Below, one piece after another: positions 1 to 47,286 of a DNA stretch of 47,286 nt. The DNA is from an uncultured Acetobacteraceae bacterium (GTDB lineage Bacteria; Pseudomonadota; Alphaproteobacteria; Acetobacterales; Acetobacteraceae): contig CAMKWS010000011.1 in the NCBI GenBank assembly GCA_946476985.1, forward strand, positions 1 through 47,286, written 5' to 3'. The translations under genes and the position numbers were made by a program. Within the stretch, counting starts at the first letter, position 1. Each line of letters opens with the position of its first letter. The notes beneath the pieces are model-generated. The model was not told the origin of the DNA and ran no database searches. It worked only from the letters and a program-made list of their open reading frames with translations.

Positions 1-2422
1 TATTATTGTTATATTTGAGCCCCAAGACACGCAGGCGAGCATTAAAGCCCATGGAGGTGTTGTAGAGTACCGCTCCAGACTGAATGGAGAGTAGCCCTCC
101 TGAGGAAATAGTTTGTGTCGTTGAACTGTCGCTGGTGCTATCCGTATCCGCCAGTAGAGATACGAAGTTGAAGGAGTTGTCAGAGTCGAGTGAGAGTATT
201 CTCGGTGAAAGGTCGTTATCGTCACTAGTGCTATTATTGCCACCTGCCAAGATAGCGGTATTGATAGCTGTGCCCCCAGAGGCAATGGTGATCTCATTTC
301 CGGTGCCGATTTGTGCGCCGCTAATCCATCCACCGCTGTTTACCTGAATATTCGCTACGGATGCGCCGGAGAGCAGTACGCCGGATGCGCCGCTCATAAT
401 GGTGAGATTACTGACCGCCGCCCCAGAGGTAATCGTGCCATACCCGGCGCTGATCACCATATTGCTGACAACAGCTTGCGAGGCAATGAGCCCGGTTCCA
501 CCATCTGTAACGGAGATATTTTGAACAGTTGCTCCGTTTGCAACGGTATTTGTTGTTTGATCAATGTTGAGGGAATTAACCCAAGCGCCACTTGAGAGTG
601 AAATGGAGCCCCCAGATCCTGCACTGATAGCGGTAATACTCGCGCCAGAACTAAGGGTGACGCCACCTCCGCTAGAAGCGTAAACGGTGCTGAATTGCTC
701 TTGCTGGCCGAGGACAAGCATCCCGTTCGTAAGGCCGCCAGTGACCTGGATTGTAGGGTTTGTGACGGCACCACTTAAAATGGTGGCTGTACCGCCATTG
801 ATGGAGAGAGTTCCTGTGGTTCCTCCAGAGCCGATGACGAGTGTTCCGCCAGAGAGGGCATTTGCATTTACTGCGTAAGCCCCATTGCTGATGATAATAG
901 TACCGCCAGAGGCAGAGCCATATGCGCCTGTGCCAACATTGGCATAATTAATACTTACCCCAGAGGCAGTGAGGAGCCCTGTACCTGTTTGTGCAGCATA
1001 GAGGGCATTGAGGGTGGCACCGCTGAGGATCTGAACTGTGCCCCCATTTGCCTGAGCATTATCTCCAATAACGCCGGAGGAGAACGTGGCGGCTCCGCCA
1101 GATTGCAGCATGGCCCCGCCGGATAATGTTGCACCCGCATAAAAGTACGCAGACCCATTGATAATGGTAGCGCCGCTTGCTGTACCTGTGCTGATAATTG
1201 CACTGCCGCCATTTTGCACAGTTAGGTTTGAGACAACGGCACCATTGATAAGAAGGCCTACCCCACCACTAGAGAGGGTCAGGCCATTAATTGTACCGGC
1301 GTTATCTATAATTGTGCCGCTATTATACGCTGAGAGTTGAGAGCCGGTAACACCAGGGGAGAGGGAAATAGTACCTGAGTTTCTTGCCGTACCATAATAG
1401 ATGCTGCCGCCTGCTGAGACGGTTTCTACGCCTCCATTAACATCAGCATATAAGCTGGTGCCCCCAGGTAGGACAGTACTTTGGGCGCCGCTGGTAATGA
1501 CGGAGGAAACAGCAGCGCCATCGGACCTAATAACCTCAGTGCCTCCTTGGCTTACAATGTCATGAAAGCTTGTTCCTGAGGTGTAGCTCCCTGTGGAGGC
1601 ACTATAGTTGGAGTTAAGATAGGTAACATATGTTCCCCCGCCTACTAAAATTGTCCCTCCGCTGGAGGCGGTGAGGTTAGAGCCTGTTGCTCCAGAGACG
1701 GACAATATGGCGCCGCTGATGGCAGTTGCGTTGAAAGACACCCCGCCGTTAATAACCTGGGTTGCGCTAGTACCTATGAAAAGCTGGTTAAGAGAGCTAC
1801 CGGTAGAGAGAACGAATTGAAGCCCGCCAATGGTTCCCCCAACGGCAGTACCGCCTTTGCCGATAAAATAAATGCTTCCAGGATCAAATGTGCCCCCAGA
1901 GATTAATCCCCCAGATCCATCAGCAAGGTAGCCTTTAATAACAAAGGATGTACCGCCGCCACCGGCGAGGGCGACGCCACCTTGTCCGACATGTGGGTTG
2001 AGTGCTGTCCCGGCTCCTACAGCGCGGTCAGCATATGGGCCGGATGTAACAGCGCCGGCAAACATAGCCGCACTGGAGGTAATCACGGCATTAATGACGG
2101 TTCCTTGTCCCACCGCTTCAAGGGAGCCGCCAGAATTTGTTGTGCCGTTGAGCAGGGTGCCACTTGGCCCGGCAATAGCGGCATAACCGTTGGCCTCTGT
2201 AATAACGGAATTAATCGTCCCGTTTAGCAATGTAATATTGGAGTTCTGGCCAGACTGGTTTGTGCCCGCAATATAATATTGTGAAATGCTAGGGATAGCG
2301 TCAGATTGAATGGAAGACCCGCCTATGAGGACTTTCCATCCTGCTGGAGCGTTAGCCAAGCCAATTGTGCCCCCCGAGAGCACAGAACTAAATAGGCCAG
2401 AAGAGGTGGATGTGGAACTCAT
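1..2422 (-). CDS. Large AIDA-type strand-loop-strand repeat protein, 3' end beyond window
   Basis: The minus-strand frame starting at ATG 2422-2420 stays open to base 1, giving about 807 residues without a stop, so the gene continues past the left edge. The product is almost entirely Gly/Ser/Thr/Asn/Ala/Val, with an irregular repeat of roughly 20 residues in the style SGGTxxxxxVxSGAxxxxxxV, as in AIDA or autotransporter passenger strand-loop-strand repeats that fold into a beta-solenoid. An acidic Ser/Asp-rich insert (about residues 728-768) breaks the repeats. No Sec signal peptide is visible: the N terminus (MSSTSTSSGLFSSVLSGG) lacks a basic, then hydrophobic start. Acetobacteraceae proteins with such repeats often end in a Hint or barrel domain, but that end is outside the window. 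AGGA lies about 11 nt before the ATG. A surface or secreted adhesin or matrix role is inferred only. Confidence 0.82.
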   Translation of the reverse strand, partial: MSSTSTSSGLFSSVLSGGTIGLANAPAGWKVLIGGSSIQSDAIPSISQYYIAGTNQSGQNSNITLLNGTINSVITEANGYAAIAGPSGTLLNGTTNSGGSLEAVGQGTVINAVITSSAAMFAGAVTSGPYADRAVGAGTALNPHVGQGGVALAGGGGTSFVIKGYLADGSGGLISGGTFDPGSIYFIGKGGTAVGGTIGGLQFVLSTGSSLNQLFIGTSATQVINGGVSFNATAISGAILSVSGATGSNLTASSGGTILVGGGTYVTYLNSNYSASTGSYTSGTSFHDIVSQGGTEVIRSDGAAVSSVITSGAQSTVLPGGTSLYADVNGGVETVSAGGSIYYGTARNSGTISLSPGVTGSQLSAYNSGTIIDNAGTINGLTLSSGGVGLLINGAVVSNLTVQNGGSAIISTGTASGATIINGSAYFYAGATLSGGAMLQSGGAATFSSGVIGDNAQANGGTVQILSGATLNALYAAQTGTGLLTASGVSINYANVGTGAYGSASGGTIIISNGAYAVNANALSGGTLVIGSGGTTGTLSINGGTATILSGAVTNPTIQVTGGLTNGMLVLGQQEQFSTVYASSGGGVTLSSGASITAISAGSGGSISLSSGAWVNSLNIDQTTNTVANGATVQNISVTDGGTGLIASQAVVSNMVISAGYGTITSGAAVSNLTIMSGASGVLLSGASVANIQVNSGGWISGAQIGTGNEITIASGGTAINTAILAGGNNSTSDDNDLSPRILSLDSDNSFNFVSLLADTDSTSDSSTTQTISSGGLLSIQSGAVLYNTSMGFNARLRVLGLKYNNN

Positions 2423-2475
2423 AAAAAGGGAGGTCCTTTAAGCGGGGGCGGGGTAATAAAGCGGGGGAGAGGTAT

Positions 2476-2967
2476 TTAAGCGGCGGCCTTTCGAAAATAT
2501 CGTAAACAGGAGTGAACTTCCTCTGGGGGAAGTTGTTCAAGGATGAGCAATACCCCATTTTCTTCAGGAAAGCTCATTGTTAGTTCGGTTTCCCCTTTAA
2601 AAAGAAGTTTTCGCCCCTGCGAAGGATGGGGTTGTTCAAAAAATTTTGTGGGAAGAGGTTCATCTTCTTGGTCAGTTTGAGGAAAGGGGGAGGGGATATT
2701 TCCCGACCACAAATTGCTCTCTGCTTCTAAACTGCCGCCAAGGAAAATGACCATGATTTCCGCACCTGCGGGCAGGTATACTTGGTAGGGTTGGGCTGTA
2801 CTGCCGGAGAGAAGCTCAACCTGGAAGCCATTGTGCCGATAAAGCGTTGTGGCAGTAAGGGAACCATACGAGGTAATAGGGTCATGACAAGGAATCCGCT
2901 GCAGACCGGGGCCAGCGGGAGAGAAAAACCACTCATGGAATTTGTGCAGTATGTGCTTGCCTGACAT
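2476..2967 (-). CDS. Unrecognised 163-aa protein upstream of repeat protein
   Basis: I do not recognise this family. The frame encodes 163 residues ending KAAA, with no signal peptide, no clear membrane segment and no HTH. A middle stretch (YQVYLPAGAEIMVIFLGG, about residues 61-78) has the hydrophobic, beta-like character of a small beta-barrel or cupin fold, followed by a Pro/Glu-rich linker and a second beta-rich part. Its stop lies 53 nt before the start of the large repeat gene on the same strand, so the two are probably co-transcribed and it may serve the secretion, modification or regulation of that protein. The ATG at 2967 lacks a good ribosome binding site. A GGAGGGG run sits further upstream and the frame is open there, but it has no ATG, so the true start is uncertain. 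Confidence 0.6.
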   Translation of the reverse strand: MSGKHILHKFHEWFFSPAGPGLQRIPCHDPITSYGSLTATTLYRHNGFQVELLSGSTAQPYQVYLPAGAEIMVIFLGGSLEAESNLWSGNIPSPFPQTDQEDEPLPTKFFEQPHPSQGRKLLFKGETELTMSFPEENGVLLILEQLPPEEVHSCLRYFRKAAA

Positions 2968-3311
2968 GCGGTGACTTAAAACTGGTTCCGAAGATGCTCT
3001 GTAGCTATCCCCTCCTTCACCCCGATGGAAGGTTTTGCGACAGATTGTATGCGATAGAGAGCTTGAAGGGGAAGTATTATTTTGATGTTTATTTTATTGC
3101 AAGTAGTATTTGCGGTTAAATTATAGTTAATAAAAATTAATAAAATAATTATTTTATGTAATTAAAGAAAATAAAGTAAATATATTTAAAATAATATGAT
3201 TTTAAATAAATAATATAAAAATTATATTGTTAATTAATATATAACAAAAATGTTATAATAATATATCTGATGCCACTATCGGTTTTTTAGTTTTTCTATT
3301 TTGGGATGATT
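2968..3311. other. AT-rich intergenic region between tRNA-Arg(CCU) and the repeat-protein locus
   Basis: No gene is seen here. About 3060-3300 is almost pure A/T, unlike the rest of the window, and contains a perfect 7-bp inverted repeat (TATAACA-AAAA-TGTTATA, 3240-3257). It lies downstream of the tRNA and upstream of the 163-aa gene (both minus strand), so it should hold the tRNA transcript end and the promoter of the 163-aa/repeat-protein pair. No integrase or direct repeat of the tRNA 3' end was found. Confidence 0.6.
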
Positions 3312-3636
3312 TGGTGTCCACGGAAGGATTCGAACCTTCGGCCCCAGGATTCATACCACTTCGACTTTCGCCGCCACTCCTTTACTGTAGGGAGTGTTCG
3401 TGGTCTGGACTGTCTCTTCACCACAGGGTTCCCCTGCCGCGGTGTCGCCCGTACAGTCTCTACACCTTCCAGCACGATATAGCTGGCTTGGCTCGGGATT
3501 GGCCTAGCCCCCTTAGATAAACCAAAAGAGGACGGTAGCGTTCCCCGAATTTGAGCGAATTCACCGGATGGTTTGCCAGTTCCGGTGCCCAATTCATTTA
3601 GGAATCCTGTGCTCTATCCTGCTGAGCTACGTGGAC
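3312..3636 (-). tRNA. tRNA-Arg(CCU), split by a group I intron in the anticodon loop
   Basis: Read on the minus strand, exon 1 (3636-3600, 37 nt) gives acceptor GTCCACG, TA, D stem GCTC/GAGC with loop AGCAGGATA, A, anticodon stem CAGGA and loop TTCCT. Exon 2 (3351-3312, 40 nt) gives AA, anticodon stem TCCTG, a 5-nt variable loop, T stem GAAGG/CCTTC with loop TTCGAAT, acceptor CGTGGAC, discriminator A and an encoded CCA. Joined, the loop is TTCCTAA with anticodon CCU, all four stems pair, and the mature tRNA is 77 nt. The 248-nt interruption falls directly after the third anticodon base. tRNA-Arg(CCU) is a known group I intron host in alphaproteobacteria (the Agrobacterium case is established). 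The gene decodes AGG, so it is probably needed and depends on splicing. Confidence 0.95.
3352..3599 (-). ncRNA. Group I self-splicing intron (tRNA subgroup IC3-like), 248 nt
   Basis: The 5' splice site follows U36 (exon CCU). Internal guide GGG pairs with CCU including the expected terminal U.G wobble, and intron AA pairs with UU to extend P1. P2 is visible as CACCGG/CCGGTG capped by TGG/CCA. A P-like element (AAATTCGGGGAACGC, near 3538-3552) matches the style of bacterial tRNA introns. The R element (GTAGAGACTGTACGGGC, within 3441-3466) and S element (AAGAGACAGTCC, near 3407-3418) form P7 through GACTGT/ACAGTC, with P8 (CAGGG-GAA-CCCTG) between them. A P9-like hairpin (ACTCC/GGAGT) and a GAAA-capped stem follow. 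The last intron base is G, as required. There is no room for a homing endonuclease gene, so mobility in cis is not encoded. Confidence 0.93.
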
Positions 3637-3647
3637 ACGCGTCCATT

Positions 3648-3676
3648 TCCGTAGCGGCTTTTTGTTTTATCTGCAA
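3648..3676 (-). promoter_or_regulatory. Possible sigma-70 promoter of tRNA-Arg(CCU)
   Basis: On the minus strand TTGCAG (3676-3671) and TACGGA (3653-3648) are separated by 17 nt and lie just before the mature tRNA 5' end at 3636. The -10 match is poor, so this is tentative. Confidence 0.3.
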
Positions 3677-3896
3677 GTTATCTTTCTTTATCTCGTATGA
3701 GGTGGCGTTTGCGCATGTAAACCTCTTGGCCTGTGCTGTTGCGCACGATATGTAGGGGGTAGTTTGATATGTTCGTACTGCTAATGCTCCCGAGTTTGCC
3801 AGTTTGGAAGCTATGTCTATGATCGGCCTTGGCACGGCCCCTGTGGGTTTATTCATGTCTTATTTGTCATTGAATTTAGTTCATCGTTCCACTGGC

Positions 3897-4391
3897 ATGT
3901 GGTGTGCATTGCGCCGCCCCTTAGTTGTTTCTTGCATGGCAGCCGTAGCTGTGGCGGGGCTTGCTGGCTGTAGTGGCGGGGCGAGAGATCCTTCCTCTCT
4001 CACATTGCCACGTAATCATCTTTTAGGTGTTGATCGTGGAGCACAGGGGGGGAATGACCAGTTACGGGGTGGCGTGAATGCGTATCTATGGCGTGGTGCT
4101 ATTGATACATTATCCTTCATGCCTATGGCCTCGGCCGATGCTCAGGGAGGGGTGATTTTAACTGATTGGTACCAACCTCCAGGTGCACAGGATGAGCGTT
4201 TTAAAATTGCGACATATATTCTGGATCGTCGCCTTCGGTCAGATGCGATCCGTTTAACAGTTTTCCGACAAACTCGCCTTAATAAGGGAGAATGGCAGGA
4301 TACACCGCCGGTTGCCAGCACAGCGGCAGATATTACCGCGCGTATTTTAGAACGAGCACGTCAATTGCGTGCAGAGAATGGTGGCAAATAA
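3897..4391 (+). CDS. DUF3576 family lipoprotein
   Basis: The product matches the alphaproteobacterial DUF3576 family in its central block ([19 protein letters not shown], then GGVILTDWY) and its C-terminal VFRQ...ILERARQLR segment; the biochemical function is unknown. I chose the ATG at 3897, giving 164 aa, because it yields a compact lipoprotein signal: basic residues 6-7, a hydrophobic core, and lipobox L-A-G-C with Cys25 as the acylation site. In-frame ATGs at 3855 and 3804 would add 14 or 31 residues before this signal. The gene sits 11 nt before leuS, the usual order in Rhodospirillales/Acetobacteraceae, and probably shares its transcript. Envelope location is inferred from the lipobox. 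Confidence 0.85.
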
Positions 4392-4402
4392 GTCGGGACC
4401 GG

Positions 4403-7018
4403 ATGAAAAACATGACAGCGAACACGAATATTCCCGTTGCAACTTTCGACTTTCATGCGCGTGAGCCTTACTGGCAGACCCGTTGGGCTGAAAAAAAGGT
4501 TTTCGAGGCTCCTGATATTCCACCGGCAGATAAGCCTAAATATTATGTTTTAGAAATGTTCCCATACCCTTCTGGGCAGCTGCATGTGGGGCATGTTCGT
4601 AATTATACTTTGGGTGATGTTGTTGCGCGGTATAAGCGGGCACGGGGTTATGCTGTTATGCACCCGATGGGGTGGGATGCATTTGGCTTGCCTGCTGAGA
4701 ATGCGGCGCGTGAGCGGGGTGTGCATCCGGGGAAGTGGACATTACAGAATATTGCCACTATGCGAGGCACATTGCAGCGTCTTGGTTTCTCGTTGGATTG
4801 GAAACGTGAGATCGCTACCTGTTTGCCAGATTATTATGGTCAGCAGCAAAAGCTGTTCTTAGCTATGCTAGCTGCAGGGCTGGTGGAACGGCGTGATTCT
4901 TCTGTAAATTGGGATCCTGTGGATCAAACAGTGCTGGCTAATGAGCAGGTGGTAGATGGCCGCGGGTGGCGCTCCGGTGCATTGGTGGAGAAGAAGACGC
5001 TCTCACAGTGGTTCCTCAAAATTACCGATTTTGCTGAGCCTTTATTGGATGGGCTGAAAACGCTTGATAAATGGCCAGAGCGTGTGCGTGTGATGCAAGA
5101 GCGTTGGATTGGTCGGTCTGAAGGGGCGAAAGTACGCTTTGCTCTGCATAACCCTCCGCCGGGATATGATGCAGATCAGAATAGTGTTGAAGTCTTCACG
5201 ACGCGGCCAGATACATTATTTGGCCTCAGTTTCATCGGGATTGCAGCAGATCATCCTCTGGCACGGAAGGTGGCTGAAAACAACGCAGAGGCCCAAGCTT
5301 TTATTGAGGAGTGCCAACGCACAGGAACTTCAGAAGAAGCTCTGAGCACAATGGAAAAACGTGGCTTTGATACCGGATTGTGTGTGGTGAACCCGCTGGA
5401 TCCTAGCCAGACTGCGCCTGTGTGGATTGCGAATTTTGTGCTGACAGAATACGGCACTGGCGCTGTGTTTGGCTGCCCATGTGGTGACCAACGTGACCTT
5501 GATTTTGCACGTAAATATGGGCTGGAAATTCCCTCTGTTCTGCTGCCTACGGGGCAGGATGAAGCAGATTTTACTTTAGGTAAGAAGGCTGTTACCGGGG
5601 ATGCTGTTTTGTATAATTCTGGCTTCTTGAGCGGGAAGAGTACAAAAGAAGCCATTAAAGCTGCGATCACACGCTTAGAAGAATTAGGTGTTGGTGAAGG
5701 TGTAACTAATTGGCGTTTGCGCGATTGGGGTATTTCCCGCCAGCGTTATTGGGGGTGCCCAATCCCCATCATCTATTGTGATGATTGTGGGGCAGTTCCT
5801 GTTCCTGAAGACCAGCTGCCTGTAACGCTGCCGGACGATGTGACGTTTGAGACGCCGGGTAATCCGCTCGACCATCATCCGACATGGAAGCATGTAAACT
5901 GCCCTAAATGTGGTTCTGCTGCTCGTCGTGAGACAGATACATGCGATACTTTTGTTGATAGTTCATGGTATTTCGCACGCTTCACCAGCCCGAAATCAGC
6001 AACGCCAACAGAACGCAAGGCTGTTGATGGCTGGCTCTCGGTCGACCAATATATTGGCGGGATTGAGCATGCGATCTTACATCTGCTTTACGCACGTTTC
6101 TTTACCCGTGCGATGCAGAAAACTGGGCATTTAGATGTTAGTGAGCCATTTTCTGGGTTGTTTACCCAGGGGATGGTTACGCATGAGAGTTACTCTGATG
6201 ATGGCCAGTGGCTGTATCCTGAGGAAGTGGAGCAGCGTGGTGATGTGGTCGTGCGGAAAGATAACGGCAAGATTGTCAAAGTAGGCCGTTCCGAGAAGAT
6301 GTCTAAATCTAAGCGTAATACAGTCTCTCCTGTAGAGATTATTGAGCGTTATGGTGCAGACACGGCGCGCTGGTTTGTCTTGTCTGATAGTCCTCCAGAG
6401 CGTGATATGGAGTGGACGGCTGCGGGTGTGGCGGCATCTGGTCGGTTTATGCAGCGTTTATATAGGTTGGTGCAGGCTGTTGCAGAGCATGATGAGGCGT
6501 CTGCCGAGCATGGCGAGGCGGGAGATGATCTGCGTCGGGTGACACATCGTACTATTGTAGCCGTAACAGAAGCTTTAGAAGGGTTTAGCCCGAATGTGGC
6601 TGTCGCAAGGTTGCATGAGCTAGCTTCTGCTTTGGGCGATGCGGAAGGTAAAGCAGGTGCAGGGCTTTCGGCGGCCCGTCGTGAAGCTGCGTATGTGCTG
6701 ATTATGCTGATTTCGCCTATGATGCCGCATCTGGCTGAGGAATTGATGCTTATGCTAGAGCCCCAAGGGGCTATGGTGGTGGAGCGGACATGGCCAGAGG
6801 CTGACGAGAGCTTGCTTGCTGTACGAAAGGTCACAATTGCTGTGCAAGTACTTGGCAAGCTACGGGGAACCGTTACATGTGCGCCAGATGCTGCAAAGGA
6901 TGACGTGTTAGCGTTAGCAAAAGCGGAGCCTAATGTTGCTAAAGCGTTAGTGGGCAAGCGGATTGTGAAAGAGATCCACGTGCCCAATCGGATTGTTAAC
7001 TTTGTGGTAGCGGGCTGA
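4403..7018 (+). CDS. leuS: Leucyl-tRNA synthetase
   Basis: Charges tRNA-Leu with leucine (class Ia synthetase, cytoplasm). From ATG 4403 the protein is 871 aa, close to the E. coli enzyme. The HIGH-type motif is HVGH (residues 61-64) within a [11 protein letters not shown] context, and KMSKS lies at about residues 632-636. Between them are the CP1 editing domain (TTRPDTLFG, then the GTGAVFGCP region, where the second Cys-rich variant replaces the commoner VPAH style) and a zinc-finger-like CDDC/CPKC insert. The anticodon-binding and C-terminal domains follow. The frame extends upstream to 4292 inside the DUF3576 gene, but family N termini support 4403 or the next Met at 4412. The stop is 2 nt before lptE, so leuS-lptE-holA is evidently one operon. 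Confidence 0.97.
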
Positions 7019-7020
7019 TT

Positions 7021-7755
7021 ATGCAGGGTTGGAAAAAACAAATACGCTGTTGGGCAGGAGTATTGCTGGCAGGAGCTGGTTTTGTCAGCCTAGGTGCGTG
7101 TGGCTTCCAACCCTTGTACGGGAAGCAAGACAATAAAAAGGCGACAGTCGCGCAACAATTGCAGCAGGTGTTTGTTGCGAATATTCCATCACGCTTTGGT
7201 CAAACACTGCGTTTAAGCTTGCAGAAAGAAATGGCGGGGGACGGGCCAGAGCATCCGCAAGGCTATATATTGCGGGTGAATGGTTCTGCTTCGCTTGAGT
7301 CGGTAGATATTCATCAGGATAACACATCTGGGCGCACGCGCGCTGTTGGGTGGGCCGATTGGCGTCTCTTTAGCGTTGGAAAGGTGCCACAGCTTTTAGC
7401 GCAGGGTTATGCACGGACCTTGGATGGATATAATCTTAACATTGAGCAATATTTTGCCCAGACGCTGAATGATGAGACATTATATAAGCGTATTAGCGAA
7501 AATTTAGCACATGATATAACCACACAAGTGGCGGTGTGGTTCCGGTCTCATCAGGCGGTAGGGCAAGAAAAGACTATTCGTCCTGGGCGTGATCGCTATC
7601 TTGACCATATTCCGGGCACATTGAATACGCCATTCCGCATGTTGGGGGTTGATGGCTTCCCTGCTGCGGCAACGGGGCGTGTGAATAATAATGCCTCTAC
7701 AGCGACGGGCGAAGATAGCCGGAATCTGGAGGAAGAAGAGGATAACGGGTTGTGA
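7021..7755 (+). CDS. lptE: LPS assembly lipoprotein LptE
   Basis: LptE plugs the LptD outer-membrane barrel that inserts lipopolysaccharide into the outer leaflet. The N terminus is a lipoprotein signal (basic KKQIR, hydrophobic core, lipobox L-G-A-C with Cys27) followed immediately by GFQPLYG, the hallmark start of mature alphaproteobacterial LptE. The LptE domain occupies about residues 28-185. At 244 aa it is longer than many homologues because of a low-complexity C-terminal tail of about 60 residues ending in Glu/Asp-rich EEEEDNGL. The start is 2 nt after the leuS stop and the stop overlaps the holA start, so the three genes are translationally coupled. The leuS-lptE-holA order is widely conserved, which supports the call. 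Confidence 0.93.
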   Translation: MQGWKKQIRCWAGVLLAGAGFVSLGACGFQPLYGKQDNKKATVAQQLQQVFVANIPSRFGQTLRLSLQKEMAGDGPEHPQGYILRVNGSASLESVDIHQDNTSGRTRAVGWADWRLFSVGKVPQLLAQGYARTLDGYNLNIEQYFAQTLNDETLYKRISENLAHDITTQVAVWFRSHQAVGQEKTIRPGRDRYLDHIPGTLNTPFRMLGVDGFPAAATGRVNNNASTATGEDSRNLEEEEDNGL

Positions 7756-8762
7756 AAATAGATGCGCGCTCAGCGGGACGCACTCTTGCTGAGGCGGGAA
7801 GCTGGCGCGTTATTCTACTTTATGGTGATGACTCTGGGCTTATTCGTGAGCGCGCTAAGCAGGCCGTTGCAACGGTTATTGATGACTTTGAAGATCCTTT
7901 TCGTCTCGCTCGCTTAGAGGGAGACGAACAAAATCGCTTAGAGGAAGAAGCTTTTGCGCTCTCTCTTACAGGTGGGCGGCGGGCTATTTGGGTGCGAGAT
8001 GCACAAGATAGTATTCTGTCACAATTGCAAAAAAGTTTAGAACCGGACAGTGATACGCTTATCGTTCTGGAAGGGCCAAGCCTAACGGCACGTTCCAAAT
8101 TACGTGTTTTTGCGGATAAGCATAAGCAGGTTGCTGCGATAGGATGTTATCCAGAGGAGGGGCGTAATCTTGCCCGCACAGTTACAGACCTTCTTGCAGA
8201 AGATAATATTCGAATAGATCGTGATGGTCTGGCGTGGTTACTGGGGCATCTTGGTGCAGATAGGGCATTGGTACGAGGCGAGCTAGAGAAGGTACGCCTA
8301 TATGGAGAGCCCGGACAAACACTAACATTGGATGATATCCGTGCCTGTGTAGGGGATTCTGGTCAGGCATCGCTAGATGATGGTGTTTATGCTGCTTTGG
8401 CGGGGGATCGTCTCATGGCGGACCGTGCGTTAGAGCGGGCCTTAGCGGATGGGGCAAGTCCTGTGGCTTTTGCTCGTGTCGTTTTGATGGTTCTAGAACG
8501 TTTTTCTCAAGCGGCTTTGTACGTACAGCAAGGGCAGTCTCGCCAAGAGGCGATGGCGTCTCTCAGGCCCCCAGTATTTTTTAAGCGTAAAGCGCAGTTT
8601 CAATTAGGGTTAGCACGGTGGTCTTTTGAGGCATTACAGCAAGCTGCCCGTGCAACGCAGGCTTTAGAGCTTGCGTGTAAGCAGAGCGGTGCCCCTGATG
8701 AGCTCTTATGCCGGCGGCATCTTGTGAGGCTGTGTCATCCTCGTGCATTTGAGAACGAGTAG
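7752..8762 (+). CDS. holA: DNA polymerase III subunit delta
   Basis: Delta opens the beta sliding clamp within the clamp-loader complex. The 336-aa length, the early segment RVILLYGDDSGLIRERA (the family's FLLYGxDxxLxxE signature), the mid-protein DLLAEDNIRIDRDGLAWLL block and the C-terminal helical collar region (ARWSFEALQQAARATQALELACK) fit HolA. The start is GTG at 7752, whose GTGA overlaps the lptE stop codon by 4 nt. It is the last gene of the leuS operon; 276 nt follow before the next gene. Confidence 0.95.
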   Translation: MKIDARSAGRTLAEAGSWRVILLYGDDSGLIRERAKQAVATVIDDFEDPFRLARLEGDEQNRLEEEAFALSLTGGRRAIWVRDAQDSILSQLQKSLEPDSDTLIVLEGPSLTARSKLRVFADKHKQVAAIGCYPEEGRNLARTVTDLLAEDNIRIDRDGLAWLLGHLGADRALVRGELEKVRLYGEPGQTLTLDDIRACVGDSGQASLDDGVYAALAGDRLMADRALERALADGASPVAFARVVLMVLERFSQAALYVQQGQSRQEAMASLRPPVFFKRKAQFQLGLARWSFEALQQAARATQALELACKQSGAPDELLCRRHLVRLCHPRAFENE

Positions 8763-9038
8763 TGGTCTGATTCCATCATTGTGATGGGTGGATTTAGAAA
8801 AATTAATAATAGATATAACTTGTTTCTTACCTCTTTGTAACTAGCTTAGCAGTTATTGAGGATGCTTCTTAATTAAATAATATATTGTTTTTATAGACTT
8901 TAACTGAGTTTTAAAGGCTGGAGAATATATCCAGCTATTGCGTATCAGCCGTAACTAAAATTAAATTTAATATAAGATGATAATAATTATCATTTAAAGA
9001 AAGTGGCAGAATGATGACATAGAGGTGATGGAAAACGT
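8763..9038. other. Intergenic region: operon end and receptor 1 promoter region
   Basis: Just after holA there is a small perfect hairpin (CCATCA-TTG-TGATGG, 8773-8787) without a U-run, so termination there is doubtful. The rest is AT-rich and carries the Fur-like site listed separately. No gene is seen. Confidence 0.6.
8977..8993. promoter_or_regulatory. Fur-box-like operator before receptor 1
   Basis: ATGATAATAATTATCAT is a near-perfect palindrome matching the GATAAT.ATTATC core of the Fur consensus. It ends 45 bp before the start codon of the first siderophore receptor. Sites of the same design precede the other two paralogues at similar distance, which strongly suggests iron-dependent repression. 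Confidence 0.75.
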
Positions 9039-11432
9039 ATGAGCCGGTTTGTAAATAGTTGCCTGAAGCCGCTTTCCGTGGCGGTAAGTTTAGGGGGAAT
9101 AGCCGGGGCCTATACGGCTACCGCAGCGATTGCGGATACGGCTCATGATGCGACAACATCTAAGGTCAATGATGCGCGCTCATCTACACAGGGTGCAGAG
9201 GGCCAGTCTGTAACGTCCCATTCTGTTGAGCATATTCATGTCATTGGGCATCCGTTCAATACGATGCGTACGAGCAATGATATGGGGCGTATGCCTCAAG
9301 ATGTAATGCATACTGCTCAGACAATTGATGTTGTTCCACGTGAATTGATCCAGCAGCAGAACGCAAAATCTCTGGATGAAGCTTTGCGGAATGTGCCTGG
9401 GATTACCTCATCGGTTGGTGAAGGTGCCGGTGGGATGAGTGGAGATCAGTTCCTCATCCGCGGTTTCCCTGCTCAGAATGATATTTATGAAGACGGTCTG
9501 CGGGACTTTGGTGTTTATACGCGTGATAGTTTTTTCCAAGATTCTGTAAATGTTATCAAAGGTCCATCTTCTGAAGTCTTTGGTAATGGGACAACAGGTG
9601 GTGCGATTAATATCGTGACAAAATCACCGACATTGAAAAACCATTACAATGCGGATTTCAGCGGCGGTTCGGCGAATTACTATCGTGGTACGGTGGATAT
9701 TAACCAGCGCATTGATAAAACAACGGCCTTCCGTATTGAGGGGATGGGAACTTCTAATAATGTAGAAGGGCGTGATTATGCCGCTGCACACCGGTGGGGG
9801 ATTGCACCATCCATAGCTTTTGGCTTGGGTACCAAGACAACGGTTGTGCTGCAGGTAATGCATCAATCATCTGATAATGTGCCAGATTATGGTGTGCCGG
9901 TGACGAAATTACCAGGCCAGACCATGGGGCGACCAATTACAGAGAAGAAGTCTCTCGGTGTTTCACGTGATAATTGGTACGGAAAGAAGCAGGACCATGA
10001 TAATAGCGAAGACACAATGGAGACATTGCGGTTAACGCATAAGTTTAACTCTCACCTAACACTGCATAATGACTTGCGGTTTGGTGAGTATAGTCGTGAT
10101 TTTGCCGCATCATCTCCACAATGTGCCAATGCACAATGTTCTGAAATTCAGCTATATAATCCTGGCTATAAGAAGGTTACGTCAAGTTACGGGCTAAATG
10201 GTGGCCCAATGCCGTATAAGCAGTCGAGCTGGTCCTTCCAAGATGTTGCATCTATGCAAGCTGATTTTAATACTGGCTTCCTGAAGCATCAACTCGTGAC
10301 GGGTTTTGACTTTGAATATGTAGAGGATTCTCGTCGCCAATATGCTTATGATGCTATGGGGGCAGGGCGGGCTATTCCCTGGCAAAACACAGCTTCTCCA
10401 CAGCGTGATACGTATCAATATGCGACATGCCGTGCTGATTCTGGCAGTTGTTGGAAGAACACTAACTATAGTTTAGGTCGCCCTGATTCTAGCGGATATG
10501 GCTTTGATACTGGTCTATTCTTGTACGATCAGATTTGGTTTAATAAATGGCTCTCTGTGAAGGGTGGCTTACGTTGGGATCATTGGCAGACCATGTATAA
10601 AACATGGGGAGCTGATGCACAGACAACAGATGAGAGTGTTAAGAGCTATGGCAAGGCGCCCTCTAAGGCGGCTGACTATCATAACTCTACAGATGTTGTG
10701 AACCCAACGGCTAGCCTGCTGTTTACGCCGAATAATTGGCAAACTTTCTACTTTACATATGCAAGTTCTACGACCCCAATGGGCATGTATGTAACCAATG
10801 GTTCCATCCCCGTGCGTCCAGCATCTAATGGGCAAGTTGCGACGCAGCCTGAGCGGTCTCGCTTGTATGAAGTTGGTACCAAAATGAGCTTGTTGCACGA
10901 TCGTCTAGGGGCGACGATCTCGCTCTTTAGGTTGGATAAAAGTAATGCACTTACGTCTGATCCGATCTCTGGGCAGGTACAGGCAACAGGTATTCAAGAG
11001 CGGAACCAAGGGCTGGAGCTCTCGTTGGGTGGGATGATCTTGCCTGGGTGGAATGTCTCTGCCACTTATGCGCTTTATGATCCACGTCAGACATCTGGTG
11101 TGAATAAAGGCCGTAACATCCAGTATGTGCCGCATAATCAGGCAACGTTATGGTCTGCTTATGAGGCTTTCCCAGGGAAACCTTGGAACTTCACCATTGG
11201 TGGTGGTGTGACATGGCGCCAAGGGGTGTACCTAACCCTTGCGAATGATGCGAAAGTACCTGCGAATGTAGAGTTCGATAGTGTATTGTCTCATCGCATT
11301 AATCGGCACTGGGTTGTCTCTTTGAACGGGTATAACCTCTCAAATAGGTTAAACTATAACTCGCTCTTTACAGGGCGCGTAACCCCAGCTCCGGGGCGGA
11401 CCTTCCTTGGGCGTCTTAGCATGGAATATTGA
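9039..11432 (+). CDS. TonB-dependent siderophore receptor (Fiu-like), paralogue 1
   Basis: Outer-membrane receptor for TonB/ExbBD-driven import of an iron chelate, most like the catecholate receptor Fiu by its plug signature. The 797-aa product has a signal peptide (cleavage probably after AAIA, about residue 32), a spacer, a TonB-box-like HIHVIG, and a plug domain with LDEALRNVPGI, DQFLIRGF and a VIKGPSSEVFGNGTTGGAIN block. The 22-strand barrel ends in the terminal aromatic ...GRLSMEY. Loop regions carry two Cys pairs (C-ANAQ-C and C-RADSGS-C). It is the first of three tandem paralogues and the most divergent: the other two share insertions it lacks. Substrate cannot be read from sequence; Fiu-type catecholate use is inference. 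Confidence 0.92.
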   Translation: MSRFVNSCLKPLSVAVSLGGIAGAYTATAAIADTAHDATTSKVNDARSSTQGAEGQSVTSHSVEHIHVIGHPFNTMRTSNDMGRMPQDVMHTAQTIDVVPRELIQQQNAKSLDEALRNVPGITSSVGEGAGGMSGDQFLIRGFPAQNDIYEDGLRDFGVYTRDSFFQDSVNVIKGPSSEVFGNGTTGGAINIVTKSPTLKNHYNADFSGGSANYYRGTVDINQRIDKTTAFRIEGMGTSNNVEGRDYAAAHRWGIAPSIAFGLGTKTTVVLQVMHQSSDNVPDYGVPVTKLPGQTMGRPITEKKSLGVSRDNWYGKKQDHDNSEDTMETLRLTHKFNSHLTLHNDLRFGEYSRDFAASSPQCANAQCSEIQLYNPGYKKVTSSYGLNGGPMPYKQSSWSFQDVASMQADFNTGFLKHQLVTGFDFEYVEDSRRQYAYDAMGAGRAIPWQNTASPQRDTYQYATCRADSGSCWKNTNYSLGRPDSSGYGFDTGLFLYDQIWFNKWLSVKGGLRWDHWQTMYKTWGADAQTTDESVKSYGKAPSKAADYHNSTDVVNPTASLLFTPNNWQTFYFTYASSTTPMGMYVTNGSIPVRPASNGQVATQPERSRLYEVGTKMSLLHDRLGATISLFRLDKSNALTSDPISGQVQATGIQERNQGLELSLGGMILPGWNVSATYALYDPRQTSGVNKGRNIQYVPHNQATLWSAYEAFPGKPWNFTIGGGVTWRQGVYLTLANDAKVPANVEFDSVLSHRINRHWVVSLNGYNLSNRLNYNSLFTGRVTPAPGRTFLGRLSMEY

Positions 11433-11493
11433 GAGATATATTCTGTGATGTTGGTGAGCCTTTTAGGTCGGCATTGCTAAATATAAATTGGTG

Positions 11494-11542
11494 AAAAAGG
11501 CCGCTATAAGTTTCGTAAAAGAAGCATATGGCGGTCTTTTTT
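11494..11542 (+). terminator. Rho-independent terminator after receptor 1
   Basis: GGCCGCTATA (11499-11508) pairs with TATGGCGGTC (11527-11536), 10 bp including two G.U pairs, around an 18-nt loop and followed by six T's. It lies about 65 nt after the stop, so receptor 1 is probably transcribed separately from receptor 2. Confidence 0.75.
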
Positions 11543-11555
11543 GTGGAATGAGGTG

Positions 11556-11574
11556 ATAATACGAATCGTATTAT
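11556..11574. promoter_or_regulatory. Perfect 19-bp palindrome, operator-like
   Basis: ATAATACGAATCGTATTAT is two perfect 9-bp arms around a single A. It lies 262 bp before the receptor 2 start and just after the receptor 1 terminator. It has the size and AT-flanked form of a dimeric repressor site and partly resembles a Fur box (GATAAT...ATTAT), but its CG-containing core is different, so another regulator is possible. Confidence 0.5.
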
Positions 11575-11678
11575 TTATTCATTTTTTATTTATAAAAATA
11601 TCCGTTTAATTCAAAATAGATATAGAATAAATCTAATTTATTTATAAAAAGTAAAACATTTTTATTTATTATTTACAA

Positions 11679-11692
11679 TTATCATACGATAA
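11679..11692. promoter_or_regulatory. TTATC-N4-GATAA inverted repeat upstream of receptor 2
   Basis: TTATCATACGATAA has 5-bp arms around ATAC, 144 bp before the receptor 2 start. It could be a second Fur-like half-site pair; evidence is limited to symmetry and context. Confidence 0.3.
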
Positions 11693-11767
11693 AAATGAAG
11701 AGAATGTATCTTTTATAATACAGATATAAAAATAAAGGCCGGCTGGGTCTGTTTTAAAGTTAAAATT

Positions 11768-11784
11768 AAGAATTATTCGCATTT
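11768..11784. promoter_or_regulatory. Degenerate Fur-like site before receptor 2
   Basis: AAGAATTATTCGCATTT agrees at 13 of 17 positions with the site before receptor 3 (GAGAATAATTATCATTT) and ends 52 bp before the start codon, the same position as the other two. Its weaker symmetry suggests weaker repression. Confidence 0.45.
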
Positions 11785-11836
11785 ATGGGGATGCCTTTCT
11801 CGGAAGAGGTATCATCTCAAATGCGGAGCGCTTCGT

Positions 11837-14266
11837 ATGAGCCGTTTTATTCACCAATGTTTAAAGCCTGTTTCGGCTTTTCTCACATTAAGCAGTGCGG
11901 TTGGGGCTGCTTATGCTGATGCAGCAGCCACAGAAGATACGACATGGTCGAGTGAGGTATCTTCACCGGCTATGTTGCCGGGGTCCGATGGCCTCGTAAC
12001 ATTAGATGAGCAAGAAAGTCATAGTGGGGCAGACGGTGTACAAGCCCGTAATGTGGAGCGGATTCATGTTATTGGGCATCCGTTTAATACAATACATGCC
12101 AGCAATGACATGGGGCGTATGCCGCAGGATGTCATGCATACTGCACAGACGATTGATGTGGTCCCCCGTGAATTGATCCGTCAGCAGAATGCGAAATCAT
12201 TAGACGAAGCGCTAAAGAATGTCCCTGGTATTACGGCCTCTATAGGTGAGGGGGCTGGAGGGTTAAATGGGGATCAATTCCTTATTCGTGGTTTCCCAGC
12301 ACAGAATGATATTTATGAGGATGGATTGAGAGATTTTGGTGTCTATGGGCGGGATAGTTTTGCGTATGATTCCGTTAATGTCATCAAAGGGCCATCATCA
12401 CAGGTCTTTGGGAATGGGACCACTGGTGGGGCGATTAATGCCGTCACCAAAACACCTAGTCTTACAAATCATTATGGGGCTGATTTTAGTGGCGGGTCTG
12501 GTAATTACTTCCGTGGTACGGTGGATGTTAACCAGCGCATTAACAAGACAACGGCCTTCCGCATTGCAGGGATGGGAGCTGCGAATAACGTAGTAGGACG
12601 TAATTTCTTGCATGATCAACGTTGGGGGATAGCGCCATCTGTCGCCTTTGGGTTGGGGACAAAAACTACGCTCATCCTACAGTTGATGCATCAAACAGAT
12701 AATAGTGTGCCTGATTTCGGGATGCCGGTTGTAAAGGCACGGGGGTCTGTTTATGCACGTCCGCTTTCGGAATATGGGGTGCCGCGTCAGAACTTTTTTG
12801 GCAAGCAGCAAGACCATAACCATACTGACGATACTATGGAGACTTTGCGGCTAGCGCATAAATTTAATTCCCATTTGACTTTCCGTAATGATCTACGGTT
12901 TGGGGAATATAGCCGTAGTTATGAGGCCTCAAAAGTTGTGTGCAAGGCAGGTTGTATTGCAGCGATCAATAGCGGCCTTTTGGCGAATGGCCTTGTAAAC
13001 CGCACAACGCCGCATAATAGCGTACCTTTGCCGTATAAGCAGTCGAGCTGGTCATTCCAGAATGTGGCTTCTGTGCAGGCTGACTTTAAAACGGGGACGA
13101 TACGTCATCAGCTCGTTGCGGGTGTGGATATGGAATATGTGCATGATTCCCGCAAACAATATGTATATCCCGGTGAGGTGCAAGCGGCGAACCTCTTATC
13201 GCCGAACCCGCGGGAGGTTTCATATGCCTCTGTTCGGTTGCTTCCTGCTGGGCAGAATGCTGCAAACATGCCGTACTTGCCTGGAATTGGGAAAAAACCA
13301 AACAATAATGGTTATGGGTTTGATACGGGTATCTTTTTGTATGACCAGTTATGGCTTGCGAAGTGGGTCTCTTTGAAAGGTGGCTTACGCTGGGATCGTT
13401 GGCAGAGTGGGTATAATGTGACAGGTGGCCCAGATGAGGTAAATCGTACCATCAAGGGCACAAATAAGTCTCTCGGTATGATTTCCAATGAGGATAAGCA
13501 CTTTCCGCAGACGACCAATACCGTTAACCCAACGGCGAGCCTTATTATCACACCGAGCAAATGGCAGACGGTTTATTTCACATACGCTAGCTCTACCACG
13601 CCAACGGGTATGTATGTGACCAGCGGCGCCGTGCCTGTACGGCCGGGGAAAAAGGGAACGGTGGATAATAAACCCCAACGTGCTCAGCTTTATGAAATCG
13701 GAAGTAAATTTAGTTTCTTACATGACCGTATGGGCGCCACGATTACCCTCTTTAGGTTGGATAAGAATAATGCCCTAACAACTGATCCTGTCTCCAATGC
13801 GACTTTGAATACAGGAGATCGCCAGCGGAACCAAGGGTTGGAATTGTCTCTTGGGGGAATGATCCTGCCGGGATGGAATATCACAGCGACGTATGCGTTG
13901 TATGACCCCAAAACGACAGCTTCAGCAACGGCGGAGCATCGTGGCAAGCAGATTCAATATGTGCCGCATAATCAGGCAACATTGTGGTCTGCCTATGAGG
14001 CATTCCCTAATAAACCGTGGAACTTCACTGTTGGTGGTGGTGTTATTTGGCGGCAGGGCGTTTATCTAACCAATGATAATCTGGCTAAGGTCCCAGCCAA
14101 TGTTGAGTTTGATACGGTTCTTTCGCATCGCATCAATAAACATTGGGTAATGGCCCTTAACGGGTACAACCTAGCAAATAGGCTTAATTACAGCACGTTA
14201 TTTAGAGGCTTTGCTAGCCCGGCGCCGGGGCGGACCTTCTTGGGGCGCCTAAGTATGGATTATTAA
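11837..14266 (+). CDS. TonB-dependent siderophore receptor (Fiu-like), paralogue 2
   Basis: Second tandem member, 809 aa. The signal peptide begins MSRFIHQCLKP, nearly identical to paralogue 3, with probable cleavage after AYA (residue 29). It shares with its neighbours the HVIGHPFNT / MGRMPQDVMHTAQTIDVV block, the plug signature DQFLIRGFPAQNDIYEDGLRDF and the terminal PAPGRTFLGRLSMDY. It is much closer to paralogue 3 than to 1: both have SEYGVPRQN, the DHNHTD motif and a loop Cys pair C-x2-GC. The differences concentrate in predicted extracellular loops (residues ~260-300, ~380-410, ~440-490), as expected if paralogues bind different chelates. Its own promoter region with several operator-like sites points to separate control. 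Confidence 0.92.
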   Translation: MSRFIHQCLKPVSAFLTLSSAVGAAYADAAATEDTTWSSEVSSPAMLPGSDGLVTLDEQESHSGADGVQARNVERIHVIGHPFNTIHASNDMGRMPQDVMHTAQTIDVVPRELIRQQNAKSLDEALKNVPGITASIGEGAGGLNGDQFLIRGFPAQNDIYEDGLRDFGVYGRDSFAYDSVNVIKGPSSQVFGNGTTGGAINAVTKTPSLTNHYGADFSGGSGNYFRGTVDVNQRINKTTAFRIAGMGAANNVVGRNFLHDQRWGIAPSVAFGLGTKTTLILQLMHQTDNSVPDFGMPVVKARGSVYARPLSEYGVPRQNFFGKQQDHNHTDDTMETLRLAHKFNSHLTFRNDLRFGEYSRSYEASKVVCKAGCIAAINSGLLANGLVNRTTPHNSVPLPYKQSSWSFQNVASVQADFKTGTIRHQLVAGVDMEYVHDSRKQYVYPGEVQAANLLSPNPREVSYASVRLLPAGQNAANMPYLPGIGKKPNNNGYGFDTGIFLYDQLWLAKWVSLKGGLRWDRWQSGYNVTGGPDEVNRTIKGTNKSLGMISNEDKHFPQTTNTVNPTASLIITPSKWQTVYFTYASSTTPTGMYVTSGAVPVRPGKKGTVDNKPQRAQLYEIGSKFSFLHDRMGATITLFRLDKNNALTTDPVSNATLNTGDRQRNQGLELSLGGMILPGWNITATYALYDPKTTASATAEHRGKQIQYVPHNQATLWSAYEAFPNKPWNFTVGGGVIWRQGVYLTNDNLAKVPANVEFDTVLSHRINKHWVMALNGYNLANRLNYSTLFRGFASPAPGRTFLGRLSMDY

Positions 14267-14293
14267 GTTTTCATAGTTAGAAGAGGAATATGT

Positions 14294-14324
14294 CTCCGCC
14301 AATATGTGTTTCATATAGGCGGAG
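14294..14324 (+). terminator. Hairpin after receptor 2, possible terminator
   Basis: CTCCGCC (14294-14300) pairs perfectly with GGCGGAG (14318-14324), with an inner TATG/CATA stem. Only a short, interrupted T-run follows (CCTTTG), so termination may be incomplete. Confidence 0.45.
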
Positions 14325-14566
14325 GCGGCCTTTGATAGGGTGTAGAGGTAAATTCCACTAATACGTTGAAATTATTATATTTCATAAATGAACTTTGATC
14401 TTATGATAGGTTTTTCTTTTTAGTTATGAGTTTTGTGAGAGTGTATCTTTTCACACTCATAAAGTCTGTTTTTCGCAGAAAACAGGGGTAAATGTGTGTA
14501 TTGTGTGGCGATAATATCACATTCACAGATGGTGAAAAATTTAAATATTTTTTCACGATTGAAATT

Positions 14567-14583
14567 GAGAATAATTATCATTT
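14567..14583. promoter_or_regulatory. Fur-box-like operator before receptor 3
   Basis: GAGAATAATTATCATTT differs by one base from the corresponding stretch before receptor 1 (GATAATAATTATCATTT) and ends 51 bp before the start codon. Confidence 0.72.
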
Positions 14584-14634
14584 AAAAAAGTTTAGTTTTT
14601 GAGAAATTCATTCCCTACACGGAGCCCCACGAGT

Positions 14635-17001
14635 ATGAGTCGTTTTATCCATCAGTGTTTAAAGCCTGCCTCGGCCGTTCTTACATTAGGTGGCATGGCA
14701 GGAGGGGCATATGCTGATACCCATGCCGTGCAGTCCTCCCCCGCAGTGTCTCCCGTTGAAGATCAGGAGACGATGGAAGGCGAGCAGAACGGCCAAGCAA
14801 GCGATGCTTCGGTTAAGGGGCAGCATATTGAGCATATTCATGTCATTGGGCACCCGTTCAATACGATGCGTACGAGCAATGACATGGGGCGTATGCCGCA
14901 GGATGTGATGCATACTGCTCAGACGATTGATGTTATTCCCCGTGAACTTATTCGTCAGCAAAATGCGAAATCGTTAGATGAGGCATTGAAGAATGTCCCC
15001 GGCATTACGGCATCAGTTGGTGAAGGGGCTGGGGGACTGAATGGTGACCAATTCCTTATTCGTGGTTTCCCAGCGCAGAATGATATTTACGAAGATGGTC
15101 TGCGTGATTTTGGCGTTTATGGGCGTGATAGCTTCGACTACGACACCATCCACGTTATCAAAGGTCCGTCCTCTCAGGTCTTTGGGAATGGGACAACCGG
15201 TGGTGCGATCAATGCAGTGACAAAAGCCCCCAACCTTACCAATCATTATGGGGCTGACTTTAGTGGTGGGTCTGGGAATTATTATCGTGGCACGGTGGAT
15301 GTAAACCAGCGAATTGATGACACAACCGCTTTCCGTATAGAGGGGCTTGGTTCATCTAACGATGTTGTGGGGCGTAAAGGCGTTTCTGACAAGCGGTGGG
15401 GTATTGCACCATCTATCGCTTTTGGGCTGGGAACGAAGACAACAGTTGTCTTGCAGGTCATGCATCAGACAGATGATAGTGTGCCAGATTATGGTATGCC
15501 GGTTGTAAAGGCACAGGGTTCCGCTTATGGGCGGCCTATTTCTGAATATGGGGTGCCACGGCAGAACTGGTATGGCAAACAGCAGGACCATAACCATACT
15601 GATGCAACAATGGAGACATTGCGTTTAAAACATCAGTTTAACTCTCACCTGACCTTCCACAACGACCTCCGCTTCGGCGAATTTAGCCGTGATTTTGAGG
15701 CTTCTAAAGTGCAATGTGGGGCTGGCTGTGTTGCTGCTTTAAATAGTGGTGATTTTGCTAAGGGGGCTGTGACGCGTAACACAAATGGCAGTGTGCCTTT
15801 GCCTTATACGCAGTCGAGCTGGTCATTCCAGAATGTCGCGTCCTTACAAGCTGATTTTAATACAGGCTTTTTAAAGCATCAGCTCGTTACAGGTTTTGAC
15901 ATGGAATATGTGCATGATTCCCGTCATCAATACACATATGCAGGCGCTTCTACGAGCAATCCTATGCCGACAGCGAATTTGCTCTATCCAGATGCAGGAA
16001 ATGTCTCTGACGCTGTAGCGCGAAAGGTGCCCGCACAGGCCAACTCTATGCCGGTGATTCCGGGCATTGGGAAAAAGCCGAATAGTACGGGCTATGGGTT
16101 CGATACAGGCATTTTCTTATATGACCAAATTTGGCTGACCAAATGGGCCTCTGTGAAAGGGGGCTTCCGGTGGGATCGTTGGCAGAGTGGTTATAAGGCG
16201 ACAGGTCTTACAAGTGCAGATAACCCTGATAAGAGTTTCCCACAAACAACGAATACGATTAACCCAACGGCGAGCCTGATCTTCACCCCTTCGAAGTGGC
16301 AGACAGTTTACTTTACGTATGCAAGCTCCACGACCCCGACAGGTATGTATGTAACGAGCGGTGCGATCCCCGTACGGCCGGGTGCGCAAGGGACAGTGGA
16401 TAATCGTCCGCAACGTGCTCAGTTGTATGAAGTGGGCAGTAAATTTAGCCTGTTGCATGACCGGTTAGGGGCAACGATTACCCTCTTTAGGTTGGATAAG
16501 AGTAATGCGTTGACGACAGATCCTGTCTCTAACTCCACAATCAATACGGGGGACCAGCAGCGCAACCAAGGGCTGGAGCTTTCTTTGGGAGGGATGATCC
16601 TTCCGGGATGGAATGTCACAGCGACTTACGCGCTCTATGACCCTAAAACGACGTCATCAGCAACGGCTGCGAACCGTGGTAAGCAGATTCAATATGTGCC
16701 GCATAATCAGGCGACGTTGTGGTCTGCTTATGAGGCCTTTCCCGGTAAGCCGTGGAACTTCACTGTTGGTGGTGGGCTAACGTGGCGTCAGGCTGTGTAT
16801 TTGGATAATGCCAATACAGCTAAAGTCCCTGCGAATGTGGAGTTTGATACAGTTCTGTCCCACCGTATCAATCGCCATTGGGTGGTGTCTCTTAATGGTT
16901 ATAACCTCTCAAACAGGCTCAATTATAATAGCCTCTTTACGGGATATGCGACCCCAGCACCGGGGCGGACATTCCTTGGTCGTTTGAGCATGGATTATTA
17001 A
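14635..17001 (+). CDS. TonB-dependent siderophore receptor (Fiu-like), paralogue 3
   Basis: Third tandem member, 788 aa from ATG 14635. An in-frame ATG 36 nt upstream exists, but the chosen start aligns exactly with the MSRF start of both paralogues and has a GGAG about 10 nt before it. The signal peptide is cleaved probably after AYA (residue ~27). Plug, barrel and C-terminal aromatic signature are as in the neighbours, and the loop Cys pair C-GAG-C matches paralogue 2. An imperfect GC-rich hairpin at about 17012-17044 follows the stop. The piuC-type gene begins 149 nt later, so read-through from the receptor 3 promoter into it is plausible. Confidence 0.92.
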   Translation: MSRFIHQCLKPASAVLTLGGMAGGAYADTHAVQSSPAVSPVEDQETMEGEQNGQASDASVKGQHIEHIHVIGHPFNTMRTSNDMGRMPQDVMHTAQTIDVIPRELIRQQNAKSLDEALKNVPGITASVGEGAGGLNGDQFLIRGFPAQNDIYEDGLRDFGVYGRDSFDYDTIHVIKGPSSQVFGNGTTGGAINAVTKAPNLTNHYGADFSGGSGNYYRGTVDVNQRIDDTTAFRIEGLGSSNDVVGRKGVSDKRWGIAPSIAFGLGTKTTVVLQVMHQTDDSVPDYGMPVVKAQGSAYGRPISEYGVPRQNWYGKQQDHNHTDATMETLRLKHQFNSHLTFHNDLRFGEFSRDFEASKVQCGAGCVAALNSGDFAKGAVTRNTNGSVPLPYTQSSWSFQNVASLQADFNTGFLKHQLVTGFDMEYVHDSRHQYTYAGASTSNPMPTANLLYPDAGNVSDAVARKVPAQANSMPVIPGIGKKPNSTGYGFDTGIFLYDQIWLTKWASVKGGFRWDRWQSGYKATGLTSADNPDKSFPQTTNTINPTASLIFTPSKWQTVYFTYASSTTPTGMYVTSGAIPVRPGAQGTVDNRPQRAQLYEVGSKFSLLHDRLGATITLFRLDKSNALTTDPVSNSTINTGDQQRNQGLELSLGGMILPGWNVTATYALYDPKTTSSATAANRGKQIQYVPHNQATLWSAYEAFPGKPWNFTVGGGLTWRQAVYLDNANTAKVPANVEFDTVLSHRINRHWVVSLNGYNLSNRLNYNSLFTGYATPAPGRTFLGRLSMDY

Positions 17002-17150
17002 GAAAAATTAGGCTCCGGGCTTCGCTTTTTTGCGGAGTCCGGCCTTGTATAAGATGCTATATAATGTGAGGCTTTTCTTCTAAAGATGGTCATAGTCACC
17101 TTTGCAAGAGAAGCTATGTCCCAGCTCAGTTTCTATAAGGGTATCGTTCT

Positions 17151-17834
17151 ATGATGTTACATATTCCCGGTGTGCTTTCAGCAGACGAACTGGCTGATAT
17201 TCGTGCGCGTTTAGCTGCGGGTACGTGGGTTGATGGTCGCGGTACGGCAGGAGAGCAATCTGGCAGTGTGAAGAATAATCTTCAGATACAGCCTGATAGC
17301 CCGTTAGGGCGTGAACTTTCGACATTTGTACTGCGCAAGTTGGGGGTAAATCCGCTTTATAATAGTGCTGTATTGCCGCTGCGCCTCGTACCGCCGTTGT
17401 TCAACCGCTATGATGAAGGGATGAATTTTGGCGCGCATGTAGATAATGCCTTGCGGCCCATTCCCGGTACGGGGCAGCGTATTCGTACAGATGTGTCCAG
17501 CACATTATTCATCTCTGACTTGGATGAATATGAAGGGGGAGAGCTGGTTCTTCATGGCCCATCTGAGGAAAAAAGAGTGCGCTTGCCGGCAGGGGATATG
17601 ATTGTTTATCCCACAACGGCCCTGCATACAGTAACGCCGGTAACACGGGGCAGTCGCTGGGCGTCTTTCTTCTGGGCGCAGTCGGTTATTCGCTCACAAG
17701 AGCATCGGTCTATTCTCTTCGACCTTGATCAAAGCATTATGGCTCTGGGGCAGAAGAATGGTACAAATGATGCGGAGGTTTTGCGCCTTACCAACGTGTA
17801 TCATAATCTTTTGCGCACATGGGCTGAGATGTAA
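17151..17834 (+). CDS. piuC: PKHD-type Fe(II)/2-oxoglutarate dioxygenase (PiuC/YbiX family)
   Basis: A 227-aa Fe(II)/2-oxoglutarate-dependent hydroxylase of the YbiX/PiuC family. The metal triad is H96-x-D98 (in FGAHVDNA) and H159 (in TTALHTV), with R169 (GSRW) as the probable 2-oxoglutarate carboxylate ligand. Other family marks are the RYDEGMNFGAHVD stretch and GGELVL. Members commonly sit beside Fiu/PiuA-type siderophore receptors, including the fiu-ybiX pair of E. coli, exactly the arrangement here. The natural substrate is not firmly known; a role in handling siderophore-derived iron or modifying the chelate is inference. ATG 17151 and ATG 17154 are adjacent possible starts. Confidence 0.93.
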   Translation: MMLHIPGVLSADELADIRARLAAGTWVDGRGTAGEQSGSVKNNLQIQPDSPLGRELSTFVLRKLGVNPLYNSAVLPLRLVPPLFNRYDEGMNFGAHVDNALRPIPGTGQRIRTDVSSTLFISDLDEYEGGELVLHGPSEEKRVRLPAGDMIVYPTTALHTVTPVTRGSRWASFFWAQSVIRSQEHRSILFDLDQSIMALGQKNGTNDAEVLRLTNVYHNLLRTWAEM

Positions 17835-17861
17835 GTTCTTTGATAAGATGTGCGTATTATA

Positions 17862-17891
17862 AAAAAGGCCCGGTACGATCCGGGCCTTTTT
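17862..17891. terminator. Bidirectional terminator between convergent genes
   Basis: AAAAAGGCCCGG (17862-17873) and CCGGGCCTTTTT (17880-17891) form a perfect 12-bp stem with a 6-nt loop, with an A-run on one side and a T-run on the other. It can terminate both piuC (plus) and the convergent receptor gene (minus). Confidence 0.92.
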
Positions 17892-17916
17892 CTTTGGTGA
17901 TATATCGGGGGCGTGC

Positions 17917-20403
17917 TCAGAAGCGCGCTGTGACATCAAGGTAGTAATAGCCACCATTAATGCCCAGCTGTGATGTGCTGAGATAATATTTCGGCACGCC
18001 AAGATAGCGGTTATTTTTCGGCACCTTAGTAGGGTATGCTGCAAAGATATTATTGCCGCCTAATGTTGCGCTCCAATGGCGTGTTACATTGTAGGTGACA
18101 GAAAGATTGGTCGTCCATTTCGGTTTGTTGTGGAACTGAAGATAGTTCGTTGTAGAGGCGGTCGATGTATTATTATTGGTGTAATAGGTCAGTGCAGAGG
18201 TTGTCTGCCCATAGCGGATCTCATGTAGGGAGACAGCCCAACGATTGTGAGGGGATATCCATGTCCCACCAAAGATGATCTTACTGCGTGGGTAAGCAGT
18301 AGTGATGTACGCTACACTTGGCGCATTGAGGATAGGGCTGCCATCACTGCGTGTGGTTTGATGGCGCAGGCGGGTGCGGTTCAGGTTGATGGAGGCATCC
18401 CAATTAACACGTCCAGCATTATTGAAGTTGCTGGTGTAGTTCATGGTTAAATCAAGCCCCTGCGTGCGCGTGTTGGCCACATTCGCAAACCACTGGGTTG
18501 AGAGGTTACTATTTGTGATATTCGCAGGCAGATTGGTAATACCATTTGTGCTTAGGATATTAGCTGCAGTGGCTCCATATAGATTGTTTCCTGGGAGGAT
18601 ACGGCCTCGTAGATCAATTTGGTAGACATCTGCTGTGACATGTAGCCCCTTAATGGGTTCAGCGATAATGCCTCCCTCAGCACTTGTGCTTTGTTCTGGT
18701 TTGAGGCGTTGTGCACCATTGGCGAGTGCTCCAGGGGAGTTTGCTGCAATGAGACCACGGGCCACGGTAGGGGAGAGCGTGAGAGAGGAAAAATGCTCTT
18801 GCGCTAGTGTCGGGGCATGGAAGCCGTTGCTGAATGTTCCGCGGAAGGCAAGGCGTTTAGAAACATCATAACGGGTTGAGATTTTGCCTGTCTGTGTATT
18901 ACCGACATCCGTATAATGCTCATAGCGGCCTGCGGCATCTACCTGCCAATGGCGGGTGAGGTGGGTCGCAATATCAACATAGCCAGAGACAACATCACGG
19001 TTAAAATTACCGGCATTTTGTGCATTTGTTCCTGCAAGAGAGAGGCTTGTTCCCCCGCCATATGTGCTTGCAGCGGAGCCTTCTCCGATAGAGTAGGACT
19101 CATAGCGATAGGCTGCTCCTCCAGCGATGTTAATGCTGTGAGGCCAGAAGGCAAAAGAAAGCTTACGGTTTAAGTCCAGTCCTGTTGTCCATTGGGAATT
19201 ATTATAGCCCTGCACTTTATTATATTTGGTTTGCAAAGCATCGGCTGGGAGGGCTTTATTGGCATCGCTTTTGAGGCCGATATTATCAAAGTCACGTCCA
19301 TAAACGGTGGAAAGGTCCCAGTGCCAGCCGGAGATCTTCCCTTTAAGCCCTGCGGTGACTTCAAAGTCATTTTCTTCTAGCGTTTGGATAGGGGAATATC
19401 CATCAGGATAAAGTGCCTGATATCCAGAGTAGCCATTAAGAGTAGAAGCTAAACGATAATTCTGGAAAGCCTCAGCATGGCGGTGGGCATAGGTTGCGCT
19501 GCCATAGGCTTGTAGATTGTCTGTAAAGCTATAGCCCGCATTAATTGCGATAGACTCACGGGTTTGTTCTGGTTGGCTGAGGAGTTTATTTACTGTTGTG
19601 CCTGTCCGGCTATCTGGTGCAGAGCGGAAGGCGTGGTCTTGATGTACGAAATCACCGCTTAAATGGACAAACCCACGGGAGCCGAGGGCTAACCCGCCAT
19701 CTAAGAAGATGCCTTGTTGATAGCCATCTCCACTGCTGGTGATGCCACTATTAGAGCGAAGCGTGAGGCCGTGATTTTGTTTTTTCAGAATAATATTTAC
19801 AACGCCTGCGATTGCGTCAGAACCATATTGAGCTGAAGCACCGTCCCGCAGGACTTCGATATGATCAATCGCTGAGAGGGGGATCATATCAATATCTGTT
19901 GGGGTTGTGCCCTGTTGAGGGCCAGCGTCCGCATAGATATTGGCTGTTGTATGGCGCCGGTGGCCATCGACAAGGATGAGCGTTTCGTTAGAGTTTAACC
20001 CACGAAGGCTGATGGAATCTGTTAGCGCACCTGTATCAAACCCGCCTGTTGGCACAGTAAGGGAAGGCAGCAATAGCTGCATTGCATCACGCAATGTTGG
20101 CTGCCCAACGCGTGTGAGTTGTTTGGCGGAGACAACATCAACAGGAGCAATCGCATCTCTTGCTTTTTTCCCTAGCTCGCGTGTGCCGGTAATAATAATG
20201 GTTTCATCACTATTAGAGACATTGCGCGCTTTAGGAGCAGTGTGGCGCACTGGGTTTTGTGCAGAAGAGGTATGTTTTTCTGTGTGTACGGTGGTATTTT
20301 GTGGCATTTCCGCTGCATGGGCCTGACATTGCAGAGCCACACCGACGCTGAGTAGCGATGGAATAGATGCGCTAAGAGGGAGGCGAATGTAGCGGGCGAT
20401 CAT
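17917..20403 (-). CDS. TonB-dependent outer-membrane receptor (unrelated subfamily)
   Basis: An 828-aa TonB-dependent receptor. The signal peptide (MIARYIRLPLSASIPSLLS...) is cleaved probably after AHA (residue ~30). A Ser/Thr/His-rich spacer follows, then a TonB-box-like ETIIITGTR (about residues 68-76). The plug has LRDAMQLLLPSL, SISLRGLNSNETLILVDGHRR, and the conserved VLRDGASAQYGSDAIAGVVN. The barrel ends in ...YLDVTARF with a terminal Phe. It belongs to the DGASAQYGSDAIAGVVN type of receptors, not the Fiu type next door, and has no evident Fur box before it, so iron may not be its substrate. Ligand unknown. Confidence 0.9.
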   Translation of the reverse strand: MIARYIRLPLSASIPSLLSVGVALQCQAHAAEMPQNTTVHTEKHTSSAQNPVRHTAPKARNVSNSDETIIITGTRELGKKARDAIAPVDVVSAKQLTRVGQPTLRDAMQLLLPSLTVPTGGFDTGALTDSISLRGLNSNETLILVDGHRRHTTANIYADAGPQQGTTPTDIDMIPLSAIDHIEVLRDGASAQYGSDAIAGVVNIILKKQNHGLTLRSNSGITSSGDGYQQGIFLDGGLALGSRGFVHLSGDFVHQDHAFRSAPDSRTGTTVNKLLSQPEQTRESIAINAGYSFTDNLQAYGSATYAHRHAEAFQNYRLASTLNGYSGYQALYPDGYSPIQTLEENDFEVTAGLKGKISGWHWDLSTVYGRDFDNIGLKSDANKALPADALQTKYNKVQGYNNSQWTTGLDLNRKLSFAFWPHSINIAGGAAYRYESYSIGEGSAASTYGGGTSLSLAGTNAQNAGNFNRDVVSGYVDIATHLTRHWQVDAAGRYEHYTDVGNTQTGKISTRYDVSKRLAFRGTFSNGFHAPTLAQEHFSSLTLSPTVARGLIAANSPGALANGAQRLKPEQSTSAEGGIIAEPIKGLHVTADVYQIDLRGRILPGNNLYGATAANILSTNGITNLPANITNSNLSTQWFANVANTRTQGLDLTMNYTSNFNNAGRVNWDASINLNRTRLRHQTTRSDGSPILNAPSVAYITTAYPRSKIIFGGTWISPHNRWAVSLHEIRYGQTTSALTYYTNNNTSTASTTNYLQFHNKPKWTTNLSVTYNVTRHWSATLGGNNIFAAYPTKVPKNNRYLGVPKYYLSTSQLGINGGYYYLDVTARF

Positions 20404-20625
20404 AGTAAAATGGTGCCTTCGGTTAGATAATACGCAATGAGATAGGACTGCTGTACAGCCGTATTTATCCGCGCAGGATAGTTAGCCTGTTTAATTCAAC
20501 AAAAATAAATAGTTAAATTTAACAAACCACTTTCCGTGCTGCATATTATAAAATGTTTGATAAGGCGATATCTTTTTTAGAGGATTAGTAAATTTTTTTA
20601 AAAAATGCTTAATTTGTACCAAAGC

Positions 20626-20653
20626 ATATTTCACTATTTCTATAGTGAAATAT
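20626..20653. repeat. Perfect 12-bp inverted repeat
   Basis: ATATTTCACTAT (20626-20637) and ATAGTGAAATAT (20642-20653) are exact inverted copies around TTCT. It lies 223 bp before the minus-strand receptor start. No U-run follows on the minus strand, so an operator or structured leader fits better than a terminator. Confidence 0.55.
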
Positions 20654-20765
20654 ATGGGGTTATTGCACCTAACAAGATACAAGCCATGACAGGGCTGATT
20701 AAACTCTTCTGAGATGGAGGAGAGAAGAGCGTATTAGATATATTAAGGGGAAAGCTTAAAAAAGG

Positions 20766-20811
20766 TCTCCCTACACCCTCCGTATCAAAAGACGTAAAGA
20801 GCGCAGGGAGA
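20766..20811 (-). terminator. Possible min operon terminator
   Basis: On the minus strand TCTCCCT pairs with AGGGAGA across a long loop of about 32 nt, followed by CC and a run of T's just after minE. The long loop makes it a weak call. Confidence 0.4.
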
Positions 20812-20818
20812 GAAGAGC

Positions 20819-21133
20819 TTAGTCCAGCTCTTCGTTAGGGGTGACAGTAGACACTTGCGCCCGTAGGCCGCTCTGCGGAACTTGGATATCTATTTCCAGC
20901 TTGGAGCATTTCTGCCCACGGTCTAACTTTACGCGGACATTATCTTCATCCACGGAGACATGGCGTGCTAGAACTTCTAGAATTTCAGCATGAAGAGTGC
21001 GGAGAAGGGTAGAATCCCCGCCTTCTTTCGCTTGCCGCTCGTGCGCAAGGAGAATTTGCAAACGGTCACGCGCAACATTGCTGCTGGTGGCTTCTGGGCG
21101 TTTGCGGGTGAAGAAGGAATCTATAAAACTCAT
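20819..21133 (-). CDS. minE: Cell division topological specificity factor MinE
   Basis: MinE stimulates MinD ATPase and drives removal of MinCD from the membrane, restricting Z-ring assembly to midcell. The 104-aa product has the N-terminal membrane-targeting segment (SFIDSFFTRK), the anti-MinCD helix ARDRLQILLAHER (about residues 21-33) and the C-terminal dimerisation domain. It is somewhat longer than the 88-aa E. coli protein because of the C-terminal tail. Its start overlaps the minD stop by 4 nt, indicating coupled translation. Confidence 0.96.
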   Translation of the reverse strand: MSFIDSFFTRKRPEATSSNVARDRLQILLAHERQAKEGGDSTLLRTLHAEILEVLARHVSVDEDNVRVKLDRGQKCSKLEIDIQVPQSGLRAQVSTVTPNEELD

Positions 21134-21945
21134 GCGCCCCTCTTTTTGAAGATGCGGCCAAAGATACCACGTTTTTCAGTTGGGACACTTACAGGAATAT
21201 CTTCACCCTCTAGGCGGCGGACGGCCTCAAAATAGGCACCTGCAGGCGCACTATCAGGGGAAGCTAGTGTAACCGGGGCACCCACGTTAGATGCCTTTAG
21301 GACATCTTCACTCTCTGGCACAACGCCAAGAAGTGGGAGAGACAGAATTTCGACAACGTCTTCAACGCTCAACATTTCGCCACGAGCAGCACGGATAGGG
21401 TCGTAGCGTGTGATAAGAAGATGTTTCTCTACCTGTTCCCCACGCTCAGCTTTTTCTGTGCGGCTATCCAGCATACCGATGATACGGTCTGAGTCACGAA
21501 CAGAGCTAACTTCAGGGTTCGTCACGATAACAGCATAGTCTGCATGATGCATCGCAAGTTGTGCGCCACGCTCAATGCCGGCAGGACTATCGCAGAGGAT
21601 CCAGTCGAACTTTTTGCGGAGCTCATCCATGATAATGCCAACACCTTCTGGCGTTAGGGCGTCTTTATCACGGGTCTGAGAAGCTGGTAGAATGGAAAGT
21701 GTGTCGCAGCGCTTATCACGGATCAGCGCTTGGTTAAGCGTAGCTTCTCCTTGAATGACGTTGATCAGGTCGAACACAACACGGCGCTCTACCCCCATAA
21801 TGAGGTCGAGGTTACGCAGTCCGACATCAAAATCGACCACGACTACGTTCTGTCCGCTCTTTGCAAGGGCTGCCCCTAGGGCAGCTGTAGTGGTCGTTTT
21901 ACCAACGCCCCCCTTGCCTGATGTAACGACGACGATCTTTGCCAT
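21130..21945 (-). CDS. minD: Septum site-determining ATPase MinD
   Basis: ParA/MinD ATPase that recruits MinC to the membrane. The deviant Walker A motif KGGVGKTT lies at residues 11-18, the DFDVGLRNLDLIMG switch region near residue 39 and the Walker B-like ILCDSPAGIERGA around residue 116. The protein ends in the amphipathic membrane-targeting helix GIFGRIFKKRGA. At 271 aa it has the usual length. It follows minC by 164 nt and overlaps minE. Confidence 0.98.
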   Translation of the reverse strand: MAKIVVVTSGKGGVGKTTTTAALGAALAKSGQNVVVVDFDVGLRNLDLIMGVERRVVFDLINVIQGEATLNQALIRDKRCDTLSILPASQTRDKDALTPEGVGIIMDELRKKFDWILCDSPAGIERGAQLAMHHADYAVIVTNPEVSSVRDSDRIIGMLDSRTEKAERGEQVEKHLLITRYDPIRAARGEMLSVEDVVEILSLPLLGVVPESEDVLKASNVGAPVTLASPDSAPAGAYFEAVRRLEGEDIPVSVPTEKRGIFGRIFKKRGA

Positions 21946-22109
21946 GAAACTTTCAGCTTTCCTGTAATTGGCCCTGTAACTTGCGTTACGATTTATTCCG
22001 AGTGTGATGCATCTTTGGCAGAGCCATCATAATAGAAGTTCTGCTAGATTACAGATCAAGAGGCGAATTGATAAGATGTATTTCGCTCAAAACTCTAAAA
22101 AACTTCACT

Positions 22110-22892
22110 TTAAGTTGAGCGTGTTCCCCCTGAGAGAGAAATAACACGCAAGCGCTCACCTTCCAAGCGTGTCTGAGTAGGAAGGCCTAGATATTCAGAT
22201 GGCATTTCTTCAGCAACCATGTAGAAGCCATCAATGGCGAGAAGTTCGGCTTCTAATTTGGTTGTAAAGATACGAGAGTTAGGCCGGCCATCTACCCCTG
22301 CGATAGCACGCCCACGTAAGGGGCCGTAAACATGGATAGAGCCCCCAGCAATAATTTCTGCACCAGATGAAACCGCGCCGATAATAATGATATCACCATC
22401 GGGGTTCTGGATAGACTGCCCAGAGCGCACAGCACGGTCGATAATGAGGGGTTCTTTTGTTTGGGGAGGCTCTGGCTTTTGTTCGGAAGTGTCTTCCTCG
22501 GGTAAAGCGACAGGTCCGCTGGGGCGTCCGCCATTGAGTTCAGCTGGCCAGTCCCATTTTTCAAACGCGGGCCAAGAGCGGTCTGCCCCTTCAATGCCGA
22601 TTAAATGGATATGGCGTTGGCGGAGTTCGTCTTGGAGGCTGGCAAGCTCTTCGGTTTCTGCATCAACTAGGCTAAGATCGAGAATAATAGGCTGGCGATT
22701 GAAGAATCCCGCGGAGCGCTTCATGTGTTGGTCTAGCCCTGCAAGCCACGTTTTAAGCGGTGCTTCTGGGGAAAGGATGAGCGCCAAGAATGAGCGTCCG
22801 CGGGCCCGAATGGTCATTCCGTTCGATCTTTGGGCTTGCGCTGAGGGCTTATCTGAAGGATGAAGCGATTGAGAGGCAGAAGGGGTGGACAT
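22110..22892 (-). CDS. minC: Septum site-determining protein MinC
   Basis: Inhibitor of FtsZ polymerisation, positioned by MinD. The 260-aa protein has an N-terminal FtsZ-inhibiting domain (about residues 25-125: FLALILSPEAPLKTWLAGLDQ...) and a Pro/Glu-rich linker (about 128-150). The C-terminal right-handed beta-helix domain (about 155-255) carries the family marks RSGQSIQNPDGDIIIIGAVS, GGSIHVYGPLRGRAIAG and FTTKLEAELLAIDGFY. It is the first gene of minCDE and divergent from the FzlA-like gene 82 bp away, so the two share a promoter region. Confidence 0.97.
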   Translation of the reverse strand: MSTPSASQSLHPSDKPSAQAQRSNGMTIRARGRSFLALILSPEAPLKTWLAGLDQHMKRSAGFFNRQPIILDLSLVDAETEELASLQDELRQRHIHLIGIEGADRSWPAFEKWDWPAELNGGRPSGPVALPEEDTSEQKPEPPQTKEPLIIDRAVRSGQSIQNPDGDIIIIGAVSSGAEIIAGGSIHVYGPLRGRAIAGVDGRPNSRIFTTKLEAELLAIDGFYMVAEEMPSEYLGLPTQTRLEGERLRVISLSGGTRST

Positions 22893-22974
22893 GAAGCAGA
22901 GTTTACCAGTCTGTTATATTCGTTTTACAGAGCGTCTCGTGTTCCGTAGCGTCGAAGTGCCGTAGGAAAGACTT

Positions 22975-23643
22975 ATGCGTATATTGCATCACCAACCTCT
23001 TTTTCCGCAATCGCGTTTTGTGCGGCTATTGTTGGCGGAGAAGAAACTACCCTTTGATCTCGCTATTGAAAAGGTGTGGGAGCGAAATGAGAGCTTTCAC
23101 AATTTAAATCCTGCCGGTGAAGTACCTGTTCTGGTTGAAGATAATGGTATGGTTGTACCTGGTGGGGGCGTTATTGCAGAGTATTTGGAGGATGTTTACC
23201 CAGAGGTTCCTCTTTTAGGGCGTAATATTGCCGAGCGTGTTGAAATACGCAGATTAATTGATTGGTTTGAGCGTCTTTTCCAGCAGGAAGTGATGATTAA
23301 TCTTCTTGGTGAAAAGATCGAGAAGCGCCTTTATGGCTATGGCTTGCCTGATGGCAATGTAATGCGTGCCGGTTATAAAAATCTTCGCTTCCATCTCGAT
23401 TATATCGGCTATCTTGCTGAGACGCGGACATGGCTAGGTGGACCTGTGATTTCTGCGGCAGATTTTACAGCTGCGGCTCATATTTCTTCGTTAGATTTTC
23501 TGGGTGATATTGATTGGCGCCGGGCGCCTGCTGTGCGAGATTGGTACGCACGGATTAAGTCTCGCCCCTGCTTTAGGCCGTTATTGGCAGATAGGATGAG
23601 TGGCGTAACCCCCCCTGCTTATTATGCGGATTTAGATTTCTAA
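22975..23643 (+). CDS. fzlA: Glutathione S-transferase fold protein, probable FzlA
   Basis: A 222-aa GST-fold protein: a thioredoxin-like N-terminal domain (about residues 1-80, with the NPAGEVPVLVEDNG turn) and an all-helical C-terminal domain, ending in a distinctive LLADRMSG...PPAYYADLDF tail. This tail and the overall form match alphaproteobacterial FzlA, a GST relative in Caulobacter that binds FtsZ filaments and links them to septal wall synthesis rather than acting as a transferase. Divergent position next to minCDE supports a division role. The FzlA assignment comes from remembered family features, not a search; the fallback is a plain GST-family protein. Confidence 0.75.
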   Translation: MRILHHQPLFPQSRFVRLLLAEKKLPFDLAIEKVWERNESFHNLNPAGEVPVLVEDNGMVVPGGGVIAEYLEDVYPEVPLLGRNIAERVEIRRLIDWFERLFQQEVMINLLGEKIEKRLYGYGLPDGNVMRAGYKNLRFHLDYIGYLAETRTWLGGPVISAADFTAAAHISSLDFLGDIDWRRAPAVRDWYARIKSRPCFRPLLADRMSGVTPPAYYADLDF

Positions 23644-23688
23644 GGCAGTTTTCCCTGCAATAAGTATAGCAAAGAGGGCGGCACACGA

Positions 23689-24912
23689 GTGGGCTATAAT
23701 ACCCAAGCACATAAGCAGAATTTGTGGGATGTTGTTGTTATTGGTGCTGGTGCTGCTGGAATGATGGCCGCTGCCACCGCCGGGCAAGCGGGGGCGCGTG
23801 TGTTGGTGCTAGACCATGTAGATAAACCCGGGCGGAAGATTCTAATTTCTGGCGGGGGGCGGTGTAATTTTACGAATCTAAAAGCTGATTGGCCCTATTA
23901 TCGTTCTGCCAACCCACGCTTTTGTCGCTCAGCTCTTGCACGTTATCAGCCACGGGATTTCTTGGCTTTAGTGGAGAAGCACCGTATCGCTTGGCATGAA
24001 AAAGAAGAGGGACAGCTTTTTTGTGATCATTCAGCCCAGCAAATTGTCACAATGTTGGAAGATGAATGTAAAGCGGGCAAGGTGCGCTTCTCATTAGGGT
24101 GTTCCGTAATTGATGTTACGCATGATGGTAGTGTTTTTACAGTAAAGACGTCTCGAGATCTTGTGCGGGCTAGGTCCATTATTTTGGCAACGGGCGGTAT
24201 GGCGTTGCCAAAATTGGGAGCGACGGATTTTTCATTACGTTTCGCACGGAGGTTTGGTTTGGCGGTGGTCCCTCCAGCTCCAGCACTTGTGCCTCTGCGT
24301 TTTTCAGTGCCACAACCTGAATTGGCTGGAGTATCTTTAACCGTTACGGCGACACTTCAGGCGCAGAAGAAGCCTAGTTTTACAGGAGGGATGGTCTTTA
24401 CACATAAAGGTGTATCTGGGCCTGCGATTTTGCAAATTTCATCTTGGTGGGATGGCCAGGGCGCGTTGAAGCTTAACCTGGCGCCCGGCAAAGAGATGTA
24501 TGATGAGATGCGTATAATTTGTCAGAAACGTCCTCGTGCTCATGGCCCTGCTCTTTTGGAGGGTTTGCCGGTAAGGTTAGCACGCTCATTGGCGGGGAAA
24601 TTCTTGGATGACCGTCCGTTAGCGGAGCAACCAGCTAAGGCTATTCGTGCTCTTGCCGCACAAGTGGAGAGTTGGGTCTTTACCCCAGAGGGGACGGAAG
24701 GTTACGCTAAAGCTGAGGTGATGCGTGGTGGTGTGGATACGGCCGAGTTATCATCTAAAACAATGGAGGCGCGCCGTGTGCCTGGATTGTATGTCGTTGG
24801 TGAGGCGGTGGATGTTACAGGTTGGTTGGGAGGTTATAATTTCCAATGGGCTTGGGCGAGTGGCGTAGCAGCTGGGCAAGCTGCAGCAGAACGCGCTAAT
24901 ATGTTGATTTGA
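23689..24912 (+). CDS. BaiN/HI0933 family FAD-dependent oxidoreductase
   Basis: A 407-aa flavoprotein of the HI0933/YhiN/BaiN family. An N-terminal Rossmann motif GAGAAG (about residues 18-23) is followed by the family signature SGGGRCNFTN (about residues 54-63). ATGGMALPKLGATDF closes the dinucleotide-binding part, and the C-terminal motif GGYNFQWAWASGVAAGQ contacts FAD. The family's physiological substrate is mostly unknown (BaiN acts in bile-acid dehydroxylation in a gut clostridium, which need not apply here). The start is GTG at 23689 with GAGGGCGG upstream. It lies 45 nt after the FzlA-like gene and is probably co-transcribed with it. Confidence 0.9.
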   Translation: MGYNTQAHKQNLWDVVVIGAGAAGMMAAATAGQAGARVLVLDHVDKPGRKILISGGGRCNFTNLKADWPYYRSANPRFCRSALARYQPRDFLALVEKHRIAWHEKEEGQLFCDHSAQQIVTMLEDECKAGKVRFSLGCSVIDVTHDGSVFTVKTSRDLVRARSIILATGGMALPKLGATDFSLRFARRFGLAVVPPAPALVPLRFSVPQPELAGVSLTVTATLQAQKKPSFTGGMVFTHKGVSGPAILQISSWWDGQGALKLNLAPGKEMYDEMRIICQKRPRAHGPALLEGLPVRLARSLAGKFLDDRPLAEQPAKAIRALAAQVESWVFTPEGTEGYAKAEVMRGGVDTAELSSKTMEARRVPGLYVVGEAVDVTGWLGGYNFQWAWASGVAAGQAAAERANMLI

Positions 24913-24976
24913 GAGTATATGTTAGCGTCCTAGTCATTAGGTGGGCGATTTTAGTGGCATGCTAAGGGGAGCATAC

Positions 24977-25747
24977 ATGCAGGAGAAACAGGAGCACGTT
25001 CGTCAGGCAGGAGGTACTGCTGCTGATGAGGCCGGAGGGCATGGCTCTGCGGCTGTTCTACCCCACGGGCCGGTTGAGCTGTTGTTGGTTGAGGATGATG
25101 ATAGTCTCGCGGAGGAGATTGTAGCCGATCTTCGAGGGCGTGGTTATATTGTTTCTCGTGCATCAACAGGGCGGGAAGGGCTTGAGATGGCCCAGAAGGG
25201 GCAATTCGGCCTGTTGATTCTTGATCGTATGTTACCTGAGATGGATGGACTGAGCGTATTAGAAAGCTTGCGGGAGCAGGATATTACAATGCCTGTTCTT
25301 GTGCTTTCGGCTCTTTCTGCGGTGGATGATCGTATTAGTGGCTTGAAAGCTGGTGGTGATGATTATCTGACCAAGCCATTTGTTTTAGAAGAGCTCGCTG
25401 CTCGGTTGGAAGCTTTGCTGCGGCGCCCTGTTTATGGACGGACCTCAATCTTAAAAGTTGGGCCGTTGGAGATGGATTTGATTGAGCGGACGGCCCGGCG
25501 TGGTGAACGTGAGATTGACTTATTGCCAAGAGAGTTCCGTCTGCTTGAGTATATGATGCGCCGTCCTAATGCCGTGCTTACACGGACAATGTTACTTGAA
25601 GATGTGTGGAGCTATCGTTTTGTCCCGCAGACAAACTTAGTGGATGTACATATCGGTAAGTTACGTCGGAAAGTGGATAAAGAGGGTGAAGAACCGTTGA
25701 TTCACAGTATTCGTGGTGTTGGGTTCTGTCTGCGTGTTCCGGAGTGA
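24977..25747 (+). CDS. OmpR-family response regulator
   Basis: Two-component transcription regulator. I chose ATG 24977 because AAGGGGAG sits 7 nt before it; the frame extends to 24941. The 256-aa product has an unusual ~32-residue Gly/Ala-rich N-terminal extension. The receiver domain has acidic pocket E39/D40-D42, phospho-acceptor D83 in LLILDRMLPEMDG, and K133 in LTKPF; an OmpR/PhoB winged helix follows (about residues 157-254, with LLPREFRLLEYMM and TNLVDVHIGKLRRKVD). The kinase gene overlaps its end, so they form a cognate pair. The RND operon starts 1.6 kb further on in the same direction, which makes it the obvious candidate target. Confidence 0.93.
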   Translation: MQEKQEHVRQAGGTAADEAGGHGSAAVLPHGPVELLLVEDDDSLAEEIVADLRGRGYIVSRASTGREGLEMAQKGQFGLLILDRMLPEMDGLSVLESLREQDITMPVLVLSALSAVDDRISGLKAGGDDYLTKPFVLEELAARLEALLRRPVYGRTSILKVGPLEMDLIERTARRGEREIDLLPREFRLLEYMMRRPNAVLTRTMLLEDVWSYRFVPQTNLVDVHIGKLRRKVDKEGEEPLIHSIRGVGFCLRVPE

Positions 25748-27152
25748 TCTTTTTAGAACAGCGGCCTTTCGACTTACTTTAGCACTGGCGTGTACTGTTG
25801 TTGTCGGGATGTTGCTGGAGATCACGCTGCTTTATGGGCAGGTGAGTGGTTATGAGGCCTTACGCACGAATGATCTGCTTCGGCGCTCTGCGGCGGTTCT
25901 TATGCAAGAGCCGCCAGGAGAGCTGGAGGTTAAGCTTAACGAACGTAGTACGAATGAATTACGTGTTTTTCTAAATGGCGCAGCTTTATTTGATCAAGAT
26001 CATCACCGCATAGCGGGAGATATGGCCTCATGGCCGGAGGGGCTTACCATGACCCCCTCTGTGCAGATATTACCTTTTTTTCTGCCTGATCATAGCGTGA
26101 CAGTCATGCGTTTTTTGGTGGTGGAAGTTCCCACCATACAAAAAGGAAAGGCGCGTTTTCTAGTTTTAGGTCGTTCGCGCCATATGGCGGATGAATTGCG
26201 CCACATGGCGCGTAAATCCACGCTGTATTCAATACTTCCTCTAGTGTCCTTTGCTCTTATCGCAGGTATTTTGCTGAGCCGTCGTGCGCTAGGGCGTATC
26301 ACTAAAATGCACGATACGATCGAACAGATCATGCAGGGGGAGATGCGTGAGCGTCTGCCTGTAGGGCGCGGTTATGATGACCTTGATCGTCTTGCGGGTT
26401 CGGTTAACCGTATGTTGGACCGATTGGAACAGCTGATGGGGGAGATGAGGGATGTAGGGAATGACATTGCTCATGACCTGCGGACCCCTTTAGCCCGTGT
26501 GCAGGCCCGTTTAGAACGTGTTGAGGCATTGTCTCAGGCGCTTCCTGAAGAAGAAGGTGGACGTTTTGAGCGCGCAGTAGGGCTATGCCGGAAAGATCTT
26601 GAGCAATGTTTCTCTATTATTACGGCCCTATTGCGGATTGGTGAAATTGAGAATGGCCAGCGTCGTGCGGGTTTTAAAATGATGGATGTCATGTCGCTTG
26701 TGACAGACATTGTGGATCTGTACGAACCCATAGCTGAGACGCAGGGTTTAGGGTTGTTTGTGGCTATTGGGCAGGGGCCGGTTAAGATATGGGGTGATGC
26801 AGATTTGCTGAATGAAGTTTTAGCGAATTTGTTAGAAAACGCCCTCAAATTTACCCCTAGAGGCGGGCGAATTACCCTCAGTGCGGGGTATAATGAATTG
26901 CAAGAACCGTGGGTGGAAGTGCGTGATACAGGTGTGGGGATTCCTGCTGCAGAGCGCAAAGCGGTGATGTCACGTTTTTATCGTGCAGATAAAAGCCGCA
27001 ATATCCCAGGGAGCGGCTTAGGGCTTAGCCTTGTGGCAGCTATTGTGCATTTGCATGGTGGACGGCTTGTAATTGAAGAAAATCTTCAAGGTGGAGAGCA
27101 AAGAAAGGGGACGGTTTTTCGTGTTATCTTTCCGCTTGTTAAGGCGCCATAG
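25713..27152 (+). CDS. Sensor histidine kinase, membrane-bound
   Basis: 479 aa from GTG 25713, overlapping the regulator by 35 nt; GTG 25734 is an equally possible start and neither has a strong ribosome binding site. TM1 is at about residues 20-41, a periplasmic sensor domain of ~130 residues follows, then TM2 (about 171-189) and HAMP (about 190-245). The HisKA box DIAHDLRTPLARV has phospho-acceptor H254. The HATPase_c domain shows the N box (NLLENALKFTP), G1 box (DTGVGIP) and G2 box (GSGLGLSLV). The signal sensed is unknown; similar kinases next to efflux operons often respond to metals or envelope-active compounds. Confidence 0.93.
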   Translation: MVLGSVCVFRSDLFRTAAFRLTLALACTVVVGMLLEITLLYGQVSGYEALRTNDLLRRSAAVLMQEPPGELEVKLNERSTNELRVFLNGAALFDQDHHRIAGDMASWPEGLTMTPSVQILPFFLPDHSVTVMRFLVVEVPTIQKGKARFLVLGRSRHMADELRHMARKSTLYSILPLVSFALIAGILLSRRALGRITKMHDTIEQIMQGEMRERLPVGRGYDDLDRLAGSVNRMLDRLEQLMGEMRDVGNDIAHDLRTPLARVQARLERVEALSQALPEEEGGRFERAVGLCRKDLEQCFSIITALLRIGEIENGQRRAGFKMMDVMSLVTDIVDLYEPIAETQGLGLFVAIGQGPVKIWGDADLLNEVLANLLENALKFTPRGGRITLSAGYNELQEPWVEVRDTGVGIPAAERKAVMSRFYRADKSRNIPGSGLGLSLVAAIVHLHGGRLVIEENLQGGEQRKGTVFRVIFPLVKAP

Positions 27153-27383
27153 AGCCGTTTTTGGGTTTTTAAAAAATCTTTTCAGAGGAAGGGCGTTCTT
27201 TCTTTGGGCCGTGTCGGTATAATCACCACGGTTGAAAGTCGGCAGATATATCTAAGGCCGATGAAATGGGCAGAGGCACAGAGTGCTGGGCACAGCAGGG
27301 ATGGCATAATCCATTTGCTGTATGAAGGAGAAGCAAATGTGGTTTGTTGTGCGCCCTGAGATGCAGCTAGGCGTTATATATTT
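27153..27383. other. Intergenic region before the RND operon
   Basis: No gene is seen. A T-rich run (27157-27183) shortly after the kinase stop may help terminate its transcript, but no clear hairpin precedes it. The remainder should hold the efflux operon promoter and any binding site of the response regulator; I could not identify a convincing direct repeat. Confidence 0.5.
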
Positions 27384-30300
27384 ATGAATGCGATTGTCGT
27401 AACGGCTCTTAAGCGTCCTTACACATTTGTGGTCATGTCGATCATGATCCTTATTTTTGGGGTGCGTGCGATTGTGAGCACGCCAACAGATGTCTTTCCG
27501 AATATTCGTATTCCTGTTGTGGCGGTTGCGTGGTCTTATGCAGGCCTAATGCCAGAGGAAGTGTCTGGACGTATTGTTTATTATTATGAGCGCGTCCTTA
27601 CAGCGACGGTTAATAATATCGAGCATATTGAGAGTAACTCATATTACGGCCGTGGTATTGTTAAGATATTCTTCCAGCCGGGGACAAATGCTTCCGTTGC
27701 GCAAACGCAGATCACCTCTGTTTCGCAGACAGTTATTAAGCAGCTGCCCACAGGTGCAACCCCACCGTTGATTGTTGCGTTAGATGCTTCTTCAGTGCCG
27801 GTGCTGACACTGCAGGTGAATAACCCGAACATGTCAGCATCAGAGGTCTATAATATGGCCTCAAACCTTATCCGGCCGGAGCTGGTCTCTGTTGCGGGGA
27901 CGGCTATTCCCAATCCATATGGCGGTGTCGCTGCTGACATTATGGTGGATATTGATCCCGTTAAATTGCTGGCGCATCGTCTATCTCCGGTTGATGTAGC
28001 TACTGCGCTAAATAAACAAAATATCGTTTTGCCGAGTGGCGACCAAAAGGTGGGACCACTGGATTTGATGGTGCGGACAAATTCTGCTCCACGGGATCTG
28101 GATGCGTTTAATCGGATGCCGATTAAACAAGTAGGTAATTCGGTTATTTATCTGCGTGATGTTGCGTGGGTGCATAAGGGGGGGCCCCCTCAAACAAACG
28201 CTGTTCTGGTGCGTGGGCATCAAGCTGTGATGATTGTTATCCTCAAAAGCGGTAATGCGTCTACGTTAGATGTGGTAAATGGTGTAAAGAAGCTCTTGCC
28301 GGAGATTCAGAATACTCTGCCAGAGGGCACGAGTATGAACATCCTGACAGATGCGTCTGATTTCGTAAAAGAATCTGTCGTGGATGTTGTGAGAGAGATG
28401 CTCACAGCGGCTGTGCTTACAAGTCTAACAGTTTTGCTTTTTTTGGGGTCATGGCGTTCGACGGTTATTGTTGCTGTGTCTATCCCTCTGGCTATGCTGT
28501 GCGCTATTATTGGCCTTAGTCTCGCTGGGCAATCAATCAATGTGATGACATTGGGGGGCTTAGCGCTCGCTGTGGGTATTCTTGTTGATGATGCTACAGT
28601 GATGATTGAGAATATCGATGCCCATCTTCATATGGGTAAAGAGCTGGAAACAGCTATTATTGATGCTGCAAATCAGATTGTTATTCCAACATTTGTATCC
28701 ACAACGTGTATCTGCATCGTATGGTTTCCATTGTTTGAGCTAACGGGCGTTTCGGGTTGGTTGTTTATGCCCATGGCTGAGGCAATTATCTTTGCGATGA
28801 TTGCGTCATTTGTCTTGTCTCGTACACTTGTGCCGACAATGGCAAATTGGCTGTTAGCCACACAGGTGCGTCAACAGCGTGACCCTGCTTATGCCCAGCG
28901 GCATAAAGGCTTTTTCGGGCGTTTCCAAGAAGGGTTTGAGGGATATTTCGAGCGGTTCCGTAGAGGGTATCATGAGGTATTGCTTCAGCTGCTGGCGATA
29001 CGTGGCCGTTTTATTTTCTTGTTCCTTTCAGGGGCTGTGTCGTCATTACTGTTGCTTGTCTTTGTGGGGCAAAACTTCTTCCCAGAAGTGAAGTCCGGTA
29101 CATTGCAAATGCATATTCGCGCTCCCGTGGGGACGCGGATTGAGGAGAGTGGTAAGATTAGCGGGCTGGTGGAAAAGAAACTGCACGATATTCTACCCGG
29201 ACAAATTAAGCTTGTTGTGAATAATTGTGGCTTGCCGATGAGCCAGCTAAACCAAGCTATGGTGCCGTCTCCCACAACTGGTTCACAAGATTGCGATGTG
29301 ACAATCCAGCTTGCGAATTCTGAGAGCCCTATTTCAGAATATCGTAAACGTTTACGCTCTGCGCTGGGCGATGCTTTTCCGGGGACGGTCTTTACCTTCC
29401 AGCCGGGGGATCTAACAGCCAAGATCCTTAATTTTGGTTTGCCATCGCCGATCGATGTTCAAATTGTCGGGCGTAACTTGCAGGGGAATTATAATTTCTC
29501 TGTCCATTTGGCGCAGAAGTTGCGGAAGATTGTTGGTATTGCAGATGTCACTGTGCAGCAGCCTATGACACAGCCAACATTGCTGATTAATGTGCATCGT
29601 AGCTTTGCTATGGGTACTGGCGTTACAGAGCGTGATATTGCGTTTAATGCTCTGACCACACTTTCCGGTAGTTCGCAGGTGGGGCAGACTTATTATCTTA
29701 ACTCACAGGGGACATCTCAGCTGATTGATGTTCAAACCCCTGCCAGTTATCTGCAAACATTAAATGACCTTGAAAAGGTGCCTGTCGATAAAGGGGATGG
29801 CAATCCTCAGAATAAGACAATGCAAATCATGGGTGGGGTGAGTCAGTTTGTACAAACAGGTACACCGGCTGAGGTCTCTCATTATAACATCATGCCAGTC
29901 TTTGATATTTATGCCTCTCCTGAGGGAATGGACTTAGGTACTCTATCTCGCGCTGTAAATCGTGTTGTTGAGCAAGAGCGTGCGTATTTGCCGCGTGGCT
30001 CTAGTATGGTTGTGCGTGGGCAGGCCGTGACGATGAATAATGCTTATGTCCAGCTTATAGGCGGTTTGTTGCTGTCTATTGTGATGGTGTATCTCATCAT
30101 TGTCGTGAATTTTCAGTCATGGTTGGATCCGTTTGTGATTGTTATGGCCCTGCCAGCGGCTTTGGGGGGTATCGCATGGAGCTTGTTCCTCACACATACA
30201 TCCTTATCCGTACCAGCATTAACGGGAGCTATTATGTGCATGGGCACGGCGACGGCAAATGCCGTGTTGGTTGTTGCTTTTGCGCGTGAGAGGCTGGCCG

Positions 30301-30563
30301 AACATGGCAATGCCATCCTAGCTGCATCTGAAGCAGGCTATGAGCGTATTCGCCCTGTCTTGATGACAGCTCTTGCGATGATGATTGGTATGGTCCCAAT
30401 GTCTATAAGCAATTCCTCTAACGCACCATTAGGTAAGGCGGTCATTGGAGGGTTATTGATGGCAACAGTGGCAACCTTATTATTCGTACCTTGTGTTTTT
30501 GCTTTGATTCATCACAGGTCGTCTGAACAAGACGGTACCGCCTTAGAAGGAGACCGCGCGTGA
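27384..30563 (+). CDS. RND efflux transporter permease
   Basis: Inner-membrane proton-driven pump of the AcrB/CzcA superfamily, 1059 aa, about 12 TM helices with two large periplasmic loops. Marks include the N-terminal FVVMSIMILIFGVRA helix and the PTDVFPNIRIPVV segment. The TM4 motif GILVDDATVMIENI has the proton-relay pair D402-D403 (equivalent to AcrB D407/D408). The second-half repeat has GAIMCMGTATANAVLVV. The second half lacks the acidic DD equivalent, as usual. It is the first gene of a three-gene operon and overlaps the adaptor by 4 nt. Substrate class cannot be fixed from sequence; metal-type HME pumps normally show a different TM4 charge pattern, so drugs or organic compounds are more likely. 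Confidence 0.93.
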   Translation: MNAIVVTALKRPYTFVVMSIMILIFGVRAIVSTPTDVFPNIRIPVVAVAWSYAGLMPEEVSGRIVYYYERVLTATVNNIEHIESNSYYGRGIVKIFFQPGTNASVAQTQITSVSQTVIKQLPTGATPPLIVALDASSVPVLTLQVNNPNMSASEVYNMASNLIRPELVSVAGTAIPNPYGGVAADIMVDIDPVKLLAHRLSPVDVATALNKQNIVLPSGDQKVGPLDLMVRTNSAPRDLDAFNRMPIKQVGNSVIYLRDVAWVHKGGPPQTNAVLVRGHQAVMIVILKSGNASTLDVVNGVKKLLPEIQNTLPEGTSMNILTDASDFVKESVVDVVREMLTAAVLTSLTVLLFLGSWRSTVIVAVSIPLAMLCAIIGLSLAGQSINVMTLGGLALAVGILVDDATVMIENIDAHLHMGKELETAIIDAANQIVIPTFVSTTCICIVWFPLFELTGVSGWLFMPMAEAIIFAMIASFVLSRTLVPTMANWLLATQVRQQRDPAYAQRHKGFFGRFQEGFEGYFERFRRGYHEVLLQLLAIRGRFIFLFLSGAVSSLLLLVFVGQNFFPEVKSGTLQMHIRAPVGTRIEESGKISGLVEKKLHDILPGQIKLVVNNCGLPMSQLNQAMVPSPTTGSQDCDVTIQLANSESPISEYRKRLRSALGDAFPGTVFTFQPGDLTAKILNFGLPSPIDVQIVGRNLQGNYNFSVHLAQKLRKIVGIADVTVQQPMTQPTLLINVHRSFAMGTGVTERDIAFNALTTLSGSSQVGQTYYLNSQGTSQLIDVQTPASYLQTLNDLEKVPVDKGDGNPQNKTMQIMGGVSQFVQTGTPAEVSHYNIMPVFDIYASPEGMDLGTLSRAVNRVVEQERAYLPRGSSMVVRGQAVTMNNAYVQLIGGLLLSIVMVYLIIVVNFQSWLDPFVIVMALPAALGGIAWSLFLTHTSLSVPALTGAIMCMGTATANAVLVVAFARERLAEHGNAILAASEAGYERIRPVLMTALAMMIGMVPMSISNSSNAPLGKAVIGGLLMATVATLLFVPCVFALIHHRSSEQDGTALEGDRA

Positions 30564-31912
30564 GTTTACCGTCCCATCAGATGTCGGATGAGAGAGGTCG
30601 TAAAGGGCGTTTTCTCCTTTTGGCGGTTATCGTGCTGTTGTTTGCCCTTATTGTGTATGGGATAGCGCAGCGTGCATGGCAGAAGCGTGAGCTGGCAAAA
30701 GAAACGGAAGAAGCTTCTATTGCACGGGTTGCGTTAATACGCCCTCAGCCCGGGCCGCAGACGCGGCAAGTGGATCTTCCTGCGAATTTGGCCGCTTGGT
30801 ATGAGGCTCCCATTTATGCGCAGGTCTCTGGCTACGTGAAAATGTGGTACAAAGACTATGGCGCACATGTAAAACGTGGTGATCTTCTGGCTGAGGTTAG
30901 TACGCCGAGTATTGATGCGCAGTTCGCAGCAGCGAAAGCTCATTACAATGTGGTGCTTGCCCGTTACCGTTTGGCAATGATTACAACGCGCCGCTGGTCT
31001 GCATTGCGTGGAACGCAGGCCGTTTCTCGGCAGGAGGTTGACGTACAAGCAGCGAACGCTGCGGCGCAGAAAGCCGAGCTTGATGCCGCTGCGCATGAGG
31101 TTGAGCGTGTGCAGGCGCTAGAGGACTTTAAACGAATTGTTGCACCTTTTGATGGAATTGTGACTTCACGTCTCGTCAATGTGGGGGATTATGTAAACGC
31201 GGCAGGTGGTAACCTGACGTCGCGCGGGGCTATTGCTGAGCTCTTTTCAGTGGCTGATGTGCATAAGATCCGTGTGTTTGTGTCTGTCCCACAGGATTAT
31301 GCGAGCGTGATTTCACCAAAGATCAGTGCAGATTTAAGTGTGCCTCAATATCCGGGGCGTTTGTTTAAGGCGCATTTTTTGGCTACAGCGAATGCGTTTA
31401 ATGCTTCAACACGCACAGTAACTACAGAGCTTGCTTTGGATAATCCCGAGGGTGAGCTATGGCCTAATTCTTACGCAACGGCTCATATTCATGCCCCTGG
31501 AGACCCTTCAGTTTTGATCGTTCCTAGTAATGCATTGATCTTTCGTGCGGAGGGGATGCAAGTTGCTAAGGTACTCAATGGGCGTGTTCATTTACAGAAT
31601 GTGCAGGTCGGTATTAACTTTGGCATGACAACACAGGTTCTTTCTGGTTTGTCGCTCACAGACGATATCGTAGCCAATCCAACAGCTGATCTTCTGGAAG
31701 GGGATGAGGTGCGGATTGTTCCATCTACTCGTGGGTATAATGACCAAAAGCCTCAGATGCAGCAGCCTCTTACAAATGTAACAGCCAGCGATTTGCGGCG
31801 TGTGGGAGCCATGGCGCCTGATGAAGCTGCTGCTGATGTGCCTGCAAAGGCTGGAGCGAATAATGGTGGAAAAGGGGCTCCACTAGCAGGTGCCGGGCAG
31901 GGGAGGCGTTAA
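30560..31912 (+). CDS. RND efflux periplasmic adaptor
   Basis: Membrane fusion protein that bridges the pump and the outer-membrane channel. The 450-aa product starts with GTG (GTGA overlap with the permease stop, AAGGAGA upstream). It has an N-terminal membrane anchor (about residues 18-36), a lipoyl-like half (VSGYVKMWYKDYGAHVKRGDLLAEV), a helical hairpin (about 120-195), a second lipoyl half (APFDGIVTSRLVNVGDYV), a beta-barrel domain and a membrane-proximal domain. The C-terminal ~50 residues are Ala/Gly-rich and probably disordered. The stop overlaps the start of the next gene. Confidence 0.94.
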   Translation: MSLPSHQMSDERGRKGRFLLLAVIVLLFALIVYGIAQRAWQKRELAKETEEASIARVALIRPQPGPQTRQVDLPANLAAWYEAPIYAQVSGYVKMWYKDYGAHVKRGDLLAEVSTPSIDAQFAAAKAHYNVVLARYRLAMITTRRWSALRGTQAVSRQEVDVQAANAAAQKAELDAAAHEVERVQALEDFKRIVAPFDGIVTSRLVNVGDYVNAAGGNLTSRGAIAELFSVADVHKIRVFVSVPQDYASVISPKISADLSVPQYPGRLFKAHFLATANAFNASTRTVTTELALDNPEGELWPNSYATAHIHAPGDPSVLIVPSNALIFRAEGMQVAKVLNGRVHLQNVQVGINFGMTTQVLSGLSLTDDIVANPTADLLEGDEVRIVPSTRGYNDQKPQMQQPLTNVTASDLRRVGAMAPDEAAADVPAKAGANNGGKGAPLAGAGQGRR

Positions 31913-33519
31913 TGGTGCGTTCGCGTCCTTGGCGGTTCAGTTTTGCCCTCTTGTCTGCGGGTGCTTTGCTTCTTAGCTCATGTGATTTGGCTCCGCGCTA
32001 TCATGCACCTCATTTTCTCTATCCAGAGGGTTGGTCTGGCAAGGGGGTTATGGGTGATGCTAAACCTGCTGACGACGTTGTGCGCGGCCTGTGGTGGAAA
32101 TTATTTCATGACCCGCTGTTAAATGATTTAGAAGCGCGGCTAGAGGCGTATAACCCAGACCTCCAAGCTGCGGCAGAAGTCTTCACCCAGGAGCGTGACA
32201 TTGCCCGTGAGACGGAAAGTCGTCTCTATCCGCAAATCGCGGGCGGGGCCCAGATGAGCCGTAATAAGCAGTCTATGGGCAAGCTCTTTCTAAGGCGCAC
32301 GAGCCTCACTCCTGTTTATGAATCTAACGAGTCATATAGTGGGGCAGCTACTTGGGAGCCGGATTTTTGGGATTCCATTCGCAACCAAACGCATATGCAG
32401 AAGAATTTAGCGCAAGCTGGGGCGGCTCAATATGCGGTAGCACGGTTAAGTTTGCAGGCTGAACTCGCATCAAATTATATTGCTTTGCGAGGGATTGATG
32501 CAAAATTAGCCGTATATGATGATTCCATTCATTACTTTCGCACTGCTGTGGAAATTACGCGTTTGCGCCAAGGTGGAGCGATTGGTGCTGGATTGGACGT
32601 GTCTCGTGCCGAAAATGAATTATACGCAGCTGAAGCGGCAAAAAGTGATCTTTTAGTCGCTCGCCAACTGCAAGAGCACGCTATTGCGGTTATGGTGAAT
32701 ATGGCGCCTGCGAGCTTTCATATTCAGCCTTTAAAAGGTTTTAGGATGCCTTTTGAAACGCTCCATGTGGATGAGGGTATTCCTTCAGTCTTACTGGAGC
32801 GGCGGCCTGACGTTGCAGTAAGTGAGCGGCGAATGGCGGCGGCAGCTCGTGCTATTGGTGTCTCTCGGGCGGCGTTCTATCCGCATATCACGATTAGTGC
32901 GACAGGCGGCTTTGAGGATGCAGGATTTGATCTCGCAAGTGTATCGAAGGCATTTTGGCGGGTCGCTGTCCAGGCGGTTCAACCCTTGTTTATGGGGGGC
33001 GCACGGCGTGCAGCTTTGCAAAGAGCGTGGGCGCAATATAGAGAGCGTGTCGATGCTTATAGGGCGACAGTTTTAGATGCTTTTCGTGATGTTGAGGATG
33101 GTCTAAGCCAAACAAAATATTATCATCAGGAAGAGCTCCAGCAACGTAAAGCAGTGGAGGCTGCTTTAAGAACGCAATCTATGACAATGGCTCTGTATAC
33201 TGGGGGGCTGACAAATTACTTGGACGCTCTTGTGGCTCAGCAGGCGGCCTTAAGGGCTCGCTTGCAGGAGGTACAAGCGCAAATGCGGCAAGTGCAGTCC
33301 ACGGTACGTCTTATCCGCGCTCTTGGTGGTGGGTGGAATGTCAAGCTTCTTCCGGATATTAAGGCGATAGATCCTATTGGTCCTCTGCAATATCGTGGCC
33401 TACATCACGCGCGTCCGGCAGGAGAAGTCCCAGTAGGGAAGGCGCAGTCTGGCTCAGAAATTGATCCCCCAAAGGCTGAAAGTGATCTCACAGGAGCGGT
33501 TGCTGTTCCTTCGAAATGA
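31912..33519 (+). CDS. Outer-membrane efflux channel lipoprotein (NodT family)
   Basis: TolC-like channel completing the tripartite pump, 535 aa. The signal peptide ends in lipobox L-S-S-C with Cys24 acylated, as in OprM/NodT channels, followed by the DLAPRYHAP start typical of the family. Two repeats of the outer-membrane efflux fold follow; diagnostic stretches are LERRPDVAVSERRMAAAAR-type and PLFMGGARRAALQRA. A Pro/Lys-rich tail of ~40 residues ends the protein. The ATG overlaps the adaptor stop by one base. The ribosomal cluster begins 125 nt after the stop on the same strand. Confidence 0.94.
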   Translation: MVRSRPWRFSFALLSAGALLLSSCDLAPRYHAPHFLYPEGWSGKGVMGDAKPADDVVRGLWWKLFHDPLLNDLEARLEAYNPDLQAAAEVFTQERDIARETESRLYPQIAGGAQMSRNKQSMGKLFLRRTSLTPVYESNESYSGAATWEPDFWDSIRNQTHMQKNLAQAGAAQYAVARLSLQAELASNYIALRGIDAKLAVYDDSIHYFRTAVEITRLRQGGAIGAGLDVSRAENELYAAEAAKSDLLVARQLQEHAIAVMVNMAPASFHIQPLKGFRMPFETLHVDEGIPSVLLERRPDVAVSERRMAAAARAIGVSRAAFYPHITISATGGFEDAGFDLASVSKAFWRVAVQAVQPLFMGGARRAALQRAWAQYRERVDAYRATVLDAFRDVEDGLSQTKYYHQEELQQRKAVEAALRTQSMTMALYTGGLTNYLDALVAQQAALRARLQEVQAQMRQVQSTVRLIRALGGGWNVKLLPDIKAIDPIGPLQYRGLHHARPAGEVPVGKAQSGSEIDPPKAESDLTGAVAVPSK

Positions 33520-33568
33520 TTTGCTCTTGACGGAGGTGGGTAAGCTGGTTTACGAGGGCCGCTCAAGT

Positions 33569-33616
33569 CGAACGCGGGAGGTGGAGTTGTGTCTTCGTCG
33601 TCTCAACCGCGGTTCG
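33569..33616 (+). promoter_or_regulatory. Hairpin in the rplK leader
   Basis: CGAACGCGG (33569-33577) pairs with CCGCGGTTCG (33607-33616) with a one-base bulge, enclosing a smaller GTTG/CAAC stem. It lies just before the rplK ribosome binding site (GGGAG, 33631-33635). A ribosomal-protein autoregulatory site (L1 type in many bacteria) or an RNA processing site is plausible. Confidence 0.45.
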
Positions 33617-33643
33617 GGAACTGAAAAATAGGGAGTCCCGGAT

Positions 33644-34078
33644 ATGGCCAAAAAAGTTGTTGGCTACATCAAACTGCAGATTCCGGCTGGTAAGGCGAAT
33701 CCGTCCCCACCAGTTGGTCCAGCGCTGGGTCAGCGCGGTCTGAACATCATGCAGTTCTGTAAAGAATTTAACGCTAAGACGCAGGGTCTTGAGCCGGGTA
33801 TGCCAATCCCGGTTGTGATCACCGCTTATGCTGATCGCACCTTTACCTTCATCACGAAGACCCCACCAAACACATACTTCCTGCTGAAAGCTGCCAAAAT
33901 CACAAAGGGTAGCCAGACAGTTGGTCGTGCTGCGTCTGTAGGGTCTGTGACAGTTGCTCAGCTTCGTGAGATTGCTGAGACGAAGTTTAAGGACATGAAC
34001 GCAAACGACATCGATGGTGCCGTTCGTATGCTGGCTGGTTCTGCCCGGTCGATCGGTCTCGACGTGGTGGAGGGCTAA
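33644..34078 (+). CDS. rplK: 50S ribosomal protein L11
   Basis: 144 aa, the usual L11 length, binding the GTPase-associated region of 23S rRNA. The N-terminal domain shows [34 protein letters not shown], and the C-terminal rRNA-binding domain ends in [13 protein letters not shown]. It is followed by rplA after 3 nt. secE and nusG, normally directly upstream, are not in the window: the preceding gene is the efflux channel. Confidence 0.98.
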
Positions 34079-34081
34079 GAC

Positions 34082-34774
34082 ATGGCCAAGAACAAACGTA
34101 TTGCTGCTCTGCGCGCTAAAGTTGATAGCAACAAGCTGTACACACTCGAGGAAGCTGTGGCTCTGGTTAAGGGCAATGCAACAGCTAAATTCGATGAAAC
34201 AGTTGAGTTCGCAATCGGTCTGGGTGTTGATCCTCGTCACGCTGACCAGATGGTCCGCGGTCTGATCTCCCTGCCGCATGGCACAGGTAAGACATTGCGC
34301 GTTGGTGTGTTTGCACGTGGCCCTAAAGCTGAAGAAGCTCAGGCTGCAGGTGCTGAGGTTGTTGGTGCGGAAGATCTGGCTGAGAAAATTCAGGCTGGTG
34401 AGATCAATTTCGATCGCTGCATTGCTACACCAGACATGATGGCTCTGGTTGGTCGTCTTGGTAAGATCCTTGGTCCACGCGGCCTGATGCCAAACCCACG
34501 TCTGGGTACGGTTACAATGGATGTTAAAGGCGCTATCGAAGCTGCTAAATCCGGTCAGGTGGAATACCGCGCTGAGCGTGCTGGTGTTGTTCATGCTGGT
34601 GTTGGTAAGGCTTCCTTCACAGAGGTTCAGCTTGCTGAGAACGTCAAAGCATTGGTTGATGCACTTCAGAAGGCTCGTCCATCTGGTGCGAAAGGGACAT
34701 ACCTTAAAAAGGCTTCCCTTTCTTCCACAATGGGCGTAGGTGTGCGTCTTGATCTTTCCAGCTTCGAAGCTTGA
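34082..34774 (+). CDS. rplA: 50S ribosomal protein L1
   Basis: 230 aa, standard L1 length. L1 forms the L1 stalk at the ribosomal E site and in many bacteria represses its own rplK-rplA mRNA. Family marks are the central [18 protein letters not shown] loop and the C-terminal [12 protein letters not shown]. The start lies 3 nt after rplK, so the two are coupled. Confidence 0.98.
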
Positions 34775-35054
34775 TCTGGAAAGATTATAAGGAATCGCCA
34801 CTCTTCTAGAGTGGTGGAAGAGGCGGCCTTGTGCCGCTTCTATCCTGTCCTAGAGCGCACGTAGAATTCTTTGAGGGTTCTTTAAAACCCGATTAAGGGT
34901 GCGGGCGTCAGACGGGTGAGACAACATTACTTCTTCAAGATGTTAATGCGGTTTCTCTCTATGGACAGGCGAGCGGGTCATATTTCGGTTTGTGCTGGGG
35001 TGTGGCCTATGGGTAACCTGGCTTGAGATATTCAAGCTAACGAGGAGACAGGTT
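34775..35054 (+). promoter_or_regulatory. Structured rplA-rplJ intergenic region (L10-type leader)
   Basis: This 280-nt stretch has no gene. It starts with two stable hairpins: CCACTCT-TCT-AGAGTGG (34798-34814) and GCGGC-CTTGT-GCCGC (34823-34837). They may attenuate or process the rplKA transcript. The remainder leads into rplJ and is in the position where the L10-L12 complex binds its own mRNA in many bacteria; I infer an L10 leader from position, not from a matched structure. Confidence 0.5.
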
Positions 35055-35579
35055 TTGGACCGTACGGAAAAACGGGCCTTTGTCGAGTCCCTCAGTGAAG
35101 TGTTCGGCAGTACGTCCATGGTTGTCGTCACCCAGAATTTGGGTCTGACGGTTGCTGATGCGACAGAACTGCGTCGTAGCATTCGCGCTGTGGGTGCGAC
35201 ATATAAGGTCGCGAAGAACCGCCTGGTCAGCCGTGCTCTGGATGGGACCCAGTTCGACGGCATTGCGCCTCTACTAAAAGGCCCGACGGCTATTTCATGG
35301 TCGGACGAGCCGGTTGGTGTGGCGAAGGTGCTGGTCGAGTTCGCCAAGAAGAATGACAAGCTGGTGGTGCTTGGTGGTGCCCTTGGTAACCAGACGCTGG
35401 ACGTCAACGGTGTCAAGGCTCTTGCTGAGCTTCCATCTCTGGACGAGCTGCGTGCAAAGCTGGTGGGTATGATCAATACACCGGCAACACGTATCGCAGG
35501 CGTCACCCAGGCTCCGGCTGGGCAGCTTGCTCGCGTTCTTGGTGCCTATGCCAGAACAGGCGACACAGAAGCCGCTTGA
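35055..35579 (+). CDS. rplJ: 50S ribosomal protein L10, TTG start
   Basis: L10 anchors L7/L12 dimers to the ribosome stalk. The frame opens at an ATG at 34992, but the family N terminus ([12 protein letters not shown]) begins right after a TTG at 35055, which has GAGGAG 8 nt upstream, so TTG is the likely start, giving 174 aa, the normal length. Conserved segments are [19 protein letters not shown], the KVAKNRL loop and GPTAISW. The 60-nt gap to rplL fits a joint transcript. A weak TTG start may help keep L10 below L7/L12 (inference). Confidence 0.95.
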
Positions 35580-35640
35580 TTAACAAGGTGCCTCGCGTAA
35601 GCGAAGGCGTCTATTATTACGCATCTTAGAGGAATTTATC

Positions 35641-36018
35641 ATGGCCGATCTGGCAAAACTGGTTGACGAACTGTCCGCACTGTCCGTTCTGGAAGCTGCT
35701 GAGCTTTCTAAGCTTCTTGAAGAGAAATGGGGCGTTTCTGCTGCTGCTCCTGTTGCTGTTGCTGCTGCTGGTGGCGCTGCTGCTGGTGGTGAAGCTGCTG
35801 CAGAGAAGACAGAGTTCGACGTTGTCCTGGCTAAAGCTGGTGACAAGAAGATCAACGTCATTAAAGAAATCCGTGGCATCACAGGTCTTGGCCTGAAGGA
35901 AGCTAAGGAACTGGTTGAAGGCGCTCCTAAGACAATCAAGGAAGGCGCAACCAAGGACGAAGCTGAGAAAATCAAGAAAGCTCTTGAAGATAACGGCGCT
36001 TCCGTCGAGATCAAGTAA
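35641..36018 (+). CDS. rplL: 50S ribosomal protein L7/L12
   Basis: 125 aa. The N-terminal dimerisation domain (residues 1-32) is joined by an Ala/Gly/Val hinge (about 33-55) to the factor-binding C-terminal domain with [27 protein letters not shown]. It is the multi-copy stalk protein that recruits elongation factors. Strong AGAGGA ribosome binding site. The hinge codons are repeats of GCT/GTT. Confidence 0.98.
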
Positions 36019-36031
36019 GAGTATATCCGTT

Positions 36032-36089
36032 ACGACCTTGCATTGTGAGGTCGTCGGAGCGAGTGGGCGGGTGTCTTTGGCGCCCGCCC
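36032..36089 (+). terminator. Tandem hairpins between rplL and rpoB, probable attenuator
   Basis: ACGACCT/AGGTCGT (36032-36038 and 36048-36054) forms a perfect 7-bp hairpin. GGGCGGGTG (36065-36073) pairs with CGCCCGCCC (36081-36089) as a 9-bp, very GC-rich stem. Only ATTT follows, so termination should be partial, matching the known lower rpoBC expression relative to rplJL (family knowledge). Confidence 0.6.
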
Positions 36090-36242
36090 CATTTGCCGTT
36101 GACAGGAAAAACGCTTAGTATTTGGGCATTCCGTCACGCGTCACAGGTAGGATTAAACCAGCCCTTCAAGTCGTCCGAGTATCGTAGTCATGAGGACGAG
36201 TGAGGCGGACGACTCGAAGGTCTGGTTCAGAGGCAGGATAAG

Positions 36243-39200
36243 ATGAACGCGATCACAAAATCGTTCACAGGGCGTAAGAGGATCCGCAAGAGTTTCGGGC
36301 GCATTCCCGAGATTGCGCCGATGCCTAATTTGATTGACGTGCAGCGGGCTTCCTATGAGGCTTTCTTGCAGATGAACGTCCGCCCCGACAGCCGGGAACC
36401 GGCTGGCCTTCAGGAGGTGTTTCGTTCCGTCTTCCCAATTCATGATTTTGCTGGCCGTGGCCGGCTGGATTTCCAATATTATGAATTTGAGGAACCAAAG
36501 TATGATGTGGAAGAGTGCATTCAGCGCGGCTTAACATATGCTGCACCGCTGAAGGTGGTTCTGCGTCTTACAACATGGGACATCGACGAAGATACGGGGA
36601 CCCGCTCCATTCATGACTTGAAGGAGCAGCCGGTCTATATGGGCGATATGCCGCTCATGACCGATAATGGTACGTTTATCATCAATGGCACAGAGCGTGT
36701 TATTGTATCGCAGATGCACCGTAGCCCGGGTGTGTTCTTCGATCATGATAAAGGCAAGACACACTCCTCCGGTAAATATCTTTTTGCCGCGCGGATTATC
36801 CCTTATCGCGGTTCTTGGCTCGATTTTGAGTTCGATGCAAAAGACATTATCCATGTCCGTATTGACCGTAAGCGTAAGCTGCCTGTAACAACCCTTCTCT
36901 ATGCTCTTGATGGTGCAAATTACCTCAAGGCTCGCGAAGAGAAGTTGGCTGAAGGTGGCGATGTTGACGCGCTTGAAGTTTCCGGGATGGACGAGGATGA
37001 AATCCTTGCCAACTTCTACGGGATCGTGCCTTTCACACGCATGGGTGATGATTGGGCACGTCCATTTGACCCAGATGCTTTCCGTGGTCTGAAGCTATTA
37101 AGCCCGCTGGTCGATGCTGATACGGGTGAAGTCGTTGCAGATGCTGAAACAAAGCTGACAGCACGTGTCGTCCGTAAGATTGCAGAGAAGACCCGCGTTG
37201 TGCGCGTTGGTCGTCTGGATATTCTAGGCCGTTTCATCGCTTACGATCTCGTCAATGAGAAAACTGGTGAGATCTACGCTGAAGCCGGTGAAGAGCTGAC
37301 AGAAGAGAAACTTGCAGAACTGGAAGAGCTTGGTCTTTCCGAACTGCCGGTTCTAGCTGTTGATAGCACGCATGGTCCGTGGATCCGCAATACTCTGATG
37401 GCGGATAAGAACACCACTCGTGAAGAAGCGTTGATCGATATTTATCGTATCATGCGTCCGGGTGAACCACCGACCCGTGAAACAGCCGAAGCTATGCTGC
37501 GCGGCCTTTTCTTCTCTCAGGATCGCTACGACCTTTCTGCTGTTGGTCGTGTGAAAATGAATATGCGTCTGGATGTTGATGCTCCTGATACGTTGCGTAC
37601 GCTGCGTAAGGAAGACATCCTGCGTACTGTGAAGATTCTGTGTGATCTGAAGGATGGTCGCGGTCAGGTCGATGATATTGATAACTTGGGTAACCGTCGT
37701 GTTCGCTCTGTCGGCGAATTGATGGAGAACCAGTATCGCATCGGTCTGCTCCGTATGGAGCGTGCTATCCGTGAGCGTATGGGATCTGTCGATATTGATA
37801 CGGTCATGCCGCATGATCTGATCAATGCGAAACCCGCCGCCGCAGCAGTGCGTGAGTTCTTCGGTTCTTCTCAGCTCAGCCAGTTTATGGATCAAACCAA
37901 CCCACTGTCTGAGGTTACGCATAAGCGTCGTCTCTCAGCTCTTGGGCCGGGTGGTCTTACACGTGAGCGTGCAGGGTTTGAAGTTCGTGACGTGCATCCT
38001 ACCCATTATGGTCGTATCTGCCCGATTGAGACGCCTGAAGGCCCAAATATTGGTCTGATTAACTCTCTGGCAACATATGCCAAGGTGAATAAATATGGCT
38101 TTATTGAAACGCCATATCGCCTTGTGAAGGATGGTGTCTTCCAGGATGGGTGGAAATATCTGTCCGCTATGGAAGAAGAGCGTCTTCTGGTTGCCCAGGC
38201 AGATGCGAAACAAAGCAATAACCGTCTGACAGATGAGCTTGTTGCTGTGCGTCAGACAGGTGACTTCCGTTTGGTGCCACCTGAACAGGTGACAGCATGT
38301 GACGTGTCTCCGAAACAACTTGTATCTGTTGCTGCAGCTCTTATTCCGTTCCTTGAAAACGACGATGCTAACCGTGCCCTCATGGGTTCGAACATGCAAC
38401 GTCAGGCTGTGCCATTGGTGAAGGCTGATGCCCCACTGGTTGGTACAGGGATGGAAGGTCCAGTTGCGCACGATTCTGGTGCGACAATTATCGCAAAGCG
38501 CGGTGGTATTGTTGACCAGCTTGATGGTGCGCGTATCGTTATTCGTGCAACAGATGAGCAGGGTGCTACACAGGGCGTTGATATTTACCGTCTGCGTAAA
38601 TACATGCGCTCCAACCAATCTACCTGCCTTAACCAGCGTCCGCTGGTACGTGTAGGCGATCAGGTTGCTGCTGGTGATATCATTGCTGATGGTCCTTCTA
38701 CAGAGCTGGGTGAGTTGGCTCTTGGTCGTAACGTGCTCGTGGCCTTCATGCCATGGAATGGTTACAACTTTGAGGACTCCATCCTGATTTCTGAGCGTAT
38801 TGCTCGTGATGACATCTTCACTTCGATTCATATCGAAGAGTTTGAAGTCATGGCTCGTGATACAAAGCTCGGTCAGGAAGAGATCACACGCGATATTCCA
38901 AATGTCGGTGAAGAAGCACTGCGCAACCTCGATGAAGCTGGCATTGTGTATGTCGGTGCTGAGGTGAACCCAGGCGATATTCTCATCGGTAAAGTGACAC
39001 CAAAGGGTGAAAGCCCAATGACACCAGAAGAAAAACTTCTGCGTGCTATCTTTGGTGAGAAAGCATCTGATGTGCGTGACACGTCCCTTAAGCTGCCACC
39101 TGGCACAAGCGGGACTGTTGTCGATGTGCGTGTCTTCTCTCGTCGTGGTGTGGATAAAGATGAACGTGCGATGGCAATCGAGCGTTCTGAAATCGAACGT

Positions 39201-40412
39201 CTTGCAAAAGATCGTGATGATGAACGTCTTATCCAAGAGCGTAGCTTCTATAGCCGTCTTAAAGAGCGTCTTTTGGGGCAGAAAGCTGCTGCAGGCTTTA
39301 AAGGCATCCGTGCAGGAACAGAGATTACAGCTGACCTTCTAGGTGAGCATCCACGTCCAACATGGCGTAATATCCCTGTTGAAGATGTGGCGGTTACAGC
39401 TGAGCTTGAAACCTTATTCCGTGAGTTTGATGAGGCTGTAAGCCGCATTAACAATCGCTTTGATAATAAGGTTGAGAAGCTGCAGCGTGGTGATGAGCTG
39501 CCACCAGGTGTAATGAAGATGGTTAAAGTCTTCATTGCTGTGAAGCGTAAGCTGCAACCTGGTGATAAAATGGCTGGTCGTCACGGGAACAAGGGTGTGG
39601 TTTCACGCGTTGTTCCAGTTGAGGACATGCCATTCCTTGAGAATGGTCAGCCAGTAGATCTGCTGCTTAACCCTCTAGGTGTGCCTTCACGTATGAATGT
39701 GGGGCAGATTCTTGAGACGCATCTTGGTTGGGCTTGTGCAAATATTGGTCAGAGCATTGCGACGATCGTTGATGATTATCAGCGCACAGGTGAGCGGCGT
39801 CAGGAACTGCTGGATCGACTGAAAGATGTTTATGGTGAAAAGATCTTCGAAGAAGATATTGCGACCATGAACAATGATCAGTTGGTTGAGTTGGCGAATA
39901 ACCTGCGTAAAGGTGTGCCGATTGCAACGCCAGTCTTCGATGGTGCGTCTATCCCAGATATTGAGGGTATGCTCCGTAAGGCAGGTTTGGATACATCTGG
40001 TCAGTCACAGTTGATTGATGGCCGTACAGGTGAGAGATTCGAGCGGCAGACAACTGTAGGTTATATCTACATGCTGAAGCTGCATCACTTGGTTGATGAT
40101 AAGATCCATGCTCGTTCGATTGGTCCTTACTCGCTGGTTACCCAGCAGCCACTTGGTGGTAAGGCTCAGTTCGGTGGTCAGCGTTTCGGTGAGATGGAGG
40201 TCTGGGCACTTGAGGCTTACGGCGCTGCATATACACTGCAGGAAATGTTGACTGTTAAGTCGGACGATGTTTCCGGTCGTACAAAGGTCTATGAAGCGAT
40301 TGTTCGTGAGCAGGATGACTTTGAAGCTGGTATCCCAGAGAGCTTTAACGTTCTCGTGAAAGAGCTGAAGTCACTTGGTCTGAATGTCGAGCTTGAGCAG
40401 GGAGGGCTGTGA
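36243..40412 (+). CDS. rpoB: RNA polymerase subunit beta
   Basis: 1389 aa, typical of alphaproteobacteria. The rifampicin-binding cluster (about residues 543-568: [20 protein letters not shown], then RLSALGPGG) is wild type at the usual Asp, His and Ser positions, so no target resistance is encoded. Other marks are [20 protein letters not shown] and, near the C terminus, [13 protein letters not shown] and [24 protein letters not shown]. It forms the catalytic pocket with rpoC, which follows after 85 nt. Confidence 0.99.
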
Positions 40413-40456
40413 GGACAGTGCTTTCTTCCGCTTCTTCTTCATTGTTCATGTTTAAC

Positions 40457-40481
40457 GTGCCGGCGGGACGCCGTCCGGCAC
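40457..40481 (+). promoter_or_regulatory. Hairpin between rpoB and rpoC
   Basis: GTGCCGG (40457-40463) and CCGGCAC (40475-40481) form a perfect 7-bp stem with an 11-nt loop, ending 16 nt before the rpoC ATG. There is no U-run, so RNA stability or translation control is likelier than termination. Confidence 0.4.
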
Positions 40482-40497
40482 AGTGGGGTTTCGGCAA

Positions 40498-43400
40498 ATG
40501 AACGAACTCATGAAGATTCTGGGTCAGTCTGGTCAGTCAGGCACATTTGACCAGATTCGTATTCAGCTTGCTTCTAGTGAGCAGATTCGGTCCTGGTCTT
40601 ATGGTGAGATCAAAAAACCAGAAACGATCAATTACCGTACCTTCAAGCCTGAGCGTGATGGCCTGTTCTGTGCGCGGATCTTTGGTCCAACGAAGGACTA
40701 TGAGTGCCTGTGCGGTAAATATAAGCGGATGAAGTTCCGCGGTATCGTTTGTGAGAAATGTGGTGTGGAGGTCACACTTGCTAAAGTTCGCCGTGAGCGG
40801 ATGGGGCATATTGACCTTGCATCTCCTGTGGCTCACATCTGGTTCCTGAAATCCCTGCCAAGCCGCATTGCAACGATGCTGGACTTGCCGCTTAAAGATG
40901 TTGAGCCGGTTCTGTATTTCGAGAAATTCCTTGTTCTGGACAAAGGTGTTTGCGAGACAGACCAGGTTGAGTCTTACAAGCATGGTAAACGGCGTGATCA
41001 GTATCTTCTGGATGAGATCCGTTGTGAGGAGCTTCTGGACGAATACGCTGATGATGGTCTTGATGTCGGCATTGGTGCTGAGGCTATCAAGCGTGCCCTT
41101 TCAAGCTATGATTGGGGTATCCCTAATGCGCAGGAGCGTGAGCTGAGCCTTGCTGCGCGTGAGCGTGGCGAACCAGATCCTTTCGATTATGACGCAGAAG
41201 TCATGGAAGAGGATTCTGAAAAGACCATCATGCGCAAGAAGTTGCGCAAGGCGACCTCTGAGGCAGCTCGTAAGAAGCTGGTCAAACGTCTCAAGATGGT
41301 TGAAGCTTTTGTTGAGAGTGGTGCGCGTCCTGAATGGATGATCATGGACATTGTTCCTGTCATTCCGCCAGAGCTGCGTCCTCTCGTGCCGCTGGATGGT
41401 GGTCGCTTTGCGACGTCTGACCTGAATGATCTGTATCGTCGTGTTATTAACCGTAATAACCGTCTGAAACGTCTGATCGAATTGCGTGCGCCAGATATTA
41501 TCGTTCGCAATGAAAAGCGTATGCTGCAGGAAGCTGTTGATGCGCTGTTCGATAACGGTCGTCGCGGTCGTGCTATTACTGGTGCTAACAAGCGTCCTCT
41601 GAAGTCTCTTTCAGATATGCTGAAGGGTAAGCAGGGTCGTTTCCGTCAGAACTTGCTTGGTAAGCGTGTCGACTATTCTGGACGTTCCGTTATTGTGGTG
41701 GGGCCAGAGCTTAAACTGCATCAGTGTGGTCTTCCTAAGAAGATGGCCCTGGAGCTTTTCAAGCCGTTCATTTACTCCAAACTGGAGAAATATGGTCACG
41801 CGACAACCATTAAAGCTGCAAAGCGTATGGTTGAGAAAGAGCGTCCAGAAGTTTGGGATATCCTCGAAGAGGTTATTCGCGAGCATCCGGTTATGCTCAA
41901 CCGTGCACCGACGCTCCACCGTCTTGGGATTCAGGCGTTCGAGCCTAGCCTCGTTGAAGGTAAAGCTATTCAGCTTCACCCACTGGTCTGTACAGCGTTT
42001 AACGCTGACTTCGATGGTGACCAGATGGCTGTTCACGTGCCGTTGTCGCTTGAAGCGCAGCTTGAAGCACGTGTGCTGATGATGTCCACAAACAATATCC
42101 TTAGCCCGGCAAATGGTAAGCCCATTATCGTGCCGTCTCAGGATATTGTTCTTGGCCTGTACTATCTGAGCTTGGAAGTTCCTGAATATCGTCTCACACC
42201 TGATGAAGCTGTGATCGAAAACGGGAAAGTGGTGAAAGCGGCTCCGCCTGCTTATGCGACTGTTTCTGAGATCGAGGCTGCTCTTTTATCCGGGGCCTTG
42301 AAACTGCACGATAAAATTCGTCTGCGTATCGAGGTGAAGGATGAAGAGGGTAAGGTTGTACGTCAGACAGTTCTGACAACACCTGGCCGTGCGCTGATTG
42401 CTCAAATCCTGCCACAGAATCCGGCAATTCCATTCAGTCTGATTAACCGTCAGCTGACGAAAAAGCTGGTGTCTGACGTGATCGATACTGTGTATCGTCA
42501 CTGTGGGCAGAAAGAAGCTGTCATTTTCTGTGACCGTTTAATGTCTCTTGGTTTCCGTCACGCTGCTAAGGCTGGTATTTCCTTTGGTAAGGACGACATG
42601 ATCGTTCCTGCTGAGAAAGCTACCTTGGTTGAGAAGACCAGCGAAGAGGTCAAAGAGTTCGAGCAGCAGTATCAGGAAGGTCTGATCACCGCTGGCGAGC
42701 GTTACAATAAGGTGGTCGATGCATGGTCACGCTGTACAGATGAAGTGCAGGCGGCGATGCTGAAGGAGATCTCCAAGCAGGTTCTTGGTAAGCCAACAAA
42801 CTCTGTCTGGATGATGAGCCACTCCGGGGCTCGTGGGTCACCAGCACAGATGAAACAGCTTGCCGGTATGCGTGGTCTGATGGTGAAGCCATCGGGTGAA
42901 ATTATTGAGCAACCGATTGTGGCCAACTTTAAAGAAGGTCTCTCGGTTCTGGACTACTTCACCTCCAGTCACGGTGCCCGTAAAGGTCTGGCCGATACAG
43001 CTCTGAAGACAGCTAACTCCGGTTATCTGACACGTCGTCTGGTTGATGTTGCACAGGATTGCATCATCACAGAGACAGACTGTGGCAGTGAGCGTGGTCT
43101 GACAGTTCGTGCTGTTATGGATAGCGGCGAAGTTGTTGCGTCTCTTAGTGAGCGTGCGCTGGGTCGTACTTTGGCACGTGATGTTGTGCATCCGACAACT
43201 GGTGAGACACTGCTTGAGCGGAATCGTCTGCTTGATGAAGCTGATGTTGAGCTTCTCGAAGGGGCAGGGATTGAAGTTGTTGAGATTCGCTCTGTTCTGA
43301 CCTGTGATAGCCAGGCAGGGATCTGTGCCCATTGTTACGGGCGTGACCTTGCTCGCGGTACACCGGTGAATATCGGTGAGGCTGTTGGTGTTATCGCTGC

Positions 43401-44814
43401 GCAGTCCATTGGTGAGCCTGGTACACAGCTTACAATGCGTACCTTCCATATTGGTGGTGCGGCGACCCGTGGTGCTGAGCAGTCCATGGTTGAGGCGTTC
43501 CGCGATGGTAAGGTGACGATCCGTAACCATAACGTTGTTGAGAATTCTCAGAACGTACCTGTGGTTATGTCTCGTAACTGTGAAATCCTGCTTACGGATG
43601 AAAACGGTGCTGAGAAAGCTCGTTACCGTGTGCCATACGGTGCGCGTTTGATGGTTGCCGAGGGGCAGGCCGTTAAACGTGGCGATAAGATGGCTGAGTG
43701 GGATCCATACACACTGCCAATTATCACGGAGCAGGCTGGTACAGTTGAGTACCTAGATCTGATCGACAGCATCACGTTGGTTGAGCGGGTTGACGAGGTT
43801 ACGGGCCTGACATCTCGTGTGGTTGTGGACTATAAACAGGCCTCTAAGGGTGTGGATTTGCGTCCTCGCCTGCAGTTGAAGGATGCCAAGGGTAACGTTG
43901 TGCGTCTGGCTAATGGTAATGAGGCACGCTACTTCCTCTCACCAGATAGTATTCTGTCTGTGGAGAATGGTACTGTGGTTCACGCAGGTGACGTGCTGGC
44001 ACGTATTCCTCGTGAAGGTTCCAAAACACGTGATATTACCGGTGGTCTGCCGCGTGTGGCAGAGCTGTTTGAAGCACGTCGTCCGAAGGATCACGCAATC
44101 ATCGCTGAAGGTGATGGGCGTATTGAATTCGGTAAGGACTATAAGGCGAAGCGTTGTATCATCGTGAAGAACGATGAGACTGGCGAACAGACAGATTATC
44201 TCATTCCAAAGGGCAAACATATTTCCGTGCAGGAAGGTGACTTTGTCCAGAAGGGTGACCCTCTGGTTGACGGGCCACGTGTGCCTCATGACATCCTAAA
44301 AGTTATGGGGATGGAGGCGCTGTCCGATTACCTCGTGAATGAGATTCAAGACGTTTATCGTCTGCAGGGTGTGAAAATTAACGACAAACACATTGAAGTG
44401 ATTGTTCGTCAGATGCTGCAGAAGGTAGAAGTGCTCGAACCTGGTGATTCGACCTATCTGATCGGTGAAACAGTTGATCGGATTGAGTTTGAAAGAGATA
44501 ATAAGGAACTTCTGGAGAATGGGCGCGAGCCGGCTAAGGCAATGCCAATTCTGCAGGGTATTACAAAGGCGTCTCTGCAGACGCAGTCCTTTATCTCTGC
44601 AGCTTCTTTCCAGGAGACCACACGTGTCCTGACAGATGCAGCAACATCTGGCAGAATCGATACACTTGGTGGTCTGAAGGAAAATGTCATCGTAGGTCGT
44701 TTGATTCCTGCTGGGACAGGCGGTGCTATGAGACGGTTGCGTAATTTGGCGGCAGATCAAATGCCAGCTCAGGTGCAGAAAAGCAAAGCTGAGGTGGAAG
44801 ACGCCGCTGAGTAA
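40498..44814 (+). CDS. rpoC: RNA polymerase subunit beta'
   Basis: 1438 aa from ATG 40498; an upstream in-frame start at 40483 would add five residues not seen in the family. The N-terminal zinc finger is [19 protein letters not shown] (about residues 70-90). The catalytic Mg-binding loop [12 protein letters not shown] is at about residues 500-511 (three Asp), and the second zinc site [15 protein letters not shown] is near residue 937. The trigger-loop/bridge region has [12 protein letters not shown]. The coding frame is complete and undisturbed. Confidence 0.99.
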
Positions 44815-45137
44815 TAATTCTGGGGTTAAAGCCTCTCTCCGTTGGTAGAGAGGCTTGACTCTAAGGCCAAGCCCTCTTAGGGTTCGCGCCTTAGACAGTT
44901 CCCACCTTTATTGGTGTAGGAATCGTCCCAGGATAAAAAATAGCGTCTGGTGCTACTTTTGTTTCGTAAGAAAAAAGGTAAAGTCCAGAGGCAAGTAGCT
45001 TCGGAAGAGGGGAGTCTTTCCCTTCTTCTGTGCAATTGTGCGAAAGACAGGCGGTTCAGCCGCGTGTCGGTTTGAACGGAATGTCGTGACGGGGGGTAGG
45101 CTCCTGTCAGCATATGGACAAGGATTGGGAAGGGCGC
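44815..45137. other. rpoC-rpsL intergenic region with rpsL promoter
   Basis: No gene is seen apart from antisense frames of rpsL. It contains the strong hairpin at 44829-44856, an AAGCCCT/AGGGTT pair just after it, and presumably the str operon promoter in the right half. I could not pick a convincing -35/-10 pair. Confidence 0.5.
44829..44856 (+). terminator. Strong hairpin after rpoC
   Basis: AAGCCTCTCT (44829-44838) and AGAGAGGCTT (44847-44856) form a perfect 10-bp stem with an 8-nt loop, 14 nt after the rpoC stop. It lacks a T-run (GACTCTAAGG follows), so it may work as a 3'-end stabiliser or a Rho-assisted stop. Confidence 0.6.
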
Positions 45138-45509
45138 ATGCCGACCATCAACCAGTTGATCGCAAAGGGCCGTGAGCCGGCCGCAAAGCGGAACAAGGTT
45201 CCTGCTCTGCAGGGATGTCCGCAGAAGCGTGGTGTTTGCACACGTGTATATACTGTAACGCCTAAAAAACCGAACTCCGCCCTGCGTAAGGTTGCCAAAG
45301 TGCGTCTGACAAATGGGTACGAGGTGGTGAGCTATATTCCAGGTGAGGGGCATAACCTCCAGGAGCATAGTGTTGTTCTTATCCGTGGTGGTCGCGTGAA
45401 GGATCTTCCCGGTGTGCGTTATCACATCCTCCGCGGTGTGTTGGATACGCAGGGTATCGCTAAACGCCGTCAGCGCCGTTCGCTGTATGGCGCTAAGCGG
45501 CCGAAATAA
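45138..45509 (+). CDS. rpsL: 30S ribosomal protein S12
   Basis: 123 aa from ATG 45138 (MPTINQL), the standard S12 start, with GGGAAGGG upstream; a longer frame from 45114 is not supported by the family. S12 monitors codon-anticodon pairing in the decoding centre. K43 (in [11 protein letters not shown]) and K88 (in [11 protein letters not shown]) carry the wild-type residues, so no classical streptomycin-resistance change is present. rpsG follows after 12 nt. Confidence 0.98.
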
Positions 45510-45998
<489 letters not shown>

Positions 45999-46016
45999 TA
46001 TACTGGCAAAGCTTCT

Positions 46017-46050
46017 GGTCACTTTTCGGCTTAATGTCGCTAAAGTGGCC
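46017..46050 (+). promoter_or_regulatory. Hairpin between rpsG and tuf
   Basis: GGTCACTTT (46017-46025) pairs with AAAGTGGCC (46042-46050), 9 bp with one G.U pair and a 16-nt loop, 59 nt before the tuf ATG. It may attenuate or process the rpsLG-tuf transcript. Confidence 0.45.
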
Positions 46051-46109
46051 GGCATGAAGTTTCAGTCATACCTCTGGCCCCTGTTGGGCTAGGGTTTTGG
46101 AGAGAGACG

Positions 46110-47286
46110 ATGGCAAAGGCTAAATTTGAGCGTAACAAGCCGCATGTTAACATCGGCACCATTGGTCACGTTGACCATGGTAAAACTTCGCTGACGGCTG
46201 CAATCACAAAGACACTGGCAGAGACCGGTGGTGCGACCTTCAGTGCTTACGACCAGATCGATAAGGCACCAGAAGAGCGCGCTCGTGGTATTACGATCTC
46301 TACAGCTCACGTTGAGTATGAGACGGAGAACCGTCACTATGCTCACGTTGACTGCCCAGGTCACGCCGACTACGTGAAGAACATGATCACCGGTGCTGCC
46401 CAGATGGACGGTGCTATCCTGGTTGTGTCCGCAGCTGACGGTCCAATGCCACAGACACGTGAGCACATCCTGCTCGCACGTCAGGTTGGTGTGCCAGCTC
46501 TGGTTGTTTACCTGAATAAGGTTGACCAGGTTGATGACCCTGAGCTTCTAGAGCTCGTTGAGATGGAAGTTCGTGAGCTTCTGTCTTCTTACGACTTCCC
46601 TGGCGATGATATTCCCATCATCAAGGGTTCTGCGCTGGTAACATTGGAAGATGGTAACCCAGAGCAGGGCAAGAACTCTGTTCTTGAGCTGATGAAAGCT
46701 GTTGACAGCTACATCCCTCAGCCAGAGCGTCCAGTTGACCGTCCGTTCCTGATGCCAATCGAAGATGTGTTCTCCATCTCCGGTCGTGGTACAGTGGTTA
46801 CAGGTCGTGTTGAGCGCGGTGAAATCAACGTTGGTGATGAGGTTGAGATTGTTGGTCTTCGTGACACAACAAAAACAACAGTTACTGGCGTGGAAATGTT
46901 CCGCAAGCTGCTGGATCGCGGTGAGGCTGGTGACAACATCGGCGCTCTGCTGCGTGGTACGAAGCGTGAAGATGTTGAGCGTGGTCAGGTTCTGGCAAAG
47001 CCAGGTACAATTACACCGCACAACAAGTTCAAGGCTGAAGCCTACATCCTGACGAAGGAAGAAGGTGGCCGTCATACGCCATTCTTCACAAACTATCGTC
47101 CGCAGTTCTACTTCCGTACAACGGACGTAACTGGTGTTGTGACCCTGCCAGAAGGCACGGAAATGGTGATGCCAGGTGATAACGCTACCATGGACGTCGA
47201 GCTGATTGCTCCGATTGCTATGGATGAAGGCCTCCGCTTCGCTATTCGTGAAGGTGGCCGTACAGTGGGTGCCGGCGTGGTGGCTT
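46110..47286 (+). CDS. tuf: Elongation factor Tu, 3' end beyond window
   Basis: GTPase delivering aminoacyl-tRNA to the ribosome. About 392 codons are present with no stop, so only the last few residues are cut by the window edge (EF-Tu is about 396 aa). Marks are the P-loop GHVDHGKT (residues 19-26), the switch region [30 protein letters not shown] (residues 136-139) and domain [18 protein letters not shown]. The ATG has a GGAGAGAGA ribosome binding site. Confidence 0.99.

Follow-up and report, generated by a model that had tools for sequence, protein, structure and literature searches.

What is raised by a tRNA gene with an insert in its anticodon loop is, firstly, what the insert is; secondly, whether it was inherited with the gene or brought in from elsewhere; and thirdly, whether the cell depends upon its removal. 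The gene considered here, for tRNA-Arg(CCU), lies in a stretch of 47,286 nucleotides (the window) of a genome of 1,881,306 bases on 27 contigs, whose host genus is Bombella, family Acetobacteraceae. A preliminary description of the window had proposed a group I intron in a probably essential tRNA and had left its origin, vertical or transferred, open. The explanation that best accounts for the evidence below is, with little room for doubt, a group I ribozyme intron that belongs, as an ordinary member, to the tRNA-Arg(CCU) family of alphaproteobacteria, residing in a Bombella genome and apparently passed down with its gene.

The interrupted gene

When introns were allowed, ARAGORN returned from a 421-nt stretch a tRNA-Arg(cct) 325 nt long, in which ttcct and aatcc flank a 248-nt intron, at exactly the coordinates first proposed (Table 1); a run without introns found no tRNA in the whole window. 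The intron separates base 37 from the third base of the anticodon (insertion 37-38 in ARAGORN), and these bounds agree with the earlier claim of a 248-nt insert immediately following the anticodon, the position taken by alphaproteobacterial tRNA-Arg(CCU) introns. Detection on the spliced exons, a check that the preliminary description had suggested, gave a complete 77-nt tRNA-Arg(CCU) in which every arm is present and CCA is encoded; this bears out the full cloverleaf read there by eye. A U.G pair at the 5' splice site (CCU/GGG in P1) and a terminal G (intron 3' end GUAUG) are both present. The folding energy of the precursor is better than that of 100 out of 100 shuffles (z -3.08), and its best fold retains the acceptor and T stems of the tRNA.

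Table 1. Coordinates of the split tRNA-Arg(CCU) gene and of the intron helices within the window.
Feature	Position	Strand	Basis or remark
tRNA-Arg(CCU) gene, interrupted	3312-3636	minus	ARAGORN, introns allowed
5' exon, 37 nt, last bases the anticodon CCU	3600-3636	minus	ARAGORN, spliced and unspliced sequence
Group I intron, 248 nt, last base G	3352-3599	minus	RF00028 match; ARAGORN intron bounds
3' exon, 40 nt, CCA encoded	3312-3351	minus	ARAGORN
P1, CCUAA (3602-3598) / UUGGG (3592-3588)	3588-3602	minus	U.G at 5' splice site; 97% paired, 134 sequences
P3, UCGCUC (3558-3553) / GGGCGA (3450-3445)	3445-3558	minus	100% paired
P4 (3548-3543/3498-3493) and P6 (3492-3490/3466-3464), with P5, P5a and P6a between	3464-3548	minus	Pairing in 134 introns
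P7, guanosine-binding helix, GACUGU (3458-3453) / ACAGUC (3413-3408)	3408-3458	minus	Encloses P3' and P8
P8, closing stem CACC/GGUG	3419-3444	minus	P8a 100% paired
P9 region: closing stem ACCAC/GUGGU, P9 hairpin, GAAA-capped P9b	3355-3404	minus	95%, 91% and 100% paired

No intron-encoded homing endonuclease is recognisable, as had been claimed: the 98-aa ORF that crosses the intron has no Pfam match at E 0.01, and an endonuclease was rejected on that ground. Just past the 3' end of the gene, positions 3080-3300 are very AT-rich intergenic sequence (13% GC vs 50% for the window); a scan for promoters and terminators near the gene was uninformative, its promoter-like matches falling mostly within AT-rich sequence. 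At 2-2422 on the minus strand begins a long, repetitive protein rich in Gly, Ser and Thr (807 aa up to the window edge), which looks surface-protein-like by eye and has no Pfam match at E 0.01.

Identity of the intron

The Rfam group I model RF00028 matches the minus strand at 3605-3397 over its full length (model 1-253 of 253), scoring 32 bits with E 7.7e-6 when 2 kb were searched. The score is below the curated gathering score of 50 bits, so that a default Rfam scan of the window is silent, returning no group I match at the gathering score. The model check proposed for this locus thus gave a match that is full in extent and short in score. Among relatives, the best-scoring Arg intron (47.9 bits) also lies under the cut-off. 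A search of 60 genomes found RF00028 matches in 19 and a score over the cut-off in three, which as far as ARAGORN resolves them comprise two tRNA-Leu, one unresolved and no tRNA-Arg. Of the 20 other RF00028 loci, 12 show the same insertion directly after a CCU anticodon.

As the score fell short, the structure was tested directly on relatives, by scoring 73 named pairs on 134 distinct tRNA-Arg introns. These were drawn from 241 loci, which yielded 169 Arg introns of 212-297 nt; the other loci held other tRNAs or other introns, were cut at the locus end, or varied beyond the search expression. Helix names follow the Rfam alignment and the usage for related introns. Covariation was counted with a custom script, two-sided changes being accepted if present in at least two sequences, and was compared with shuffles that ignore the relatedness of the sequences. 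Over the 73 pairs, 91% of cells were paired, against a mean of 79.4% and a highest value of 79.8% in 100 such shuffles, and two-sided changes occurred in 38 pairs, where the shuffles averaged 29.5 and never exceeded 34.

The helices contribute unequally to this result. The paired fraction rounds to 100% in P3, P4, P5, P6, P8a and P9b. Two-sided changes occur in three of the six pairs of P3 (0-1 with the partner slid), three of the four pairs of P8a and all four of P9b (0 when slid, in both), and in P4, P5 and P6 no alternative pair type occurs in more than one sequence. In P2, P2b, P5a, P6a and P9 the slid controls have nearly as many two-sided changes, or more, and it is therefore the paired fraction alone that speaks for these stems (99, 76, 87, 92 and 91%, respectively, vs 12-56% slid). 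The outer P8 hairpin is paired in 36% of cells in the register of the window and in 80% in a register shifted by two, so that this hairpin, as the window has it, is wrong for most relatives. The group I core (P3-P8, P4-P6 and P7) is present, with covariation in P3 and P8a, and with P7 paired in 88% of cells without covariation among the Arg introns. All the parts that the preliminary description had listed, namely P1 with its U.G pair, P2, the R/S pairing as P7, P8, a P9-like hairpin and the terminal G, are accounted for. The evidence thus supports reading the insert within 3312-3636 as a group I intron that follows the CCU anticodon directly and in which no endonuclease can be recognised; it may belong to subgroup IC3, which has peripheral and joining features of its own.

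Distribution and inheritance

A group I intron in tRNA-Arg(CCU) was reportedly described from Agrobacterium by Reinhold-Hurek and Shub in 1992. Named Agrobacterium loci do share the insertion after CCU and the core with the window, in keeping with the precedent first invoked for this locus, and differ from it in sequence mostly in the peripheral stems. A scan of named genomes, with a pattern that departs little from the sequence in the window, found at least 118 stretches; among those listed are Rhizobiaceae, Bartonella, Phyllobacteriaceae, Aureimonas and Rhodobacterales, as well as Azospirillum, Magnetospirillum and many acetic acid bacteria. The tRNA-Leu(UAA) introns of relatives (L003, L004 and L017) are similar to the window intron in core sequence; unlike it, they are inserted inside the anticodon, and they fall on a separate, non-Arg branch (100/90).

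Within Bombella, both exons, split, were recovered by exon search from all 11 genomes searched, the others compared including Bombella mellum, apis, dulcis, pluederhausensis and saccharophila (G003, G004, G007, G008 and G010). This refutes an absence of the intron in three genomes suggested by a strict-filter Rfam search (matches in seven of the ten others), and the introns of those three were extracted (L054, L059 and L062). The neighbourhood is equally constant: in the window the gene is divergent from a DUF3576 gene and leuS (TIGR00396, 982 bits), and in 10/10 other Bombella genomes both genes adjoin the split tRNA in the same arrangement. In all, leuS was looked for at 28 loci, with a match in 21 and none in seven (L103, L137, L192, L194, L098, L150 and L129, of which L103 and L194 end too near to tell). 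In Saccharibacter sp. EH611 (L097), leuS and the DUF3576 gene likewise adjoin the intron pattern; in Gluconobacter (L207, L109) and Asaia (L164) the divergent orientation is kept, with about 2-3 kb separating the genes, and at a further Asaia locus (L192) the DUF3576 gene alone is in view. Acetobacter lovaniensis (L157) and Komagataeibacter rhaeticus (L119) have leuS within the same 8 kb in another arrangement, and leuS was not seen in the loci of Neokomagataea thailandica (L137) or of Agrobacterium and Bartonella (L098, L150, L129).

The final tree held the 134 tRNA-Arg introns and six introns of other tRNAs, and its bootstrap had not settled. In it the ten distinct Bombella introns group together as one clade (100/99), which is nested in a 54-row clade made up of Acetobacteraceae only (97/96), itself inside a 74-row clade (93/92); all 134 Arg introns stand apart from the six others (100/90), as common descent would have it. 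The row nearest to the window intron is that of Bombella saccharophila, with 87% identity over 225 columns. In the first careful tree, in which an outgroup row (L012) was 144 nt too long, a 76-row clade (92/93) left out seven of the 83 Acetobacteraceae rows. A quick tree, with the same overlong row, set Gluconacetobacter and Komagataeibacter apart from the Bombella branch (57 rows, 86), whereas the careful trees join most introns of these two genera to it. Inheritance within Bombella hence looks vertical, judging by the split gene in every genome of the genus searched, leuS beside it in the ten others and the nesting of the clade among Acetobacteraceae, and the intron has probably been shared since an ancestor common to other acetic acid bacteria. 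The intron phylogeny called for in the preliminary description thereby returns a likely answer, for Bombella, to the question of origin left open there.

Across the wider family the distribution is patchy. Of a sample of 150 Acetobacteraceae genomes, 53 gave a split-gene match covering both exons and the intron between them (query start no later than 6, end no earlier than 321) and 45 an uninterrupted anticodon arm; the two lists share no genome, and 52 genomes appear on neither. The leuS-linked site holds an uninterrupted gene in two genomes (G063 and G149) and an interrupted one in a third (G099). A simple reading is that, elsewhere in the family, the intron has been lost or gained. The G099 gene spans 391 nt (L256:6743-7133), and its intron, at about 314 nt, is longer than any of those extracted above. 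This patchiness, together with the uninterrupted leuS-linked genes, could suggest that the intron entered the Bombella lineage by recent horizontal transfer, and a survey by Paquin, Heinfling and Shub in 1999 reportedly has horizontal transmission in its title. Losses, however, account for empty sites as well as gains do, and the presence of the intron throughout the Bombella genomes searched, the constancy of leuS beside it and its place inside an Acetobacteraceae-only clade all make such a transfer very unlikely.

The family to which we assign the intron has been documented in other hosts. BbgpI of Bartonella bacilliformis is, like that of the window, a group I intron in tRNA-Arg(CCU), and PMC7717549 records its splicing in vivo and in vitro; the Bartonella introns compared occupy another branch of the tree than the window's. 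Closer to Bombella, the Asaia bogorensis genome paper, in the portion compared, notes that in Asaia, Acetobacter, Gluconobacter and further acetic acid bacteria a group I intron homologue splits one tRNA-Arg, as marked by footnote c of its Table 1, with the Granulibacter row unmarked (PMC4596401). These belong to the same family and have a split tRNA-Arg as in the window, but are of other genera, and that portion gives no anticodon, structure or history for the split gene. A literature search for Bombella together with a group I intron found no paper in the collection covered. The Bombella intron is thus new as an instance, of an intron family already known from Agrobacterium, Bartonella and acetic acid bacteria.

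Possible dependence on splicing

Whether the cell needs this gene turns in part on what other tRNAs it has. RF00005 matched 42 tRNAs in the host genome, of which ARAGORN named 41; their Arg anticodons are ACG (two), CCG and UCU, with no CCU. The remaining match (L093), at a contig end and without an ARAGORN call, has by eye an anticodon arm with GCU, as in Ser. BLAST with the joined tRNA returned the two split halves and otherwise only lower-identity or short matches from the window's genome, where a contiguous CCU anticodon-arm pattern had no match. The named set lacks Ile and Tyr and is therefore incomplete, whether through the 27-contig draft or through tRNAs missed by the search. As far as these searches of an incomplete inventory reach, a second, contiguous tRNA-Arg(CCU), which would have cast the split copy as a pseudogene, is rejected. 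Of the 798 Arg codons in 19 window ORFs that were listed mechanically, 27 are AGG, and tRNA-Arg(UCU) could read AGG by wobble. The supposition that the tRNA is probably essential is accordingly left unproven by the UCU tRNA and by the rarity of AGG, although these searches found no contiguous copy.

From its family, we infer that the intron is removed by two-step GTP splicing. The pre-tRNA would fold its intron into the group I core, and P1, in which U36 as the last anticodon base pairs with a G of the internal guide, would set that base at the active site. The GTP bound by P7 would then attack the 5' splice site, and the freed 5' exon would attack after the terminal G of the intron, the joining of the exons yielding the sole tRNA-Arg(CCU) found in the genome. 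The general two-step group I reaction with GTP is set out in the part of PMC3984707 compared here.

Two further explanations concern what such an arrangement is for, or whether it works at all. Conservation of the intron in 11/11 Bombella genomes is compatible with its having been kept as a selected control point, by which a single CCU tRNA for rare AGG codons is made dependent on GTP and Mg2+; we consider this highly improbable. The split gene might instead have decayed into a pseudogene, its intron no longer able to splice and AGG being read by tRNA-Arg(UCU). This would fit the presence of that tRNA, the scarcity of AGG and the Rfam score below the cut-off, but is barely credible for a gene whose exons give a complete cloverleaf with CCA, whose intron core is intact and which is retained in all 11 Bombella genomes searched.

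Implications and other introns in relatives

The locus matters in two ways. Firstly, ARAGORN without an intron search misses the gene, so that Bombella genomes may be annotated as lacking tRNA-Arg(CCU). Secondly, a leuS-linked site that within one family has the gene both with and without the intron offers a usable set for studies of how group I introns without an endonuclease are gained and lost. Apart from these, the finding is ordinary.

Relatives also carry group I introns in other tRNAs. One lies in a tRNA-Thr(GGU) of the same family (L012:1562-1844, genome G034) and another in a tRNA-Lys(UUU) of the same class (L019:1477-1775, genome G046), the spliced exons forming a complete tRNA in each case; neither tRNA is mentioned as an intron host in those parts of the literature compared here. 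A third intron, also in G034, interrupts a Leu-like tRNA (L021:1475-1769), which, when spliced at the judged ends, has a longer anticodon loop and is called Pyl or Leu (ctag) by ARAGORN, and which is either an odd tRNA or a misjudged boundary. The strongest Rfam group I match of the 60-genome search, at 76.2 bits (L002:1501-1726, genome G042), lies not far from a contig end, with a tRNA-Met call nearby.
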